Shown here: positions 1 to 64,000 of the stretch, one piece after another
How positions within the stretch are numbered: position 1 is the stretch's first letter
How the letters are laid out: each line of letters starts with the position of its first letter
DNA from: an uncultured Prochlorococcus sp.
GTDB taxonomy: Bacteria; Cyanobacteriota; Cyanobacteriia; PCC-6307; Cyanobiaceae
DNA: 64,000 bases
Assembly: GCA_913048245.1 (NCBI GenBank)
Contig: CAJWWR010000002.1
Coordinates: 1-64,000 of the forward strand
Direction: 5' to 3'
Position numbers and translations under genes: made by a program
The notes under the pieces: generated by a model
What the model saw: the letters and a program-made list of their open reading frames with translations, nothing else
Databases searched by the model: none
Told to the model about the DNA's origin: nothing

Positions 1-2
1 TG

Positions 3-170
3 GTTGAATATATTCAAGTCTTATGGTGGAAAACAATCAGAAGCGAAGAAATAATTAAAATCTTAGAAGAATTAAAATCAAATTTAAAAAATAATATTCA
101 GCCAAGAATATCTTGGGAGATAATTTTACTGAAAATTAGTATGTTAATTTATCCCGATATAATTAATTAG
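3..170 (+). CDS. holB: C-terminal fragment, probable DNA polymerase III subunit delta' (partial at window edge)
   Basis: Open frame from base 3 to TAG at 168-170: ...[56 protein letters not shown]-terminal style and position next to rpaA fit HolB. Confidence 0.5.
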
Positions 171-934
171 GTGTTTATCAATTTTGTATCTTCAGAATAC
201 TCAACATCTTCTTCTGCATCTTCAGCATTAGCTGGTAACTCAAGACAATAACCTGCACCATAAACAGTTTTTATATATTGAGGTTTTCTTGCATCTGGTT
301 CAAGTTTAGTTCTCAAGTGTCTGACATGAACTCTAATGGTCTCAATATCATCATCTGGCTCATAACCCCATACTTCTTTTAAAATTAAAGCAGGTGAAAC
401 TGTTTGCCCATGTCTCTGAAGAAGACAATGTAGTAATTCGAATTCTAAATGTGTAAGCCTTACAGGAGCCTCAAACCAAATAACTTCAAATCGCTCAGGA
501 ACTAGAGTAAGTGGACCATAGCTAAGTATTTCTTGCTGATTACTGGAATTAAATTGTGCACGATTAGTTCTTCTAAGCAGGGCTTTTACGCGAACATATA
601 ACTCATCTAAATCAAAAGGTTTTGTTATGTAATCATCTGCCCCAGAGTTAAATCCAGAAATTTTATCCTTCACACCTCCCAATGCAGTAATCATCAAAAT
701 AGGTATGTTTGATGTTCTCTCATCTCTTCTTAGTCTTTGGCACAATGTCAGACCATCTACATTAGGCAACATTAAGTCCAGGAGGATTAAATCAGGTGCA
801 TATTGAAGTGCTAACGCTTGACCTTTAATTCCATCTTCAGCTTTTAGCACGTCAAATCCAGAATGCTCTAAATGACCAGCAACTATTTCTCGCATGTCTT
901 TATCGTCCTCTATTAGGAGAATTGAAATTTTCAT
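167..934 (-). CDS. rpaA: OmpR-type response regulator RpaA
   Basis: Receiver domain ([24 protein letters not shown]) plus winged helix ([54 protein letters not shown]...[15 protein letters not shown]), closely matching cyanobacterial RpaA. Confidence 0.9.
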
Positions 935-1278
935 ATTGACAAAATTACAAATTAATAAATTTTTAATATTCTCTCAATTATTTTTATTAAGTGCTGGATT
1001 AAACGAAATACTTAACGAATTGAAAAAACGCGTATATAGTAGCTATAGCAGTAAATCCAGAAAAACTATCGACGATTCAATCGCAAGAAATTTTATAAAT
1101 TCTTTTGTTTTATTTAAGAATTCCTTAATATTTATTCTGCTTTTTACTCTAAATGCATCCTCATTTTTATTAATGTAATTGAAGGTGATGAATTTCATAA
1201 TGATATCCAAATGACTCTGTTAACATGAAATTTGAGATTCAAATATGAAATTGCTATAAAAAAGAAAATATAATCTTT

Positions 1279-1638
1279 ATGAAAAAAAAATCAATAAGCT
1301 ACAAACTACTTTCCAAAAAAGAACTTCAACATCTTAAAGAATATTATGTTGAGGAAAAAGTAAAAAGCATGAGTCAGGAGGAATTAAAAGAATTCGTCAA
1401 AGAAAACATTGATCATCAAATCAATCAAACAATAGGTGAAGAAGAAGAGAGAGAAGCGTGGAGAGAAATGGAGAACTTTTTTAGTGATTCTTTTGATAGA
1501 TTAATAGATGAAATCAAGAAAAAATATGCAGTTATCCAAGAAAATAATAATTCTGATAAAACTGAATACGAGGAACGTTTAGAAATTATTGATCAACTTA
1601 AAGCCGAAGATGAAAAAAAAGATATGTGGGAGGATTAA
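1279..1638 (+). CDS. hypothetical protein, highly charged, coiled-coil-like
   Basis: 119-aa ORF rich in K/E, followed directly by a strong intrinsic terminator. Confidence 0.65.
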   Translation: MKKKSISYKLLSKKELQHLKEYYVEEKVKSMSQEELKEFVKENIDHQINQTIGEEEEREAWREMENFFSDSFDRLIDEIKKKYAVIQENNNSDKTEYEERLEIIDQLKAEDEKKDMWED

Positions 1639-1730
1639 AAAAAAGACCCCAGGTGGGGTCTTTTTCTTTTGAATGATTAAATCAAGTGTTTCCTTGTTTC
1701 CACTGGATTAATCACTCACTCCTACACACA
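1637..1730 (-). ncRNA. probable Yfr2-family small RNA
   Basis: Minus strand: GAGTGATTAATCCAGTGGAAACAAGGAAACACTTGATTTAATCATTC. It has two GGAAACA motifs (1695-1701 and 1687-1693) in a loop, an outer 10-bp stem (1708-1717 with 1671-1680) and an intrinsic terminator. The 5' end is approximate. Confidence 0.65.
1645..1660. terminator. bidirectional rho-independent terminator
   Basis: gacccc-aggt-ggggtc perfect hairpin flanked by A8 on the left and T5CT4 on the right; U-tracts on both strands. Confidence 0.85.
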
Positions 1731-1948
1731 ATAAAAGTTTAGCTTAATTTTTCTAGTAACGTGAGTTATTTGTAGGCTGATTATAAAGTGTCACATGTGC
1801 CAGTTGCTTATATCAATAAACCAGCTAGAAAAATAAGCTATGAATTTAAGTTCAATAATGATTCTTTAGCGCTTTTTGCCTTAGGTAAAAATCATTACCT
1901 CCTAATCTAATATAGTTGTAGTATAATTCAAAAAAACAATTCATAACA

Positions 1949-2248
1949 ATGAAAATTATTAAACGTCTTTCTCACTTGTTACCTGTTTTAACGATGGGTG
2001 TCATAACAACAACTATTTATTCTCCACCAGCCAATGCCGAAGATTGGTTAGTGAATGAATGCGAAGCTGATAACGATAATGGAGGTAACCCAGTAATTGT
2101 CTGTAATGACGGTTTTAGCATTGCAGTTTTCTGGAATGATGGCAGTTACGTTAATGGATGGTGTAACAGCAGAAATGATTATGATGTAGATTACAGAGGT
2201 TTATCAAGAGAAAATGCACAATCCTGGGTAAGGTACATTTGCAACTAA
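1949..2248 (+). CDS. small secreted Cys-containing protein, paralog 1
   Basis: Signal peptide (MKIIKRLSHLLPVLTMGVITTTIYSPPANA|ED), then C...C.DG...FWNDGSYVNGWCNSRNDYDVDYRGLS...W..YIC; shares pattern with ORF 2520-2822. TATAAT-like box (agtataat) upstream. Confidence 0.75.
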   Translation: MKIIKRLSHLLPVLTMGVITTTIYSPPANAEDWLVNECEADNDNGGNPVIVCNDGFSIAVFWNDGSYVNGWCNSRNDYDVDYRGLSRENAQSWVRYICN

Positions 2249-2519
2249 TTATATTTTTCAAAGTAATAGCAAGTTAAATCTTTTTTATAAAATTTCAAAG
2301 CAATCTGTGTCATCTGAGATTAATAAAGATTCAGATGACACAATTTATTTTTAAAGTGATTAACTGATTATTCAAAAAGTATTTATTCATACAAAAAATA
2401 TTTAAAAAAATGTAAAAAATGAAAATTGTTAATTATTTGTAAAGTTAATGAGTCATTTTTTTCTCAATAAATCATTAATTAAATTACAATAATATTCATG
2501 ATTATTTGAATCTAAATTT

Positions 2520-2822
2520 ATGTTTTTAAAAAATTTGAAAAAGTCTATAAAAATTTCGATTGCCCTAACAATTGGATCATTTGGCACATTGATGCTTGCA
2601 CCCACAGCCAAGTCAGAATATTGGCAAGCTCATGAATGCTTTTACGATTATGATGCTAATTATAATCTGGTTGAAGTGTGCCTGGACGGTTATAACATTG
2701 GGATTTTTTGGGATGATGGAAGTTATGTTAATGGGTACTGCACTAGCAGAAGTGACTACAATGTAGATTATTACGGATTATCTAAAAGAGATGCTATTTC
2801 ATGGGTAGATTATTATTGCTAG
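2520..2822 (+). CDS. small secreted Cys-containing protein, paralog 2
   Basis: Signal peptide (...LMLAPTAKSEYW), core HECFYDYDANYNLVEVCLDGYNIGIFWDDGSYVNGYCTSRSDYNVDYYGLSKRDAISWVDYYC. Four Cys aligned with 1949-2248. Confidence 0.75.
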   Translation: MFLKNLKKSIKISIALTIGSFGTLMLAPTAKSEYWQAHECFYDYDANYNLVEVCLDGYNIGIFWDDGSYVNGYCTSRSDYNVDYYGLSKRDAISWVDYYC

Positions 2823-3038
2823 TTATCAAAATATTTACTAAGAAATATTGAGCGTAACTTAAATTTTTAAATTGATAATTATTAAACCATATATTGATCT
2901 GATTCTTTCATGACAAGAATCATTTAATAAAGATAGTAATTTCTAAAGAAAATAGTACTAAGAATAATTTTAAATAGATTAAACAACTCTAGATAAACCA
3001 ACTCCATGAAATTTACATGAAAATCAATTGGCAAGGGA

Positions 3039-4109
3039 TTAATTTCTAATTGAATTACTTCCTAAATCAACAGTGTCTAAGACTCTTCTAAGTTTCTTAA
3101 AATCATCTAAAACTTGACCACAGCCATTAACTACGCATAGTAGAGGATCATCAGCTATGTGAGTAAAGATGCCAGTTTCTCTGGTGACTAAATCACTTAT
3201 TCCTTTTATTAAGGCGCCACCGCCTGCAAGCATAATACCCTTATCTACAATATCTGCGGCTAATTCCGGCGGGGTTCTTTCTAAAGTTCTTTTCACTGAC
3301 TCAATAATCTTATCAAGAGGTTCAGACATTGCCTCTCTAACTTCTCCAGCTGTTAAGTGGATAGCTCTTGGCAAACCAGACAATAAATGTAATCCTCTCA
3401 CTTCCATAGTATTACTATCAAAAGTATCATCAGGGAACGCAGAACCTATAGTAATCTTAATTTTTTCTGCTGTTCTCTCTCCAACAACCATATTGTGATT
3501 TTTTTTCAGATAACTTGATATTGACTCATTTATCTCATCACCTGCGATTCGAAGAGATTCACTGACTACTGTGCCACCTAGACTTAAAACTGCAACCTCA
3601 GTTGTTCCTCCACCGATATCAACAATCATAGTTCCCATGGGTTCAGTGACAGGTAATGAAGCTCCAATTGCCGCGGCAACAGGTTCATCTATTAAATAGA
3701 CTTCTCTGGCACCAGCCAATCCTGCCTCTCTAACTGCCTTACGTTCAACACTTGTTACTCCACTTGGAATTCCAATGACAATTCTTGGAGCTAATATACC
3801 TCTACCTTCATTACATTTTTGAATAAAAGTTTTTAGCATTTCTTCAGCAGCATTAAAATCTGCGATAACACCATCTCTGAGAGGTCTCACAGCTTTTATA
3901 TTTCCAGGAGTTCTACCAAGCATTAATTTTGCTTCTTGGCCAACTGCTAAAGGAATGCCCTCTTCTAAATCCATAGCTACAACTGAAGGTTCATCTAAGA
4001 CTACCCCTTTACCAGATACATGTATGATTGTATTAGCAGTGCCTAAATCAATACCTATTTCTCGAGATAATTGCAGACGGCTCCAAAAATTATACTTAAA
4101 GTTCATCAA
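3039..4109 (-). CDS. mreB: rod-shape determining protein MreB (actin-like)
   Basis: GIDLGTANTIIHVSGKGVVLDEPSVVA, TMIVDIGGGTTEVAVLSLGG, GIMLAGGGALIKG. Confidence 0.9.
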   Translation of the reverse strand: MMNFKYNFWSRLQLSREIGIDLGTANTIIHVSGKGVVLDEPSVVAMDLEEGIPLAVGQEAKLMLGRTPGNIKAVRPLRDGVIADFNAAEEMLKTFIQKCNEGRGILAPRIVIGIPSGVTSVERKAVREAGLAGAREVYLIDEPVAAAIGASLPVTEPMGTMIVDIGGGTTEVAVLSLGGTVVSESLRIAGDEINESISSYLKKNHNMVVGERTAEKIKITIGSAFPDDTFDSNTMEVRGLHLLSGLPRAIHLTAGEVREAMSEPLDKIIESVKRTLERTPPELAADIVDKGIMLAGGGALIKGISDLVTRETGIFTHIADDPLLCVVNGCGQVLDDFKKLRRVLDTVDLGSNSIRN

Positions 4110-4407
4110 ATAAAGAAATACTTATATACTAAGATTAACGTCCTTAATAAAAGTGTCTACAAGATAGTCAGTAATTAGAGTTATTACTGAAATAGAATAT
4201 TAAATTCAATTTTGTTGTAGTTCTTATAGGCTTTAAAATCATGAAATTCTGTTTTCTATTAAATACTTAAGAAATAGCAAATTCTTGAGCAAGAAGAATA
4301 AAAAATATATTAGAAAAAAAGAAAATAAGCAAACATTATGATTAAAAAAGATTCCAAGTATCATGACATCACATGAAGTTAATTGGAGTCTGTTGACGTT
4401 TATTGAA

Positions 4408-4479
4408 CTCCCCGGGCGGGATTCGAACCTGCGACCAATCGGTTAACAGCCGATCGCTCTACCGCTGAGCTACCGAGGA
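4408..4479 (-). tRNA. tRNA-Asn(GTT)
   Basis: Minus strand TCCTCGGTAGCTCAGCGGTAGAGCGATCGGCTGTTAACCGATTGGTCGCAGGTTCGAATCCCGCCCGGGGAG. Complete cloverleaf, anticodon GTT. Confidence 0.95.
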
Positions 4480-4525
4480 ATATATAAAAATTTACATCTT
4501 TCGAGTACCTTATGACAAGGTACTT

Positions 4526-5176
4526 TTAATGATATTTGAAATTACTTGGTGAAACCCATTCTGATAAATAACCTTTTTCCATAATTCCAATCTTATGAGC
4601 ATAGTTTAATTCCTCCATTCGATGAGTAATCCATAGAACAGTTATTGGTCTTTTTGCACTCGTGGTTAAAGTTTGCACAAGTTTAATTATTTCCATTTGA
4701 CTTATTTCATCTAACAACGCTGTAGGTTCATCCATTAAAATAAAATTACTATTACTTATTAGTGCTGAAGCTATGGCCAGCCTCTGTTTTTGCCCACCAC
4801 TTAATGTTTGAACAGGCCTTAGAATAAATCCATTTAAACCTACAAGATTTAGTACATCATCAACTCTTTGTTGCATACGCTTTTTATCAAAAGTTTCCCT
4901 TATATTCAAAATCATTTCACTGCCGCAAGTGGGCATTAATATCTGATGATCAGGATTCTGAAAAACAGTAAAGACATCGTCAGGACCATCTATACTTCCA
5001 GAAGTGGGATTAATTATCCTTTGAATTAATTTAAAAAGCGTACTTTTACCGCAACCATTTCTACCTACGATCATAAATAAACCAGGTTCATTAATTTCGA
5101 AAGAACAATTCGTAATTGTCTTTTCCTCATTAGGCCAAGAAAAATCTACATTCTTTAAAATTAAATTTGTTTTCAT
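4526..5176 (-). CDS. ABC transporter ATP-binding protein (CbiO/EcfA-like)
   Basis: Walker [25 protein letters not shown], Walker B FILMDEPTALLD. Confidence 0.8.
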   Translation of the reverse strand: MKTNLILKNVDFSWPNEEKTITNCSFEINEPGLFMIVGRNGCGKSTLFKLIQRIINPTSGSIDGPDDVFTVFQNPDHQILMPTCGSEMILNIRETFDKKRMQQRVDDVLNLVGLNGFILRPVQTLSGGQKQRLAIASALISNSNFILMDEPTALLDEISQMEIIKLVQTLTTSAKRPITVLWITHRMEELNYAHKIGIMEKGYLSEWVSPSNFKYH

Positions 5177-5204
5177 CTGTAAACAAAATATTCGATATCA
5201 TTTT

Positions 5205-5471
5205 CTATGAATCAAGGCTAAAACCTGGTCTTTTTGAACCACCAGCAACGGCTGACTTCTCATATACCTGGATTGCAATTATTTCTTTAGCTAATACAGA
5301 AACTAATTTGCCCTTTATTTTTTCACATTCAAGATTAATCAATGAAGTATTCTCAGTTAAATGCATTGCATTTTTAATTTCATTAAAATCTTGCATTATA
5401 TGATCATATTCATTTTTCTGAATAGTGATTGGAAAAGGAGAATATCTCAAGGTTAGTTCTAAGGTGTACAT
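5205..5471 (-). CDS. conserved cyanobacterial hypothetical protein
   Basis: 88-aa ORF, MYTLELTLRYSPFPITIQKNE...AGGSKRPGFSLDS, same strand as the upstream ABC gene; plausible coding composition. Confidence 0.65.
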   Translation of the reverse strand: MYTLELTLRYSPFPITIQKNEYDHIMQDFNEIKNAMHLTENTSLINLECEKIKGKLVSVLAKEIIAIQVYEKSAVAGGSKRPGFSLDS

Positions 5472-5619
5472 AAAAATTTGTTTTGTTAAATTTACTATAT
5501 AAAAAACTATCTAAAGAAGATATATTTTTTTCAATAATTAGATTTTTATATATAACAACAATCATTATAATTAAACTAAGTAATATCTTTTTGCTTGATA
5601 AAATACATAGCTTCTTTTC

Positions 5620-6588
5620 ATGGACATTGCGGATGACATTACGAATTTAGTAGGCAATACTCCATTAGTGAGATTAGAAAGAATAAGAAGATACTGTAAT
5701 TGCCAGAGTGAACTAATTGCTAAATTAGAAAGTTTCAATCCGTCATCATCAGTAAAAGACAGAATTGCTTGTTCAATGATTATTGCTGCTGAAGAAGAAG
5801 GATTAATACACCCAGGCAAAACAAAACTTATAGAAGCCACAAGTGGGAATACAGGAATAGCACTTGCAATGGTATGTGCAGCAAAAGGCTATCAACTCAT
5901 TCTTACAATGCCTGATACAATGAGTACCGAAAGAAGAGCAATGCTAAGAGCATATGGGGCAGAATTACAATTAACTCCTGGCAGAGAAGGGATGCGAGGA
6001 GCGATCGAGTTAGCTAATGAATTATCCAAAGAAATACCGAATAGTTTTCAATTTAACCAATTCGAGAATATAGCTAATCCCGAGATACACGAGAAGACAA
6101 CTGCTCGGGAAATTTGGGAACAAACAAACCATAATTTAGATGGATTAGTAACAGGCGTAGGGACAGGAGGGACTGTAACTGGCTGCGCTTCCTATCTGAA
6201 AAAAATGAATCCCGATTGCAATATATATGCAGTTGAGCCTTTAAAAAGTGCCGTAATCTCTGGCAATTCTCCTGGTTCTCATCAAATACAAGGAATCGGC
6301 GCAGGATTCGTTCCTAAAGTCTTAAAAAAAGAACTTATTGATGAAGTCATCAAAATTGATGATCATGAAGCATTTCATTACGGTAGGCTTCTAGCTAAAA
6401 TGGAAGGATTACTATCTGGTATAAGCAGTGGGGCTGCTCTTGCCGCAGCAATAAAAATTGGGCAAAGGAATAATATGAAAAATAAAAGACTAATAGTAAT
6501 ACTTCCAAGTTTTGGAGAAAGATATCTATCAACTGCAATGTTTGATTCAAATACCTCGGTAAAAGCAAGAAAAGATGGCTATTTGTAG
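5620..6588 (+). CDS. cysK: cysteine synthase (O-acetylserine sulfhydrylase)
   Basis: [16 protein letters not shown]-lysine motif [36 protein letters not shown]. Confidence 0.9.
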
Positions 6589-6593
6589 TTCAA

Positions 6594-7280
6594 ATGATAA
6601 AAAAATATAATTACTATGAAGAGCTAGGGGTAGACTTTAAAGCCTCAAAATCTGAAATAAAATCTGCCTATCGATCGCTAGCAAAAAAGTATCATCCAGA
6701 TAAAGGAGGTGATAAAGAAAAGTTTCTTATCATACAAAATGCATGGGAAACTTTAAATGATCCAGTAAAAAGGCAATCTTATGATTCGCAGTTTTATCCT
6801 ATCGATAAATCCCAAAATTCCGAAAATACTGAATGGAAAGAAAATCTAAAAAATAATACATATTCTTCTTCTAAAACAGATAAGGATATTGAAGAATGGA
6901 TAAAAAATATTTATATGCCAATCAATAAATCTTTAAACCAAATTATTAAACCATTGAACAATGAAATAAAAGAATTATCTGCAGATCCCTATGACGATTT
7001 ATTAATGGAACAATTTTGTAATTACATTAATAAAAGTAGAAAAAAGATAGATAAAGTCACTAGGCTCTACAAAACATATGATATTCCAAAATCATTATCC
7101 AATTTAGGCTTGGATTTATACCACTGTTTTTCTCAAGTTCAAGATGCTCTTGAAGAATTAGATAGATACACTCACGGATATGTAGATGATTACTTATTTG
7201 ATGGTAAAGAAATGATGAAAGAAGCTAAAAGAATTCAAACTAAAATGACAGCTCATAAAAAAACAATGTCTTTTTCCTGA
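6594..7280 (+). CDS. J-domain (DnaJ-like) protein
   Basis: N-terminal J domain [51 protein letters not shown] with HPD motif. Confidence 0.85.
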
Positions 7281-7282
7281 AT

Positions 7283-7525
7283 TTAATCATCTCTGTAAAA
7301 TTCTTTCAATTGGTCAATCTTTAACCAAGAATCAGGTACTGGTCTTCTCCAGCGAACCTGAGCATAATCTTCTTTGAGAGCAAGAATCTCACCAGGTCCT
7401 TCAAATACATAATCAGGTAGTTTATCATCACTAGCTAAAGATTCAGTACTAGAGGAAAATTTTTCATAATCTAAGACAACAAGACTTCCTTTCTTGAGTG
7501 GTTTTTTTTGAATAGATTCGCTCAT
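7283..7525 (-). CDS. ndhO: NAD(P)H-quinone oxidoreductase subunit O
   Basis: KKGSLVVLDYEKFSSSTESLASDDKLPDYVFEGPGEILALKEDYAQVRWRRPVPDSWLKIDQLKEF, typical NdhO. Confidence 0.85.
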   Translation of the reverse strand: MSESIQKKPLKKGSLVVLDYEKFSSSTESLASDDKLPDYVFEGPGEILALKEDYAQVRWRRPVPDSWLKIDQLKEFYRDD

Positions 7526-7666
7526 GAATTAAAAAGTATTAATAACCAATTTAATCATTTAATGCAAAATTCGCATTTAAAATAGTCTTTTTTTATTTTT
7601 GAATATTTTAAGTGACACTTTTGTAAAAAATTATATATGCTCAATAAAGGAATTTAAATTAATAAT

Positions 7667-8599
7667 ATGCGTATTCTCTTGTTAGGTTGCACTGGATTTA
7701 TTGGACAAGAATTAATACCCAAACTGTTGAAAGATGGGCATGAATTATGTATCGTAAGCAGAAGAAATATAGATAAACTCCATTGGAAAATTAAAAAAGA
7801 TAAAATCAGTTTTATAAAATCAGATTTATCTACCGAAAATGCATGGAAAGATATTCATATAATCAAACAATTAAAATCTTGTAAAGGTATTGTTAATCTT
7901 ACTGGAGAACCAATTGCAGATAAAAGATGGAATAAAAAGCAAAAATTAGAGATTAAAAAAAGCCGTATTAAAACTACTTCCTTGTTAATGAAAACCCTCA
8001 AAAATTTAAAAATTAATCCTAATGTTATTGTCAACGCATCTGCTATTGGCTTCTATGGAACAAGCCTAACAAAAGAATTCACTGAAAATAGCCCAAGCGG
8101 TAATGATTTTTTAGCGAACTTATGCAAATCATGGGAGTTAGAAGCAAAACAGAAACCACGCTTTACAAGGATCGTAATTTTAAGAATAGGAATAGTATTA
8201 AATTCTGAGGGTGGTGCTTTAGGAAAAATGATGCCTTTATTTAAATTAGGGTTAGGTGGACCCATTGGCAATGGAAATCAATGGATGAGTTGGATTCATA
8301 GAAAAGATCTTTGTGATTTAATTGCAAAAATTTTAATTAATAAAAGATTTTCAGGAACATACAATGCAGTTGCTCCAGAACCAGTAACTATGAAAGTTTT
8401 TTCAAAATTATTAGCAGACTGCTTAAGAAGACCAAATTTAGTTCCTGTTCCTGGAGTACCCTTAAAAATATTTTTAGGAGAAGGGGCTAAATTAGTTCTA
8501 GAAGGACAAAAAGTAATAAGTAAAAAACTGAGTTCAAATCTATTTAGTTTTCAATATCCTCTTTTGAAACAAGCACTTGACGCTGAAACCAAGAAATAA
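7667..8599 (+). CDS. TIGR01777-type NAD-dependent epimerase
   Basis: MRILLLGCTGFIGQELIPKLLKDGHEL Rossmann start; NASAIGFYG, LRIGIVLNSEGGALGKM. Confidence 0.85.
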   Translation: MRILLLGCTGFIGQELIPKLLKDGHELCIVSRRNIDKLHWKIKKDKISFIKSDLSTENAWKDIHIIKQLKSCKGIVNLTGEPIADKRWNKKQKLEIKKSRIKTTSLLMKTLKNLKINPNVIVNASAIGFYGTSLTKEFTENSPSGNDFLANLCKSWELEAKQKPRFTRIVILRIGIVLNSEGGALGKMMPLFKLGLGGPIGNGNQWMSWIHRKDLCDLIAKILINKRFSGTYNAVAPEPVTMKVFSKLLADCLRRPNLVPVPGVPLKIFLGEGAKLVLEGQKVISKKLSSNLFSFQYPLLKQALDAETKK

Positions 8600-8819
8600 G
8601 TCCATTTAATAAAGAGCTAATTATTAGTACTGTGATTAGAGGAACTATTAGAGGATTCCAAATCTTTTGAAAAAACAACATAAACGAATAATTTCCATTA
8701 ATTTGCATAAATATTGCAAATATAAAATAAATGGAAAATAAAATAACTAGAAATAAATTAAATAATAAAAATTTATCCACAATCTCCTTAATATTATTTT
8801 CATTTTCTATCTTCTTCAT
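8544..8819 (-). CDS. hypothetical membrane protein (two predicted TM segments)
   Basis: 91-aa ORF with hydrophobic stretches; 20-bp overlap with the upstream gene in the same orientation. Confidence 0.55.
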   Translation of the reverse strand: MKKIENENNIKEIVDKFLLFNLFLVILFSIYFIFAIFMQINGNYSFMLFFQKIWNPLIVPLITVLIISSLLNGLISWFQRQVLVSKEDIEN

Positions 8820-10011
8820 GAATTATATCTTGATGAATTTCATTAACTATCTTAGTACATGCGCCATCAGGTCCAATTCTTTGCAGTGCATTTTGATTGC
8901 AAGAAATTAAAAATTTTCTATCTAATTTAATAAAATACAATAGCTTAAAAATAAGACTTACTGTCTTTTCAATCTGATCATTTTTATCTTTGTATTTTGT
9001 GACGCAAAAAACAAAATTCCCGAGTAATCTTCTTTGTGCTTCAGCAAAAGATTTAGTAAATTGTGGTCCTTCGCCTTCTATCTGAATAACTGGTTTAGAA
9101 CATCCTATCGCTTGTTCAGCTGCAGTTCCCGCCATACTAATGACTAGATTACTACTACACAAAATATTTTCAAATGCATTCCATTTGAAATTGACCTTTA
9201 TTAATCCAAATTCAAAACATTTTAAAAAATCAGTGGATCTTCCATAAGATGTCCATTTTCTCAATTTAAGAATTCTTTCTAATGTTTCTTGTTTAAAGTG
9301 ATTAGTAAATCCAAAATTAAATTCAACATTCCGAAAATATCTATAAGATGAAATATTTTCTAAAACATCCAACATTACTAGAAAATTTTTTGTCAATTCC
9401 GGCATTCTACTGCCTGGAAACAAAGCAATATTGAAATTTGAAGTAGCAACTAGATAATTTTTGGATAATAATTTTTCCATGAAAGGATTCCCATAAAAGT
9501 AAACTTTTTTACCCAATTGATTAGTCAAATCATTTGCTGTATGAAGATCTCTTGAGAAAATCTTCAAAACCTTTTTAGAATTCAAAAAATGTTTACATGG
9601 CCAGGGCAGAATGAGTTTTCCTTCATAATGACTGGAATATGCGACTAAATAAACAAAGAAATTTTTCCTTACTATCCATGCAAAAAATAATGGAACAATA
9701 TCGCCAACAACAATTAAGTAGTCATAATTATCCTTTTTTTTAAGCACTAAAAATAATTTCCTAAGAAAGTAGATCAGCTGACCATTAATTAAATCATTAA
9801 ATCTTCCTTTTAAAGAGTTATATCCTAAACCGCCAGTCTCAAAATTCTTGGTTTTTCCAATTATTTGAATATTTTGTTTAGAGTAATTATCACCCTTACC
9901 AACTATAGGTAAACCATCTACCTTATATCCAATACCAACTAATCTTTTTGCTAAAAGACTTGCCGATAAATCTTCACCATGTCCATTACTTAGAAATAAG
10001 ATTTTTTTCAA
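8800..10011 (-). CDS. lipid-A-disaccharide synthase-related glycosyltransferase (TIGR03492-like)
   Basis: MKKILFLSNGHGEDLSASLLAKRL...; FPGSRMPE; AGTAAEQAIGCSKPVIQIEGEGPQFTKSFAEAQ. Confidence 0.75.
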   Translation of the reverse strand: MKKILFLSNGHGEDLSASLLAKRLVGIGYKVDGLPIVGKGDNYSKQNIQIIGKTKNFETGGLGYNSLKGRFNDLINGQLIYFLRKLFLVLKKKDNYDYLIVVGDIVPLFFAWIVRKNFFVYLVAYSSHYEGKLILPWPCKHFLNSKKVLKIFSRDLHTANDLTNQLGKKVYFYGNPFMEKLLSKNYLVATSNFNIALFPGSRMPELTKNFLVMLDVLENISSYRYFRNVEFNFGFTNHFKQETLERILKLRKWTSYGRSTDFLKCFEFGLIKVNFKWNAFENILCSSNLVISMAGTAAEQAIGCSKPVIQIEGEGPQFTKSFAEAQRRLLGNFVFCVTKYKDKNDQIEKTVSLIFKLLYFIKLDRKFLISCNQNALQRIGPDGACTKIVNEIHQDIIHEEDRK

Positions 10012-10018
10012 TTGATCC

Positions 10019-10453
10019 TTAATCTAACCAAGTTTTTACTTTATTTAACTCAGGCCAATCAGGGTATCTTGCAAAACCATCTTCTATAGATTCATTTAAC
10101 TCTTCATTCAGTTCAGGCATGATAATTTTCATCCTCTTAATTATTTCAATATGTTCTCTTACACCTTTGTTTTTGGTTGCGAGTAATGCCAAGACAAGAT
10201 TCATCCTTGCTTGGGGATCTTGACCATTTAACTTAACCGCTTGACGCGCAAATTTCAAGGCTTCATCATTCTTACGCATTAGCAAATTAAGCCAAGCAAG
10301 GCATGTCCATGCAGCAAAATGGTTTGGGATTTGATTTATTATTTTTTGAAAATCAATAGCGACCTCATTAAGATCTACTCCTGTCTTGTATTTTGATAAC
10401 GCCCCATTAAAATCATTTTCAATTTGGTTTGATTCGCTATTCATATCATTCAT
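10019..10453 (-). CDS. TPR-repeat-like conserved protein
   Basis: HFAAWTCLAWLNLLMRKNDEALKFARQAVKLNGQDPQARMNLVLAL TPR-like helices. Confidence 0.65.
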   Translation of the reverse strand: MNDMNSESNQIENDFNGALSKYKTGVDLNEVAIDFQKIINQIPNHFAAWTCLAWLNLLMRKNDEALKFARQAVKLNGQDPQARMNLVLALLATKNKGVREHIEIIKRMKIIMPELNEELNESIEDGFARYPDWPELNKVKTWLD

Positions 10454-10460
10454 TATTTAA

Positions 10461-10859
10461 TTAAACTGAAAAAGAGCTACCGCATCCACAAGTCTGGGAT
10501 GCATTAGGATTAGTAAAGTTAAATCCTCCACCTATAAGTTCCTTACTGAAATCTAATTGCATACCATAGATGTATAAAAGACTTTTAGGGTCGCATATGA
10601 CTTTGAACTTTTGTTTGCCTTCTATTGAGTATTCATAAACTTTATCATCAGAATTCACTTGATCTAAATTTACAAAATCCATTGTATAGCTCATACCACT
10701 GCAACCTCCAGAGCGGACACCAACCCTCAAAACTTTTTTTGACTCTAGAGACTGCAATAATATTGCAATCTGTGATAACGCTTGATTTGTAATTAAAATA
10801 CCTTTGCCATCATCAGAATTCTTAACTTTTTCTGCATTTTGGTTAATTGACATAATCAT
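10461..10859 (-). CDS. HesB/IscA-type iron-sulfur assembly protein
   Basis: VRSGGCSGMSYTMDF ... SQTCGCGSSF, three conserved cysteines. Confidence 0.9.
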   Translation of the reverse strand: MIMSINQNAEKVKNSDDGKGILITNQALSQIAILLQSLESKKVLRVGVRSGGCSGMSYTMDFVNLDQVNSDDKVYEYSIEGKQKFKVICDPKSLLYIYGMQLDFSKELIGGGFNFTNPNASQTCGCGSSFSV

Positions 10860-10959
10860 CTTGAAGGCTTATTAATACCACTATAAAAAAATCATCAGGC
10901 TGATGCACTAAACAAGCAATTTCATTACTTCATTTGTTATAATTAAACAAAAAAAAGTA

Positions 10960-12417
10960 GTGAAAATTGCAATAGTTGGTTCTGGTTTAGCAGGTTTGAC
11001 TGCAGCTGTTGATTTAGTTGATTCAGGCCATGAGGTTGAAATCTTTGAAACTCGTTCTTTTTGGGGAGGCAAAGTTGGAAGTTGGGAAGACAAAGATGGG
11101 AATCATATTGAAATGGGGCTTCACGTTTTCTTCTACAACTATGCGAATCTCTTTAAATTAATGAAGAAAGTAGGTGCATTTGAAAATCTATTACCCAAAG
11201 ACCATACTCATTTATTTATTAACACTGGAGGTGAATTGAAGTCATTAGATTTTAGATTCCCTTTAGGTGCTCCATTTAATGGATTAAAAGCATTTTTCAC
11301 AACAGAGCAGCTTAATATTGTTGATAAATTTAGAAATGCATTGGCCCTAGGAACAAGTCCAATAGTAAGAGGACTAATTGACTACGAAGGTGCAATGGTA
11401 ATGATTAGAGAATTAGATAGGATTAGCTTTAAAGAGTGGTTTTTAAACCACGGAGGTAGCGAAAGAAGTCTCGAAAGAATGTGGGACCCAATTGCTTATG
11501 CACTTGGGTTTATTAATTGTAAAGACATATCCGCAAGATGTATGTTGACTATTTTTATGATGTTCGCATCAAAAACAGAAGCATCTAAGCTAAATCTTCT
11601 TAAAGGTTCTCCCCACAAATGGTTAACTCAACCAATAGTAGATTACATAACAAATAAAGGTGCCAAAATTAATTTAAATCATAAAGTTGATGAAATAATT
11701 TACGACAGTAATTCGTCTTCATATACTGTGAAGCATCTAAAAATGAATAGCCCAGAAGGACCAAAAACTGTCTCAGCTGATAAATTTCTTGCAGCATGCG
11801 ATGTGCCAGGCATAAAAAAGATCATACCTAAAGAATGGTATAAGCTAAAGGATTTTGAAGGTATACAAAAATTAAGAGCGGTTGCTGTAGCAACTATACA
11901 GTTGAGATATGATGGTTGGGTAACAGAACTAAATAAAGATAATAACGACACAAATAATCCCACTGGATTAGACAATCTTTTATATTCCGCAGATGCCTCA
12001 TTTAGTTGTTTTGCTGACTTAGCATTAGCCAGTCCTGAAGATTATCGTCGAAAAAACATGGGCTCTCTGCTTCAATGCGTTTTAACTCCGGGAGACCGTT
12101 GGATGGGGAGATCAAAGGAGAGAATTACAAAAGAAATTGATCAAGAAGTGAGACGTTTATTTCCCTCCTCAAAAAACTTAAACCTCTTATGGAGTAATGT
12201 GGTTCAAATTCCGCAATCCCTTTATAGAGAATCCCCAGGAATGGATCCTTATAGACCAAACCAAAAAACCTCAATATCAAATTTCTTTCTTGCAGGTAGT
12301 TACACAAAACAGGATTATATTGATTCAATGGAAGGGGCAACCATGAGTGGTCATTTAGCGGCATCAGCAATCCTAAATAAGAAAGTAAAATTAGCAAAGA
12401 ACCTTTCTGTCAGTTAA
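10960..12417 (+). CDS. zds: 9,9'-di-cis-zeta-carotene desaturase
   Basis: GTG start; MKIAIVGSGLAGLTAAVDLVDSGHEVEIFE FAD-binding; FLAGSYTKQDYIDSMEGATMSG carotene desaturase C-terminus. Confidence 0.85.
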   Translation: MKIAIVGSGLAGLTAAVDLVDSGHEVEIFETRSFWGGKVGSWEDKDGNHIEMGLHVFFYNYANLFKLMKKVGAFENLLPKDHTHLFINTGGELKSLDFRFPLGAPFNGLKAFFTTEQLNIVDKFRNALALGTSPIVRGLIDYEGAMVMIRELDRISFKEWFLNHGGSERSLERMWDPIAYALGFINCKDISARCMLTIFMMFASKTEASKLNLLKGSPHKWLTQPIVDYITNKGAKINLNHKVDEIIYDSNSSSYTVKHLKMNSPEGPKTVSADKFLAACDVPGIKKIIPKEWYKLKDFEGIQKLRAVAVATIQLRYDGWVTELNKDNNDTNNPTGLDNLLYSADASFSCFADLALASPEDYRRKNMGSLLQCVLTPGDRWMGRSKERITKEIDQEVRRLFPSSKNLNLLWSNVVQIPQSLYRESPGMDPYRPNQKTSISNFFLAGSYTKQDYIDSMEGATMSGHLAASAILNKKVKLAKNLSVS

Positions 12418-12419
12418 TC

Positions 12420-12887
12420 ATGGGTATTTGGCTTAAACATAATGTAAAAACGATTGTAAATGCCCCTTTGGAAAATGTATGGGATACATGGAGTGATCTA
12501 GATTCAATGCCTCTTTGGATGAGTTGGATTGAGTCTGTAAAAACAATTGATACAAAAACTTCAACACTTCCTGATCTGACAGAATGGACATTAGCAGCAA
12601 ATGGTTTTAGGTTTAAATGGAAAGCTCAAATTACTGAAAGAATAGATAAACAAAAATTAGAATGGGTATCTGTTGGAGGATTGCCCACAAAAGGCTCCGT
12701 AGTTTTCAATGAACAAAAATTAGCAACAACTTCAGTAAATTTATCAGTGACATACGAATTACCTAAAATGCTTGCAAGGATAATGGAAGAAAATATTCTT
12801 GGAAAACTGGTAACAAATGAATTACAGGCAAATATAAATAGATTTCAAGATTTAGTTGAAAAAAATTATGCTAACGAATCAACTTAA
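12420..12887 (+). CDS. SRPBCC/polyketide-cyclase-like protein
   Basis: HNVKTIVNAPLENVWDTWSDLDSMPLWMSWIESVK; starts 2 bp after the zds stop. Confidence 0.75.
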   Translation: MGIWLKHNVKTIVNAPLENVWDTWSDLDSMPLWMSWIESVKTIDTKTSTLPDLTEWTLAANGFRFKWKAQITERIDKQKLEWVSVGGLPTKGSVVFNEQKLATTSVNLSVTYELPKMLARIMEENILGKLVTNELQANINRFQDLVEKNYANEST

Positions 12888-13694
12888 ACTATTTATAGCA
12901 ATATCCAATAATCCCTCAAAAGTATAAGAAGATGCTTCTCTATCGACTCTTCCAAAAATTCCTCTACAAGTTAAAGAAGTCTGAGGACCAATTGAAAAGA
13001 ACTTAACATCTTCCAATAAAGCAAGACATTCATTACCAAAATATTTCTTTAATAGAAAAAAAGTATTCTCAACTGTTTTTCCACTTGAAAATACAATTCC
13101 ATCAATTATTCTTTGTTCAAGAGCAACTAAAGTTGTTTCAGGAATGTTTCGAGGGCATTTTGATTCATACGCTGGCACTTCAATCACTCTAGCTCCCGAA
13201 TTACGAAATTCTGTAGCAATTAAACTCCTTCCTCCTGTCTGTACCCTAGGCAAAAAAATTCTTAATCCATAACCTGAGACAGGAAAATTATCAATTAGAC
13301 TTTCAGCAATAAACTGAGGAGGAATATAGTCGGCCTCAATACCAATTTCATTAAGTGTATGAGAAGTTTTTTCTCCAACAACCGCAATTTTTACTTTCTT
13401 AGAGAACTGCTTTAGACAAGATCCTTTATCGCGTAATCTTTTATCGACAAATTTTATACCATTACTACTTGAAAAGATAATCCAATGAAAACTCTCTAGT
13501 TCTTGTAGAGCTTCATCTAAAGGACCTATATCGTTGGGATATTCCATATTCAACGCTGGCAGTTCATAGATTGATGCACCTTTTTCTGTAAACAAATTTC
13601 TAACCTCAGCAATTTTGTCTAAAGAAGTGGTAAGAATTATATTTTTATTATTTAGTGGTAAACTACTTTTGCTCATTTTCATTCTCCACAACAA
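12879..13694 (-). CDS. hemD: uroporphyrinogen-III synthase
   Basis: HemD-like fold: FHWIIFSSSNGIKFV, VVGEKTSHTL, VPAYESKCP, DGIVFSSGKTVENTF, FFSIGPQTSLTCRG. The true start is probably the Met at 13676. Confidence 0.8.
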   Translation of the reverse strand: MLWRMKMSKSSLPLNNKNIILTTSLDKIAEVRNLFTEKGASIYELPALNMEYPNDIGPLDEALQELESFHWIIFSSSNGIKFVDKRLRDKGSCLKQFSKKVKIAVVGEKTSHTLNEIGIEADYIPPQFIAESLIDNFPVSGYGLRIFLPRVQTGGRSLIATEFRNSGARVIEVPAYESKCPRNIPETTLVALEQRIIDGIVFSSGKTVENTFFLLKKYFGNECLALLEDVKFFSIGPQTSLTCRGIFGRVDREASSYTFEGLLDIAINSLS

Positions 13695-14061
13695 CAGATT
13701 TTTTTGAGTCGCTCTCTTCCTTGATTTGCTCTAATATTTTAAGAACATTTAAGCCTTTTTCGATAACCTTATCTTCTTTAAAATTAATTTCAGGAATTCT
13801 GCGCATATCTATTCTTTGACTTAATAAATTTCTAATAGTTTTTCTTGAAGTATTTAAATATTCAACAACTTCACATATTTTTTTATCACCTCCAGTTGTT
13901 ACGTAAATCCTACAATATTGCAAATCTCTAGATATTTCTAATTTTGTTAGGTCAATAAACCCATTAGAAATAATCTCACTCTGTAAATCATTCATAATAA
14001 TAAGAGTGATCTCTTTTTTTAATAACGAAGAGACTCTATCAACACGGCGACTTTTTGACAT
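13663..14061 (-). CDS. rbfA: ribosome-binding factor A
   Basis: RRVDRVSSLLKKEITLIIMNDL...ISRDLQYCRIYVTTGG...MRRIPEINFKEDKVIEKG. Confidence 0.85.
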   Translation of the reverse strand: MSKSRRVDRVSSLLKKEITLIIMNDLQSEIISNGFIDLTKLEISRDLQYCRIYVTTGGDKKICEVVEYLNTSRKTIRNLLSQRIDMRRIPEINFKEDKVIEKGLNVLKILEQIKEESDSKKSVVVENENEQK

Positions 14062-14064
14062 GAT

Positions 14065-14277
14065 CTATAAGTGAGAGGTATTAGTCATTGCCTTTAATAT
14101 AAAAGCTATAGTTATGAAAGCACTTATTATGGAAGAAATTAAGAAAATAGAGGTTATAGGGTTAGAGACGTTTCTAAATAAAGGGCCCACCAACGCTACC
14201 AAACCTCCAAGAATAATTGATATCAGATATTTTGGATACCTTGCAACATTAGAAAAGAATTCGCCCATAATCTCCAC
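14065..14277 (-). CDS. DUF751 family small membrane protein
   Basis: FFSNVARYPKYLISIILGGLVALVGPLF..., upstream of rbfA. Confidence 0.75.
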   Translation of the reverse strand: MEIMGEFFSNVARYPKYLISIILGGLVALVGPLFRNVSNPITSIFLISSIISAFITIAFILKAMTNTSHL

Positions 14278-14322
14278 AAAAAGAATACTTTTTTAGCTAA
14301 GTTTTTATAAACTTAAAATATT

Positions 14323-15048
14323 ATGCTCACATTATATCAATTCAGACATAGTGCCTTCTGTTTAAAGGTGAGGATGGCTTTACATTCTAAAAAAATATTA
14401 TATAAAGTTGAAGAAGTGACCCCTGGAATTGGTCAAATTCAAATATTTACAATGACAGGTCAAAAGAAATTACCTGTAATATTAGATGACAATAACCAAA
14501 TCATCTATGATTCAACTTCAATTTGTGAATATCTAGAAAATAAAACTGAAAATAATAAACTATTACCAGAAGATCCTTATTTTCTCTCTCAGGCAAAATT
14601 AATAGAGGACTGGGCAGATACTACTATGGCATCAGCATGTAAAAATTCCTTATTAAATTCAGCGCTGGAAGACAACGATCTACGTTCAGCACTACTACCT
14701 GATGAAATACCGGAATCTGTAAAAGGTATTGTAGATAATCTACCACTAAAAAACCTCAGTAAAGTTTCTAAAGCTGTAATCAATCCAAAATCTAATATTG
14801 AATTGCAAAAGATATTAGAATCAATGTCTAAAGCCTTGGTCAATAAACAATATTTAATAAATGATACTCTCTCTATAGCAGATATATCAGTTGCCGCTCA
14901 ATTATCTCTTTTAAAGTTCCCAAGATCTGCTGGGCCATTTTTAGAAGGCAAAGGATGTCCAGAATTCATTAACAATCCATACTTAGAAAATCTTTTTATT
15001 TGGAGAGATCATCTTGAAGAAAATTTATTTAGTGCGAGTCATCAATAA
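14323..15048 (+). CDS. glutathione S-transferase family protein
   Basis: LYQFRHSAFCLKVRMALHSKKILYKVEEV; KKLPVILDDNNQIIYDSTSICEYLE. Confidence 0.85.
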   Translation: MLTLYQFRHSAFCLKVRMALHSKKILYKVEEVTPGIGQIQIFTMTGQKKLPVILDDNNQIIYDSTSICEYLENKTENNKLLPEDPYFLSQAKLIEDWADTTMASACKNSLLNSALEDNDLRSALLPDEIPESVKGIVDNLPLKNLSKVSKAVINPKSNIELQKILESMSKALVNKQYLINDTLSIADISVAAQLSLLKFPRSAGPFLEGKGCPEFINNPYLENLFIWRDHLEENLFSASHQ

Positions 15049-15742
15049 ATTCAAATGTTAAATAATATTTATTCGTAGTAACTGGTCTTAAGTTTATTTC
15101 TCCAACTTTGGATCCATAAGTTGCCAAATACTGAATTCCACAAATTTTTTCTTTCGAATCACTGGAGAGATTTGAGTATTCATTGCACTTATAGAATTTG
15201 CTCATAACCTCGACTTGGTTAATTCTAGAAATGCCTTCTTTATGAACAGTCTGAATTGCTAATTCATCAGAAAAGAAAAAATCTTGATCAAAAGTTTGAG
15301 TCCTATCAACTATCCTAGAGTCAATATATTCATCGTTTTTCAAATATACAATTTGTCGGTTAAATGAATTAGGATCACTAACAACTTTAATCAATCTATT
15401 ACCAAATAAAGCTTTACCTATTGACTGTGCATTTTCTGACCTGCTACCAATTAGATTATTAAATTGATCTCTATGGAAATTAACTTTATAATAAACAGGT
15501 TCTTCCTGACTATTATTTAAACTTTCTGACTTTACAAGCCAATTACCTTCAAACCAACTAGGGTAAATTAAATCTTTTTTGAGGTCTGAATATCTTGAAT
15601 GTACTTTTACCCATTGAGGCCATGATTTCTCTCTAGATTCTAAAAAATCTTTTGTATGAAAATCTTCTAAAGCAAATACATCCTTAATACCTCCTATTAA
15701 AATAGTATTTATAATTATCAAACAAAGAATTTTTTTTACCAT
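15029..15742 (-). CDS. conserved cyanobacterial lumenal/periplasmic protein (DUF6816-like)
   Basis: N-terminal signal sequence; WPSWFEGNW-type motif (YPSWFEGNWLVKSES). Confidence 0.55.
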   Translation of the reverse strand: MVKKILCLIIINTILIGGIKDVFALEDFHTKDFLESREKSWPQWVKVHSRYSDLKKDLIYPSWFEGNWLVKSESLNNSQEEPVYYKVNFHRDQFNNLIGSRSENAQSIGKALFGNRLIKVVSDPNSFNRQIVYLKNDEYIDSRIVDRTQTFDQDFFFSDELAIQTVHKEGISRINQVEVMSKFYKCNEYSNLSSDSKEKICGIQYLATYGSKVGEINLRPVTTNKYYLTFEFIDDSH

Positions 15743-15998
15743 GTCTAATCCATTAATAAAGTCTGTAGATCATTTTGTTTTACTTGAACCAAATAGAAAA
15801 GAAAGGATAGTCTCAAGGCAGGAAGCTGTTGAGTGGCTTAAACACTGGATCTCCAAAACAGATACTTCCACAATATATCAAAATGATGTTTTTTCAGATG
15901 AGAAAAAAATTTCTAATTTCCTTGAAGACACATGTGAATTAGAAATAGAACCAGGATATAAAATTAAGTGGTTTGCAGTAAGAATAGACTCCAATTAA
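15741..15998 (+). CDS. chlororespiratory reduction protein 7 (CRR7)-like
   Basis: DHFVLLEPNRKERIVSRQEAVEWLKHW...LEDTCELEIEPGYKIKWFAVRID. Confidence 0.65.
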   Translation: MSNPLIKSVDHFVLLEPNRKERIVSRQEAVEWLKHWISKTDTSTIYQNDVFSDEKKISNFLEDTCELEIEPGYKIKWFAVRIDSN

Positions 15999-16549
15999 TT
16001 TATTGTCTTATTTAATTGGAATAATATTTTATCCACTACTTGCTCCGTAGACTCTTCGTTAATAGAAACTTTAATATCTGCCTGAGCATACAAATATTTT
16101 CTATCATTCAAGATATCTAAATATACCTTCTTATAATCTTTTACATTTAGTAAAGGTCTTTTTTTTGTTTGATCTTTAATTCTCTTTAACGCAATTTCAG
16201 CTCTCAAGTCAATCCAAACAACTATACCTTGTCTAAAAACTCCCCAATTTTCTTTTCTTGTTATTACCCCACCTCCAGTTGATACGATCATTGATGGTAT
16301 CTGAATAATTTCTTTCAAACATTTTGTCTCTAATTCCCTAAAATAATTTTCGCCATCCTCATCAAAAATTTTATCAATTGATTTTTTCGTTATATTCTCT
16401 ATTAATGTATCAAGATCGACAAACTTATAATTTAATTGTTTTGCCAGTTCTGGTCCAGTTTTAGATTTCCCACTACCCATCATTCCAATTAAAAAAATAC
16501 TTCTTCCTTGAATAGTATTAATAATGGTTTTTATGAAATTTGGTTCCAT
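15995..16549 (-). CDS. aroK: shikimate kinase
   Basis: IFLIGMMGSGKSKTGPELAKQLNYKFVDLDTLIE; STGGGVITRKENW. Confidence 0.9.
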   Translation of the reverse strand: MEPNFIKTIINTIQGRSIFLIGMMGSGKSKTGPELAKQLNYKFVDLDTLIENITKKSIDKIFDEDGENYFRELETKCLKEIIQIPSMIVSTGGGVITRKENWGVFRQGIVVWIDLRAEIALKRIKDQTKKRPLLNVKDYKKVYLDILNDRKYLYAQADIKVSINEESTEQVVDKILFQLNKTIN

Positions 16550-16599
16550 ACAGACAAAAGAGTCATCAAGACTCTAATATATTAATACTGCAAGTACTC

Positions 16600-17526
16600 A
16601 TGAATAACACATTTCCTAAAAGAATCCATGGCATGGGTCGCGAATGCGTTATCACTCGACGTGCCTGTTTTAGTTCTAGTCATAGATATTGGCTACCCGA
16701 AAAAAGCGATGAAGAAAATCTCTCCATTTTTGGAAAGTGTAGTATTGCTCCAGGTCATGGACATAACTATGAATTGATCGTTTCTATGGGAGGCAAACTT
16801 GATCAGGATGGCATGGTATTAAATCTTTCAAATGTTAAGCATGCCATAAAAGAAAAAGTTACAGGTCAACTAGATTTTCAATTCTTAAATAATACTTGGC
16901 CTGAATTTGACGTCACCAAACCCCAAGGAGTCTTACCAACAACCGAAGCTCTTATAAGAGTAATATGGGAACGTCTAAAAAGTGATTTACCTCTAATTGC
17001 GTTAAGATTGTACGAAAACCCTAATTTGTGGGTCGATTTTTATGGAAACAAAATGGAAGCTCTATTAACAGTTCAAACTCATTTTGCGGCTGCACATCGC
17101 TTAGCAAAAGAAGAAATTACTTTCAAAGAAAATACTGAAATATATGGCAAATGTGCCAGAGTAAATGGACACGGACACAACTACATACTTGATGTCACTG
17201 TAAGAGGTGAGATAGATCAAAGAACAGGCATGATATGTAACTTATCTGCTCTGAACAAAATTATTGAGGACCTTATCGTTGAAAAATTAGATCATACATT
17301 TCTAAATAAGGATATTGATTTCTTTAAAACTTGTGTTCCTACCGCTGAAAATATAGCTTTATATATTGCAGATATTTTACGTAACCCAATTAAGGATATC
17401 GGGGCCAATTTGCATAAAATAAAACTACAAGAAAGTCCAAATAATGCAGCGGAAATATATGCTGAACAAAGCATCTCAAATCTCTCTAATATTAAGAATG
17501 AAGAATCATTAGTAACACAAGCTTGA
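16600..17526 (+). CDS. tandem-domain 6-pyruvoyl-tetrahydropterin synthase/QueD-like protein
   Basis: Two PTPS domains: FSSSHRYW...FGKCSIAPGHGHNYEL...LDFQFLN...PTTEAL and FAAAHRLA...YGKCARVNGHGHNYIL...LDHTFLN...PTAENI. Start set to the ATG at 16600 rather than 16540, which lies inside aroK. Confidence 0.85.
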   Translation: MNNTFPKRIHGMGRECVITRRACFSSSHRYWLPEKSDEENLSIFGKCSIAPGHGHNYELIVSMGGKLDQDGMVLNLSNVKHAIKEKVTGQLDFQFLNNTWPEFDVTKPQGVLPTTEALIRVIWERLKSDLPLIALRLYENPNLWVDFYGNKMEALLTVQTHFAAAHRLAKEEITFKENTEIYGKCARVNGHGHNYILDVTVRGEIDQRTGMICNLSALNKIIEDLIVEKLDHTFLNKDIDFFKTCVPTAENIALYIADILRNPIKDIGANLHKIKLQESPNNAAEIYAEQSISNLSNIKNEESLVTQA

Positions 17527-18194
17527 TCAGACCGAGAATTATACTAGTTATAGCTTCAAGCATAGATGGAAGAATAGCTATTCCAAGTGGAGCCATATCG
17601 AATCTTGGAAGTCTGGAAGACAAGAAAATATTAAACGATTCACTATCCAAAGTAGATGCAACTATATTTGGTTCAGGAACCTTGAAAACGCATAAGAGTA
17701 ATTTCCTAGTTAAAAACTATACAAATACTAAAGATATAAGATTATCTAATAAACAACCAATTTCAATAGTAGCTGGTAATCCTAATTATTTTTCATATGA
17801 TTGGCAATTCTTTAAACAGCCAATAAGGAGATGGTTATTAAACTCTACAAAATATCCTTTAAAAGACAAAAGCAACTTTGAAAAAGAATTCTTTTTTAAA
17901 GAGGATATTTTTACTATCTTGAAATTACTTAAGAAAGAAGGAGTAAATTCTATTGCATTACTTGGAGGAGCAAAACTAATTTATTCTTTTGCTTTAGAAA
18001 ATCTTATTGATGAGATCAAAATAACAGTTGTTCCAAGAATTATAGGGGGAGAATACTCATGGATTCCTGCTGTGAAAAGCAATTGTATTTTTAAAACAAA
18101 TCAGGAATGGAAACTTGTTAGATCTGAAGAATTATCTTCTAATGAAATCTTTCTGCATTATTCCAAATTAAAAAGTCTAAATAATAATAAATGA
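17523..18194 (+). CDS. RibD C-terminal/dihydrofolate reductase-like protein
   Basis: TTG start overlapping the upstream TGA; RPRIILVIASSIDGRIA; ALLGGAKLIYSFALENLIDEIKITVVPRIIGG. Confidence 0.8.
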   Translation: MIRPRIILVIASSIDGRIAIPSGAISNLGSLEDKKILNDSLSKVDATIFGSGTLKTHKSNFLVKNYTNTKDIRLSNKQPISIVAGNPNYFSYDWQFFKQPIRRWLLNSTKYPLKDKSNFEKEFFFKEDIFTILKLLKKEGVNSIALLGGAKLIYSFALENLIDEIKITVVPRIIGGEYSWIPAVKSNCIFKTNQEWKLVRSEELSSNEIFLHYSKLKSLNNNK

Positions 18195-19348
18195 ATAAGC
18201 ATAACTATCAGATAAATATTTATTTTTCAATTAGGCAAATCAATCAAAAAGAATGGGAGAACTTATTAAGTGAAAATAACAACCCTTTTTATGACTGGGA
18301 ATGGTTAGTTAATCTTGAAACTTCGAAAAGTGTTTCAAGAGAAACTGGATGGCAACCACTTTATTTCTCTGTTAATCTTGAAAACAATATAATTGCTATA
18401 GCGCCTTTATTTTTAAAAAATCATAGTTATGGAGAGTTCATTTTTGATCAATCTTTCGCAAAACTTGCAGATGAATTAGATTTACAATATTACCCAAAAC
18501 TAATAGGCATGAGCCCATATAGCCCAGTAGAGGGATACAAGTTTTTATATAAGAATCAATCTAGTAAATCAGAAATAACAGAATTACTCTTAACTGCTAT
18601 TGAGGGGTTTGCAAGTAATAATAATATCCTAAGCTGTAACTTTCTGTATGTTGATATTGAATGGAGTAATTTATTACACAATCTTGGTTATCGCAAATGG
18701 ATCAATATTAGAAGTGAATGGCAATCTAAAGGAGAAAGATCATTTGATGAATTTTTAACGAGATTTAACTCTAATCAAAGAAAAAATATAAAAAAAGAGA
18801 GGAAATCAATTATTAATCAAAAAATCAATATTGAAATTATAAGAAACGACAAAGTCAACCTAGCAGTACTAAAAAAAATGCATAATTTTTATGCTCAGCA
18901 CTGCGCAAGGTGGGGGGTATGGGGTAGCAAATACCTGACTCCACAATTTTTTGATTCACTATTAAAACAAAAAGAAAAAGTTTTAATATTCGCGGCCCAT
19001 CAAAACAAGTCATCAGAGATTATTGCCATGTCAATGTGTATAAAAAACAAAGATTGCTTATGGGGAAGATATTGGGGGAGTAAAGAGGAATTCAAAAACT
19101 TACATTTTGAATTGTGTTACTACCAGCCTATCGAATGGGCAATATCCAACGGAATTCAATTCTTTGATCCAGGTGCTGGAGGTAAGCACAAAAGAAGAAG
19201 AGGATTTTTTGCCAGGGAAACAAATAGTTATCATAAGTGGTTTGACAATAACATGAGCAGAATTATTCACCAATGGCTAAACGATGTAAATAAGCAAACT
19301 TTATACGAAATAGATATCGAAAATCAATCAATACCCTTTATTAAATAA
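18191..19348 (+). CDS. GNAT/FemAB-like N-acyltransferase (DUF482-like)
   Basis: NPFYDWEWLVNLETSKSVSRETGWQPLYF...FDPGAGGKHKRRRGFFARETNSYHKW; ATGA overlap with the upstream gene. Confidence 0.75.
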   Translation: MNKHNYQINIYFSIRQINQKEWENLLSENNNPFYDWEWLVNLETSKSVSRETGWQPLYFSVNLENNIIAIAPLFLKNHSYGEFIFDQSFAKLADELDLQYYPKLIGMSPYSPVEGYKFLYKNQSSKSEITELLLTAIEGFASNNNILSCNFLYVDIEWSNLLHNLGYRKWINIRSEWQSKGERSFDEFLTRFNSNQRKNIKKERKSIINQKINIEIIRNDKVNLAVLKKMHNFYAQHCARWGVWGSKYLTPQFFDSLLKQKEKVLIFAAHQNKSSEIIAMSMCIKNKDCLWGRYWGSKEEFKNLHFELCYYQPIEWAISNGIQFFDPGAGGKHKRRRGFFARETNSYHKWFDNNMSRIIHQWLNDVNKQTLYEIDIENQSIPFIK

Positions 19349-19628
19349 TTTCTGATAGTCAATTATGGTTATAAAATCTTATTTTTAATAGATGAATTGG
19401 ATAAATTAAATATAAATATAAACTTAAAAAATATCTTTGTTAATCTTAATACATTTTAGAAAGGAATTATATTAGTAGAAATTTAATTATCTTCTCATTT
19501 ACAATTAAAAATAACTAACGGAATATTCTTTAAATATAATTACTTGTCAATTAACTTTTATAATTTTTCTTCTCTCAAACTGTTTAATTGGCAATAGCCT
19601 ATAATTTATAAAAAACAATATTTCTCTA

Positions 19629-20015
19629 ATGGAAGCAGAAAAAATCAAAACAAAAATAATAAAAAAAGATAAGTTATTATCTGATCGGTATATAAATTTA
19701 GATCCATCGGGATATTTTATTATCAAAGTAGACCATATAAAAAAAATAATTTTAGTAGAGCATTTTTTAAATAAAATTGATAATAAAGGATATGCAATAG
19801 ATCCCATAACTAATGAACCCATAGCATGTGATTCCATTATAAAAAGAAAGGAAAACGTTACATTCGAAGGTCATTCTGCAAAAGAATTGGGAATATTAAT
19901 TACAGAAAATAGAAATGACCTTATCTCTAAATTTGACCACGCTTTATATCTTGGAAGGGAATTGCAAAAAGCAGAACAATGTTTACTAGAAGAATCAATA
20001 TATATTCAAGATTAA
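19629..20015 (+). CDS. DUF4346-like conserved protein
   Basis: YINLDPSGYFIIKVD...EPIACDSIIKRKENVTFEGHSAKELGILI...HALYLGRELQKAEQCL. Confidence 0.65.
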   Translation: MEAEKIKTKIIKKDKLLSDRYINLDPSGYFIIKVDHIKKIILVEHFLNKIDNKGYAIDPITNEPIACDSIIKRKENVTFEGHSAKELGILITENRNDLISKFDHALYLGRELQKAEQCLLEESIYIQD

Positions 20016-20075
20016 GAAATCAAACTAAACTTTTTTAATTTTCATTGAAAGTGTTAAATTAAAAAAAAAAAAAAA

Positions 20076-20168
20076 ATGAACATTATTTTCTACTTGTCTT
20101 TTATAGCATTCGGTTTTGGATCAGCTTTTTTATTAGATAGGCTCTTAAGAGCTGTTAAGTTAATATAA
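20076..20168 (+). CDS. 30-aa single-TM peptide, candidate PetL-like cytochrome b6f subunit
   Basis: ORF absent from supplied track: MNIIFYLSFIAFGFGSAFLLDRLLRAVKLI*; one TM followed by a basic -R..KLI end like cyanobacterial PetL. Confidence 0.5.
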   Translation: MNIIFYLSFIAFGFGSAFLLDRLLRAVKLI

Positions 20169-20173
20169 TTGAA

Positions 20174-21529
20174 TCAAATAAATTTCTTAAACTCCCCATA
20201 TAAATCATATTCATCAGTAAAAGATATTCTTGCTTCTACAAATTTACCCACAAATTCTTCTTTATTAATTTGCTCATTAGAAATAGATAAAAAAACATTA
20301 CCATCAATTTCTGGTGAGAAATTATAAGATCTTCCTTTCAACTGATTATCATCTGAAACACCCTCAATTAAAACTTTTAGATCCTTACCTAGGAACCTCT
20401 GATTCCTGTTCTTTGATATCTCTTGTTGAATAGATATGATGTTATCTTTTCTGGCCTCTGCAATTTCTTTAGGCACTCTATGAGGTAAATCATATGCTTT
20501 GGTACCTTTTTCGGGTGAGAATGTGAAAACTCCAACATGATCAAATTTATGCCTTTTTAAGAAATCTACAAGATGTTCAAAGTGATCTAGCTTTTCACCA
20601 GGATAACCGACGATAACGCTTGTTCTTAATATTGCCTCAGGTATTTCAGTTTTAATTTTTTTAAGAATTGATTCATTCAGAGCAGATTGCCAGGGTCTAT
20701 TCATTTTCTTGAGAACTTCCGGATGACTATGCTGAAGAGGTAAATCAAAATAAGGCAGAATATTTTGTGATTCTTTGAATGTCTTTATAACTTGATCATT
20801 GAGTCCAGTTGGGTAAGCATAATGAACCCTTATCCAAGGGACTGGAAGCTTGGATAATTCATTTAATAATTTTGCTAAACAAGGTTGACCATAAATATCT
20901 TGACCATAATTGGTAGTTATTTGACTAATCAAAATAATTTCCTTTATACCTATAGAATACAAATATTCAGCCTCAGAAATAATAGATTCAATAGTTCTAC
21001 TTCTCTGCCTACCCCTCAAAGTCGGGATAATACAAAATGAGCAATTATAATCACAACCTTCTGCTATTCGTAAGTAAGCAACATATTTATCATCTTGTAA
21101 TTTCCTGGGGATTAATTGATCTGCAATATATTCTGGATTTTTTGATACTTCATTTACTACTTCTCCTTTTTTTACCTTATCAATTACATTGACAATTTTT
21201 TGATAATCACCTGTACCAACCAGTCCTTTAATCTCAGGCATTTCTTTTAATAATTCTTCCTGAAAATGCTGTGCTAAACATCCTGCAACAACAACTTTTT
21301 TTCCCTGGCTGGTAAATTCAAGAATTTTTCTTATGGATTCTTCTCTTGCCTTTTCAATAAAGCTACAAGTGTTTACAACAATAACATTTGCATCTTCAGT
21401 ATTGTTGCTTACTTGATAACCATCTTCATCTAATAGTCCTTGCATATGCTCGGTATCAACCAAGTTCTTTTCACAACCAATATGGCTAAAAGCTATCTTC
21501 TGCAATTTAGTTGTGTTTAAATCAGTCAA
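20174..21529 (-). CDS. rimO: ribosomal protein S12 methylthiotransferase
   Basis: [18 protein letters not shown]; radical [29 protein letters not shown]-like C-terminus. Confidence 0.9.
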
Positions 21530-21639
21530 TTTTTTCTCTTTTAAATCAATAACAATTATTTAAAGCGAATAAAGTTTTATTCAAGACTTTAGTTAGTATT
21601 AATATTAGAATAAAATGAAAACAAATAACAACAAATTAG

Positions 21640-22572
21640 ATGAGTTTGAATACTTTAAATAGAAGAAATATAAAAGAATTAAGACTACCAAAAGTCTTAA
21701 TATCTATATTAAGTACTATTGGAATTGTAGATACAGCAACAATAACATTAGATAAATTTGGATTATTTAATTCATCAAAATTTTGTTTAACAAGTAATGG
21801 TTGCGATATTGTTTTAAATAGCTCATGGGGGACCCTGCTATATCTTAACAAGACGGCTATTCCATTATCACTTGCAGGTTTAATAACATATTCATCATTA
21901 TTAATAATTTCTCTTTTATTAACGTTTAATTTCTTTTCAAAGAATAGTAAATTAAATAGATTTTTCTGGTGGCTAATTTTCCTAATATCTTGTGGTTCTT
22001 CTAGTTTTAGTTTAATTCTGGTATTTGACGTTATGATGTCTAAACTTAATACCTATTGCACTTTTTGTATAGTTTCTGCAATTATCTCTTTTTCAATTTT
22101 CATACTTTCTATTATTGGTGCAAAGTTCGAGAGCAGAGAAACAATCTTTTACAGAGGCTTTATAGTTTTTTTGACATTTCTTGTTGGAGGATTAATTTGG
22201 TCGAATAATTTAGACACTGCCAAAAAAGATTCTATCAATCAAGAATCTAATCTCGAAGTAATATCATCCGAAGCAAACGAAGCAAGAATAAATTTTGCTA
22301 AATTCCTAAGTAAAAATAATATAATTATGTATAGTTTATGGCATTGTGGTTGGTGTCAAAAACAAAAAGAATTTTTTGGTAAGGAAGCCTTAAAAGAACT
22401 AACTATTGTTGAGTGCGCAAAGCAAGATGAATATGGACTTAATGAATTTTGCTTAAGTAAAGGTATCACCTCAACTCCTACTTGGGAAATAGACGGCGAA
22501 CTCATTAGTGGTGCCATGTCTCTAAATGATTTAGCTAGGTTAACTGGCTATACTGGTAATACGAAGTTCTAA
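21640..22572 (+). CDS. vitamin K epoxide reductase (VKOR) fused to thioredoxin-like domain
   Basis: Multi-TM N-terminus with CTFC motif (LNTYCTFCIVSA), C-terminal IMYSLWHCGWCQKQKEFFGKEALKELTIVECA. Confidence 0.85.
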   Translation: MSLNTLNRRNIKELRLPKVLISILSTIGIVDTATITLDKFGLFNSSKFCLTSNGCDIVLNSSWGTLLYLNKTAIPLSLAGLITYSSLLIISLLLTFNFFSKNSKLNRFFWWLIFLISCGSSSFSLILVFDVMMSKLNTYCTFCIVSAIISFSIFILSIIGAKFESRETIFYRGFIVFLTFLVGGLIWSNNLDTAKKDSINQESNLEVISSEANEARINFAKFLSKNNIIMYSLWHCGWCQKQKEFFGKEALKELTIVECAKQDEYGLNEFCLSKGITSTPTWEIDGELISGAMSLNDLARLTGYTGNTKF

Positions 22573-22598
22573 AAAACTTTCAGTTATTTTCTTATTGA

Positions 22599-23051
22599 TT
22601 GGAGCAAGCTAAAAAAATGTTTATCAGAATTTTTATCTTTATTTTTAGTATCCTATTAGCATGTTTTTTTGGCACTCATAATCTAAATACTGCAGAAGCA
22701 AATACTATCAGAGAAGGAACAACATCCAACAAAATAATATCTCCCAAAGAAAATCAGGCAAATGTAAATTTTGCAAAATTCTTAACTAACAATAATGTGG
22801 TTTTATACACTGCTTGGTACTGTTCGCACTGTCATAATCAAAAAGATTTATTTGGGAAAGAAGCACTAAAAGAACTAACTATTGTTGAGTGTGCAGAGCA
22901 AGATGAATATACTTTTAGTGAAGTCTGCAAAGCGAAAGATATAACAGGTACACCTTCTTGGGAAATAGATAATCATATTTTTTCTGGAACAAGAAGTCTG
23001 GCAGAATTAGCAGAATTAACTAATTATCCAGGAAGCTTTAAGTTTGAATAA
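22599..23051 (+). CDS. stand-alone secreted/membrane-anchored thioredoxin-like protein (duplicate of upstream VKOR Trx domain)
   Basis: N-terminal signal/TM, VLYTAWYCSHCHNQKDLFGKEALKELTIVECAEQDEY...TPSWEID. The first Met codon may lie at 22617. Confidence 0.85.
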   Translation: MEQAKKMFIRIFIFIFSILLACFFGTHNLNTAEANTIREGTTSNKIISPKENQANVNFAKFLTNNNVVLYTAWYCSHCHNQKDLFGKEALKELTIVECAEQDEYTFSEVCKAKDITGTPSWEIDNHIFSGTRSLAELAELTNYPGSFKFE

Positions 23052-24708
23052 AACCTTTAGTTATTTTTTTATTTTTCTGTTGTATTGAGTGGCAGTTCCA
23101 GCTAATTTTTGTTTGTGGGAAATCAACCCTGTAGTGACCTCCTCTGCTTTCCTCCCTAAAGATACATGCAGTCAATAATAAATGAGTTGTAATTTGCCTA
23201 TTCTCTAAATCAAGTAGTAAGTTAAGAGCTCTTCTATATTGCTCATCTAATACTAGGATTTGAGTATCTTTAATATTTTGTGTTTGATCTAGAAGAAAAT
23301 TATTTTTTAATTCCATCATCTCAGCTTCAAGAAATTTACGTAAATTCATCATTTTCTCTAATGATCGGGAAACACCTAAAGAATCCCAACATAATTTTCT
23401 CAGATGCTCAATTTTATCTGAAACTTGATAAACTAATTCTTCTTTAAGATTAGGCATATTACTTTTTATCTCAAGCCTATCGAATCCTAGAGAAGAAGAA
23501 TTAGATCGATTTACACATAGAGAGGCCATTTTTCTTGCGAAAACCAAACATTCCATAAGAGAGTTGCTGGCTAATCTATTAGCACCATGAACACCAGTAG
23601 ATGCTATCTCACCAACAGCATATAGCCCCTCAAGGGTAGAAGCTGCTTTTAAATCTGTTAAGACTCCTCCCATCCAATAATGTGCGGCTGGAGCTACTGG
23701 GATTGGCTCATTTAAAGGATTAATCCCATACTCTTGACATCTGTTTAAAATTGTAGGGAATCTTTTGACGACTTCTTCAGGATTGATAAATCTCAAATCT
23801 AAGCCAACATGATCGATATTATTTTTAATCATATTACTAATAATTGCTCTACTTACTTGATCTCTTGTCGAAAGATCGCCATCCTTCAAATGACTTACTG
23901 GACTTTTACCCCTGTTATCAACTAAAACTGCCCCCTCTCCTCTCAAAGCCTCAGATATCAAAAAGCATGGGGCACCATAAAATTTAAGTGCTGTAGGATG
24001 AAATTGAATAAATTCTAAATCTTGAATAACTGCTCCTGCATTCCATGCAAGGGCAATTCCTTCACCAGATGACTGAGACGGGTTTGTTGTATTGGTGAAT
24101 AAATGTCCACCACCACCAGTAGCTAAAACAACAACTTTTGCTCTAATCCAATATAAACTTGATCCATCAAGCACTTGCACACCTTGACATATTTCATCCT
24201 CAACTAATAGTTTTGTGACTCTAACGCCACGGCAATGGAGAACATTTTTCTTACTTTCTACGTGATCTTCAAGTACTTCGACAAGAGCCCTTCCTGTTCT
24301 ATCTTGAACATGCAAAACACGTCTACATGAATGTGCAGCCTCTAAAGTTGCAGATAATTTATTGAAATCTCTATCAAATATCATTCCTAATTCTTGTAGT
24401 CTTTTTATACAATCTGGTGCTTCTTTGACAAGCATATCAACAGCTTTAGGATCACAAAGACCATCTCCTGCTTCTAAGGTATCGCGTGCATGCAATGCAA
24501 AAGAATCTTCAGGTCTTATTACAGAAGCGAGTCCTCCTTGTGCCCATCTACTTGATGAGATTTTGCTTGTATTACGATTTAAAAGTAGGACATTTAAATT
24601 TGAAGGCAATTCTAAACAAGTCATCAAACCTGCTGCTCCTGCACCTATAACAATTACATCCCATTTATTGAGATCTATCTTTTCTTGCGAGAAAGGCTGT
24701 CTTAACAT
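23038..24708 (-). CDS. nadB: L-aspartate oxidase
   Basis: VIVIGAGAAGLMTCLEL; SSRWAQGGLASVI; RGEGAVLVDNRG; HGANRLASNSLMECLVF; EESRGGHYRVDFP. Confidence 0.9.
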   Translation of the reverse strand: MLRQPFSQEKIDLNKWDVIVIGAGAAGLMTCLELPSNLNVLLLNRNTSKISSSRWAQGGLASVIRPEDSFALHARDTLEAGDGLCDPKAVDMLVKEAPDCIKRLQELGMIFDRDFNKLSATLEAAHSCRRVLHVQDRTGRALVEVLEDHVESKKNVLHCRGVRVTKLLVEDEICQGVQVLDGSSLYWIRAKVVVLATGGGGHLFTNTTNPSQSSGEGIALAWNAGAVIQDLEFIQFHPTALKFYGAPCFLISEALRGEGAVLVDNRGKSPVSHLKDGDLSTRDQVSRAIISNMIKNNIDHVGLDLRFINPEEVVKRFPTILNRCQEYGINPLNEPIPVAPAAHYWMGGVLTDLKAASTLEGLYAVGEIASTGVHGANRLASNSLMECLVFARKMASLCVNRSNSSSLGFDRLEIKSNMPNLKEELVYQVSDKIEHLRKLCWDSLGVSRSLEKMMNLRKFLEAEMMELKNNFLLDQTQNIKDTQILVLDEQYRRALNLLLDLENRQITTHLLLTACIFREESRGGHYRVDFPQTKISWNCHSIQQKNKKITKGFIQT

Positions 24709-25475
24709 TAAACCAGTCCACTCAAACTTGGTTGTGATATGGCTAATAAAAGAAAAATACCATCAACTATTAACGTTGTTTGCAATACATAACTTGTTAC
24801 AAGCAAAGATCTGCCATTCAAAGTGTTTAAAGAAGCGGAATTTGCAATGGTTTTAGAAATAAGCCAAAGGAATATACCAAAAATCAAGATAATTATTATT
24901 GGTTTGGCATGAAGTAAATTTTCAGAAGTTTTCTGTAGTATAAACGGTGCTTGTTCTGAATCTGCCTTTACTACTTCCGTCCATTGATCCATAATGCCAG
25001 TACAAAATATAGTTATATCTGTTATCGCTGTACCAAATAAAGAAGACAAATAAAAACTGGAACCTATTCTCCACTTGGTCCCTAATCCAACTAATGCAAG
25101 TGGCAAAGCGACTGCCTCAACAGGTATATGAAGAATAGGATGATAACTTAACCATCCCCAAAATAAACAACCTCCTAACCAACTGCCTGAAACCCCCAAG
25201 AGTAAGCTACCAACTATAAAAAATTGTTTAGTTAATTTATTAGTCAAATATAATGAAAGACTCAAAATAAAAAAAGTAAAAAAAAGGGCACTAGAGGGAT
25301 AAAATCTTACCCAAGGAGCTTGAAAAAAGATTGGAAGAATAACAAAAAAAGAAGACCAGAATCTTAATGAAATTGGTTTTGCCAAAAAAGTATTTTCGCT
25401 AATATGTTGATCTCCAACACATAATTCTTTGTTGTTAGTAGCTTTTATTGAATTTTTTAAAAGTACTTCTTCCAA
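24708..25475 (-). CDS. DUF3120 family membrane protein
   Basis: FFQAPWVRFYPSSALFFT...GSWLGGCLFWGWLSYHPILHIPVEAVALPLALVGLGTKWRIGSSFYLSSLFGTAITD. Confidence 0.75.
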   Translation of the reverse strand: MEEVLLKNSIKATNNKELCVGDQHISENTFLAKPISLRFWSSFFVILPIFFQAPWVRFYPSSALFFTFFILSLSLYLTNKLTKQFFIVGSLLLGVSGSWLGGCLFWGWLSYHPILHIPVEAVALPLALVGLGTKWRIGSSFYLSSLFGTAITDITIFCTGIMDQWTEVVKADSEQAPFILQKTSENLLHAKPIIIILIFGIFLWLISKTIANSASLNTLNGRSLLVTSYVLQTTLIVDGIFLLLAISQPSLSGLV

Positions 25476-25657
25476 GGAGCTGAAATTAAAAAGATTATTA
25501 AATGAATTTAAAAATTTGAATAAAAAGAGATTACTTATTTTATCAATTTTTTATTCACATTAGATAATCATACTAAAAAAATAATAAAAGTATTTAATGG
25601 TCTTTAAGTCCTATATCCTATTAGAATAATATTAACATCAAACTAAGTTGATTTATT

Positions 25658-27043
25658 GTGTGGCAGGAAGCTAATTCTATAGATGATTTGAATGATTTAT
25701 TAGTCCCAAACAATAATCAAACAATTCAACCTGCTCTAATAGCAAGTGTTGATAAAGATTCAATTGGAGAGGATGTAGGGTTTGAACAGGGAGATTCTAT
25801 TTTAACTATTAATGGTAAAAAACCTAGAGACTTAATTGATTATCAAATACTAATAAACGATGAATTGCTAGAACTAGAAGTATTAGATAACAAAGGTAAA
25901 AAACATGAACTACAAATTGAAAAAGAACAGGATGCAAATCTTGGAATAAACTTTAAGGATGCTTTATTTGATTCTTTAAAACAATGTAATAATAAATGTC
26001 CATTTTGTTTCATTGATCAACAACCTCCTGGAAAACGAAAAACTTTATACATAAAAGATGATGATTACAGATTGAGTTTTTTATATGGATCATATTTAAC
26101 TCTTACAAATTTAAAAGAAATTGATTGGAACAGAATCTCGATACAAAAACTATCGCCTCTTTATATTTCAATTCATGCAACAGACCCTGATGTACGGGAG
26201 AAATTATTAAAAAATAAAAAAGCTCGGGATATCATAGATCAAATTAATTGGTTTGAAAGAAATTCTATTCAAATTCATGCACAAATTGTTGTTTGTCCAG
26301 GAATAAATGATGGGGAAATTCTTGAAGATTCAATCAATACACTTGCGAAATTTCATAATAAATACAAAAAAACTGTTTTATCATTAGCGATAGTGCCAGT
26401 TGGATTAACAAAATTTCGCCCTAAAGATGATCAATTAATTCCGATACAAAAAAAATATGCTCAAAATTTAATTTTCCAAATAGAGCAAATACAAAAAGAC
26501 TTAAAAAATAAAATAGGCTCAAGATTTTGTTGGCTTGCAGATGAATGGTATTTAATCGCTGGCTATAAACTTCCTAAGTACATTACATATGAAAGCATGC
26601 CGCAAGAATCAAATGGGGTAGGTACGATAAGAGAATTTCTTAAACAACTAGAGGAACAAACAAAATCTTTACCAAAGAAAATAAAAAACAGAAGAATTAT
26701 AAGTTGGGTAGTTGGTAAATTAGTTCATGAGTCTCTTATTCCCTTCTGCAAAAAATTGAATAAAATTGAGGGCTTAACCGTCAATCTTTATGGTTTACCA
26801 AGCATTTACTGGGGACAAGAGCAAGTTGTTACAGGATTATTAACTGGCGAAGACCTTATTTATGGATTATCCGAAAAAGAATTAGGAGAAAGTATTTATT
26901 TGCCTTCTATCATGTTAAAAATGAATACAGATTTATTTTTGGATGATCAAACAATTAGCCAAGTAGAAAAAAAACTTAAAACCAAAATTCACGTTGTGGA
27001 GAACGCAAATGATATTATAAAAAGTCTTATAGGTCTTTCCTAA
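25658..27043 (+). CDS. DUF512/TIGR03279 PDZ-containing putative Fe-S oxidoreductase
   Basis: GTG start; PDZ-like GEDVGFEQGDSILTINGKKPRDLIDYQ; CNNKCPFCFIDQQPPGKRKTLYIKDDDYRLSFLYGSYLTLTN. Confidence 0.85.
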   Translation: MWQEANSIDDLNDLLVPNNNQTIQPALIASVDKDSIGEDVGFEQGDSILTINGKKPRDLIDYQILINDELLELEVLDNKGKKHELQIEKEQDANLGINFKDALFDSLKQCNNKCPFCFIDQQPPGKRKTLYIKDDDYRLSFLYGSYLTLTNLKEIDWNRISIQKLSPLYISIHATDPDVREKLLKNKKARDIIDQINWFERNSIQIHAQIVVCPGINDGEILEDSINTLAKFHNKYKKTVLSLAIVPVGLTKFRPKDDQLIPIQKKYAQNLIFQIEQIQKDLKNKIGSRFCWLADEWYLIAGYKLPKYITYESMPQESNGVGTIREFLKQLEEQTKSLPKKIKNRRIISWVVGKLVHESLIPFCKKLNKIEGLTVNLYGLPSIYWGQEQVVTGLLTGEDLIYGLSEKELGESIYLPSIMLKMNTDLFLDDQTISQVEKKLKTKIHVVENANDIIKSLIGLS

Positions 27044-27062
27044 TTGAATAAGAATCTACACC

Positions 27063-28496
27063 ATGTTTAACAAGTTTATAAGGACTTTATTTATATTACC
27101 TTTGTTTTTAACAAGCGAGATACCTTTATTGTCATTAGAAATTACTGATAAAGATAGTATTTCAATAGAAAATATCTTAAACAAAGAGACATTGTCTTTT
27201 GAAAATATTACGGAATTAATTATTAAAAATAATACTGAACTAAAGTCTCTCGAAGCTTTAATTGAATCAGCTGCATTTAATCTTTCCAGCAAAATTTCCA
27301 CAAGATATCCATCAATTGACTTAAGTGCAAATGGACTACCACAGTATCTTTACGGAGAGAGTTTTAATAACAATTCATCTGACACTGTAAGCTCACAATA
27401 TTCAATTAATCCATCTTTAAGTTTAAGATGGGATCTAATTAATCCTTTAAGAGGAATTGAAATTGATTTAGCAAGAAATAATTTCGAAATTGCAAAGAAT
27501 AATTATGAAATCAAAAAAAGAGATTTAATTCTTGAGGCAAAGGTAAGGTATCACAAATATCAGAAATCATTTGAGGACTTGAATAATGCTCAAATTTCAT
27601 TGGATTTATCATTAATTAGTTTTAAAGAAGCCGAATCAAAATTAGAAGCAGGGACTGGGACTCAATTTGAAGTTCTTGAGGCAAAGGCTCAACTATCAAG
27701 AGACAAACAAAACCTTGAAGAAAAAAAAATAATACATGAAATCAACAAGATTTCTCTAAAGGAAATACTTAACATAAAGCTAGAACAAGAATTTGAAATT
27801 CATTCTGAACAGGCATTAATTGGATTTTGGAATCACTCTCTAATTAAAAATATTGAAAGCGGTATTGAAAATAGCTTTTCTCTTCAGAATATGAATCTTC
27901 AATTAGCAAATACAGAAAATCAAGCTGAAAGTTTTTTAAGTTTAAATAAACCTACTATTTACATAACTAATACTCTCTCAAGTACATTCTCATGGGGGAG
28001 CACACTTACCACAGAAATCGATCCTAATGCTTATGCATCTAGCTTTAACAATAAAATAAGCTTAAATTTTAATTGGCCAATTTTTGCTGGAGGTGAAAAT
28101 AAAAATTCATTTCTTGCAAAAGAATTAGAAGCCGAATCCCAAATATATGCCTATGAGAATCTATTAAACCTCATAACAAAAGACATAAGCGAAACCTATT
28201 TAAACTTAATAATGTATGAAAAAAACCTGATTGCATTAAAACAAGAAATTTTATCTACTGAAGAGTCTCTTAGATTAGCCAGGTTGAGATATGATGTCGG
28301 GATATCTACTCTCAAAGACGTTCTAGTAATACAACAAGAGTTGAGTACAGCAAGATCTAAAAAAATAAATGCTATTTATAACTACAACATAACTCTTAAT
28401 AAACTAGAAAGATTAACTTTTCTATCCAGTAACGAAAATTGCAAAGAAATTTCAGATGATGATGGTGAACAAATTGAGTCTATTTGCAACTATTGA
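27063..28496 (+). CDS. TolC-family outer membrane efflux protein
   Basis: Signal peptide; TolC repeats (ESKLEAGTGTQFEVLEAKAQLSRDKQNL; ARLRYDVGISTLKDVLVIQQELSTARSKKINAIYNYN). Confidence 0.85.
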   Translation: MFNKFIRTLFILPLFLTSEIPLLSLEITDKDSISIENILNKETLSFENITELIIKNNTELKSLEALIESAAFNLSSKISTRYPSIDLSANGLPQYLYGESFNNNSSDTVSSQYSINPSLSLRWDLINPLRGIEIDLARNNFEIAKNNYEIKKRDLILEAKVRYHKYQKSFEDLNNAQISLDLSLISFKEAESKLEAGTGTQFEVLEAKAQLSRDKQNLEEKKIIHEINKISLKEILNIKLEQEFEIHSEQALIGFWNHSLIKNIESGIENSFSLQNMNLQLANTENQAESFLSLNKPTIYITNTLSSTFSWGSTLTTEIDPNAYASSFNNKISLNFNWPIFAGGENKNSFLAKELEAESQIYAYENLLNLITKDISETYLNLIMYEKNLIALKQEILSTEESLRLARLRYDVGISTLKDVLVIQQELSTARSKKINAIYNYNITLNKLERLTFLSSNENCKEISDDDGEQIESICNY

Positions 28497-28510
28497 TGCA
28501 TAATAAGTAA

Positions 28511-29317
28511 ATGGAAAACAACAAAAATAAATTAAGTTCGGATCAAATCAATGCATTAGGTTATCTTTTTGAAGAGGTTAGCCAAAGGCAACTAGATGAC
28601 TTTGGTAATATATCAGCTAGTAGTAAATCTGACGGGTCCTTAATAACCAGTTGTGACTTATGGAGTGACAGAAAAATTGTTCAAGGACTTTCCAGAATAG
28701 TCCCTGGGGAAGGAGTTTTAAGTGAAGAAGGCGATAAGTCAATACCATCTAGTGAGGCGTATTGGATAGTTGATCCTCTAGACGGAACCACTAACTTTGC
28801 GGCAGGAATTCCGTATTGGTCCATATCAGTTGCACGTTTTGTGCATGGGATACCGGAAACATCTTTTCTTATAATCCCAACACTTAGAAAGAAATTTACG
28901 GCAATAAGGCAAAAAGGAGTATATCTGAATAATAAAAAAATCTTTAAAGACAATAACTTACAAAAAAGTGATTGTGTTTCATTATGCAGTAGATCAATTA
29001 AAATTCTGCAAATAAATCCTAGAGAAATTTTCCCAGGCAAAATTAGACTTCTAGGGGTCTCTAGTCTCAATCTAACAAGCGTTGCTATGGGACAAACATT
29101 TGGAGCTATTGAATCAACTCCAAAAATATGGGATATTGCAGCTGCATGGCTAATTCTAGATGAACTTAATTGCAAAATTAATTGGCTAAAAACAAATCCT
29201 GAAAATCTAAATTCAGGCGAAGATTTATCTCAAGTCAATTTCCCTCTAATTGCTGGCAGGACAAGCGAAAATCTAAGTCTTTTAAAGCCATGGGGTGATT
29301 TATTACTCAAAAAATAG
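28511..29317 (+). CDS. inositol monophosphatase family protein
   Basis: LSEEGDKSIPSSEAYWIVDPLDGTTNFAAGIPYWSISVA; PKIWDIAAAWLILDE. Confidence 0.9.
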   Translation: MENNKNKLSSDQINALGYLFEEVSQRQLDDFGNISASSKSDGSLITSCDLWSDRKIVQGLSRIVPGEGVLSEEGDKSIPSSEAYWIVDPLDGTTNFAAGIPYWSISVARFVHGIPETSFLIIPTLRKKFTAIRQKGVYLNNKKIFKDNNLQKSDCVSLCSRSIKILQINPREIFPGKIRLLGVSSLNLTSVAMGQTFGAIESTPKIWDIAAAWLILDELNCKINWLKTNPENLNSGEDLSQVNFPLIAGRTSENLSLLKPWGDLLLKK

Positions 29318-29386
29318 TCAATAGATAAAAAAAGACTTGAAAATTACTCGTTTTAGATAGAATGAATAGGAATTTAGGGTAAATAT

Positions 29387-30328
29387 TTGAAGAGAATAAA
29401 CATGCGTCACAATTCGAGATGGATTATCAAAAGTTTGTGGGGAGCATGTAAAAGATGGAGTAAATCCGATTGCATAGATTTAAGCGCTGCTTTCGCTTAT
29501 TACGCCCTGCAATCATTTTTTCCTATACTTCTGATTTCTTTATCAATTGCATCGTGGTTCCTTGGAAAACAAGAAGGATTAGACCAAGAAATCATCTCAG
29601 TCGCTGAACAAGTACTGCCTCCATCAGTAGTTGAATTAGTTGAAACAACTTTTCTAAAATTAATTGATCAAGGTTTTGGGGCAGGTATTTTAGGCGCAAT
29701 GTTTCTTTTATTTACAGCTGGAAATGCTTATTTATCATTACAAAGAGGATCTGAAAGGTTGTGGGAAGATGCATTACCTTCCAAAAAAAGTTTTTCTCCA
29801 TGGCGAGAACAAGCATCACAATTTCTCAGAAATAGAATTGAAGCATTTTTAATAGTTTTTTTTATAGGGTTCTTAATGGTACTAGATCAAATTAGTGCCA
29901 ATCTAAGAATGATCCCAAATGCTGTCTTCGAGGAGATTACAAATGCTGATACTTGGCTATCCAATATTGTTTTACAATTACCTGTTCTACAAGTTGGACA
30001 ATTTGCAATACCTCTTATTGGATTTTCGCTAATGGCCTTGTTATTACAAGCTCTTTTACCTAGCAGAAAAGTACCACTACAACCATTAATTCCAGGTTCG
30101 ATATTAATAGGAATACTTTTAACTACTTTAAATCTTGCTGTAAGTAAAAGTATTCTCTCGCTTGGTGTTAGATTTCAGGCGTATGGATTTATTGGGGGTT
30201 TTCTGGTTTTAACTTTATGGGTTTGGCTGTTAGGTGTTATTTTGTATTTTGGACAATGTTGGAGTGTCGTTATAGCAAGTATGTCTATTATGGAAAAACA
30301 AAAAAGTATTTATAGGAGAAGAATTTAA
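29387..30328 (+). CDS. YihY/BrkB family membrane protein
   Basis: CIDLSAAFAYYALQSFFPILLISLSI...LWVWLLGVILYFGQCWSVV. Confidence 0.85.
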   Translation: MKRINMRHNSRWIIKSLWGACKRWSKSDCIDLSAAFAYYALQSFFPILLISLSIASWFLGKQEGLDQEIISVAEQVLPPSVVELVETTFLKLIDQGFGAGILGAMFLLFTAGNAYLSLQRGSERLWEDALPSKKSFSPWREQASQFLRNRIEAFLIVFFIGFLMVLDQISANLRMIPNAVFEEITNADTWLSNIVLQLPVLQVGQFAIPLIGFSLMALLLQALLPSRKVPLQPLIPGSILIGILLTTLNLAVSKSILSLGVRFQAYGFIGGFLVLTLWVWLLGVILYFGQCWSVVIASMSIMEKQKSIYRRRI

Positions 30329-30329
30329 T

Positions 30330-30671
30330 ATGAATGAATTTTTTAAAATGAATCAAAAATTAATAATATATTCATCAATAATTTTCTTTATATTGCCATT
30401 ATTCGGTGTTAAATCTTTACTTAGCTTATTTGGCAATATTCTTATACTGCTTTTTTTAATACCTATATTAATATTCATAATTCTTTTTTTGGGTCTAAAT
30501 TCCGTCAAAACGAAAATCACACAATGTCAAAATTGTGGTAATGGAGTTATAGGATTCCAAGAAGAATGTCCTTTTTGTGGATCTAAATTAAATTTAAATA
30601 CTCAAAATCAAACCTATTCAACAAATGCAAGTGAAGAGACTATTGAGATAGAAGCCGAAGAAGTAAAGTGA
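30330..30671 (+). CDS. membrane protein with C-terminal zinc ribbon
   Basis: Two TM segments then CQNCGNGVIGFQEECPFCGSKL. Confidence 0.7.
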   Translation: MNEFFKMNQKLIIYSSIIFFILPLFGVKSLLSLFGNILILLFLIPILIFIILFLGLNSVKTKITQCQNCGNGVIGFQEECPFCGSKLNLNTQNQTYSTNASEETIEIEAEEVK

Positions 30672-30681
30672 ATTATTTTTA

Positions 30682-30828
30682 TTAACCAATACCAATCTGT
30701 CTTAATATACTTTGTCCAGTAATTAATTCAGTACTTAGTCCTATTAGTATTCCCATCATTGCTAAACGACCGTTCCAAGTTTCAGCAAAATTGACAAATC
30801 CAAATCTTGGTTGATTCTCATCATTCAT
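30682..30828 (-). CDS. high-light-inducible protein (HLIP)
   Basis: ORF absent from supplied track: MNDENQPRFGFVNFAETWNGRLAMMGILIGLSTELITGQSILRQIGIG*, with canonical chlorophyll-binding E..NGR.AM.G motif. Confidence 0.9.
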   Translation of the reverse strand: MNDENQPRFGFVNFAETWNGRLAMMGILIGLSTELITGQSILRQIGIG

Positions 30829-30896
30829 AATAGATTATTTACCTAAGATTATTTTAGCGTTTATTTATGAAATATATGAAAAAATTTTTTTCATTT

Positions 30897-31280
30897 TTAC
30901 TTTATATGTCTAAAACCATCTACAGGCCGGTATTCATCACCTGTCAATTCCTCATAAATAATTGCGGGCAATCCAGTTTCAAACATTGTTTGTAGTGCCT
31001 CTTTTAAAAAAGGATTCCATCCACCAGTACTTACTTTTCCATGTCTAACTGTCCAATCCCAAGTACCTTGAAGATCTCTTGGCATTCTGCCTTCCCTATC
31101 TCTTCTGGCGACTAAATCTAAAGATTCAACTAAACCTACAACAACAGGACTTTTTCCATATGAAGGGGTCAAACTTAACTCTAATCGTACAGGATCTTCT
31201 TTAAGTAACCTCAAACGAAATCTAGGCGGTAATTTTAAAGACTTCAATACTGAAGTTACTATTTTTGTTTTTTGTTCCAA
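30897..31280 (-). CDS. conserved cyanobacterial hypothetical protein
   Basis: 127-aa well-formed ORF; ...GLVESLDLVARRDREGRMPRDLQGTWDWTVRHGKVSTGGWNPFLKEALQTMFETGLPAIIYEELTGDEYRPVDGFRH. Confidence 0.75.
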   Translation of the reverse strand: MEQKTKIVTSVLKSLKLPPRFRLRLLKEDPVRLELSLTPSYGKSPVVVGLVESLDLVARRDREGRMPRDLQGTWDWTVRHGKVSTGGWNPFLKEALQTMFETGLPAIIYEELTGDEYRPVDGFRHIK

Positions 31281-31316
31281 AATTTCTCCTAAAATAATCG
31301 ATAATCTAACATTTAT

Positions 31317-31577
31317 CTAATCAGAACTAGTACCCTTTTCAATCGTTGTATCAGTATCATTAGAGAATCTTACAGTTAGTAATTCTTCATCAGTAATATT
31401 GCCAGATTTATCAAGGAGTTCAGGATGGATAGTGTATTTTTTAGTGTTGTTTGAATCATTGTAAGGCCTTTGCTGATTTTTATCTACCAAACCCCAACCA
31501 TTTGACATAACTTTAAAGGCCTTCCATATTAAGAAAATAATAGTTGTTGCATAAACAAGAGGAAATAATAAAGACAT
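31317..31577 (-). CDS. DUF2973-like protein
   Basis: N-terminal TM; YTIHPELLDKSGNITDEELLTVRFSND. Confidence 0.75.
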   Translation of the reverse strand: MSLLFPLVYATTIIFLIWKAFKVMSNGWGLVDKNQQRPYNDSNNTKKYTIHPELLDKSGNITDEELLTVRFSNDTDTTIEKGTSSD

Positions 31578-31729
31578 ATAATTGTATTTTGAAGTCGCTT
31601 TTTAACTATACTAACCATAACTATATAAATCTGAAACAAATAATGAATAAATTTTTTTAATAAATATTTTTAGTTATTATTAAAAGAGATTATCAAACGT
31701 CAAAATATCCTTCACCCCATCAATGATAA

Positions 31730-32881
31730 ATGTATTCTGTGATCCTACATAAACTGAAGAAATTAAAAAAACCAAAGATTTTTTCAACAAGATCATTTTT
31801 TACATTAACTTTATTAATTAATTTAACTTCAAGTTCAACAATACTTCCTTTTTCAATTAATGAAAAAGTCACACAAGCAAATAAGCTTATTGCTAATAAT
31901 TCATTTATCACCACTGCTATAGAAATAGCAGGTCCATCAGTTGTAACAATAGATACTGTCAGGTATGTGGAAACTAATCAATCTAATGAAAATCCCTCAT
32001 CTCTTCTAGATCCTTATTTTGAAAAATTATTTGGCAAAGAGTTTCCCTATGAAGACGAACCAAGAATTGAAGAAGGCCAAGGAAGTGGATTTATTTTTGA
32101 AGATGGTCTTGTAATGACAAATGCTCATGTAGTAAGTGATTCTGATAGGTTAATTATTGGTCTTGCAGATGGAAGAAAGGTTGAAGGCAAAGTTATTGGA
32201 CTTGACTTATTGACAGATTTGGCTGTGATTGAATTAGAAGGAGATGGACCCTGGCCAAAAGCAATTCTTGGCAACTCAGATAATATTAAGGTAGGTGACT
32301 GGGCAATTGCAGTTGGTAATCCATTCGGTTTAGAAAATACCGTAACTCTCGGGATTATTAGTAACATAAAGCGAGACGTTTCAGAATTAGGGCTATATGA
32401 CCTAAAAGTACATTTAATACAGACAGATGCTGCTATCAATCCTGGCAATTCTGGAGGTCCGCTAATTAACGCCTCTGGAGAAGTTATTGGAATAAATACT
32501 CTTATCAGAGAAGGACCTGGGGCTGGATTAGGTTTTGCAATACCTATCAATGAAGCAAAAGAAATTGCATATGAATTAATAAATAATGGGATGGTAATAC
32601 ATCCAATGATAGGAATCAGTCTATTAGAAGAGCCTTCTGAAGATATGACGAGAACAGAAGTAAAGGTTGGGTATGTAGTCCCGGATAGCCCTGCAGATAG
32701 AAGTGGTATCAAAATAAACGACGTTATAGTAAAAATCAACGAGCAAGTAATTAACAATGCCTCGGATGTAATAGACGCTATTTCTGAAAATGGAATTTAT
32801 AGTGAAGCTCGTATAATTATTAAAAGAAACGATAAACTGCTTAATTTCCAAGTCAAGCCAATCGATATTCGCGATTTATAA
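31730..32881 (+). CDS. HtrA/Deg-type serine protease with PDZ
   Basis: GSGFIFEDGLVMTNAHVV; DLLTDLAVIELEG; DAAINPGNSGGPLINASGEVIGINT; PDZ DSPADRSGIKINDVIVKING-like. Confidence 0.9.
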   Translation: MYSVILHKLKKLKKPKIFSTRSFFTLTLLINLTSSSTILPFSINEKVTQANKLIANNSFITTAIEIAGPSVVTIDTVRYVETNQSNENPSSLLDPYFEKLFGKEFPYEDEPRIEEGQGSGFIFEDGLVMTNAHVVSDSDRLIIGLADGRKVEGKVIGLDLLTDLAVIELEGDGPWPKAILGNSDNIKVGDWAIAVGNPFGLENTVTLGIISNIKRDVSELGLYDLKVHLIQTDAAINPGNSGGPLINASGEVIGINTLIREGPGAGLGFAIPINEAKEIAYELINNGMVIHPMIGISLLEEPSEDMTRTEVKVGYVVPDSPADRSGIKINDVIVKINEQVINNASDVIDAISENGIYSEARIIIKRNDKLLNFQVKPIDIRDL

Positions 32882-32891
32882 ACTATATAAT

Positions 32892-33074
32892 TTAGTTATC
32901 ACATTCTCTTAATATCTCCACACATTTACTTATACATTTACCATCAGAAATATCGCAAAATGATATACATTCAAAATAATTTTCTATAGGATCATTATTG
33001 AGAGAATTGTTTGTTGAGAATTCATCTTTAGTTCTAAACATTTTTTTAATTAATGTAGTTATTAGATTAATCAT
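32892..33074 (-). CDS. 60-aa protein with C-terminal twin CX3C motif
   Basis: ...YFECISFCDISDGKCISKCVEILRECDN; unusual regular Cys pattern. Confidence 0.55.
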   Translation of the reverse strand: MINLITTLIKKMFRTKDEFSTNNSLNNDPIENYFECISFCDISDGKCISKCVEILRECDN

Positions 33075-33176
33075 TCATAATTGAATCTGTAAAGATAAAT
33101 AAGTGATCTTGCCTATACAAATGTAAAGTTATTTAAAAAATATTAATAAGCTTTAAGGATTGTTACCTACCAAATA

Positions 33177-34796
33177 TCAAGCTCTATTTCTTTTATGCAA
33201 ATAATATTCATAATCTCCATTAAAAGGATAAAATTGACAATCCTGAATCTCAACAATGCGATTCGCAATTTTTGAAATAAAATATCTATCATGTGAAATC
33301 AAAAAAACAGTTCCTTTATATTTCTTTAGCGCCAATTCTAAATTTTCTTTAGAGTTCATATCCAAATGATTCGTAGGTTCATCTAATAACAGAAAATTAC
33401 TAGGCTTTATAACAATTAAAGCTAGTGCCAAACGAGCTTTTTCTCCTCCACTTAAGTTTTTAACCCTTTTAAAAACAGAATCATCTTTAAATCCAAATCC
33501 CCCCAGGAGAGTTCTAACACGCTTTTGAGTCCAATTAGGGACATTTTCAAAGATCAAGTCTAAAACTGTTTCCTCAGCCGGAAGGGCGTCAGCTTGATTT
33601 TGTTCGTAATAATTCATTATTAGATTATGTTGGCTCAAAGTAATTTGGCCCAATTCAGGTACTAATTTTTTCATGATAAATTTAAAAAGTGTTGATTTAC
33701 CTGCCCCATTTGGACCTAAAAACGCAATTTTATCGCCCGATTTTACTGATAAATTAGCTTCAAAAAAAATTAGATTATCGCCATAGCTATGACATAAATT
33801 TTGAATTTCTACAATTTTTTTGCCTGATCTTGTTGATTCAGCAAAATTAAAAGAAGGGGCTTTTATTTTTCTTAGGCTAGTACTGATTTTCTGGACTTTA
33901 TCTAGCTGTTTCTCTCTACTCTTAGCTTGACTACTTCTTGTGGCGCTAGCCCTAAATCTCTCTATATATTTTTTTTGAGATTCAATTTCTTTTTGTTGTA
34001 AATTAAAAGCCTTATTTTTAGCCTGTTCTTGTAAGTTCCTAGTCTGTATAAAAGAAGAATAATTTCCAATATAAGTATGAGATATCCCATCCTCAGTAAG
34101 AATAATTTTCTTACATAATTTATCTAAAAAATATCTATCATGGCTGATTAATATAATTGCTGTCTTAAGAGATATTAAATATTCTTCAAGCCAGGATATC
34201 GTTTGAAGGTCCAAATGATTGGTTGGCTCATCTAACAATAATAAATCTGGCTTTTGTAGCATGATCTTACCTAAAGCTATTTTCATTTGCCATCCTCCAG
34301 ACAAATTTTCTACCAATTGATCAGCATCATTAATCGAAAATCCCAAAATTGGTAAGATCTTGTCTATTTCCGAATTCATTTGATAACCGCCTGATTGTTC
34401 ATATTTCCTCTGATAAATCCCTAATTGATTTACTAAACGATCTAACTCTTTTTTGTTGCCGCTAACTTCTAATAATTTCAATTTTTTTTCAATTTCTAAT
34501 AATTCGTTAGCTAGAAATTGTATTTCTGAAAAAGAGTTTTCTAATTCTTTTCTGACAGTATTCTTAGAATTTAGTTCAAATTCCTGTCTTAAGTAGGCAA
34601 TTTTGGGATTACCTTCTTTGCGAATGCAACCAGTTGTTTGCTCTTCATCACCAATTAAAATTTTCAATTGAGTTGTTTTGCCTGATCCATTGGATCCGAC
34701 TAAACCTATTTTCTCCCCTTTTTTTACTTCCCAATTAATATCTTTTAAAACTTCCTCAGTAGAGTATATTTTACTTATTTTTTCTAATCTGATCAC
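33177..34796 (-). CDS. ABC-F family ATPase
   Basis: Two NBDs: GLVGSNGSGKTT/LSGGWQMKIALGKIML/LLLDEPTNHLD and FLGPNGAGKSTLF/LSGGEKARLALALI/LLLDEPTNHLD; no TM domain. Confidence 0.9.
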   Translation of the reverse strand: MIRLEKISKIYSTEEVLKDINWEVKKGEKIGLVGSNGSGKTTQLKILIGDEEQTTGCIRKEGNPKIAYLRQEFELNSKNTVRKELENSFSEIQFLANELLEIEKKLKLLEVSGNKKELDRLVNQLGIYQRKYEQSGGYQMNSEIDKILPILGFSINDADQLVENLSGGWQMKIALGKIMLQKPDLLLLDEPTNHLDLQTISWLEEYLISLKTAIILISHDRYFLDKLCKKIILTEDGISHTYIGNYSSFIQTRNLQEQAKNKAFNLQQKEIESQKKYIERFRASATRSSQAKSREKQLDKVQKISTSLRKIKAPSFNFAESTRSGKKIVEIQNLCHSYGDNLIFFEANLSVKSGDKIAFLGPNGAGKSTLFKFIMKKLVPELGQITLSQHNLIMNYYEQNQADALPAEETVLDLIFENVPNWTQKRVRTLLGGFGFKDDSVFKRVKNLSGGEKARLALALIVIKPSNFLLLDEPTNHLDMNSKENLELALKKYKGTVFLISHDRYFISKIANRIVEIQDCQFYPFNGDYEYYLHKRNRA

Positions 34797-34867
34797 TTGA
34801 ATAAATTAGTATGTTCGAATTAATTGGTCTTTTTACTTATTAAGACTTTTTAGAATAAACTTAACTT

Positions 34868-35035
34868 ATGAAACGCATAGAACAAATAGTAATTATTTTT
34901 ATTGCTGCCGGGTTAGCTATTCCAAGCTATTGGTTTTTTTGGACTTTAGCAGGTGGTGGTGGTTATGAAAGAAGAATTAAAAATATTGAACCCCAGACAA
35001 TTGAATCTTTACAACCCTCCTCTAACCTTGATTAA
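34868..35035 (+). CDS. 55-aa small membrane protein
   Basis: ORF absent from supplied track: MKRIEQIVIIFIAAGLAIPSYWFFWTLAGGGGYERRIKNIEPQTIESLQPSSNLD*; one clear TM. Confidence 0.6.
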   Translation: MKRIEQIVIIFIAAGLAIPSYWFFWTLAGGGGYERRIKNIEPQTIESLQPSSNLD

Positions 35036-35239
35036 CCATAATTTCGTTGGTAGATCATCTAAAGTACTTAGATATTCAATTACTTCGTCTTTAGAGACTT
35101 TTAAATTATTTTCTTCACCTATTTCGCATATTTTATCCAATGCTGATTTTGGATTAGTTAGAGCTATTTGAAACAATTTATTTTTCTTATCTGTATCTTC
35201 AGAGATTAAAGAATAAAGTTTTTCTGCATTTGAAGGCAT
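35009..35239 (-). CDS. Nif11-like leader-type small protein
   Basis: LFQIALTNPKSALDKICEIGEENNLKVSKDEVIEYLSTLDDLPTKLWLIKVRGGL*; helical Nif11-like pattern, ends with GG. Confidence 0.6.
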   Translation of the reverse strand: MPSNAEKLYSLISEDTDKKNKLFQIALTNPKSALDKICEIGEENNLKVSKDEVIEYLSTLDDLPTKLWLIKVRGGL

Positions 35240-35275
35240 TGAAGTAATTAAAAATACATATACAAGAATATTCCC

Positions 35276-35602
35276 TCACGCGACATTATGCTCATTTTCG
35301 TAAGAATCTTTTTCGGGTTCTGTCATTTCCTTAGCAGAAGCATCCTCCATGCTTCTCGCATCTACACAAAGAACTTTTCTTAATTTTGCAAAGTTTGCGG
35401 CATGTGATAATCGGCCATCTTTTTTTGCCTTAAATTCTGATTTTTGTAATATTTGATGTAAATGAGTCAATAAGTATGGGCTTATTACTGCAGACACCAG
35501 TACATCACTACTTTGTGTAGAACCTGCACGAGATTTTAAAATTGAATTAGTTTGATTGATTAAAATATCTTTTTTAGAAATTAGCTTTGAAGTGTTTTTC
35601 AT
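35276..35602 (-). CDS. hypothetical protein
   Basis: 108-aa ORF, in line with the flanking minus-strand ORF. Confidence 0.6.
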   Translation of the reverse strand: MKNTSKLISKKDILINQTNSILKSRAGSTQSSDVLVSAVISPYLLTHLHQILQKSEFKAKKDGRLSHAANFAKLRKVLCVDARSMEDASAKEMTEPEKDSYENEHNVA

Positions 35603-35716
35603 GATCTGATGAATAAAATGAAATCAGGCTATTGATCCTTAATTAATAATATACACAAAGATAGTATCCTTGACTAACTGTGTATAATATTGAGTAACAG
35701 TTAAGTTCTGATATTC

Positions 35717-36022
35717 ATGGCAATTCGCCAAAACTCAACTAATGGCAAACCCAAGTCTCCACGGATTCAAGTTGTCCTTCCAGAATCTCTATGTGAGCAA
35801 TTAACTGCTTTAGCAGAAGAAGAATCTAGAACTGTAAGCAATATGGCCAAAGTGTTAATTCAAAGAGGTATTAAAGATCATTTTAACAATGTCCCAAGTT
35901 CCTCTAATCAAGTAAATACAACAGACACAAATACATTTAGAAATAACTTAGAGAACCAAAGCATAAAAAGGTTAAAAGGCATGCCAAAACGTATTAAATA
36001 TCTAAAACAAAACGATAATTAA
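35717..36022 (+). CDS. ribbon-helix-helix (CopG-like) DNA-binding protein
   Basis: PRIQVVLPESLCEQLTALAEEESRTVSNMAKVLIQRGIKDHF. Confidence 0.75.
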   Translation: MAIRQNSTNGKPKSPRIQVVLPESLCEQLTALAEEESRTVSNMAKVLIQRGIKDHFNNVPSSSNQVNTTDTNTFRNNLENQSIKRLKGMPKRIKYLKQNDN

Positions 36023-36025
36023 AAA

Positions 36026-36730
36026 TCAAATTTGAGGCAATTTTTGCAAATCTTCCATTAAACCCATTACAACTAATACATGTCCTCTCTCTAAAATATA
36101 TTTAGCTGGTGGATTAACTGATAATTTTTCAGCGGGTCCTGCAGCTAAAACATTTACTAAATAATTTTTTCTAAGGTTTAAATCACGTAGAGATCTACCA
36201 ATGAACTCCTCAGGAACTTTAATTTCATCAATGCCAGTTTGATTATCCAACTCTAATCTTTCGATAAGATTTGGTCGCACAAGTTCTAGTCCCAGCCTTT
36301 CGCCCTGCATCCTGGAAGGAAAAACTACTTTATCTGCTCCTACTCTTTTTAACATCTTTTCGTGAAGGTCACTCGTTGCCCTTGCTATAACCCTTTTTAC
36401 TTTAGTGCCTTGAGTATCTTTAGCTATGAGAGTGGTTGTAATACTTGCTTCAATTGGCTCACTTATACCAACAACCAATGTATTCATTTCCAATAAGCCG
36501 GACTCTCGCATTGACTCTTCATCAGTGCAGTCAACAACTCTAGCCTCTATGGTAGGTTCTAACTGCCTCAAATCGTCAATTGCTTTTTCAGAATAATCTG
36601 CAGCAAGAACATCTGCTCCGTTATTAATTAACTCCCTGCAAACTGCAGTTCCGAATCTTCCTACACCTACTACTGCAAATGATAAAGATTCCTTTTCTTT
36701 CTTAGGAGACCATTGCCACCAGTCAGCCAT
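36026..36730 (-). CDS. TrkA/KtrA-type K+ channel RCK subunit
   Basis: FAVVGVGRFGTAVCRELINNGADVLAADYSEKAIDDL; C-terminal TrkA_C. Confidence 0.85.
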   Translation of the reverse strand: MADWWQWSPKKEKESLSFAVVGVGRFGTAVCRELINNGADVLAADYSEKAIDDLRQLEPTIEARVVDCTDEESMRESGLLEMNTLVVGISEPIEASITTTLIAKDTQGTKVKRVIARATSDLHEKMLKRVGADKVVFPSRMQGERLGLELVRPNLIERLELDNQTGIDEIKVPEEFIGRSLRDLNLRKNYLVNVLAAGPAEKLSVNPPAKYILERGHVLVVMGLMEDLQKLPQI

Positions 36731-36748
36731 AATGAAAATTAATGATTA

Positions 36749-38152
36749 CTAAACATAAAGATCAGCTTTGGGATAACCAATTCTCTTTTGTTTGTTTATT
36801 CTACTCTTATAGAGAGCATCCCAAACAGCACTTAAAAGCAAAAGGATACCTAGCCTACCTACGAACATACCAAGAATTAGAATAAATTGACCAAAATGAT
36901 TTAGTTTATTTGTTAGTCCGATATCAAATCCTACAGTTGCAAAAGCAGAAATACATGTAAAAAGCATCTCTAAAAATGTAAATGATTCATTATTTACAAA
37001 AGTATTTGTAGTACTTAAAAGCATAGCCATTAACAAAACAAATAAAAGAGACCCAACGGTTATGCCAACTGCTTTTAAAATTACTTTATCTGAAATTAAT
37101 CTATTGCTAATTATGACATCTTTTTGACCTTTCAAAGTAGATCTCGTTGCGGCCATCAAAGCAATAAAAGTGGTGGTTTTTATACCTCCACCAGTACCAC
37201 CTGGACTTGCCCCGATAAACATTAAAGTCATTAGAAATAAAAGACCAGTGTCTGAAATAGTATCCAGAGCAATTGGATAATTTGTAAATCCTGCTGTACG
37301 CGCACTAACAGTTTCAAATATGGAAGAAATTAATCTTTCGAAGAAATTTAAACTTTCAAAGAATTCACTATTTAATAAAGATTCCGTCAGAAAGAATCCA
37401 AAAGAACCTAGAATGACAAGAAAAAAAGTTGTTCTGATTACTAATCTGCTATGCAAACTTAATTTCCTATAGCGTAAGTTTCTTCTATTATTCCAAACAT
37501 CATCAATCACTCTCCACCCTACTCCCCCCAAAATAATAAGAAAAATAAATACTATGTTTACTAAAAGATTTCCTCTATATTGGTATAAGCTTGAAGACCA
37601 AAGTGAGAAACCTGCATTGTTATAAGCGGAAATACTATGAAAAATTGCCGCCCATACTCTTTCTCCATTATCTTTTATATCAATAAATCCAAAAAAATAG
37701 AGAATAATGGATCCTAAGGAAATAATTATTGCTGCAGTTATAGCAATACTCTGAAATGTCCTCCCAATGCCTCCTACACCAAATTCGTCCAATGTTTTTC
37801 CCTTGTCTAATCTAGTTCTTAATTTGGTACCCTTTACAACAAATCCTTGAAGAAAGGTTGTTATTGCCATGAGACCTAAGCCACCAGAGAGTAACATAAG
37901 AGCCAAGCAAATCTGACCAAAGATAGTCAAGTCGTTCCCAATATCAATAATTGTTAATCCAGTAACTGTTATAGCAGAAGTGGCAGTAAAGAATGCTTCC
38001 CAAATACCTACCTTATCAGTTGAAGATAAGGGAGAACTTAATATGAGAGTCCCGAAAAAAATAATTATTAACCCTGTAACAATAGTAAATTGGGGTACAG
38101 TAAGCTTTCTGTAAAAATCTCTTATCTTAAAAATAGTTTGATTAGACTGCAC
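36749..38152 (-). CDS. TrkH/KtrB-type potassium (or sodium) transporter
   Basis: FFTATSAITVTGLTIIDIG; FHSISAYNNAGFS; FETVSARTAGFT; ISAFATVGFDIGLT pore-loop repeats. Confidence 0.85.
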   Translation of the reverse strand: MQSNQTIFKIRDFYRKLTVPQFTIVTGLIIIFFGTLILSSPLSSTDKVGIWEAFFTATSAITVTGLTIIDIGNDLTIFGQICLALMLLSGGLGLMAITTFLQGFVVKGTKLRTRLDKGKTLDEFGVGGIGRTFQSIAITAAIIISLGSIILYFFGFIDIKDNGERVWAAIFHSISAYNNAGFSLWSSSLYQYRGNLLVNIVFIFLIILGGVGWRVIDDVWNNRRNLRYRKLSLHSRLVIRTTFFLVILGSFGFFLTESLLNSEFFESLNFFERLISSIFETVSARTAGFTNYPIALDTISDTGLLFLMTLMFIGASPGGTGGGIKTTTFIALMAATRSTLKGQKDVIISNRLISDKVILKAVGITVGSLLFVLLMAMLLSTTNTFVNNESFTFLEMLFTCISAFATVGFDIGLTNKLNHFGQFILILGMFVGRLGILLLLSAVWDALYKSRINKQKRIGYPKADLYV

Positions 38153-38161
38153 TTAAAAAAC

Positions 38162-39985
38162 TCAGAAATTCAAAATTATTAGAGCTGGAATTATCAGAGC
38201 CATAATTATAGTTAATCCTATTCCATACTTTGCTACATCAAAAAATCTATATCTTCCAGGACCATAAACCATTAAGTTAGTTTGATATCCCATGGGGGTT
38301 AGAAAGGATTGACTAGCGCCGAAAAGTACTATCATAATCAAGCCTTGTGGAGAGATCTCTAATGTAGTCGACAATCCTATTACAACAGGCAATATCAAAG
38401 CAACTGAAGCAGCATTACTTATGAATTGAGTCAAAAAAACAGTACTCAGAAAAATAACTAATAAAGCCAAATACAAAGGGAGACCATTTAATAAAAAATT
38501 TAAATTCAAGGCAATAAAATCTGCAATTCCTGTTGACTGCATTGCGACACTAAAACTAGATAAAGAGCCCAGCAATAAAATCACATCCAGTCTGATAGAT
38601 CTCTGAATTTCTGCAGGTCGTAAACAACCACAACATACCATAGCAATTACAGATAATAGTACTGAACCAACTAAAGGGATATTAGAAACAGATGGCAGAA
38701 TTATCATCAATATTGCAATTGCTATCGCAATCGGTTTTTTATTTAATACAGGCAGATCATCATCAACTTGATCTAGAATCAGTAAATCATTACTTGATTG
38801 AAGGCCTCTAATAGAGTCTAATGGAGCTTGAATTAATAACACATCTCCTGCCCTTAATAGCGCTTGACCCAATCTTTCTTGAACAGTTTGCTGGCCCCTC
38901 CTTAATGCTAAAACAGTTGCGTTATGTCTTTGTCTAAATCTAAGCTCTCTTAAACTTGCGCCTGCTAAAGTAGATCCTGCAGGCAATAATGCCTCAAATG
39001 TCTTTGTACCCTCTTCGGAAGATGGTAATTTTTCACTCTTAAAGGAGCTTGGTTTCTCTGCAAGCAAAATAGTGTGTTCTTGTTCAAGTCTCAACAAATC
39101 AGATCGAGTTACTCTAATTAATAATCTATCCTCAGGTTGAATCCTCCTGTCAGCAAGAGGGGGTAAAATAGCTTTTCCATTTCGCTGTAGTTCAAGGACA
39201 TCAACATCAAAACGTCTTTGAAGTCTACTATTTCTCAAAGATTGTCCAACTAGTTCTGAAGTAGCAGGAATAGTTACTTCTGTAAAATAAATATTCATAT
39301 TTGCATTATTGTTAAAGTCTTTACCTTTTCCTCGATCTGGAAGAAGAGCATCAGAAACCAAAATCATATATGTAGTTCCGACAAGCCAAACTGGTATGCC
39401 AATAGAAGTTAAACTAAATAATTCAAGAGGGCCATAATTAATACCTTCAGAATTAACAAGTTGCTGACTAATATCACTAACTAGAAGATTCACGGAACTT
39501 CCTAAAAGGGTAATAGTCCCTCCAAGTAAAGTTGCAAAAGATAAAGGCAAGAGAACTTTAGAAGGTGAGATATTTCTTCTATCACACCAGCTTTCTATAA
39601 GAGGAAGCAATGATGCTACTACAGGGGTATTAGGAACTATTCCAGATATTGGTGCAATTACAAATCCTAATAAAGCTATCAATCTTCTAGGCGTTCTAAT
39701 ACTATCAGAAGCAATCAATTCTCTAACTCTATCAAGCGCTCCACTTTTAAATAAAGCTGAAGAGACAGCGAATAAACCCATAAGAGTAATTAGGGCTGGA
39801 CTGCCAAAACCTGATAATGCCTTTTGGGGAGTTAGTACACCAGTTGCAATAAATATGGCTACACATAATAAACCTGTTAATTCAGGAGCTATTGTATTTT
39901 TGATAAATAAAAAGATTGATAAAATTAAAACAAGTACTGTAATTGAAGCATCAAAATTATTAATTAACAAAGAAACAAAACTCAT
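38162..39985 (-). CDS. SLC13-family permease with two TrkA_C domains
   Basis: APISGIVPNTPVVASLLPLIESW; VTIPATSELVGQSLRNSRLQRRFDVDVLELQRNGK...; FEALLPAGSTLAGASLRELRFRQRHNATVLALRRG; SNAASVALILPVV. Confidence 0.85.
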   Translation of the reverse strand: MSFVSLLINNFDASITVLVLILSIFLFIKNTIAPELTGLLCVAIFIATGVLTPQKALSGFGSPALITLMGLFAVSSALFKSGALDRVRELIASDSIRTPRRLIALLGFVIAPISGIVPNTPVVASLLPLIESWCDRRNISPSKVLLPLSFATLLGGTITLLGSSVNLLVSDISQQLVNSEGINYGPLELFSLTSIGIPVWLVGTTYMILVSDALLPDRGKGKDFNNNANMNIYFTEVTIPATSELVGQSLRNSRLQRRFDVDVLELQRNGKAILPPLADRRIQPEDRLLIRVTRSDLLRLEQEHTILLAEKPSSFKSEKLPSSEEGTKTFEALLPAGSTLAGASLRELRFRQRHNATVLALRRGQQTVQERLGQALLRAGDVLLIQAPLDSIRGLQSSNDLLILDQVDDDLPVLNKKPIAIAIAILMIILPSVSNIPLVGSVLLSVIAMVCCGCLRPAEIQRSIRLDVILLLGSLSSFSVAMQSTGIADFIALNLNFLLNGLPLYLALLVIFLSTVFLTQFISNAASVALILPVVIGLSTTLEISPQGLIMIVLFGASQSFLTPMGYQTNLMVYGPGRYRFFDVAKYGIGLTIIMALIIPALIILNF

Positions 39986-40052
39986 ACAAATTATTCTTTA
40001 ATTTCAATATACATCTAAAAAAAACTTTCAAAAAGTTAAATTATTGATGAAA

Positions 40053-41225
40053 TTAATTTTCACGAAAAATATTGTTCTTGTTTATTAGCCAAGATGCTAC
40101 TGATTTCAAACTATTTTGAACAATAGGCATTTTGGAGGCATAAACCAGACGTCGGATTTCAAAAGCAAGACTTCCAGAAAGCGTTAAACCCAAACCTGAA
40201 ATAGATGCTTTACCTTTACCTAGACTAATCATTTCTCCATTATCACGAAATTGATAGTCGATTAAATCCTTGCCTTTTAGTAATAAATCTAAATTAATCC
40301 CAACGTGTACGCCTTGTTGCATTGCATTCTGCGCAGTTGAAGGCAAATTTTCCATATCTCTTATGGAAGAAATATCTCCAATGACAAAAACATTCTCATA
40401 AGATTCAATTTGTAATTTTTGATTAGTAACTATTTTTTGATTATTTGTTTCTATCTCTTGTTCAAAAGTAGGTAGGTTAGGTTTGATCCCCGCAGTCCAA
40501 ATAACTAAATCATGTTTGAATTCATTCTTTTTGTGCTGTGAATCTTTTAATAAGATGTGATTTTCATGTATTTCATCAACAATTGTGTTGAGTAATAGTG
40601 AAATATTGCGATCTTTTATTGCCTTTTCTGCTTCTTCTCTGTTAAAAAATTTGCATTTATTCAAAACTTGCTTAGAGCTTTCAATTAAAGTGATATTTAA
40701 TTTTTTAGAGTACAAATCATATAACTTACAGGCTAGTTCTACTCCAGATGGGCCAGCACCAACTATTGATAAATCTTGTACATTTCCTGAATCTAAAGAT
40801 TCTTGAAGGGCTATTTGCAAATTATTCAAGTCATTTAGAGTATTAAAAAAATAACAATATTTATCAACACCAGGAATTAAATAATTATTATTTATAGAAC
40901 CAGTACTCAGAACTAAGTACTGGTAATTTAAAGTTAAATTGTTTTCTAATTCTAAAGATTCTTTTTCTAAATTTATAGATCGTAATTTATTCCTTAAAAA
41001 AGTTATACCTGAATTTGCAAAAATCTCTTTAAATTCGGCTGCTACTTCCCACTCTTTAATTTCTCTACTTAATACTTCATATAAAAGTGGTTTAAAAATA
41101 AATTTAGATTGCGAATCAATCACTAATATTGGAATAGTTGGATTTAATTTTTTTAATGTAAAAGCAGAATTAATACCAGCAAAGCCAGATCCAACTATTA
41201 CTATTGGTTTTTTTCTTGAATTCAT
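40053..41225 (-). CDS. NAD(P)/FAD-dependent oxidoreductase (type II NADH dehydrogenase-like)
   Basis: IVIVGSGFAGINSAFTLKKL; LSIVGAGPSGVELACKLYDL; VFVIGDISSI. Confidence 0.85.
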   Translation of the reverse strand: MNSRKKPIVIVGSGFAGINSAFTLKKLNPTIPILVIDSQSKFIFKPLLYEVLSREIKEWEVAAEFKEIFANSGITFLRNKLRSINLEKESLELENNLTLNYQYLVLSTGSINNNYLIPGVDKYCYFFNTLNDLNNLQIALQESLDSGNVQDLSIVGAGPSGVELACKLYDLYSKKLNITLIESSKQVLNKCKFFNREEAEKAIKDRNISLLLNTIVDEIHENHILLKDSQHKKNEFKHDLVIWTAGIKPNLPTFEQEIETNNQKIVTNQKLQIESYENVFVIGDISSIRDMENLPSTAQNAMQQGVHVGINLDLLLKGKDLIDYQFRDNGEMISLGKGKASISGLGLTLSGSLAFEIRRLVYASKMPIVQNSLKSVASWLINKNNIFREN

Positions 41226-41321
41226 AAGGACTATAAAAATAGACCTGGAGCTATTATTAAACTAAACCAATATTATAAAAATCGAGCCCAATAGTTATTA
41301 ATCCAAAAATTAAATACAAAA

Positions 41322-42041
41322 ATGCAAGCTATCAAAAAACCAGTCAATCTAGATTTAAATATTTGCAATCAAGAATTACTACCTTTGGATGCTAAAGAAA
41401 GAATCGAATGGGCTTATGAGATTTTTAAGGAAAATTTTGCCTTTACAACTAGCTTTGGTCTACAGTCATCTGTTTTACTACACTTAATTCAAAATTCAAA
41501 ATTAAAAAGTAAAGCAAGAATCTTTTGGATAGATACTGGTTATTTACCTCCTGAAACTTATATTTATGCTAATCAACTTATTGAACAGTTATCATTGAAA
41601 ATTGAGGTTTTACAAAGCGATATATCTCCAGCAAGAATGGAGGCATTGTATGGAAAGCTTTGGGAAAATAATGAAGAAGGGGACATTGAAAAATATCATA
41701 AGATAAGAAAGATTGAACCTCTGGAAAAAGGTTTCAGTAAATATGAAATTAATTGTTGGGTTAGCGGTGTGAGAGCAGAACAAACTGGCAATAGAAGTAA
41801 AATGAGAGTTATTGATCAAATACGTAATAGATATGCTTTAAGACCACTTCTTGGATGGACTAATAAAGATATTTATTATTATATGAAAGACAATAAATTA
41901 CCACAACACCCACTATTCTTTAAAGGATTTTCAACAGTAGGGGATTGGCATTCAAGTACTCCTGAAACTGAAGGGAAAAAGGGGAGAAGTACTAGATTTG
42001 GAGGCATTAAAGAAGAATGTGGACTACATACTGAAGATTGA
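41322..42041 (+). CDS. cysH: phosphoadenylyl/adenylyl-sulfate reductase
   Basis: TTSFGLQSSVLLHL; WIDTGYLPPETY; GDWHSSTPETEGKKGRSTRFGGIKEECGLH. Confidence 0.9.
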   Translation: MQAIKKPVNLDLNICNQELLPLDAKERIEWAYEIFKENFAFTTSFGLQSSVLLHLIQNSKLKSKARIFWIDTGYLPPETYIYANQLIEQLSLKIEVLQSDISPARMEALYGKLWENNEEGDIEKYHKIRKIEPLEKGFSKYEINCWVSGVRAEQTGNRSKMRVIDQIRNRYALRPLLGWTNKDIYYYMKDNKLPQHPLFFKGFSTVGDWHSSTPETEGKKGRSTRFGGIKEECGLHTED

Positions 42042-42061
42042 ATGTATATTTCGGAGAGTAA

Positions 42062-42757
42062 ATGAATAGAGATTTTATATATTTATTAATAGGCAATTCA
42101 AGATTACATTGGGCTGAATCTTCAAAAGATAAATATAAATTTACGCATACTTCCTTAAGTCATTGGTATGAAAAAGATTTGAAGAATAAAAACCTAGTAT
42201 GGGCCTCAGTCGGTACTCACCCAAATATTAAACTTAATCAAAAGAGAGAAATTAGAACCAAAGATATCAAGTGTATTAAAATCCCAACACATTTCGGTGT
42301 TGATAGAACTTTGAGTTGTTTTTGTGCTTTGAAAACCATTACAAATCCTAATCAGAAAAATTTTCTGATTGCTGATTTTGGAACAACTTTATCAATAACA
42401 AAAATGGATTATAAAGGATTGGTATTAGGTGGCGAGTTGATTCCTGGTTTTACAACACAACTAAAGTCAATGGTTCAAAATACAAAGTTGCTAAATTATC
42501 CAGCAACAATAAGAATTCCAAATAATAACTTCTTAAAAGATACCAAACAAGCAATGATAAAGGGGGTTTATAATAGTCTTAGTGGAGTAGTCAATTTATT
42601 ATTTAATCCCATAGATGATATCTTGATTTTGTGCGGAGGAGATTCAGAGTTCATTGGTAAATTAATGAAAGAAAAAGAAAATTCAATCATTATTAAGCCC
42701 AATCTAGCTATTGAGGGTTTAATTTTATTTTCTAAAAATCATTTAAACATCCATTGA
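42062..42757 (+). CDS. coaX: type III pantothenate kinase
   Basis: GVDRTLSCFCAL; FLIADFGTTLSITKMDYKGLVLGGELIPGF; DDILILCGGDSEF. Confidence 0.8.
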   Translation: MNRDFIYLLIGNSRLHWAESSKDKYKFTHTSLSHWYEKDLKNKNLVWASVGTHPNIKLNQKREIRTKDIKCIKIPTHFGVDRTLSCFCALKTITNPNQKNFLIADFGTTLSITKMDYKGLVLGGELIPGFTTQLKSMVQNTKLLNYPATIRIPNNNFLKDTKQAMIKGVYNSLSGVVNLLFNPIDDILILCGGDSEFIGKLMKEKENSIIIKPNLAIEGLILFSKNHLNIH

Positions 42758-42759
42758 TC

Positions 42760-43230
42760 TTAAGCACTAAGCTGTAAATCTGATACTATATGGTCTGCCA
42801 TTATTGCTGCTTTTATCTTAGTGTAAATTTTCTGAATTTTCCCATCAGTATCAATTACAAAAGTATTTCTAATCATACCCATATATTCTTTACCCATAAA
42901 TTTCTTCAAACCATAACTATCAAAACTTGATGCTACGTGACAAGGAGTTGGATCTGTTAATAAGATAAAAGGCAAGTCAAATTTTTCAACAAATTTTTGG
43001 TGAGAAGTTGAGTTATCTTTACTAATACCAAGTACAACAAAATTATTTTTTTTTAAAATCTCCCAGTTCTCTTTGAAATTGCATGCCTCTTTTGTACAGC
43101 CTGGAGTGTTATCTTTTGGATAAAAATATATTATTATTCTTTTACCTAGAAAATCATTTAGAGATACTTTTTTATTAAAAGAGTCTTCTAGAGTAAAGCC
43201 AGGTGCTTGATCACCAATTTTTAATACCAT
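42760..43230 (-). CDS. bcp: peroxiredoxin (Bcp/PrxQ type)
   Basis: IGDQAPGFTLEDSFNKKVSLNDFLGKRIIIYFYPKDNTPGCTKEACNF. Confidence 0.9.
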   Translation of the reverse strand: MVLKIGDQAPGFTLEDSFNKKVSLNDFLGKRIIIYFYPKDNTPGCTKEACNFKENWEILKKNNFVVLGISKDNSTSHQKFVEKFDLPFILLTDPTPCHVASSFDSYGLKKFMGKEYMGMIRNTFVIDTDGKIQKIYTKIKAAIMADHIVSDLQLSA

Positions 43231-43889
43231 TGAAAATATTTAAGAGCTATTCAAATAGATTACCAAAAATTTGGTTTTATCCGATGAAAGGTTTCAAAGA
43301 ATTAGTAACTGAAAAGGAAATCAGATTAGCTAATATGCTATCCCAATCAAGATCGAGTGTTTTTCTTGAAAGTAGAGGTTATATAAGAAAATCCTTAGCA
43401 CATTTATTTAACTTAGACCCACTAGACATACCACTTGAGGCACATCCAAGCCAACCGCCAAAACTACCCAAAGAAATGGGATATATAAGCATTAGCCACT
43501 GTCTGGATGCTTTAATTATTATTTGGAATCAAGAAAAAGTAGGTATTGATATTGAAAGATCAGATAGAGAATTTAAATATGGAAAAATCGCAAAAAAATA
43601 TTTTCATAACAATCAATCATTGCATGAATCTACATATAGTAGAAAAAAGATCTTAAATCAATGGTGTGGTATAGAAGCAGCAATTAAATTAGATAAAGGA
43701 TCACTTGCTAAAGATTTAAAACAATGGAAATACATAAGTGATACAAAAACACTATTTCATAAAGGGAATAATTTAAGAGTATTTTTGAGTCAAATAAGAT
43801 TTTATGAATGGACTATTTCAATTGCGTATGAAAACGAAAAATACATAAAACATCCTCAAATAATATGTAACAACCTCAATATTTTTTAG
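43203..43889 (+). CDS. 4'-phosphopantetheinyl transferase (HetI/Sfp type)
   Basis: GYISISHCLDALIIIWNQEKVGIDIERSDREFKYGKIAKKYFHNNQS...KKILNQWCGIEAAIKLDKGSL. The true start may be the TTG at 43230. Confidence 0.8.
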   Translation: MLDHQFLIPLKIFKSYSNRLPKIWFYPMKGFKELVTEKEIRLANMLSQSRSSVFLESRGYIRKSLAHLFNLDPLDIPLEAHPSQPPKLPKEMGYISISHCLDALIIIWNQEKVGIDIERSDREFKYGKIAKKYFHNNQSLHESTYSRKKILNQWCGIEAAIKLDKGSLAKDLKQWKYISDTKTLFHKGNNLRVFLSQIRFYEWTISIAYENEKYIKHPQIICNNLNIF

Positions 43890-45175
43890 TTTTTATCTAA
43901 TCTACTGAAATCATCTAATCTTAATTTTTCCCATCCTTTTCTACAATTCTCCCATATCTTGAGATGTCTAAGTTTTTCCGGCAAGTAATTTTGATCAATA
44001 TCGTTATGCATAAAATTATGTGGATTCTTATAAGTTGATGAATTATTTTTAAGATGATCTGGAATTTCAAAGTAATTATAAGATTTAACAATATCAATAG
44101 CCTTAAAAATTGATTTGTTACTATTACTTTTTGGTGAAAGCGCTAAATATAGAGATGCATGAGCAAGATGATAAGAACCCTCTGGAAAGCCTAGTTGTTG
44201 GAAAGCAGAATTGCATGAATTTACTACAACTATTGCATTGGGATCAGCCAAGCCAATATCTTCAACAGCAGATATTAGTAATCTTCTAAAAATATATCTG
44301 GGATCCTCCCCAGCCTCAATCATATTTGCCAGCCAAAATAAAGTTGCATCTGGATCTGATCCTCTTATAGATTTTATGAAAGCACTAATTACATCAAAAT
44401 GCTTCTGACCATTTTTATCATATGAAATATTTTTGTTTTGAATTGAATCTTCTGCCATTAAAAGATTAATCTTTAATATTTTTTGAGATGGCCTTATATT
44501 TGTATTAATAATAATTTCTAAAGCATTAATTAAATTTCTAGCATCCCCATTTGAAAATTGTATTAAGTGATTCATAGCATCAACCTCAATGAATATCTTG
44601 TGAGAATCCTCTGAACTTTGGTAAAAATGAACTACCCTTTCTATAATTTTTTTTAGATCTTCATTTTCAAGCGGACTTAATCTAACAATTCTAGATCTGC
44701 TGACCAAAGCTTTATTGATTGCAAAAAAGGGATTTTCTGTTGTGGCACCTAACAAAGTAATTGTTCCATCTTCAACAGAAGGTAAAAGTGTATCTTGTTG
44801 CATTGCATTTAAACGATGTACTTCATCGACGAAAAGTATTGTTTTTCTGCCAGATTTTGAAAATCTCTCTTCTGCATTTACAATTTCTGTTCTCAGCTCT
44901 TTAATCCCTGATAAAACTGCATTTAATTTTTGTAATTTAGCTCTTGTATTTAAAGCAATAATCTCGACTAAAGTTGTTTTACCTACTCCAGGGGGACCTG
45001 TAATAATAGTATTTCCAATTTTATCGTTAAGAATTGCGTTGCGAAGAAGAGAGTTTTTCCCTAAGATTTTTCTTTGACCAAAAAAATCATCCAAACTTTT
45101 AGGTCTCAAAACATCTGCTAAAGGTCCTTTCTTTTTTCGATTTATATCACTGGAAAACAAATTATCAAAGCCCAT
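43886..45175 (-). CDS. rarA: replication-associated recombination ATPase RarA (MgsA/Mgs1)
   Basis: LADVLRPKSLDDFFGQRKILG; TGPPGVGKTTLVEIIA; FVDEVHRLNAMQQDTLLPSVEDGTITLLGATTENPFF; FIKSIRGSDPDATLFWLANMIEAGEDPRYIFRRLLISAVEDIGLADP. Confidence 0.9.
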   Translation of the reverse strand: MGFDNLFSSDINRKKKGPLADVLRPKSLDDFFGQRKILGKNSLLRNAILNDKIGNTIITGPPGVGKTTLVEIIALNTRAKLQKLNAVLSGIKELRTEIVNAEERFSKSGRKTILFVDEVHRLNAMQQDTLLPSVEDGTITLLGATTENPFFAINKALVSRSRIVRLSPLENEDLKKIIERVVHFYQSSEDSHKIFIEVDAMNHLIQFSNGDARNLINALEIIINTNIRPSQKILKINLLMAEDSIQNKNISYDKNGQKHFDVISAFIKSIRGSDPDATLFWLANMIEAGEDPRYIFRRLLISAVEDIGLADPNAIVVVNSCNSAFQQLGFPEGSYHLAHASLYLALSPKSNSNKSIFKAIDIVKSYNYFEIPDHLKNNSSTYKNPHNFMHNDIDQNYLPEKLRHLKIWENCRKGWEKLRLDDFSRLDKN

Positions 45176-45203
45176 TTTTAAAGAAACTATATCTTAGAAT
45201 TCA

Positions 45204-46841
45204 TTAAGTTATTACAGTAGGAACATCCATTTTAGTTCGATTCTTAATGTTTAATAGTTTATCTATTCCAAAGATTAAATCACCTAACGCTACTTGAGGG
45301 TCCAAAAATAAATCATTTTGCGATTTAACATATTTCTCAAAATATAACCTAAGTGTAGATCCTTTAGTTCCTGTTCCCGAGAGTCGAAGGATAACCCTCG
45401 AACCATTATCTAAAATCATTCGAAGTCCCTGATTATCACTAATGGATCTATCTATTGGATCTGTATAAGAATAATTATCAGCTTTGATTATTACACCTGA
45501 GGCAAAATGAGAACCTATAAGTTCATTTAATCTACTTTTTAAATCTTCGTATATTTGGTAAGCAACTTCACTGGATATTGCTTCATAATCATGCCTAGTA
45601 TAGTAATTTCTTCCAAATTGCATCCAATGATTTCTAATTAAATCAATTACCGAACATTTTTTTTGTGCAAGTATCTGTAACCAAAACAATACAGCCCATA
45701 AGCCATCTTTCTCCCTGACATGATTACTACCTGTCCCAAAGCTTTCTTCACCACAAATGGTGATTTTGCCAGAATCCAAAAGGTTTCCAAAGAACTTCCA
45801 GCCCGTAGGAGTTTCATAACATGGAATATCTAGTTCTTTGGCGACTACATCTACGGCCATGCTAGTTGGCATTGATCGTGCTACACCAGAAATACCATTT
45901 TTGTATCCAGGAACTAATGAAGTATTAGCTGTTATTACAGCTAAGCTATCACTTGGATTAATAAAGCATCCCTTTCCTAAAATCATATTTCTATCACCAT
46001 CCCCATCACAAGCTGCTCCAAAAGAATATTTTTTTTGATCTAATAATAAATCAGCCAATTCCTTAGCATAAGTCAAATTTGGATCAGGATGTAGATGACC
46101 AAAATCAGGCAAAGGATTACTGTTTAATAAGGATGTATCACTTAGACCAAGCCTATTCACAAATATTTCTTTGGCATAGGGTCCAGTCACAGCATTCATT
46201 GCATCAAAAATAATTGAAAAATCATTTTTTACATACTCACCAATCTGGTCAAAATCAAAAATATCTTCCATCAAAGAAACATATCTTTTAACACCGTCAA
46301 TAACTTTAAGTTTAGTTCGGTAGATGTCAAAAGATCCTTCAGAATCAAGACTGGGTATATCGACATCTAGAAACTGATAACTAGTTAATGCTTGAGTACA
46401 TTTATAAATTTTTTCTGTAACAGTTTCAGGAGCAGGTCCTCCATTGGAAACATTTAATTTAACTCCGAAATCTCCATCTCTACCACCAGGATTATGACTT
46501 GCTGAAAGAATAATTCCACCAATGGCTGAATATGTTCTTATCAAATCAGATGCTGCCGGAGTTGATAAAAGGCCTTTTTGAGGGACTATAATCGTCCCTA
46601 CTTTGTGCGCGCAACATATCTTGATAATTTTTTTTATTGCACTGTCGTTACCATATCTCCCATCTCCTCCAACAATTAGGGTCGAACCCTCTACATTATT
46701 TAAAGAAATCAAGATTGCTTCAATAAATGTTTCTAGATAATGATCTCCTAAAAATTGCTTTGTACTTTTCCTAAGACCAGAAGTACCTGGTTTCTGATCT
46801 GTAAATGGATGATCTATATGAACATTTTTGATTGATGCCAT
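45204..46841 (-). CDS. pgm: phosphoglucomutase
   Basis: KPGTSGLRKSTKQF; ILSASHNPGGRDGDFGVK; CDGDGDRNMILG; ETPTGWKFFGNLLDSGKITICGEESFGTGSNHVREKDGLWAVL. Confidence 0.9.
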   Translation of the reverse strand: MASIKNVHIDHPFTDQKPGTSGLRKSTKQFLGDHYLETFIEAILISLNNVEGSTLIVGGDGRYGNDSAIKKIIKICCAHKVGTIIVPQKGLLSTPAASDLIRTYSAIGGIILSASHNPGGRDGDFGVKLNVSNGGPAPETVTEKIYKCTQALTSYQFLDVDIPSLDSEGSFDIYRTKLKVIDGVKRYVSLMEDIFDFDQIGEYVKNDFSIIFDAMNAVTGPYAKEIFVNRLGLSDTSLLNSNPLPDFGHLHPDPNLTYAKELADLLLDQKKYSFGAACDGDGDRNMILGKGCFINPSDSLAVITANTSLVPGYKNGISGVARSMPTSMAVDVVAKELDIPCYETPTGWKFFGNLLDSGKITICGEESFGTGSNHVREKDGLWAVLFWLQILAQKKCSVIDLIRNHWMQFGRNYYTRHDYEAISSEVAYQIYEDLKSRLNELIGSHFASGVIIKADNYSYTDPIDRSISDNQGLRMILDNGSRVILRLSGTGTKGSTLRLYFEKYVKSQNDLFLDPQVALGDLIFGIDKLLNIKNRTKMDVPTVIT

Positions 46842-46874
46842 AATTTATTAAGGAATTAAAAGAATCTAACTAAT

Positions 46875-47045
46875 TTAGTGAGGCATTTCAGAAGTTCTTA
46901 ACATAGAGATAAACCACAATGATGAAATAATCAAAGCTGCTAATATCCCATAATTAATTCCAAATTTTGAGATAGTAATAGGAACCACTAAAGGAAATGT
47001 GATCGCTCCAAGCATTGGTGTTATTGCAACAAATGTTTTAAGCAT
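46875..47045 (-). CDS. 56-aa small membrane protein
   Basis: ORF absent from supplied track: MLKTFVAITPMLGAITFPLVVPITISKFGINYGILAALIISSLWFISMLRTSEMPH*; two hydrophobic segments, directly downstream of the DUF4912 gene. Confidence 0.65.
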   Translation of the reverse strand: MLKTFVAITPMLGAITFPLVVPITISKFGINYGILAALIISSLWFISMLRTSEMPH

Positions 47046-47053
47046 GAAGTTAA

Positions 47054-48217
47054 TTATTCAAACCACTCTTGTTCGACATTATTTTTGCCATTTGTATTAT
47101 CAATCGGAGTATTTCTTTCAAAATTCATAGTTATATTCCTTTCTTGATCACCATTAGTATCAATTGCCTTGATCTCATATTTTTGGGATCCATCCCTAAA
47201 GGGTACTTGTAATCTAAAAGTACCATCTGAAGCTAAGGGAACTTTTTCCCCTCCGATAGTTAAAGTTGCAGAGGGATCAGTGGCTCCATAAACTATCAAT
47301 TCAGCATCGGCTACTAACCAAAATGACTTATTTTGTGTTAAACCTGAACCAGATTCATTGGCTCCCGAGGCCCACAAACCTGCCCCTGAGTCACTAAGAT
47401 CGCCTTTAATATTCTCTTTGTTAAATCCCTCCATGAATTCTTCTGAACCAACTCTCCTGCTCTTTGTGTAAGAAGTAGCTGCATGATATAACCTTTCATG
47501 TAAACCACTTTCTTCACTTTGGTTAGTTTGAGCAATTACATTATTCATTTCTGTTGATGAATCCAAATTAAAAGGAACAAATTTATCCACGATCTGCTCA
47601 GAAGGATGCGAACTTGGTACATGGCTTGACGAAGAAAAAGCTAAAGACATCCATTTAAAACCGTATCTATAGCCCAACTCAACTTTGTAGTCTCTATTTG
47701 GAACTGGAATAGGCAAATACCACTCGGTACTGTAACTATCAACAGCGATCTCTCTCATCGTACTTTGATTGACATCGCCAGTTGCCGATCCTGTTACATC
47801 ATATAATCTTAAACATAATTTACTTGCTCCCAAGGATTGAGCCCTTTCTCTATCAATATCTGAAATTTGCCAAAAAACATAAGCCCATTCTGGATCTCTA
47901 GGCAAAAAAACGAGGTTAGTAACAATCTCGTTCTTATTATCAATATTCTGAATCTCCTTCTCCTTAGCGACTGGAAATTCTTTTTTAGCTTTTACTGAAG
48001 TTTCAGTAGTGGCAAATTCCTTTTCTTGATATGAAATGATTAAATCAACTAAAACAGCCTTCGTTTTACGGCTGTATAGAGGTACTGATAATTTACTTGC
48101 GTGTTGACGTAATTGTCTGAGGGTAAGACGAAGCAATTCATCTTTGTTAATCATCCCATCAGCCACTTTAAAATCTCCGTTTTTGTTTGGGATCAGTATG
48201 TTCTTTTTTTGGGTCAA
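47054..48217 (-). CDS. DUF4912 domain protein
   Basis: LVFLPRDPEWAYVFWQISDIDRERA...CLRLYDVTG; LWASGANESGSG; PSATLTIGGEKVPLASDGTFRLQVPFRDGSQKYEIKAID. Confidence 0.8.
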   Translation of the reverse strand: MTQKKNILIPNKNGDFKVADGMINKDELLRLTLRQLRQHASKLSVPLYSRKTKAVLVDLIISYQEKEFATTETSVKAKKEFPVAKEKEIQNIDNKNEIVTNLVFLPRDPEWAYVFWQISDIDRERAQSLGASKLCLRLYDVTGSATGDVNQSTMREIAVDSYSTEWYLPIPVPNRDYKVELGYRYGFKWMSLAFSSSSHVPSSHPSEQIVDKFVPFNLDSSTEMNNVIAQTNQSEESGLHERLYHAATSYTKSRRVGSEEFMEGFNKENIKGDLSDSGAGLWASGANESGSGLTQNKSFWLVADAELIVYGATDPSATLTIGGEKVPLASDGTFRLQVPFRDGSQKYEIKAIDTNGDQERNITMNFERNTPIDNTNGKNNVEQEWFE

Positions 48218-48398
48218 CTGCGCGTTATTCTTGGCTGGCGTCAGGATCTACTGACTAATTTCCATTTTACAAAATAAGGAGAATCATCAAAAACGATTGC
48301 AATAACTGAAGTATGCTAAAAAATCGCTTAATTGAAAAATATAGTTAATTTTTTGCTTCTTTAATTTTTATTACCTAAAAATTTGACTTATTGTAAAA

Positions 48399-48806
48399 CT
48401 ACATTTTTTCTTTGGGATCATCTAATTCTTCCTCATGATTTTGATTGATAATGGACACTAGATCATCAAGCACAAGATTTTGTAAATCCTTATCGTTTTT
48501 TAAGGAAAATTCTTCTAACTTACTTCTCGCAATACACATTTGTCTGAACAAAGAATCTGAAAAAACTTTATCGTCAAATCTTGCAGATTGCTTATCAGTC
48601 CATAATTTCAAATCATTAGAACTTAGTATTTTAGCGTCTTTTTCTGCCAATATTTCTCTGAAAACATGCAAACAATGACATAACAATCGCACATGATGTT
48701 TCTGATAAACTGAAAGATTCATGTCCTCAATTTGTTTGAGCAAGTCTTCATTTATGTAACTTGAAGGGTTATTTGATTGATTAGACATTGAATGTTTTAA
48801 TAGCAA
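48399..48806 (-). CDS. conserved hypothetical protein divergent from sufB
   Basis: 135-aa ORF, start probably the internal Met (MSNQSNN...) close to the sufB promoter region. Confidence 0.7.
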   Translation of the reverse strand: MLLKHSMSNQSNNPSSYINEDLLKQIEDMNLSVYQKHHVRLLCHCLHVFREILAEKDAKILSSNDLKLWTDKQSARFDDKVFSDSLFRQMCIARSKLEEFSLKNDKDLQNLVLDDLVSIINQNHEEELDDPKEKM

Positions 48807-48886
48807 TATGGTAAAAAAAAATCAATATTGGGATATCTTTCGTTAAAGTAATAGAAGACAAATTGAAATAAATCAATTTCACAATC

Positions 48887-50329
48887 ATGATAAATGAAAA
48901 TCTTGTCAGTAATGTAGTAACAGAGCCATATAAATATGGTTTTGTAACGGATATTGAAACTGAAAAAATATCAAAAGGTTTAAATGAAGAAATAATCCGT
49001 TTAATTTCCAGAAAAAAAGATGAACCAGAATATTTACTTAATTTTCGATTAAAGGCCTTTAAAAAATGGCAAAAAATGGAAGAGCCCAATTGGGCAGATC
49101 TGGGGTACAAAAAAATTGACTATCAAGACATAATTTATTATTCTGCACCTAAACAAAAAGAGAAGAAATCAAGCTTAGATGAAGTCGATCCAAAACTTTT
49201 AGAAACATTTGATAAGCTTGGAATACCCTTAACAGAACAAAAACGTCTTACTAATGTTGCTGTTGATGCTGTTTTCGATAGCGTATCAATAGCCACAACA
49301 TATAAAGAGCAATTAGCTGAGCATGGTGTGATTTTTTGTTCAATAAGCGAAGCCGTAAAAGAGCATTCTGCACTAATAGAAAAATATTTAGGTTCTGTGG
49401 TTCCCGCATCTGACAATTACTTTGCAGCTCTAAACTCAGCGGTATTTAGCGATGGTTCCTTTGTCTACATACCTAAGGGAGTAGAATGTCCAATGGATCT
49501 CTCGTCATATTTCAGAATAAACAGTGGAGATTCAGGACAATTTGAAAGGACACTTATAATCGCAGAAGAATCAAGCACAGTAAGCTATTTAGAGGGTTGC
49601 ACTGCTCCTATGTTTGATACAAATACATTACATGCAGCAGTAGTCGAATTAATAGCACTTGATAATGCTTCAATTAAATATTCTACTGTACAAAATTGGT
49701 ATGCTGGAAACGAAAATGGAGTAGGTGGGATTTTTAATTTTGTCACTAAGCGTGGCAAATGCTTAGGGAAAAAAAGTAAGATAAGTTGGTCACAAGTAGA
49801 GACTGGTTCGGCAATAACCTGGAAATACCCGAGCTGTATTCTACTTGGAGAAGAATCAATAGGTGAGTTTTATTCTGTCGCTCTCACTAATAATCTTCAA
49901 CAGGCAGATACCGGTACTAAAATGATTCACATTGGAGCCAAAACAAAATCGACTATAGTTAGTAAGGGTATTAGTGCAGGCAAGTCAAGCAACAGTTATA
50001 GGGGCCTTGTTAAGATGGGCTCAAAAGCGACTGGATCAAGAAATTACAGTCAATGTGATTCAATGTTAATTGGGGACCAAGCCTCAGCCAATACTTTTCC
50101 ATACATACAATCTCAGCAACCCAATTCTGAAGTGGAACATGAAGCAAGTACTTGTCGTATTTCTGAAGATCAGCTTTTTTATCTCCAAAGTAGGGGTATA
50201 GAATTTGAGGAGGCAGTTTCTATGATGGTAAGCGGTTTTTGCCGAGATGTTTTTAATCAACTCCCAATGGAATTTGCCGCTGAAGCAGACAAACTATTAG
50301 CCTTAAAGCTTGAAGGCTCGGTAGGTTAA
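48887..50329 (+). CDS. sufB: Fe-S cluster assembly protein SufB
   Basis: [61 protein letters not shown]. Confidence 0.95.
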
Positions 50330-50351
50330 TTTTATATAATTTAAGTTAATT

Positions 50352-51140
50352 GTGATGCAAGAAAAAATGACAGGAAAAGAACCATTACTCGAAATAAAAA
50401 ATATTTTTGCATCAACCGAAGATCTCACAATCCTAAAAGGAGTCGATATCACTATTCAACCAGGTGAGATTCATGCAATAATGGGGAGAAATGGTTGTGG
50501 AAAAAGTACACTTTCGAAAATTATTGCAGGACATCCTGCATATAAAATTAACCAAGGTTCTATAACTTTTAAGGGTAAAAATATAAAATCATTAGAACCT
50601 GAAGAAAGAGCGAAATCTGGTATCTTTTTGGGTTTTCAATATCCTATAGAAATACCAGGTGTAAGCAATTTAGAATTTCTCAGAGTTGCAACAAATGCTA
50701 GAAGAAAATTTTTAAAGCAACAAGAATTAGATACTTTTGAATTTGAAGATTTAGTTAAAGAAAAGTTAGAACTTGTCAAAATGGATTATGCATTTCTTAA
50801 CAGAAGTATTAATCAAGGTTTTTCAGGAGGTGAAAAGAAAAGAAACGAAATACTTCAAATGGCTCTTTTAAATCCAGAAATAGCAATATTAGATGAAACT
50901 GATTCAGGTCTTGATATAGATGCATTAAGAATAGTTGCTTCAGGGATTAAGAAAATTGCGAATAAAGAAAACGGTATAATTTTAATAACGCACTATCAAA
51001 GATTACTAGATGAAATTAAGCCTGATTTTGTTCACGTAATGGCGAATGGACAAATAATTAAAACAGGAGATTGTAAATTAGCTCTAGAGCTTGAAAAAAA
51101 TGGATATGAATGGACTGATCAACTTAGTCAAGACTCTTAG
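50352..51140 (+). CDS. sufC: Fe-S cluster assembly ATPase SufC
   Basis: [74 protein letters not shown]. Confidence 0.95.
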
Positions 51141-51145
51141 TTTTC

Positions 51146-52363
51146 ATGAAAATTATAGATTACATAACTGAAGAGAAAATTAACTTATCGACAAATCTGT
51201 CAAAAATACAGAATTTTTGTGCATCAAAATTACGAGAAACTCCTCTACCAAAAAGTCAAAGTGAAACTTGGAGGATATCTAATAAACAAAAGTTATCATC
51301 ACTTCTTGAATATCAATATGATTTAAATTCTTATCAACCCAATATTCCCTCTTACCTAACTTCAAAAAAAGCAATTAAAATAAATGTTGGAAATGCAAAC
51401 CAATTTAATTTGAAGGAGAATGACTGGCAAATAAAAGAATTAAATACTAAAGAGATTAATTTTTTAATTGAAGAAAAAATAATTAATAATAATTCAGAAC
51501 CTACTTGGACTAATTTACTTAATCATAGTTTGGTATCTGAAGAAAACTTACTAGGTATAAAAATCAGTGGGGAAAACATCCCGCCCTTGCAAATTTTTTG
51601 TAATTCAAAAATTAATCATTTCAATGCAAAAACATTAATCTTATTGATCGATGAAAAAACTACAGTAGATCTTTTACAGGTAAATCTAGGCGATAAAAAC
51701 TCATCTTTATCTCTTACAACCTACGTTTGGTTAGAAAAAGAAGCGTCACTCAATCATGGTGTCATTTCTTTAGGCAATGGAACATCAAACCTCTTAAACT
51801 CTTTAGATGTTGTCCAAAAAATAGGGTCAAATTACAAACTCAGTACTATTCAAATGCAATATGATTTTGCAAGATTTGAAGTTAATATTAATCAATCTGA
51901 AGGTGGAGGTCATACAACAATTAGAGGGATGCAAGTTTCTAATGATAATGAACAAATAGGAACATATACAAAAGTTGTATTCAATGGTCCTAAAGGATAT
52001 CTAGATCAATTGAACAAATCATTAGCAAATGACAAATCACATTCCATATTTGACGGTTCGATTATAGTACCAAAAAATGCTCAAAAAACTGATGCGGCAC
52101 AATTAAGTAGAAACTTATTATTGTCAAATACTGCAAAAATAGATACTAAACCACAGCTAGAAATTATTGCTGACGATGTCAAATGTAAACACGGAGCAAC
52201 TATTACACAATTAAACGAAGACGAATTGTTTTATATGAGATCTAGAGGATTAACATTCGCAGAGGCAAGTAAATTACAATTAAAATCCTATTATAAAGAA
52301 ATTATTGATTCTATACCTGTACTAGAAGAAGGCTTAGAATTACTAAATCATCTAATAAATTAA
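51146..52363 (+). CDS. sufD: Fe-S cluster assembly protein SufD
   Basis: Position plus VFNGPKGYLDQLNKSLANDKSHSIFDGSIIVPKNAQKTDAAQLSRNLLLSNTAKIDTKPQLEIIADDVKCKHGATI. Confidence 0.95.
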   Translation: MKIIDYITEEKINLSTNLSKIQNFCASKLRETPLPKSQSETWRISNKQKLSSLLEYQYDLNSYQPNIPSYLTSKKAIKINVGNANQFNLKENDWQIKELNTKEINFLIEEKIINNNSEPTWTNLLNHSLVSEENLLGIKISGENIPPLQIFCNSKINHFNAKTLILLIDEKTTVDLLQVNLGDKNSSLSLTTYVWLEKEASLNHGVISLGNGTSNLLNSLDVVQKIGSNYKLSTIQMQYDFARFEVNINQSEGGGHTTIRGMQVSNDNEQIGTYTKVVFNGPKGYLDQLNKSLANDKSHSIFDGSIIVPKNAQKTDAAQLSRNLLLSNTAKIDTKPQLEIIADDVKCKHGATITQLNEDELFYMRSRGLTFAEASKLQLKSYYKEIIDSIPVLEEGLELLNHLIN

Positions 52364-52369
52364 AATGTA

Positions 52370-53620
52370 ATGGAAGTCAAACAAGAAATAATAAAATTTG
52401 ATAGAAAAGATTTTCCTATTTTAAATTCAGATTTTAAAAACAATAATCTCATCTATCTAGATCACGCAGCAACAACTCAAAAACCTAATCAAGTATTAAA
52501 AAAACTTGATGAATACTACAAAAATTTTAATGCTAATGTTCACAGAGGAGCTCACCAACTAAGTGCGCGAGCTACGGAAGAATTTGAGAATGCCAGGTCT
52601 TTAATTAGCTACTTTATAAACGCATCCTCTCATAAAGAAATTGTCTTCACAAGAAATGCTACAGAAGCAATAAATCTTGTATCCAGATCATGGGGTGAAA
52701 ATACACTCGAAGAAGGAGATGAAATTCTTATTTCTATTATGGAGCATCATAGCAATATAGTTCCATGGCAGATGGTTGCTACCAAAAAAAAGTGTAAAAT
52801 AAAATTTATTACTATTAGTGATGATGGCAAATTAGATCTTGATGACTTTAAGTCTAAATTAAATAAAAAAACTAAACTAGTAAGCATTGTCCACATAAGT
52901 AATACTTTGGGTTGTTGTAACCCTATTCAAGAGATTTCCAAACTAGCCAAACAGAATGGTTCATTAGTTCTCTTAGATGCCTGCCAAAGCCTGGCTCATA
53001 CAGAAGTTAATGTTCAAGACCTGGGGATTGACTTCTTGGCTGGATCAGGACACAAGTTATGTGGACCTACAGGCATAGGTTTCTTATGGGCCAAAGAAGA
53101 AATTCTCGATAACATACCTCCTTTTTTTGGGGGAGGTGAAATGATAGAAAATGTTTTTGAAGAAAATAGTACTTGGGCAGAACTTCCTCATAAGTTCGAA
53201 GCAGGCACACCTGCTATTGCTGAAGCGATTGCATTAGCTGAAGCGATAAAATACATAACGAATATAGGAATTAGAAAAATCGAAAATTATGAAAAAGAAA
53301 TAACAAAAAATTTATTTCTTCAGTTATCAGAAATAGACGAAATACATATTATTGGTCCTAATCCAAAGAACGATCCCCAAAGAGCATCTTTGGCCGCTTT
53401 TTACCTAGATAACTTACACTCTAACGACATTGCTGAAATACTTGATTCAAAAAGAATTTGCATCAGGAGCGGTCATCATTGTTGTCAACCTCTACATAGG
53501 CACCTAGGTATCAAAAGTACTGCAAGAGTTAGCATGAATTTCACCACCACTGAGGAAGAAATAAAAATCTTCATCAAAGCACTTAAAGAAACAATTCATT
53601 TTCTCAATAAATTCTCCTAA
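52370..53620 (+). CDS. sufS: SufS-type cysteine desulfurase
   Basis: IYLDHAATTQKPNQVL; LVLLDACQSLAHTEVNVQDLGIDFLAGSGHKLCGPTGIGFLW; CIRSGHHCCQPLHRHLG. Confidence 0.95.
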   Translation: MEVKQEIIKFDRKDFPILNSDFKNNNLIYLDHAATTQKPNQVLKKLDEYYKNFNANVHRGAHQLSARATEEFENARSLISYFINASSHKEIVFTRNATEAINLVSRSWGENTLEEGDEILISIMEHHSNIVPWQMVATKKKCKIKFITISDDGKLDLDDFKSKLNKKTKLVSIVHISNTLGCCNPIQEISKLAKQNGSLVLLDACQSLAHTEVNVQDLGIDFLAGSGHKLCGPTGIGFLWAKEEILDNIPPFFGGGEMIENVFEENSTWAELPHKFEAGTPAIAEAIALAEAIKYITNIGIRKIENYEKEITKNLFLQLSEIDEIHIIGPNPKNDPQRASLAAFYLDNLHSNDIAEILDSKRICIRSGHHCCQPLHRHLGIKSTARVSMNFTTTEEEIKIFIKALKETIHFLNKFS

Positions 53621-55548
53621 ACTCCAAATATCTTCTTAATAAATGAATTAGTTACATCTAAGACATTAATTTTAGTTTTTATAGATTTAAATCCATGGCC
53701 TTCATCGTCAAAAATTTTGATTTCTGAATAGACTCCAATATCTAATAATTTGTTATGCATCTTTAGACTCTGATGGTAGGAAATCACAGAGTCTTTCTTA
53801 CCATGAAAAATTAAAATTGGCTTTTTTATTTTTTCAATATTATTTATAGGAGATCTGAGGGAAAATTTCTCCAAATTCTGTTGATATTTGCCAATTAAGG
53901 AATTCAGATAATACCTTTCAAATCTATGGGTATTAGCGTGCATTTCATTCAAATCTAAAACGGGATATTTACAAATAGCCGCTTTGAAAATATCGCCATT
54001 ACATAGGGAATTTATTGCTGTAAAACCTCCTGCACTATTTCCACAAATTACTAATTTTGAAGGATCAACCAAATGACGATTGATCAAATCTTTTGCGAGA
54101 TTAATGCAATCCTGCGAGTCACATACGCCCCAAGCTCCATCAAGACGCTGTCTATAATTCGTACCAAAGCCACTCGAACCGCCATAATTAACTTCTGCGA
54201 CAACCCATCCTCTCGAAGTCCAAAATTGAACTTCTTTATTTAAAAATCCATTAAAGCGACTAGTTGGGCCACTATGAGCTTTTAACAATAAAGGAGGCTT
54301 CTCAAAAAAATTAATTCTTGGCATATAAATCCAAGAATGAGTTTTTCTGTTTTTATATCCTTTAAACCAGAATGATTGCGGTTGAGAAATGAAATTATCG
54401 GCAATTTCATAGTTAACATAATTTTTTATTTCTTCTTTATTTTCTTTTCCTGTATCTAATTCAACTAATACTTCCTCTTGTACAAAATTAGCGCCTGTAA
54501 AGATCAACTTATCATCTTCTGCACTTAAAGATTCTAAATATGTATAAGGTACTTTGATATGTCTAAAAAAAGTCAAATGTTTATATTGTTCTAGTTTCCA
54601 TATGTTTGAATTTAAAGTTAGACAGAAAAAGTTTTCTTTTGTACCTGAAAACAAAGAAATACCAGAGATCCATTGAGGTACTCCATAATCATATTGATCC
54701 TTAATAAATCGTTTTTTCAAATGAATTTCCAGAAAACCGTTTATTTCTAGGAATAACAAATTCCAATATCCTGTACTATCTTCTGAGCAAACTAAATTAT
54801 TCTCGTCTAACCAATAAGGCTGAAAGAAAGATATATTTTTTTTAGAATTTAAAAGATTTTTTTCAAATTTTTTTTGCTCTTCAATTTGACCAATTTTATT
54901 AAAACTAATTAAAACAAGCTCATTATTTTCCCAGGGCATATCAGAACTATTCCACTCAATAAAAGAAATAACACTATTTCCTGCATAAGTTGACAAATTA
55001 CCAGCAAAATTTTCAAATTTTTTTAAAATTGAAATCTTCTGGTTAGTTTCAGTTATATCAACCGAAAATAAATAATCCGTTTCATTATTTTCCAATATGC
55101 CAACTAAATATCTTTTAGAAATTAAAGCAAAAGAATTATCCACATTACCGTCAATTACATTGGTCAATTTTGTAGGGGAATTTATTTTTTCCAAATATTT
55201 AGCCTCTTCATAACAAGGGGATTTAAACTCTTTAAGCATCTGCATCCATAGAGATTTTGTCACTTGATCAAACCAGATCAACAAAATTTTTCCATCACTC
55301 TCAATGCATTGAAAAGAATTTCCTCCATATCCATGGAAAAAACTGTTAAAAGAGAAACCACTTCCAATTAAATTTTGTGGGGGCAAACTATGTGCATTAA
55401 AAGGTCGCACAAATATAGAATTACCATAGAAATCTCTACTTTTAACCTTTTCCAACCAAAATACAAAACCCTTCAATAGAATAGATTCTTTTTTTAAATT
55501 CTTATTACGGTAAACTTCGCTTACTTCAATATTGGAATTCTTATTCAT
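53617..55548 (-). CDS. S9 family (prolyl oligopeptidase-like) peptidase
   Basis: PPLLLKAHSGPTSRF; VAEVNYGGSSGFGTNYRQRLDGAWGVCDSQDCI; LVICGNSAGGFTAINSL; ILIFHGKKDSVISYHQS. Confidence 0.9.
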   Translation of the reverse strand: MNKNSNIEVSEVYRNKNLKKESILLKGFVFWLEKVKSRDFYGNSIFVRPFNAHSLPPQNLIGSGFSFNSFFHGYGGNSFQCIESDGKILLIWFDQVTKSLWMQMLKEFKSPCYEEAKYLEKINSPTKLTNVIDGNVDNSFALISKRYLVGILENNETDYLFSVDITETNQKISILKKFENFAGNLSTYAGNSVISFIEWNSSDMPWENNELVLISFNKIGQIEEQKKFEKNLLNSKKNISFFQPYWLDENNLVCSEDSTGYWNLLFLEINGFLEIHLKKRFIKDQYDYGVPQWISGISLFSGTKENFFCLTLNSNIWKLEQYKHLTFFRHIKVPYTYLESLSAEDDKLIFTGANFVQEEVLVELDTGKENKEEIKNYVNYEIADNFISQPQSFWFKGYKNRKTHSWIYMPRINFFEKPPLLLKAHSGPTSRFNGFLNKEVQFWTSRGWVVAEVNYGGSSGFGTNYRQRLDGAWGVCDSQDCINLAKDLINRHLVDPSKLVICGNSAGGFTAINSLCNGDIFKAAICKYPVLDLNEMHANTHRFERYYLNSLIGKYQQNLEKFSLRSPINNIEKIKKPILIFHGKKDSVISYHQSLKMHNKLLDIGVYSEIKIFDDEGHGFKSIKTKINVLDVTNSFIKKIFGV

Positions 55549-55625
55549 AACTAATATCTATAGAAAATTAGAAAAGTGCTAGAATTTGATAAAATTGTTT
55601 TCATAAAAACATTTTCAATATAAAC

Positions 55626-56228
55626 GTGGCTAACCATTTTTCACAACTAGCAAAAAAGTCACGTGGTGTTATTCCAGACTTAAAGGTGGATAAAAACTCG
55701 AAAAATAGTAATCTAGAAATATTTAAGTTAGGAGATGAAGTACTAAGAAAAAATTCACAAAGAATCAGCAAAGTCGATAATTCTATAAGAAATCTTGCTA
55801 AAGATATGTTGCAAAGTATGTATGCCGCAAAAGGTATTGGACTAGCAGCGCCGCAAATTGGAATACATAAAGAACTCTTAGTAATAGATATAAATTTTGA
55901 AGATTCAGCCGCAGAACCTTTAATCCTAATCAATCCAGAAATAACAGCTTATGGATCTACTTTAAATTCATATGAAGAGGGATGTTTAAGTATTCCAGGC
56001 GTTTATCTTAATGTAATACGTCCCTCAACAATCAAATTAAAATTCAGAGACGAAATGGGTAGGCCAAGAAAAATGAAAGCCGACGGACTTCTTGCACGAT
56101 GCATTCAACATGAGATGGATCATCTTAATGGAGTATTATTTGTGGATAGGGTATCTTCAGTAGAAGATTTAAAAACAGAACTTGCAAAAGAGGGATTCAA
56201 TCAAAAGGATGTAAATCCAATCAATTAA
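55626..56228 (+). CDS. def: peptide deformylase
   Basis: GIGLAAPQIGIHKELLVID; EEGCLSIPGVY; CIQHEMDHLNGVLFVDR. Confidence 0.95.
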   Translation: MANHFSQLAKKSRGVIPDLKVDKNSKNSNLEIFKLGDEVLRKNSQRISKVDNSIRNLAKDMLQSMYAAKGIGLAAPQIGIHKELLVIDINFEDSAAEPLILINPEITAYGSTLNSYEEGCLSIPGVYLNVIRPSTIKLKFRDEMGRPRKMKADGLLARCIQHEMDHLNGVLFVDRVSSVEDLKTELAKEGFNQKDVNPIN

Positions 56229-56243
56229 AAAATACTATTCAAA

Positions 56244-56582
56244 ATGAGTTCAACTATTTTCAGTAAAATAATCAGTGGTGAAATACCATGTGAGAAACTA
56301 TATGAAGATGATTTATGTCTGGCTTTTAACGATATAGCTCCACAAGCTCCTGTACATTATTTAGTAATTCCCAAAAAACCCATAATTAACCTTTTAGATA
56401 TATCTCCTACAGACAAAGATTTACTAAGTCATCTAATCTTAGTTGGCAAAAAAATTGCTGTTAAAAAAAATCTTAGCTATTGGCGCACTGTGATAAATAC
56501 TGGAGAAGAATCTGGGCAAACTGTGTTCCATTTACATATTCATTTCTTATCAGGAAGAGCAATGAAATGGCCACCTGGCTAA
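56244..56582 (+). CDS. HIT-family protein
   Basis: FSKIISGEIPCEKLYEDDLCLAFNDIAPQAPVHYLVIPKKPI; GQTVFHLHIHFLSGRAMKWPPG. Confidence 0.9.
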   Translation: MSSTIFSKIISGEIPCEKLYEDDLCLAFNDIAPQAPVHYLVIPKKPIINLLDISPTDKDLLSHLILVGKKIAVKKNLSYWRTVINTGEESGQTVFHLHIHFLSGRAMKWPPG

Positions 56583-56634
56583 TCTCTCGATTATCAAAAT
56601 AATAAGCTATAAATGTAGTGAAACAATTAATTAA

Positions 56635-56913
56635 ATGGAAACACCTAAATCGATCAGTCTTAAAAAGAATACATTCTTAAACACAATATTAAATAATTGG
56701 GATAATTTAGATAACAAAACAAAATCAATTTTAGAAAAAATCTGGAAGGTAATAACTTTTAAATGGCAATTACAAATTTTACTCAATACTCCATTTTTAA
56801 TTTATTGGCTTTTAGATAAACAGGTTGATTCTATCCATCAATTTAATCTCGAAATAATATCAAAACTAAATATTCCTGAATGGTTAACCTCTATGATTGG
56901 TTTCAGTAATTAA
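56635..56913 (+). CDS. hypothetical protein
   Basis: 92-aa ORF with hydrophobic segment LQILLNTPFLIYWLLDKQVDSIHQFNLEIISKL. Confidence 0.6.
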   Translation: METPKSISLKKNTFLNTILNNWDNLDNKTKSILEKIWKVITFKWQLQILLNTPFLIYWLLDKQVDSIHQFNLEIISKLNIPEWLTSMIGFSN

Positions 56914-57005
56914 AATCACAAGTAAACACAATATTTCCTTTTGAACTTATTTTGTATAGAATTCATAAAATACAATTGATTACTATTTGCAATTTTTAAT
57001 TAATA

Positions 57006-59000
57006 TTGATCATGCCCCAAGCAATACCAGTAAGAAAAAATGGAATCTTAGAGCAATTGAACAAGTTGAGGAAATTAACACAGCCTTATTTCCTCCCTTA
57101 TACATCTAATAATGGATGGCTTTTTTTATTACTATTAGGATCATTATTTTTTTGTGTAGCAGGAATAGTATTATGTCTTCTCAGCTTGTTAATGAACTTA
57201 TCAGGAGCATGGCTACCTGAAACTACAGAACAATATTTAGGAGGGATAAAAAGATACTTATTTGTTATATGGAATGGTAAATGGGGTATTGTAATTATGT
57301 CTTTATTTATATTTGGAACAACTAACTTTATAACTTTTAGAAATCAATTAAGACATAAAAGATGGGTCCCTTGGCTCTTCCTTGGAGTGATAATAGTAAT
57401 GCTGCTTTCGGTGAATGGAATTAATGCAGGCATTTCTTTTTTGGTTCGAGATATTACAGATGCTTTAATAAACACTGATAGAAATGAAACCTATAGAAAT
57501 TTATTAATTCTTGGAGCTTGTTTCATCGTAGCGCTACCTATAAGAAGCTTGCAATTTTATCTTTCCGCAAAACTTCAATTAATGTGGCGAGAATGGTTGT
57601 CTAATAACCTAATACAGAATTACCTAAGTGATAGAACTTATTATATTTTGAACCCTAATGACGAATCAGAAACAGATGTTGATAATCCAGATCAAAGAAT
57701 TACTGAAGATGCAAGAGACTTTACATCTCAAACACTTGATTTATCATTGAATATTTTTGATTCTATTCTGACTTTTTCTATCAATATCGGAATTCTAATT
57801 TCTATTAGTAGAAGTTTAACTTTGGCATTAATTATTTATGCCAGCATAATATCAACGCTTCTAATACTAGCTAGCAAAAAACTTTTCAAATTAAACTTTG
57901 CTCAGTTAAAATATGAAGCTAACTTTAGATATGGTCTCGTTCATATCAGAAATAATGCAGAATCAATAGCTTTTTATTCAGGAGAAAAACAAGAATCTCA
58001 AGAAGTAAATAATAGATTAGATAGTGTAGTAAAAAATTTTAATTTGTTAATTACCTGGGAAGCTTTGCTAAGAGTTTTGCAAAGATCAGGAATATATGGA
58101 AGCGTATTTATACCTTTTATTATATTAGCTGGGCCAATACTTTCTGGGGATATGAGTTATGGTAGTTTTTCTCAGGCTAATTTAAATTACAATCTACTAG
58201 AAGGTTCTTTATTTTTTATAATTTATAAAATTGAGGCACTTGCAAGATTTTCAGCATCAATTGGAAGACTAGAAGGTTTCCAAAGTAGCATTAATGAAGT
58301 AAAAACCTCTAAATTTAATCAATTCAGAAATAATGTAAAATCCAAAGACTCAATTCTTCTGAAAAACATTAACGTAAAAACACCAGATAACAGTAAATTA
58401 TTAGTTGAAAATCTCAATTTAAGCGTAGACAATGGAGAAAGCGTATTAGTTGTTGGTCCTTCAGGATGCGGCAAAACATCCTTACTCAGAGTTATTAGTG
58501 GTTTGTGGAATTCTGATAGTGGTGAAGTATTTTCACCCTATCGAGGCGAATTATTATTTATTCCTCAAAAACCCTATATGAATTTAGGTTCTCTAAAAGA
58601 ACAATTATGCTATCCATTAGATACAAATAGATTTAGTGATGAACATCTTCAGGCAGTGCTCAGTAAGGTAGAGTTAAAAAATTTAGTGGAAAGATATCCA
58701 GATTTGGATGTCAAACAAGATTGGCAAAGGATTTTATCTCAAGGCGAACAACAAAGACTAGCTTTCGCAAGACTTCTATTAAATTCTCCAAAATTTGTAA
58801 TTCTTGATGAAGCTACAAGTGCTTTAGATATAAAGACAGAGCATTATCTATATAATTTACTAAAGGAGAGAGAAATTGCTCTTGTAAGTGTTGGACATAG
58901 ACCAACCCTAAAAGAATTTCATGATTCTGTTCTGGAATTAAAAGGAGAAGGAAAATGGTCATTAATACCTTCAGACAAATTCACTTTTACTTCTTACTAA
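57006..59000 (+). CDS. ABC transporter permease/ATPase fusion (SbmA/BacA/YddA-like)
   Basis: ABC_membrane_2-like N-terminus (LRDITDALI-type, KLQLMWREWLSNNLIQNYLSDRTYYIL), Walker A VVGPSGCGKTSLLRVISGLW, LSQGEQQRLAFARLLLNSPKFVILDEATSALD. Confidence 0.85.
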   Translation: MIMPQAIPVRKNGILEQLNKLRKLTQPYFLPYTSNNGWLFLLLLGSLFFCVAGIVLCLLSLLMNLSGAWLPETTEQYLGGIKRYLFVIWNGKWGIVIMSLFIFGTTNFITFRNQLRHKRWVPWLFLGVIIVMLLSVNGINAGISFLVRDITDALINTDRNETYRNLLILGACFIVALPIRSLQFYLSAKLQLMWREWLSNNLIQNYLSDRTYYILNPNDESETDVDNPDQRITEDARDFTSQTLDLSLNIFDSILTFSINIGILISISRSLTLALIIYASIISTLLILASKKLFKLNFAQLKYEANFRYGLVHIRNNAESIAFYSGEKQESQEVNNRLDSVVKNFNLLITWEALLRVLQRSGIYGSVFIPFIILAGPILSGDMSYGSFSQANLNYNLLEGSLFFIIYKIEALARFSASIGRLEGFQSSINEVKTSKFNQFRNNVKSKDSILLKNINVKTPDNSKLLVENLNLSVDNGESVLVVGPSGCGKTSLLRVISGLWNSDSGEVFSPYRGELLFIPQKPYMNLGSLKEQLCYPLDTNRFSDEHLQAVLSKVELKNLVERYPDLDVKQDWQRILSQGEQQRLAFARLLLNSPKFVILDEATSALDIKTEHYLYNLLKEREIALVSVGHRPTLKEFHDSVLELKGEGKWSLIPSDKFTFTSY

Positions 59001-59014
59001 GACTAAATTAAACA

Positions 59015-59290
59015 ATGAATAAAAAAGACATAAGTGCATCAGATAATCAAGTTTCATCTGAAGAAATTAATCCCGAAGAGATAATTTCTTTAGAAAACTC
59101 ACAAAATTCATCTCCTGAAGATAAATCTACAGATACTGATTCTTCACAAAACGATGAATACTCTTTTGGGTGGAATGATTATGCTGAAAAAACTAATGGA
59201 AGGTATGCAATGATTGGTTTCTTTGCAATACTAATTATTGAACTAGTAAGCAATAAATCTTTCTTAAGTTGGTGTGGAATATTGAATTAA
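59015..59290 (+). CDS. high-light-inducible protein with acidic disordered N-terminus
   Basis: FGWNDYAEKTNGRYAMIGFFAILIIELVSNKSFLSW, HLIP motif; N-terminal ~50 aa rich in S/E/D/N. Confidence 0.9.
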   Translation: MNKKDISASDNQVSSEEINPEEIISLENSQNSSPEDKSTDTDSSQNDEYSFGWNDYAEKTNGRYAMIGFFAILIIELVSNKSFLSWCGILN

Positions 59291-60261
59291 TCATCAAATC
59301 TAGAGCTATTATCCCTAGGTTTTGGTCGTTTAGAACCAACGCTATATCTTCCACTGCTATTGTCTGAATTTCTTTTTGTGGTATTCATGGATCTACGAGT
59401 CGTTCTAGTTCTCTTTAGATCATCACTTTTCTGTACAAAAGAAGCATCCTCTACTTTATTTTTAGCAGTTTGAGTTCTAACAGTTGTCCTACTCTTGGGA
59501 GCTTCGCTATTTTTAATAGAAGGTTCATTAACCAATGTATCTTCATTCTTTCTTGATGTTTTTTGGTTTGGCAGTGGTCTAGAACCCCTTTTACTTGAGT
59601 TCCTGGCAGTTCTTCTTTCTCCAAAACTACTTCTGGAAGGACCATCTTCTCTATTGAGTTGAGAACGTCCAATTCTGGATGAATCACCCCTACCAAATTC
59701 CCTAGATTCTCTAGCTGATCCCCTTCTTCTGCTTACCGCGGACTCAGGAATTGCTCTAGAAAATCTTGTAGATGAGAAATCATCCTCTTCATAATCATCT
59801 TCAGGGTTCATATCTCTCGACTTAAATCTTCTTGATACACTCTCAGGCCTGTCAAATTGATCATAATCATCATTCCATCTACTTCTTCCAGCATCTCTTG
59901 GAATATTCGGCATTTGATCATCATCAAAATATGAAGACCTTCTAGCTTGATTTGTAGCAACACCTCTTAATCTGACACTTTCATATCCGAAGAAAATTGA
60001 TCCACCTGCTAGAAGAAAAATTCCAAATTGAAGTATAGGATCTAAACGCCAACCCTGAAAAAAGAATATCCCCCCACATAAAAGTCCAATTGCAGCAAAA
60101 AATATATCATAATCCCTGGCCAATTCTGGTTTGAAGGACCTTACAAAGTAAAGACCTCCGCCACAAATAAAAAGGACTATTCCAACGATACTGCCAAAAT
60201 TTAAGCTTGCATTTACCACGATTTTACATAAATGGAAGAAAAAGAGATAGAGATGAAGCAA
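59287..60261 (-). CDS. Ycf66 family protein with long Arg/Ser-rich C-terminal tail
   Basis: NFGSIVGIVLFICGGGLYFVRSFKPELARDYDIFFAAIGLLCGGIFFFQGWRLDPILQFGIFLLAG = Ycf66 membrane domain; rest low-complexity R/S/N/D. Start may be downstream (GTG before NASLNFG). Confidence 0.85.
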   Translation of the reverse strand: MLHLYLFFFHLCKIVVNASLNFGSIVGIVLFICGGGLYFVRSFKPELARDYDIFFAAIGLLCGGIFFFQGWRLDPILQFGIFLLAGGSIFFGYESVRLRGVATNQARRSSYFDDDQMPNIPRDAGRSRWNDDYDQFDRPESVSRRFKSRDMNPEDDYEEDDFSSTRFSRAIPESAVSRRRGSARESREFGRGDSSRIGRSQLNREDGPSRSSFGERRTARNSSKRGSRPLPNQKTSRKNEDTLVNEPSIKNSEAPKSRTTVRTQTAKNKVEDASFVQKSDDLKRTRTTRRSMNTTKRNSDNSSGRYSVGSKRPKPRDNSSRFDD

Positions 60262-60330
60262 TCTCTTTCTTTAGTTTACATAAAACTTCCGTAAAAACTA
60301 GCGTCTGACTGAAGCTCTTTAACTCTTAAG

Positions 60331-60498
60331 TTAATTCCTAATAGAATCTTTCTGACTTACAAATATAAGAAAAGCTGATGCTGGCACAACTATCAATAGA
60401 GCTGCCGCAATGAAACTTCCAATCATTCCAACCGCAGAATTGCTAGCCACCTCTGGAGATACATTTGCAGATAGAAGTAAATTAGATAACTGAAGCAC
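60331..60498 (-). CDS. psbX: photosystem II protein PsbX
   Basis: ORF absent from supplied track, GTG start: (M)[54 protein letters not shown]; matches Prochlorococcus PsbX. Confidence 0.85.
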
Positions 60499-60579
60499 TG
60501 TTTTTGTAGTAAATTCTCAATTTATAATAAGAATTAAATCCATACTTATGGGATATTTATTAAGATGAATTAAAGAATT

Positions 60580-60894
60580 GTGATTTCATTGCTTGTAGAT
60601 TACTTACCAACTTTCGGATTTATATTAGGATTACTATTGTCATATTTGACATTAACATTTCTAATCAGACTCATACTAAGCTGGTATCCAAAAATTGATA
60701 TCAATAAAAGGGTATGGTTACCAGTTACTTTACCTACTAGTAGTATCTTACATATAACAAGAAAAGTTATACCTCCAATCGGTGGAGTGGACGTTTCACC
60801 AGTAATTTGGATAGGAATCGTAAGTTTCTTAAGAGAAATCCTGGTTGGTCAACAAGGATTAATTAATATAGCAATTCAACAAAATTTAAACTAA
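60580..60894 (+). CDS. YggT family (Ycf19-like) membrane protein
   Basis: GTG start; LTLTFLIRLILSWYPKIDINKRVWLPVTLPTSSILHITRKVIPPIGGVDVSPVIWIGIVSFLREILVGQQGLI. Confidence 0.85.
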   Translation: MISLLVDYLPTFGFILGLLLSYLTLTFLIRLILSWYPKIDINKRVWLPVTLPTSSILHITRKVIPPIGGVDVSPVIWIGIVSFLREILVGQQGLINIAIQQNLN

Positions 60895-60898
60895 TTGC

Positions 60899-62248
60899 TT
60901 AAAAATTAGGCAATAGTTCTTCCTCAACATATTTTGTGTGGATTTTACCTTCCTTAAATTTATCTTTATCCAGAAGAGTTAAGTGAAAATTAATAGTTGT
61001 TGGAATACCAGTAACTGCACATTCATTTAGTGCCCTATTCATTCTTCTTATTGCTGTATTTCTATCTTTACCCCAAACAATTAATTTACCTATAAGAGAA
61101 TCATAAAAAGGAGGTATTTCATAACCTGTGTAAACATGGCTATCAACCCTGACGCCTGGTCCTCCTGGAGGAAGCCATCCTGTTATTCTTCCAGGTGAAG
61201 GGCGAAAATTATGCATTGGATCTTCGGCATTAATCCTGCATTCAATAGCATGTCCGTTTAGTTTTATATCTTCTTGAGTAAAATCCAATTGATTACCTGA
61301 AGCTATTTTAATTTGCTCAGCGATAAGATCTACTCCTGTTACCATTTCGGTAACCGGATGTTCTACCTGTATTCTTGTATTCATTTCCATAAAATAAAAA
61401 TTATCATTATCATCAACTAAAAACTCAACAGTACCTGCTCCCTCATATTTGATACTTTTTGCGGCGGCTTTAGCTGCATTGCCCATTTTTTCTCTTGTCT
61501 TAGCTGTAATAGTAGGACTAGGTGACTCCTCTAATAATTTTTGATGTCTTCTTTGCACGGAACAATCTCTCTCCCCTAGATGTATGACATTACCAGATTT
61601 ATCTGCAAGAATTTGAATCTCGACATGCCTTGGTTTTTTAATAAATTTTTCCATATATAAACCATCATTACCAAACGCAGCTTCTGCCTCGCCTTGAGCG
61701 GCCTTAAACATTTTTTCTAAAGTTTCCGGACTCTCAACAAGTCTCATACCGCGTCCACCGCCACCTGCAGTAGCCTTAATAATGACAGGATAACCTATTT
61801 TTTCAGCTAATAATGAAGCATCTTTAATTCCTGAAAGCAGTCCTTTACTACCTGGAACAGTTGGTACACCAACACCCTCCATGGTCTCTTTCGCAGTAGA
61901 TTTATCGCCCATTAATCTAATTGAATTAGGAGATGGACCTATAAAAATAATTCCATGATCATTACACATCTCAGCAAATTTATCATTTTCTGCCAAGAAG
62001 CCATAACCAGGATGTATTGCATCTACGCCTCTAGAAGTTGCAGCAGCAAGAATATTTGGAATATTTAAATAACTTTTATTACTTAATGAGTCTCCAACGC
62101 AAACTGCTTCATCAGCCAACTGTACATGTAATGCATTTTTATCAACAGTGCTGTAGACAGCAACAGTGGCAATTCCCAACTCTCGGCAACTTCTGATTAT
62201 ACGTAAAGCTATCTCTCCACGATTTGCGATTAAAACTTTCTCAACCAT
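60899..62248 (-). CDS. accC: acetyl-CoA carboxylase biotin carboxylase subunit
   Basis: [59 protein letters not shown]. Confidence 0.95.
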
Positions 62249-62481
62249 TTCGAAAAAAATATAAAGATAAATACTTTGACTAAAGTACTTGAATAAGTTT
62301 TTTAAATTTTAAATAGTTCTTAGATTAACAATACAACCTTACAGGTTGATATGGTGAATTATTCTTTTAATGCAATAGTTATATATTCATAAAATTCAAG
62401 GGGATAACCTTGAAAATTTAGGGATAATTTCCTGATAGAATGCAGTAAGCTTTAATAATGAATAAATTTAAGGCTTTAAAA

Positions 62482-62563
62482 GCGGACGTGGCGGAACTGG
62501 TAGACGCGCACGTCTAAGGAGCGTGTGGCTTTGGCCTTGCGAGTTCAAGTCTCGCCGTCCGCA
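62482..62563 (+). tRNA. tRNA-Leu, anticodon reads AAG
   Basis: GCGGACGTGGCGGAACTGGTAGACGCGCACGTCTAAGGAGCGTGTGGCTTTGGCCTTGCGAGTTCAAGTCTCGCCGTCCGCA. 7-bp acceptor, variable arm, anticodon stem CACGT/GCGTG with loop CTAAGGA. Confidence 0.9.
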
Positions 62564-62589
62564 TTCATTAATTTACTTGTTTAGCTGCA

Positions 62590-63855
62590 ATGAAAAAAAA
62601 ATCAGTTGCAGTCATTTTTGTTTCAAACGGTCCAGGTGAACTAACAACCTGGGTAAAACCAGTTCTTTACGCATGCAAAGAAATCATACAAAAGTTACCA
62701 GCTTCCCATGAAATTGAATATCTTATGAGACTAGTTCTGGTACCGTGCCCGAATGCTACAGGCAAAGAATCAGTATTAGCGAAAAGTTGGGAACAATTCG
62801 AATTTATTTCATCAGCAAAACATTTTTGGAAATTATTAATAAATCCAGCTAAATTTGCAAGCTGGCCAAAACAAGGCCTAGTGGTATTTCTTGGGGGCGA
62901 TCAATTCTGGAGTATACTACTAGCAAAAAGACTTGGATATAAAAATATCACGTATGCAGAGTGGACCGCACGATGGCCGGCCTTGAATAAAGAAATTGCA
63001 GTCATGAATAAAGCAGTACAGGATAAATTACACAAGAAATTCCATAAAAAATGTCACATAATTGGTGATCTCATGGCAGATGTTCAAGACAATAATATTC
63101 TACCTAACAAGATAAAAAAGAAACGATGGATTGCACTTTTACCAGGTTCGAAAAAAGCCAAATTATCGGTAGGTATTCCTTTTTTGCTAGAGGTGGCAGA
63201 TTTAATAAATGATTCTAATAAAGATATTCATTTCATTATTCCAATGGCTCCTACAACAAGTATTCAAGAGTATTTATTTTTCCAGAGTGATCAAAATTCT
63301 ATTGCTAAAAATTATCGATCAAGGATTATAGACATTCAAAAATTAAATGATGATTGCTTTGATTATGAAGTCGAAACAAATAACCAAACAAAAATAAACA
63401 TTACCTTAAAACATCCAAGTTATGAAATCCTTACTGAATGCGATCTTGCAATAACAACAGTGGGGGCTAATACTGCAGAATTAGCCGCGATTAATTTGCC
63501 CATGATAGTTATACTTCCAACTCAGCATTTGAAAGTAATGAATGCTTGGGATGGCATAGTAGGAATAATAAGTAGAATACCTTTAATTAAGGCTATTCAA
63601 AATTTGGTAATTAAATATTGGTATTTAAGATCAAAGAAATTTTTTGCATGGCCAAATATTAAAGCACAATCACTGATTGTTCCAGAAAGAATTGGAGAAA
63701 TATTTCCTACTGATATTGCACAAGAGGTTTTATACATGATTGATAATAAAGATTATCTTTTAGAGCAAAAAAGAAATTTATCACTACAAAGAGGCGAAAA
63801 AGGTGCCTCTAATAAACTGGCTAAGTTAATATTCAAATCTCTTGAAAAATTTTAA
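62590..63855 (+). CDS. LpxB-like glycosyltransferase family protein (conserved in cyanobacteria)
   Basis: VIFVSNGPGELTTWVKPVLYA; IALLPGSKKAKLSVGIPFLLEVADLI; LAITTVGANTAELAAINLPMIVILPTQHL. Confidence 0.75.
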   Translation: MKKKSVAVIFVSNGPGELTTWVKPVLYACKEIIQKLPASHEIEYLMRLVLVPCPNATGKESVLAKSWEQFEFISSAKHFWKLLINPAKFASWPKQGLVVFLGGDQFWSILLAKRLGYKNITYAEWTARWPALNKEIAVMNKAVQDKLHKKFHKKCHIIGDLMADVQDNNILPNKIKKKRWIALLPGSKKAKLSVGIPFLLEVADLINDSNKDIHFIIPMAPTTSIQEYLFFQSDQNSIAKNYRSRIIDIQKLNDDCFDYEVETNNQTKINITLKHPSYEILTECDLAITTVGANTAELAAINLPMIVILPTQHLKVMNAWDGIVGIISRIPLIKAIQNLVIKYWYLRSKKFFAWPNIKAQSLIVPERIGEIFPTDIAQEVLYMIDNKDYLLEQKRNLSLQRGEKGASNKLAKLIFKSLEKF

Positions 63856-63858
63856 TAA

Positions 63859-64000
63859 TTACCATGGGTCATCTATTTCAATTGACTCTTTAGTCTGTAA
63901 ATCTTTTTTAAGCACTTCTTCCGAGATAGGTTCTACATCTAGTGCTTCTTTTGTTCTTTCAACTGGTCTTTTGGATGCACGATTTGTTGGAGTTCTTAGC
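63859..64000 (-). CDS. C-terminal part of an unidentified protein (partial at window edge)
   Basis: Open frame to stop at 63859-63861: ...RTPTNRASKRPVERTKEALDVEPISEEVLKKDLQTKESIEIDDPW*. Confidence 0.45.
   Translation of the reverse strand, partial: LRTPTNRASKRPVERTKEALDVEPISEEVLKKDLQTKESIEIDDPW

What the first reader, a model, noticed from the sequence alone, without database searches (positions are those of the whole stretch)
1637..1740. Probable Yfr2-family sRNA converging on a shared bidirectional terminator
Seen directly: the minus strand carries two GGAAACA motifs 8 nt apart (1695-1701, 1687-1693). They sit inside a 10-bp stem formed by 1708-1717 and 1671-1680 with one G-U pair. The transcript would end in the GACCCC/GGGGTC hairpin plus a T-tract. 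A -10-like TAAACT lies about 7 nt upstream of the likely 5' end. Established: the cyanobacterial Yfr2 family is defined by unpaired GGAAACA motifs and an intrinsic terminator. Inference: this locus is a family member, and the opposing 119-aa gene uses the same terminator.
Basis: partly seen in the sequence, partly recalled or inferred. Interest (0 to 1): 0.72.

Follow-up and report, generated by a model that had tools for sequence, protein, structure and literature searches.

The report
Prochlorococcus Yfr2 small regulatory RNA
This is one more copy of Yfr2, a well-known small regulatory RNA of cyanobacteria that can pair with another small RNA, Yfr1; finding it in an uncultured Prochlorococcus genome is expected, so the find is real but ordinary.

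Summary
Window 1731-1667 (minus) matches Rfam RF01701 (Cyano-1) end to end at 62.6 bits (cut-off 41; E 1.4e-8). The four experimentally mapped genes yfr2-yfr5 of Prochlorococcus MED4 match the same model, so Cyano-1 is the Yfr2 family. MED4's mapped starts place the start here at 1729, giving an RNA of about 92 nt that ends in a U-tract near 1637. The GGAAACA hairpin shows strong covariation across 20 relatives. A conserved element at -67 (1796-1784) and a single GntR-type regulator, 78% identical to MED4's, suggest the known regulation. The shared bidirectional terminator is plausible here: the RNA's U-tract overlaps the stop codon of the opposing DUF7326 gene. But the arrangement is not conserved in relatives with the same convergent pair. 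Verdict: new member of a known family, low interest. No RNA-seq was available, so expression is inferred.

The parts
1637..1729 (-). Predicted Yfr2-family sRNA, about 92 nt
   Evidence: Rfam RF01701 62.6 bits; start set by MED4 5' RACE positions, which fall at model position 3 in all four genes
1719..1729 (-). 5' single-stranded arm GUGUGUAGGAG, complementary to the Yfr1 motif with one bulged C
   Evidence: invariant in 20 relatives except one position
1670..1718 (-). Main hairpin with 12-nt loop GAAACAAGGAAA
   Evidence: fold; covariation
1695..1701 (-). GGAAACA motif 1
   Evidence: sequence
1687..1693 (-). GGAAACA motif 2
   Evidence: sequence
1645..1660 (.). Terminator hairpin GACCCC-AGGT-GGGGTC, possibly used from both sides
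   Evidence: use by the plus-strand gene is inference
1637..1644 (-). U-tract of the sRNA terminator; overlaps the stop codon (1636-1638) of the opposing gene
   Evidence: sequence
1736..1741 (-). -10-like TAAACT
   Evidence: sequence; relatives have TANNTT-like hexamers at the same place
1760..1767 (-). AACTCACG at -38 to -31, same place in the syntenic loci of G168 and G143 (AACTCGCA, AACTCGCG)
   Evidence: sequences
1784..1796 (-). ATGTGACACTTTA at -67, conserved upstream element of yfr2 genes; candidate CGRE1 (GntR regulator site)
   Evidence: identity with CGRE1 is inference
1279..1638 (+). Convergent 119-aa gene, DUF7326 (PF24012), conserved in 214 of 266 genomes of the genus

Best explanation
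The minus strand at 1729-1637 encodes a Yfr2-family sRNA. By homology it is transcribed from its own promoter under a GntR-type regulator bound near -67 and ends at the GACCCC hairpin. Its 5' arm captures Yfr1, whose gene is present in this genome, and keeps Yfr1 from its mRNA targets; the exposed GGAAACA loop is a second contact surface for mRNAs. Shown here: membership, structure, covariation, presence of Yfr1 and of the regulator, complementarity. Inferred from MED4 experiments: capture of Yfr1, RNase E control, induction in high light or nitrogen limitation. Inferred from sequence alone: that the opposing gene uses the same hairpin.
For: Rfam RF01701 match, 62.6 bits; MED4 yfr2-5 match the same model within 2 nt of the published 5' ends; hairpin with 9 of 14 pairs changed on both sides, 91% of cells paired, covariation 0.44 against 0.20 in shuffles; Yfr1 in the same genome at 56.2 bits; arm pairs with Yfr1 at -18.8 kcal/mol, matched by 16 of 5000 shuffled arms; -67 element; GntR orthologue 78% identical and next to infC as in MED4; Yfr2 relieves Yfr1 repression in an E. 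coli reporter (PMC6778093).
Against: No transcript data for this organism. The Yfr1 pairing has one bulge, as in the whole genus. Only one copy was found in a 78% complete assembly; MED4 has four. The -67 block could not be compared with the published CGRE1 consensus.
Confidence: 0.9

Rival explanations
1. The Yfr2 gene is real but the hairpin terminates only the sRNA; the DUF7326 mRNA ends elsewhere, so there is no shared bidirectional terminator.
For: In G168 and G143, which have the same convergent pair, the hairpin has no T-run on the gene side and lies at least about 57 nt from the gene; in G122 it is about 170 nt away.
Against: Here the hairpin core starts 7 nt after the stop codon and has T5-C-T4 on the gene side; the scan calls it a terminator on the plus strand.
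Confidence: 0.35
2. Yfr2 at this locus works mainly through its GGAAACA loop on mRNAs and hardly on Yfr1, because the 5' arm is imperfect.
For: The arm lacks one G of the perfect complement (-18.8 against -24.7 kcal/mol); MED4 Yfr2 pulled down 302 mRNAs (PMC6778093).
Against: The same bulged form is genus-wide, and Yfr2 of MED4, whose genes carry it, binds Yfr1 and cancels its effect in E. coli.
Confidence: 0.12
3. The stem-loop is a 3' UTR or processing element of the DUF7326 transcript and not an independent sRNA.
For: It lies immediately downstream of the stop codon.
Against: The Rfam match and the invariant arm and loop are on the minus strand; copies elsewhere in the genus lie beside unrelated genes.
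Confidence: 0.01

Closest known systems
Yfr2-5 of Prochlorococcus MED4 (Yfr2 family, Rfam RF01701 Cyano-1)
   Same: 5' arm GUGUGUAGGAG, GGAAACAAGGAAACA hairpin, terminator, length about 90 nt, -67 element upstream, GntR regulator in the genome
   Different: Different genomic place; no Yfr10-family gene directly upstream, unlike MED4 yfr2, yfr4 and yfr5; one copy found in an incomplete assembly
Yfr2a-c of Synechocystis 6803 (PMC2662882)
   Same: Unpaired 5' segment and 12-nt central loop on a long stem
   Different: Distant relatives at unrelated places; the Rfam consensus for the family has the extra G in the 5' arm
GlmY/GlmZ of Escherichia coli
   Same: A pair of sRNAs acting on each other, the analogy drawn in PMC2518516
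   Different: Not related in sequence; Yfr2 pairs directly with Yfr1

Membership tests
Yfr2 family (Rfam RF01701 Cyano-1) | Covariance-model score above the curated cut-off | tested here: met
   62.6 bits against 41, whole model; MED4 yfr2-5 score 61.8-70.7
Yfr2 family (Rfam RF01701 Cyano-1) | Two GGAAACA motifs in the loop of a long stem | tested here: met
   covariation
Yfr2 family (Rfam RF01701 Cyano-1) | Unpaired conserved 5' segment complementary to Yfr1 | tested here: met
   11 nt unpaired; pairs with own Yfr1; one bulge, as throughout the genus
Yfr2 family (Rfam RF01701 Cyano-1) | Intrinsic terminator at the 3' end | tested here: met
   hairpin plus U8
Yfr2 family (Rfam RF01701 Cyano-1) | Transcribed as a separate abundant RNA of about 80-95 nt | not testable with these tools
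   no transcript data; predicted 92 nt
Yfr2 family (Rfam RF01701 Cyano-1) | CGRE1 promoter motif bound by the GntR regulator (marine picocyanobacteria) | tested here: inconclusive
   conserved -67 element present and, in MED4, exact copies only at yfr2 and yfr4; published consensus not available
Shared bidirectional terminator | Hairpin with a T-run on both strands, between convergent genes | tested here: met
Shared bidirectional terminator | Arrangement conserved in relatives with the same convergent pair | tested here: not met
   no T-run on the gene side in G168 and G143; 170 nt from the gene in G122
Shared bidirectional terminator | Both transcripts end at it | not testable with these tools
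   needs 3'-end mapping

The most novel reading that the evidence does not exclude
At this locus the sRNA and the DUF7326 mRNA share one hairpin and overlap at their 3' ends, so that transcription of one affects termination or stability of the other and couples Yfr2 output to a conserved protein gene.
Probability: 0.05. Interest if true: 0.35.

Novelty: new member of a known kind. Interest (0 to 1): 0.14.

Why it matters
It adds a Yfr2 gene, with its promoter elements, to an uncultured Prochlorococcus genome and shows that Yfr2, Yfr1 and the probable GntR regulator are kept together there. The covarying stem and the conserved -67 element help annotation of other genomes. It does not change what is known of the family.

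Tried and rejected
Yfr10 beside the sRNA, as in MED4: no Rfam Yfr10 match in the window, though it is found beside yfr2, yfr4 and yfr5 of MED4. The second ACTCCTCACAC in the genome (C30) lies inside an ABC transporter gene and is chance. The missing G in the anti-Yfr1 arm looked like an oddity of this copy, but the G-less form is genus-wide (185 of 266 genomes; the perfect form in none), a perfect form occurs in a genome of another genus (G391), and the bulged C was already described in PMC2518516. Atu_C8 and other weak Rfam matches are below cut-off and mostly lean on the terminator. No phage copy of the locus. The 2018 paper defining CGRE1 (PMC6191309) is not held. Laying out the whole genome was not available. 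A covariance model of my own was not built (structure string one column short) and was not needed.

Full report
Observation. All sequence details in the finding are correct. The minus strand at 1731-1667 matches Rfam RF01701 (Cyano-1) over its whole length with 62.6 bits against a cut-off of 41, E 1.4e-8 over the full window. The predicted RNA 1729-1637 folds at -34.9 kcal/mol, z -5.2, with no shuffle as stable.

Cyano-1 is the Yfr2 family. Genome G015 (1,657,990 bases) has Cyano-1 matches starting at 346826, 383387, 654509 and, on the minus strand, 972178. These lie 2 nt from the published starts of MED4 yfr2 (346828), yfr4 (383389), yfr3 (654511) and yfr5 (972176) (PMC1242208), so G015 is MED4 and the model is validated on experimentally mapped genes. 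In all four the mapped start is model position 3, which places the start here at 1729, 6 nt after TAAACT. MED4 members are 89-95 nt; this one would be about 92.

Structure. Twenty diverse members were aligned and the 14-pair hairpin counted: 91% of cells pair, nine pairs change on both sides, covariation 0.44 against 0.20 in shuffles and at most 0.23 when slid. The structure counted is the RNAalifold consensus of the same alignment, so it leans a little towards itself; the size of the effect is still far above both controls. The loop is invariant and the 5' arm is invariant except at one position.

Position. The convergent pair of a DUF7326 gene (PF24012) and yfr2 is also present in G168, where the two small secreted proteins beyond it are kept too, and in G143 and G122. 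Elsewhere in the genus yfr2 copies lie at many places, as published. Here the stop codon of the gene (1636-1638) overlaps the template of the sRNA's U-tract (1637-1644), and the hairpin core starts 7 nt after the stop. In G168 (hairpin about 57 nt from the gene) and G143 there is no T-run on the gene side; in G122 there is a T5 but the hairpin is about 170 nt away. A shared terminator is thus at most a feature of this lineage.

Promoter. A block ATGTGACAnTTAA lies at exactly -67 in 73 of 90 upstream regions, and 85 of 90 score 10 or more out of 12, where shuffles give about 1. Those 90 include many close relatives; among 12 representatives that differ in the promoter region, 9 have the block at -65 to -69, against 5 of 6000 shuffles at -70 to -64. 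Here it is ATGTGACACTTTA, 1796-1784. In MED4 exact copies of ATGTGACAnTTnA occur only at yfr2 and yfr4. PMC6778093 states that the GntR-family regulator PMM1637 binds a motif, CGRE1, found in the MED4 genome only at yfr2 homologs. The window's genome has one GntR gene, 78% identical to the only one in MED4 and next to infC in both. That the -67 block is CGRE1 is my inference; the defining paper was not available.

Function. The genome has a standard Yfr1 (56.2 bits, G000:C23) with ACUCCUCACACAC. The Yfr2 arm GUGUGUAGGAGUG pairs with it through 13 pairs and one bulged C at -18.8 kcal/mol; 16 of 5000 shuffled arms do as well, and 1 of 300 in the full co-fold. This bulged pairing was described for MED4 in PMC2518516. 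In MED4 Yfr2 pulls down Yfr1 and Yfr10, cancels repression by Yfr1 in a GFP reporter in E. coli, and its cleavage by RNase E is blocked when Yfr1 or Yfr10 is bound (PMC6778093). The same mechanism is the best explanation here, by homology.

Genus-wide note. The G-less arm TGTGTAGGAG joined to the loop was found in 185 of 266 Prochlorococcus genomes and the perfectly complementary TGTGTGAGGAG in none; TGTGAAGGAG and TGTGCAGGAG forms also occur. In a sample of 201 genomes of the family one genome of another genus, G391, has the perfect form; that pattern demanded the Prochlorococcus-type loop, so most other genera were not assessed.

Verdict. A real and apparently intact Yfr2 gene, a new member of a well-studied family in a genome where one is expected. 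Low interest. The one part beyond routine, the overlap with the opposing gene's stop codon, is not conserved.

Noticed in passing
window 1949-2248 and 2520-2822 (+): Two tandem, related small proteins (99 and 100 aa) with signal-peptide-like starts and shared W-x-D-G-(S/D)-Y-V-N-G motifs; no Pfam, NCBIfam or PHROGs match; the same pair follows yfr2 in G168.
   Followed up: partly
window 1279-1638 (+): DUF7326 gene found in 214 of 266 genomes of the genus; in MED4 and in the window it lies next to a response-regulator gene.
   Followed up: partly
window 1760-1767 (-): AACTCACG at -38 to -31 of yfr2; the same block at the same distance in the syntenic loci of G168 and G143, although G143 lacks the -67 element.
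   Followed up: partly
whole genus: The perfectly Yfr1-complementary form of the Yfr2 arm is absent in all 266 genomes while the one-base-shorter form is in 185, so imperfect pairing with Yfr1 looks fixed in the genus.
   Followed up: partly
G000:C1:75829-75841 (+): The only other exact match to ATGTGACAnTTnA in the window's genome, away from any detected yfr2; could be chance or another site of the regulator.
   Followed up: no
L138 3025-3429 (+), genome G168: A 134-aa open frame made of four near-identical 33-residue repeats (KSLFNKFSIEDIILSSKEAYQKELKKGMGSKIG), next to the conserved locus.
   Followed up: no
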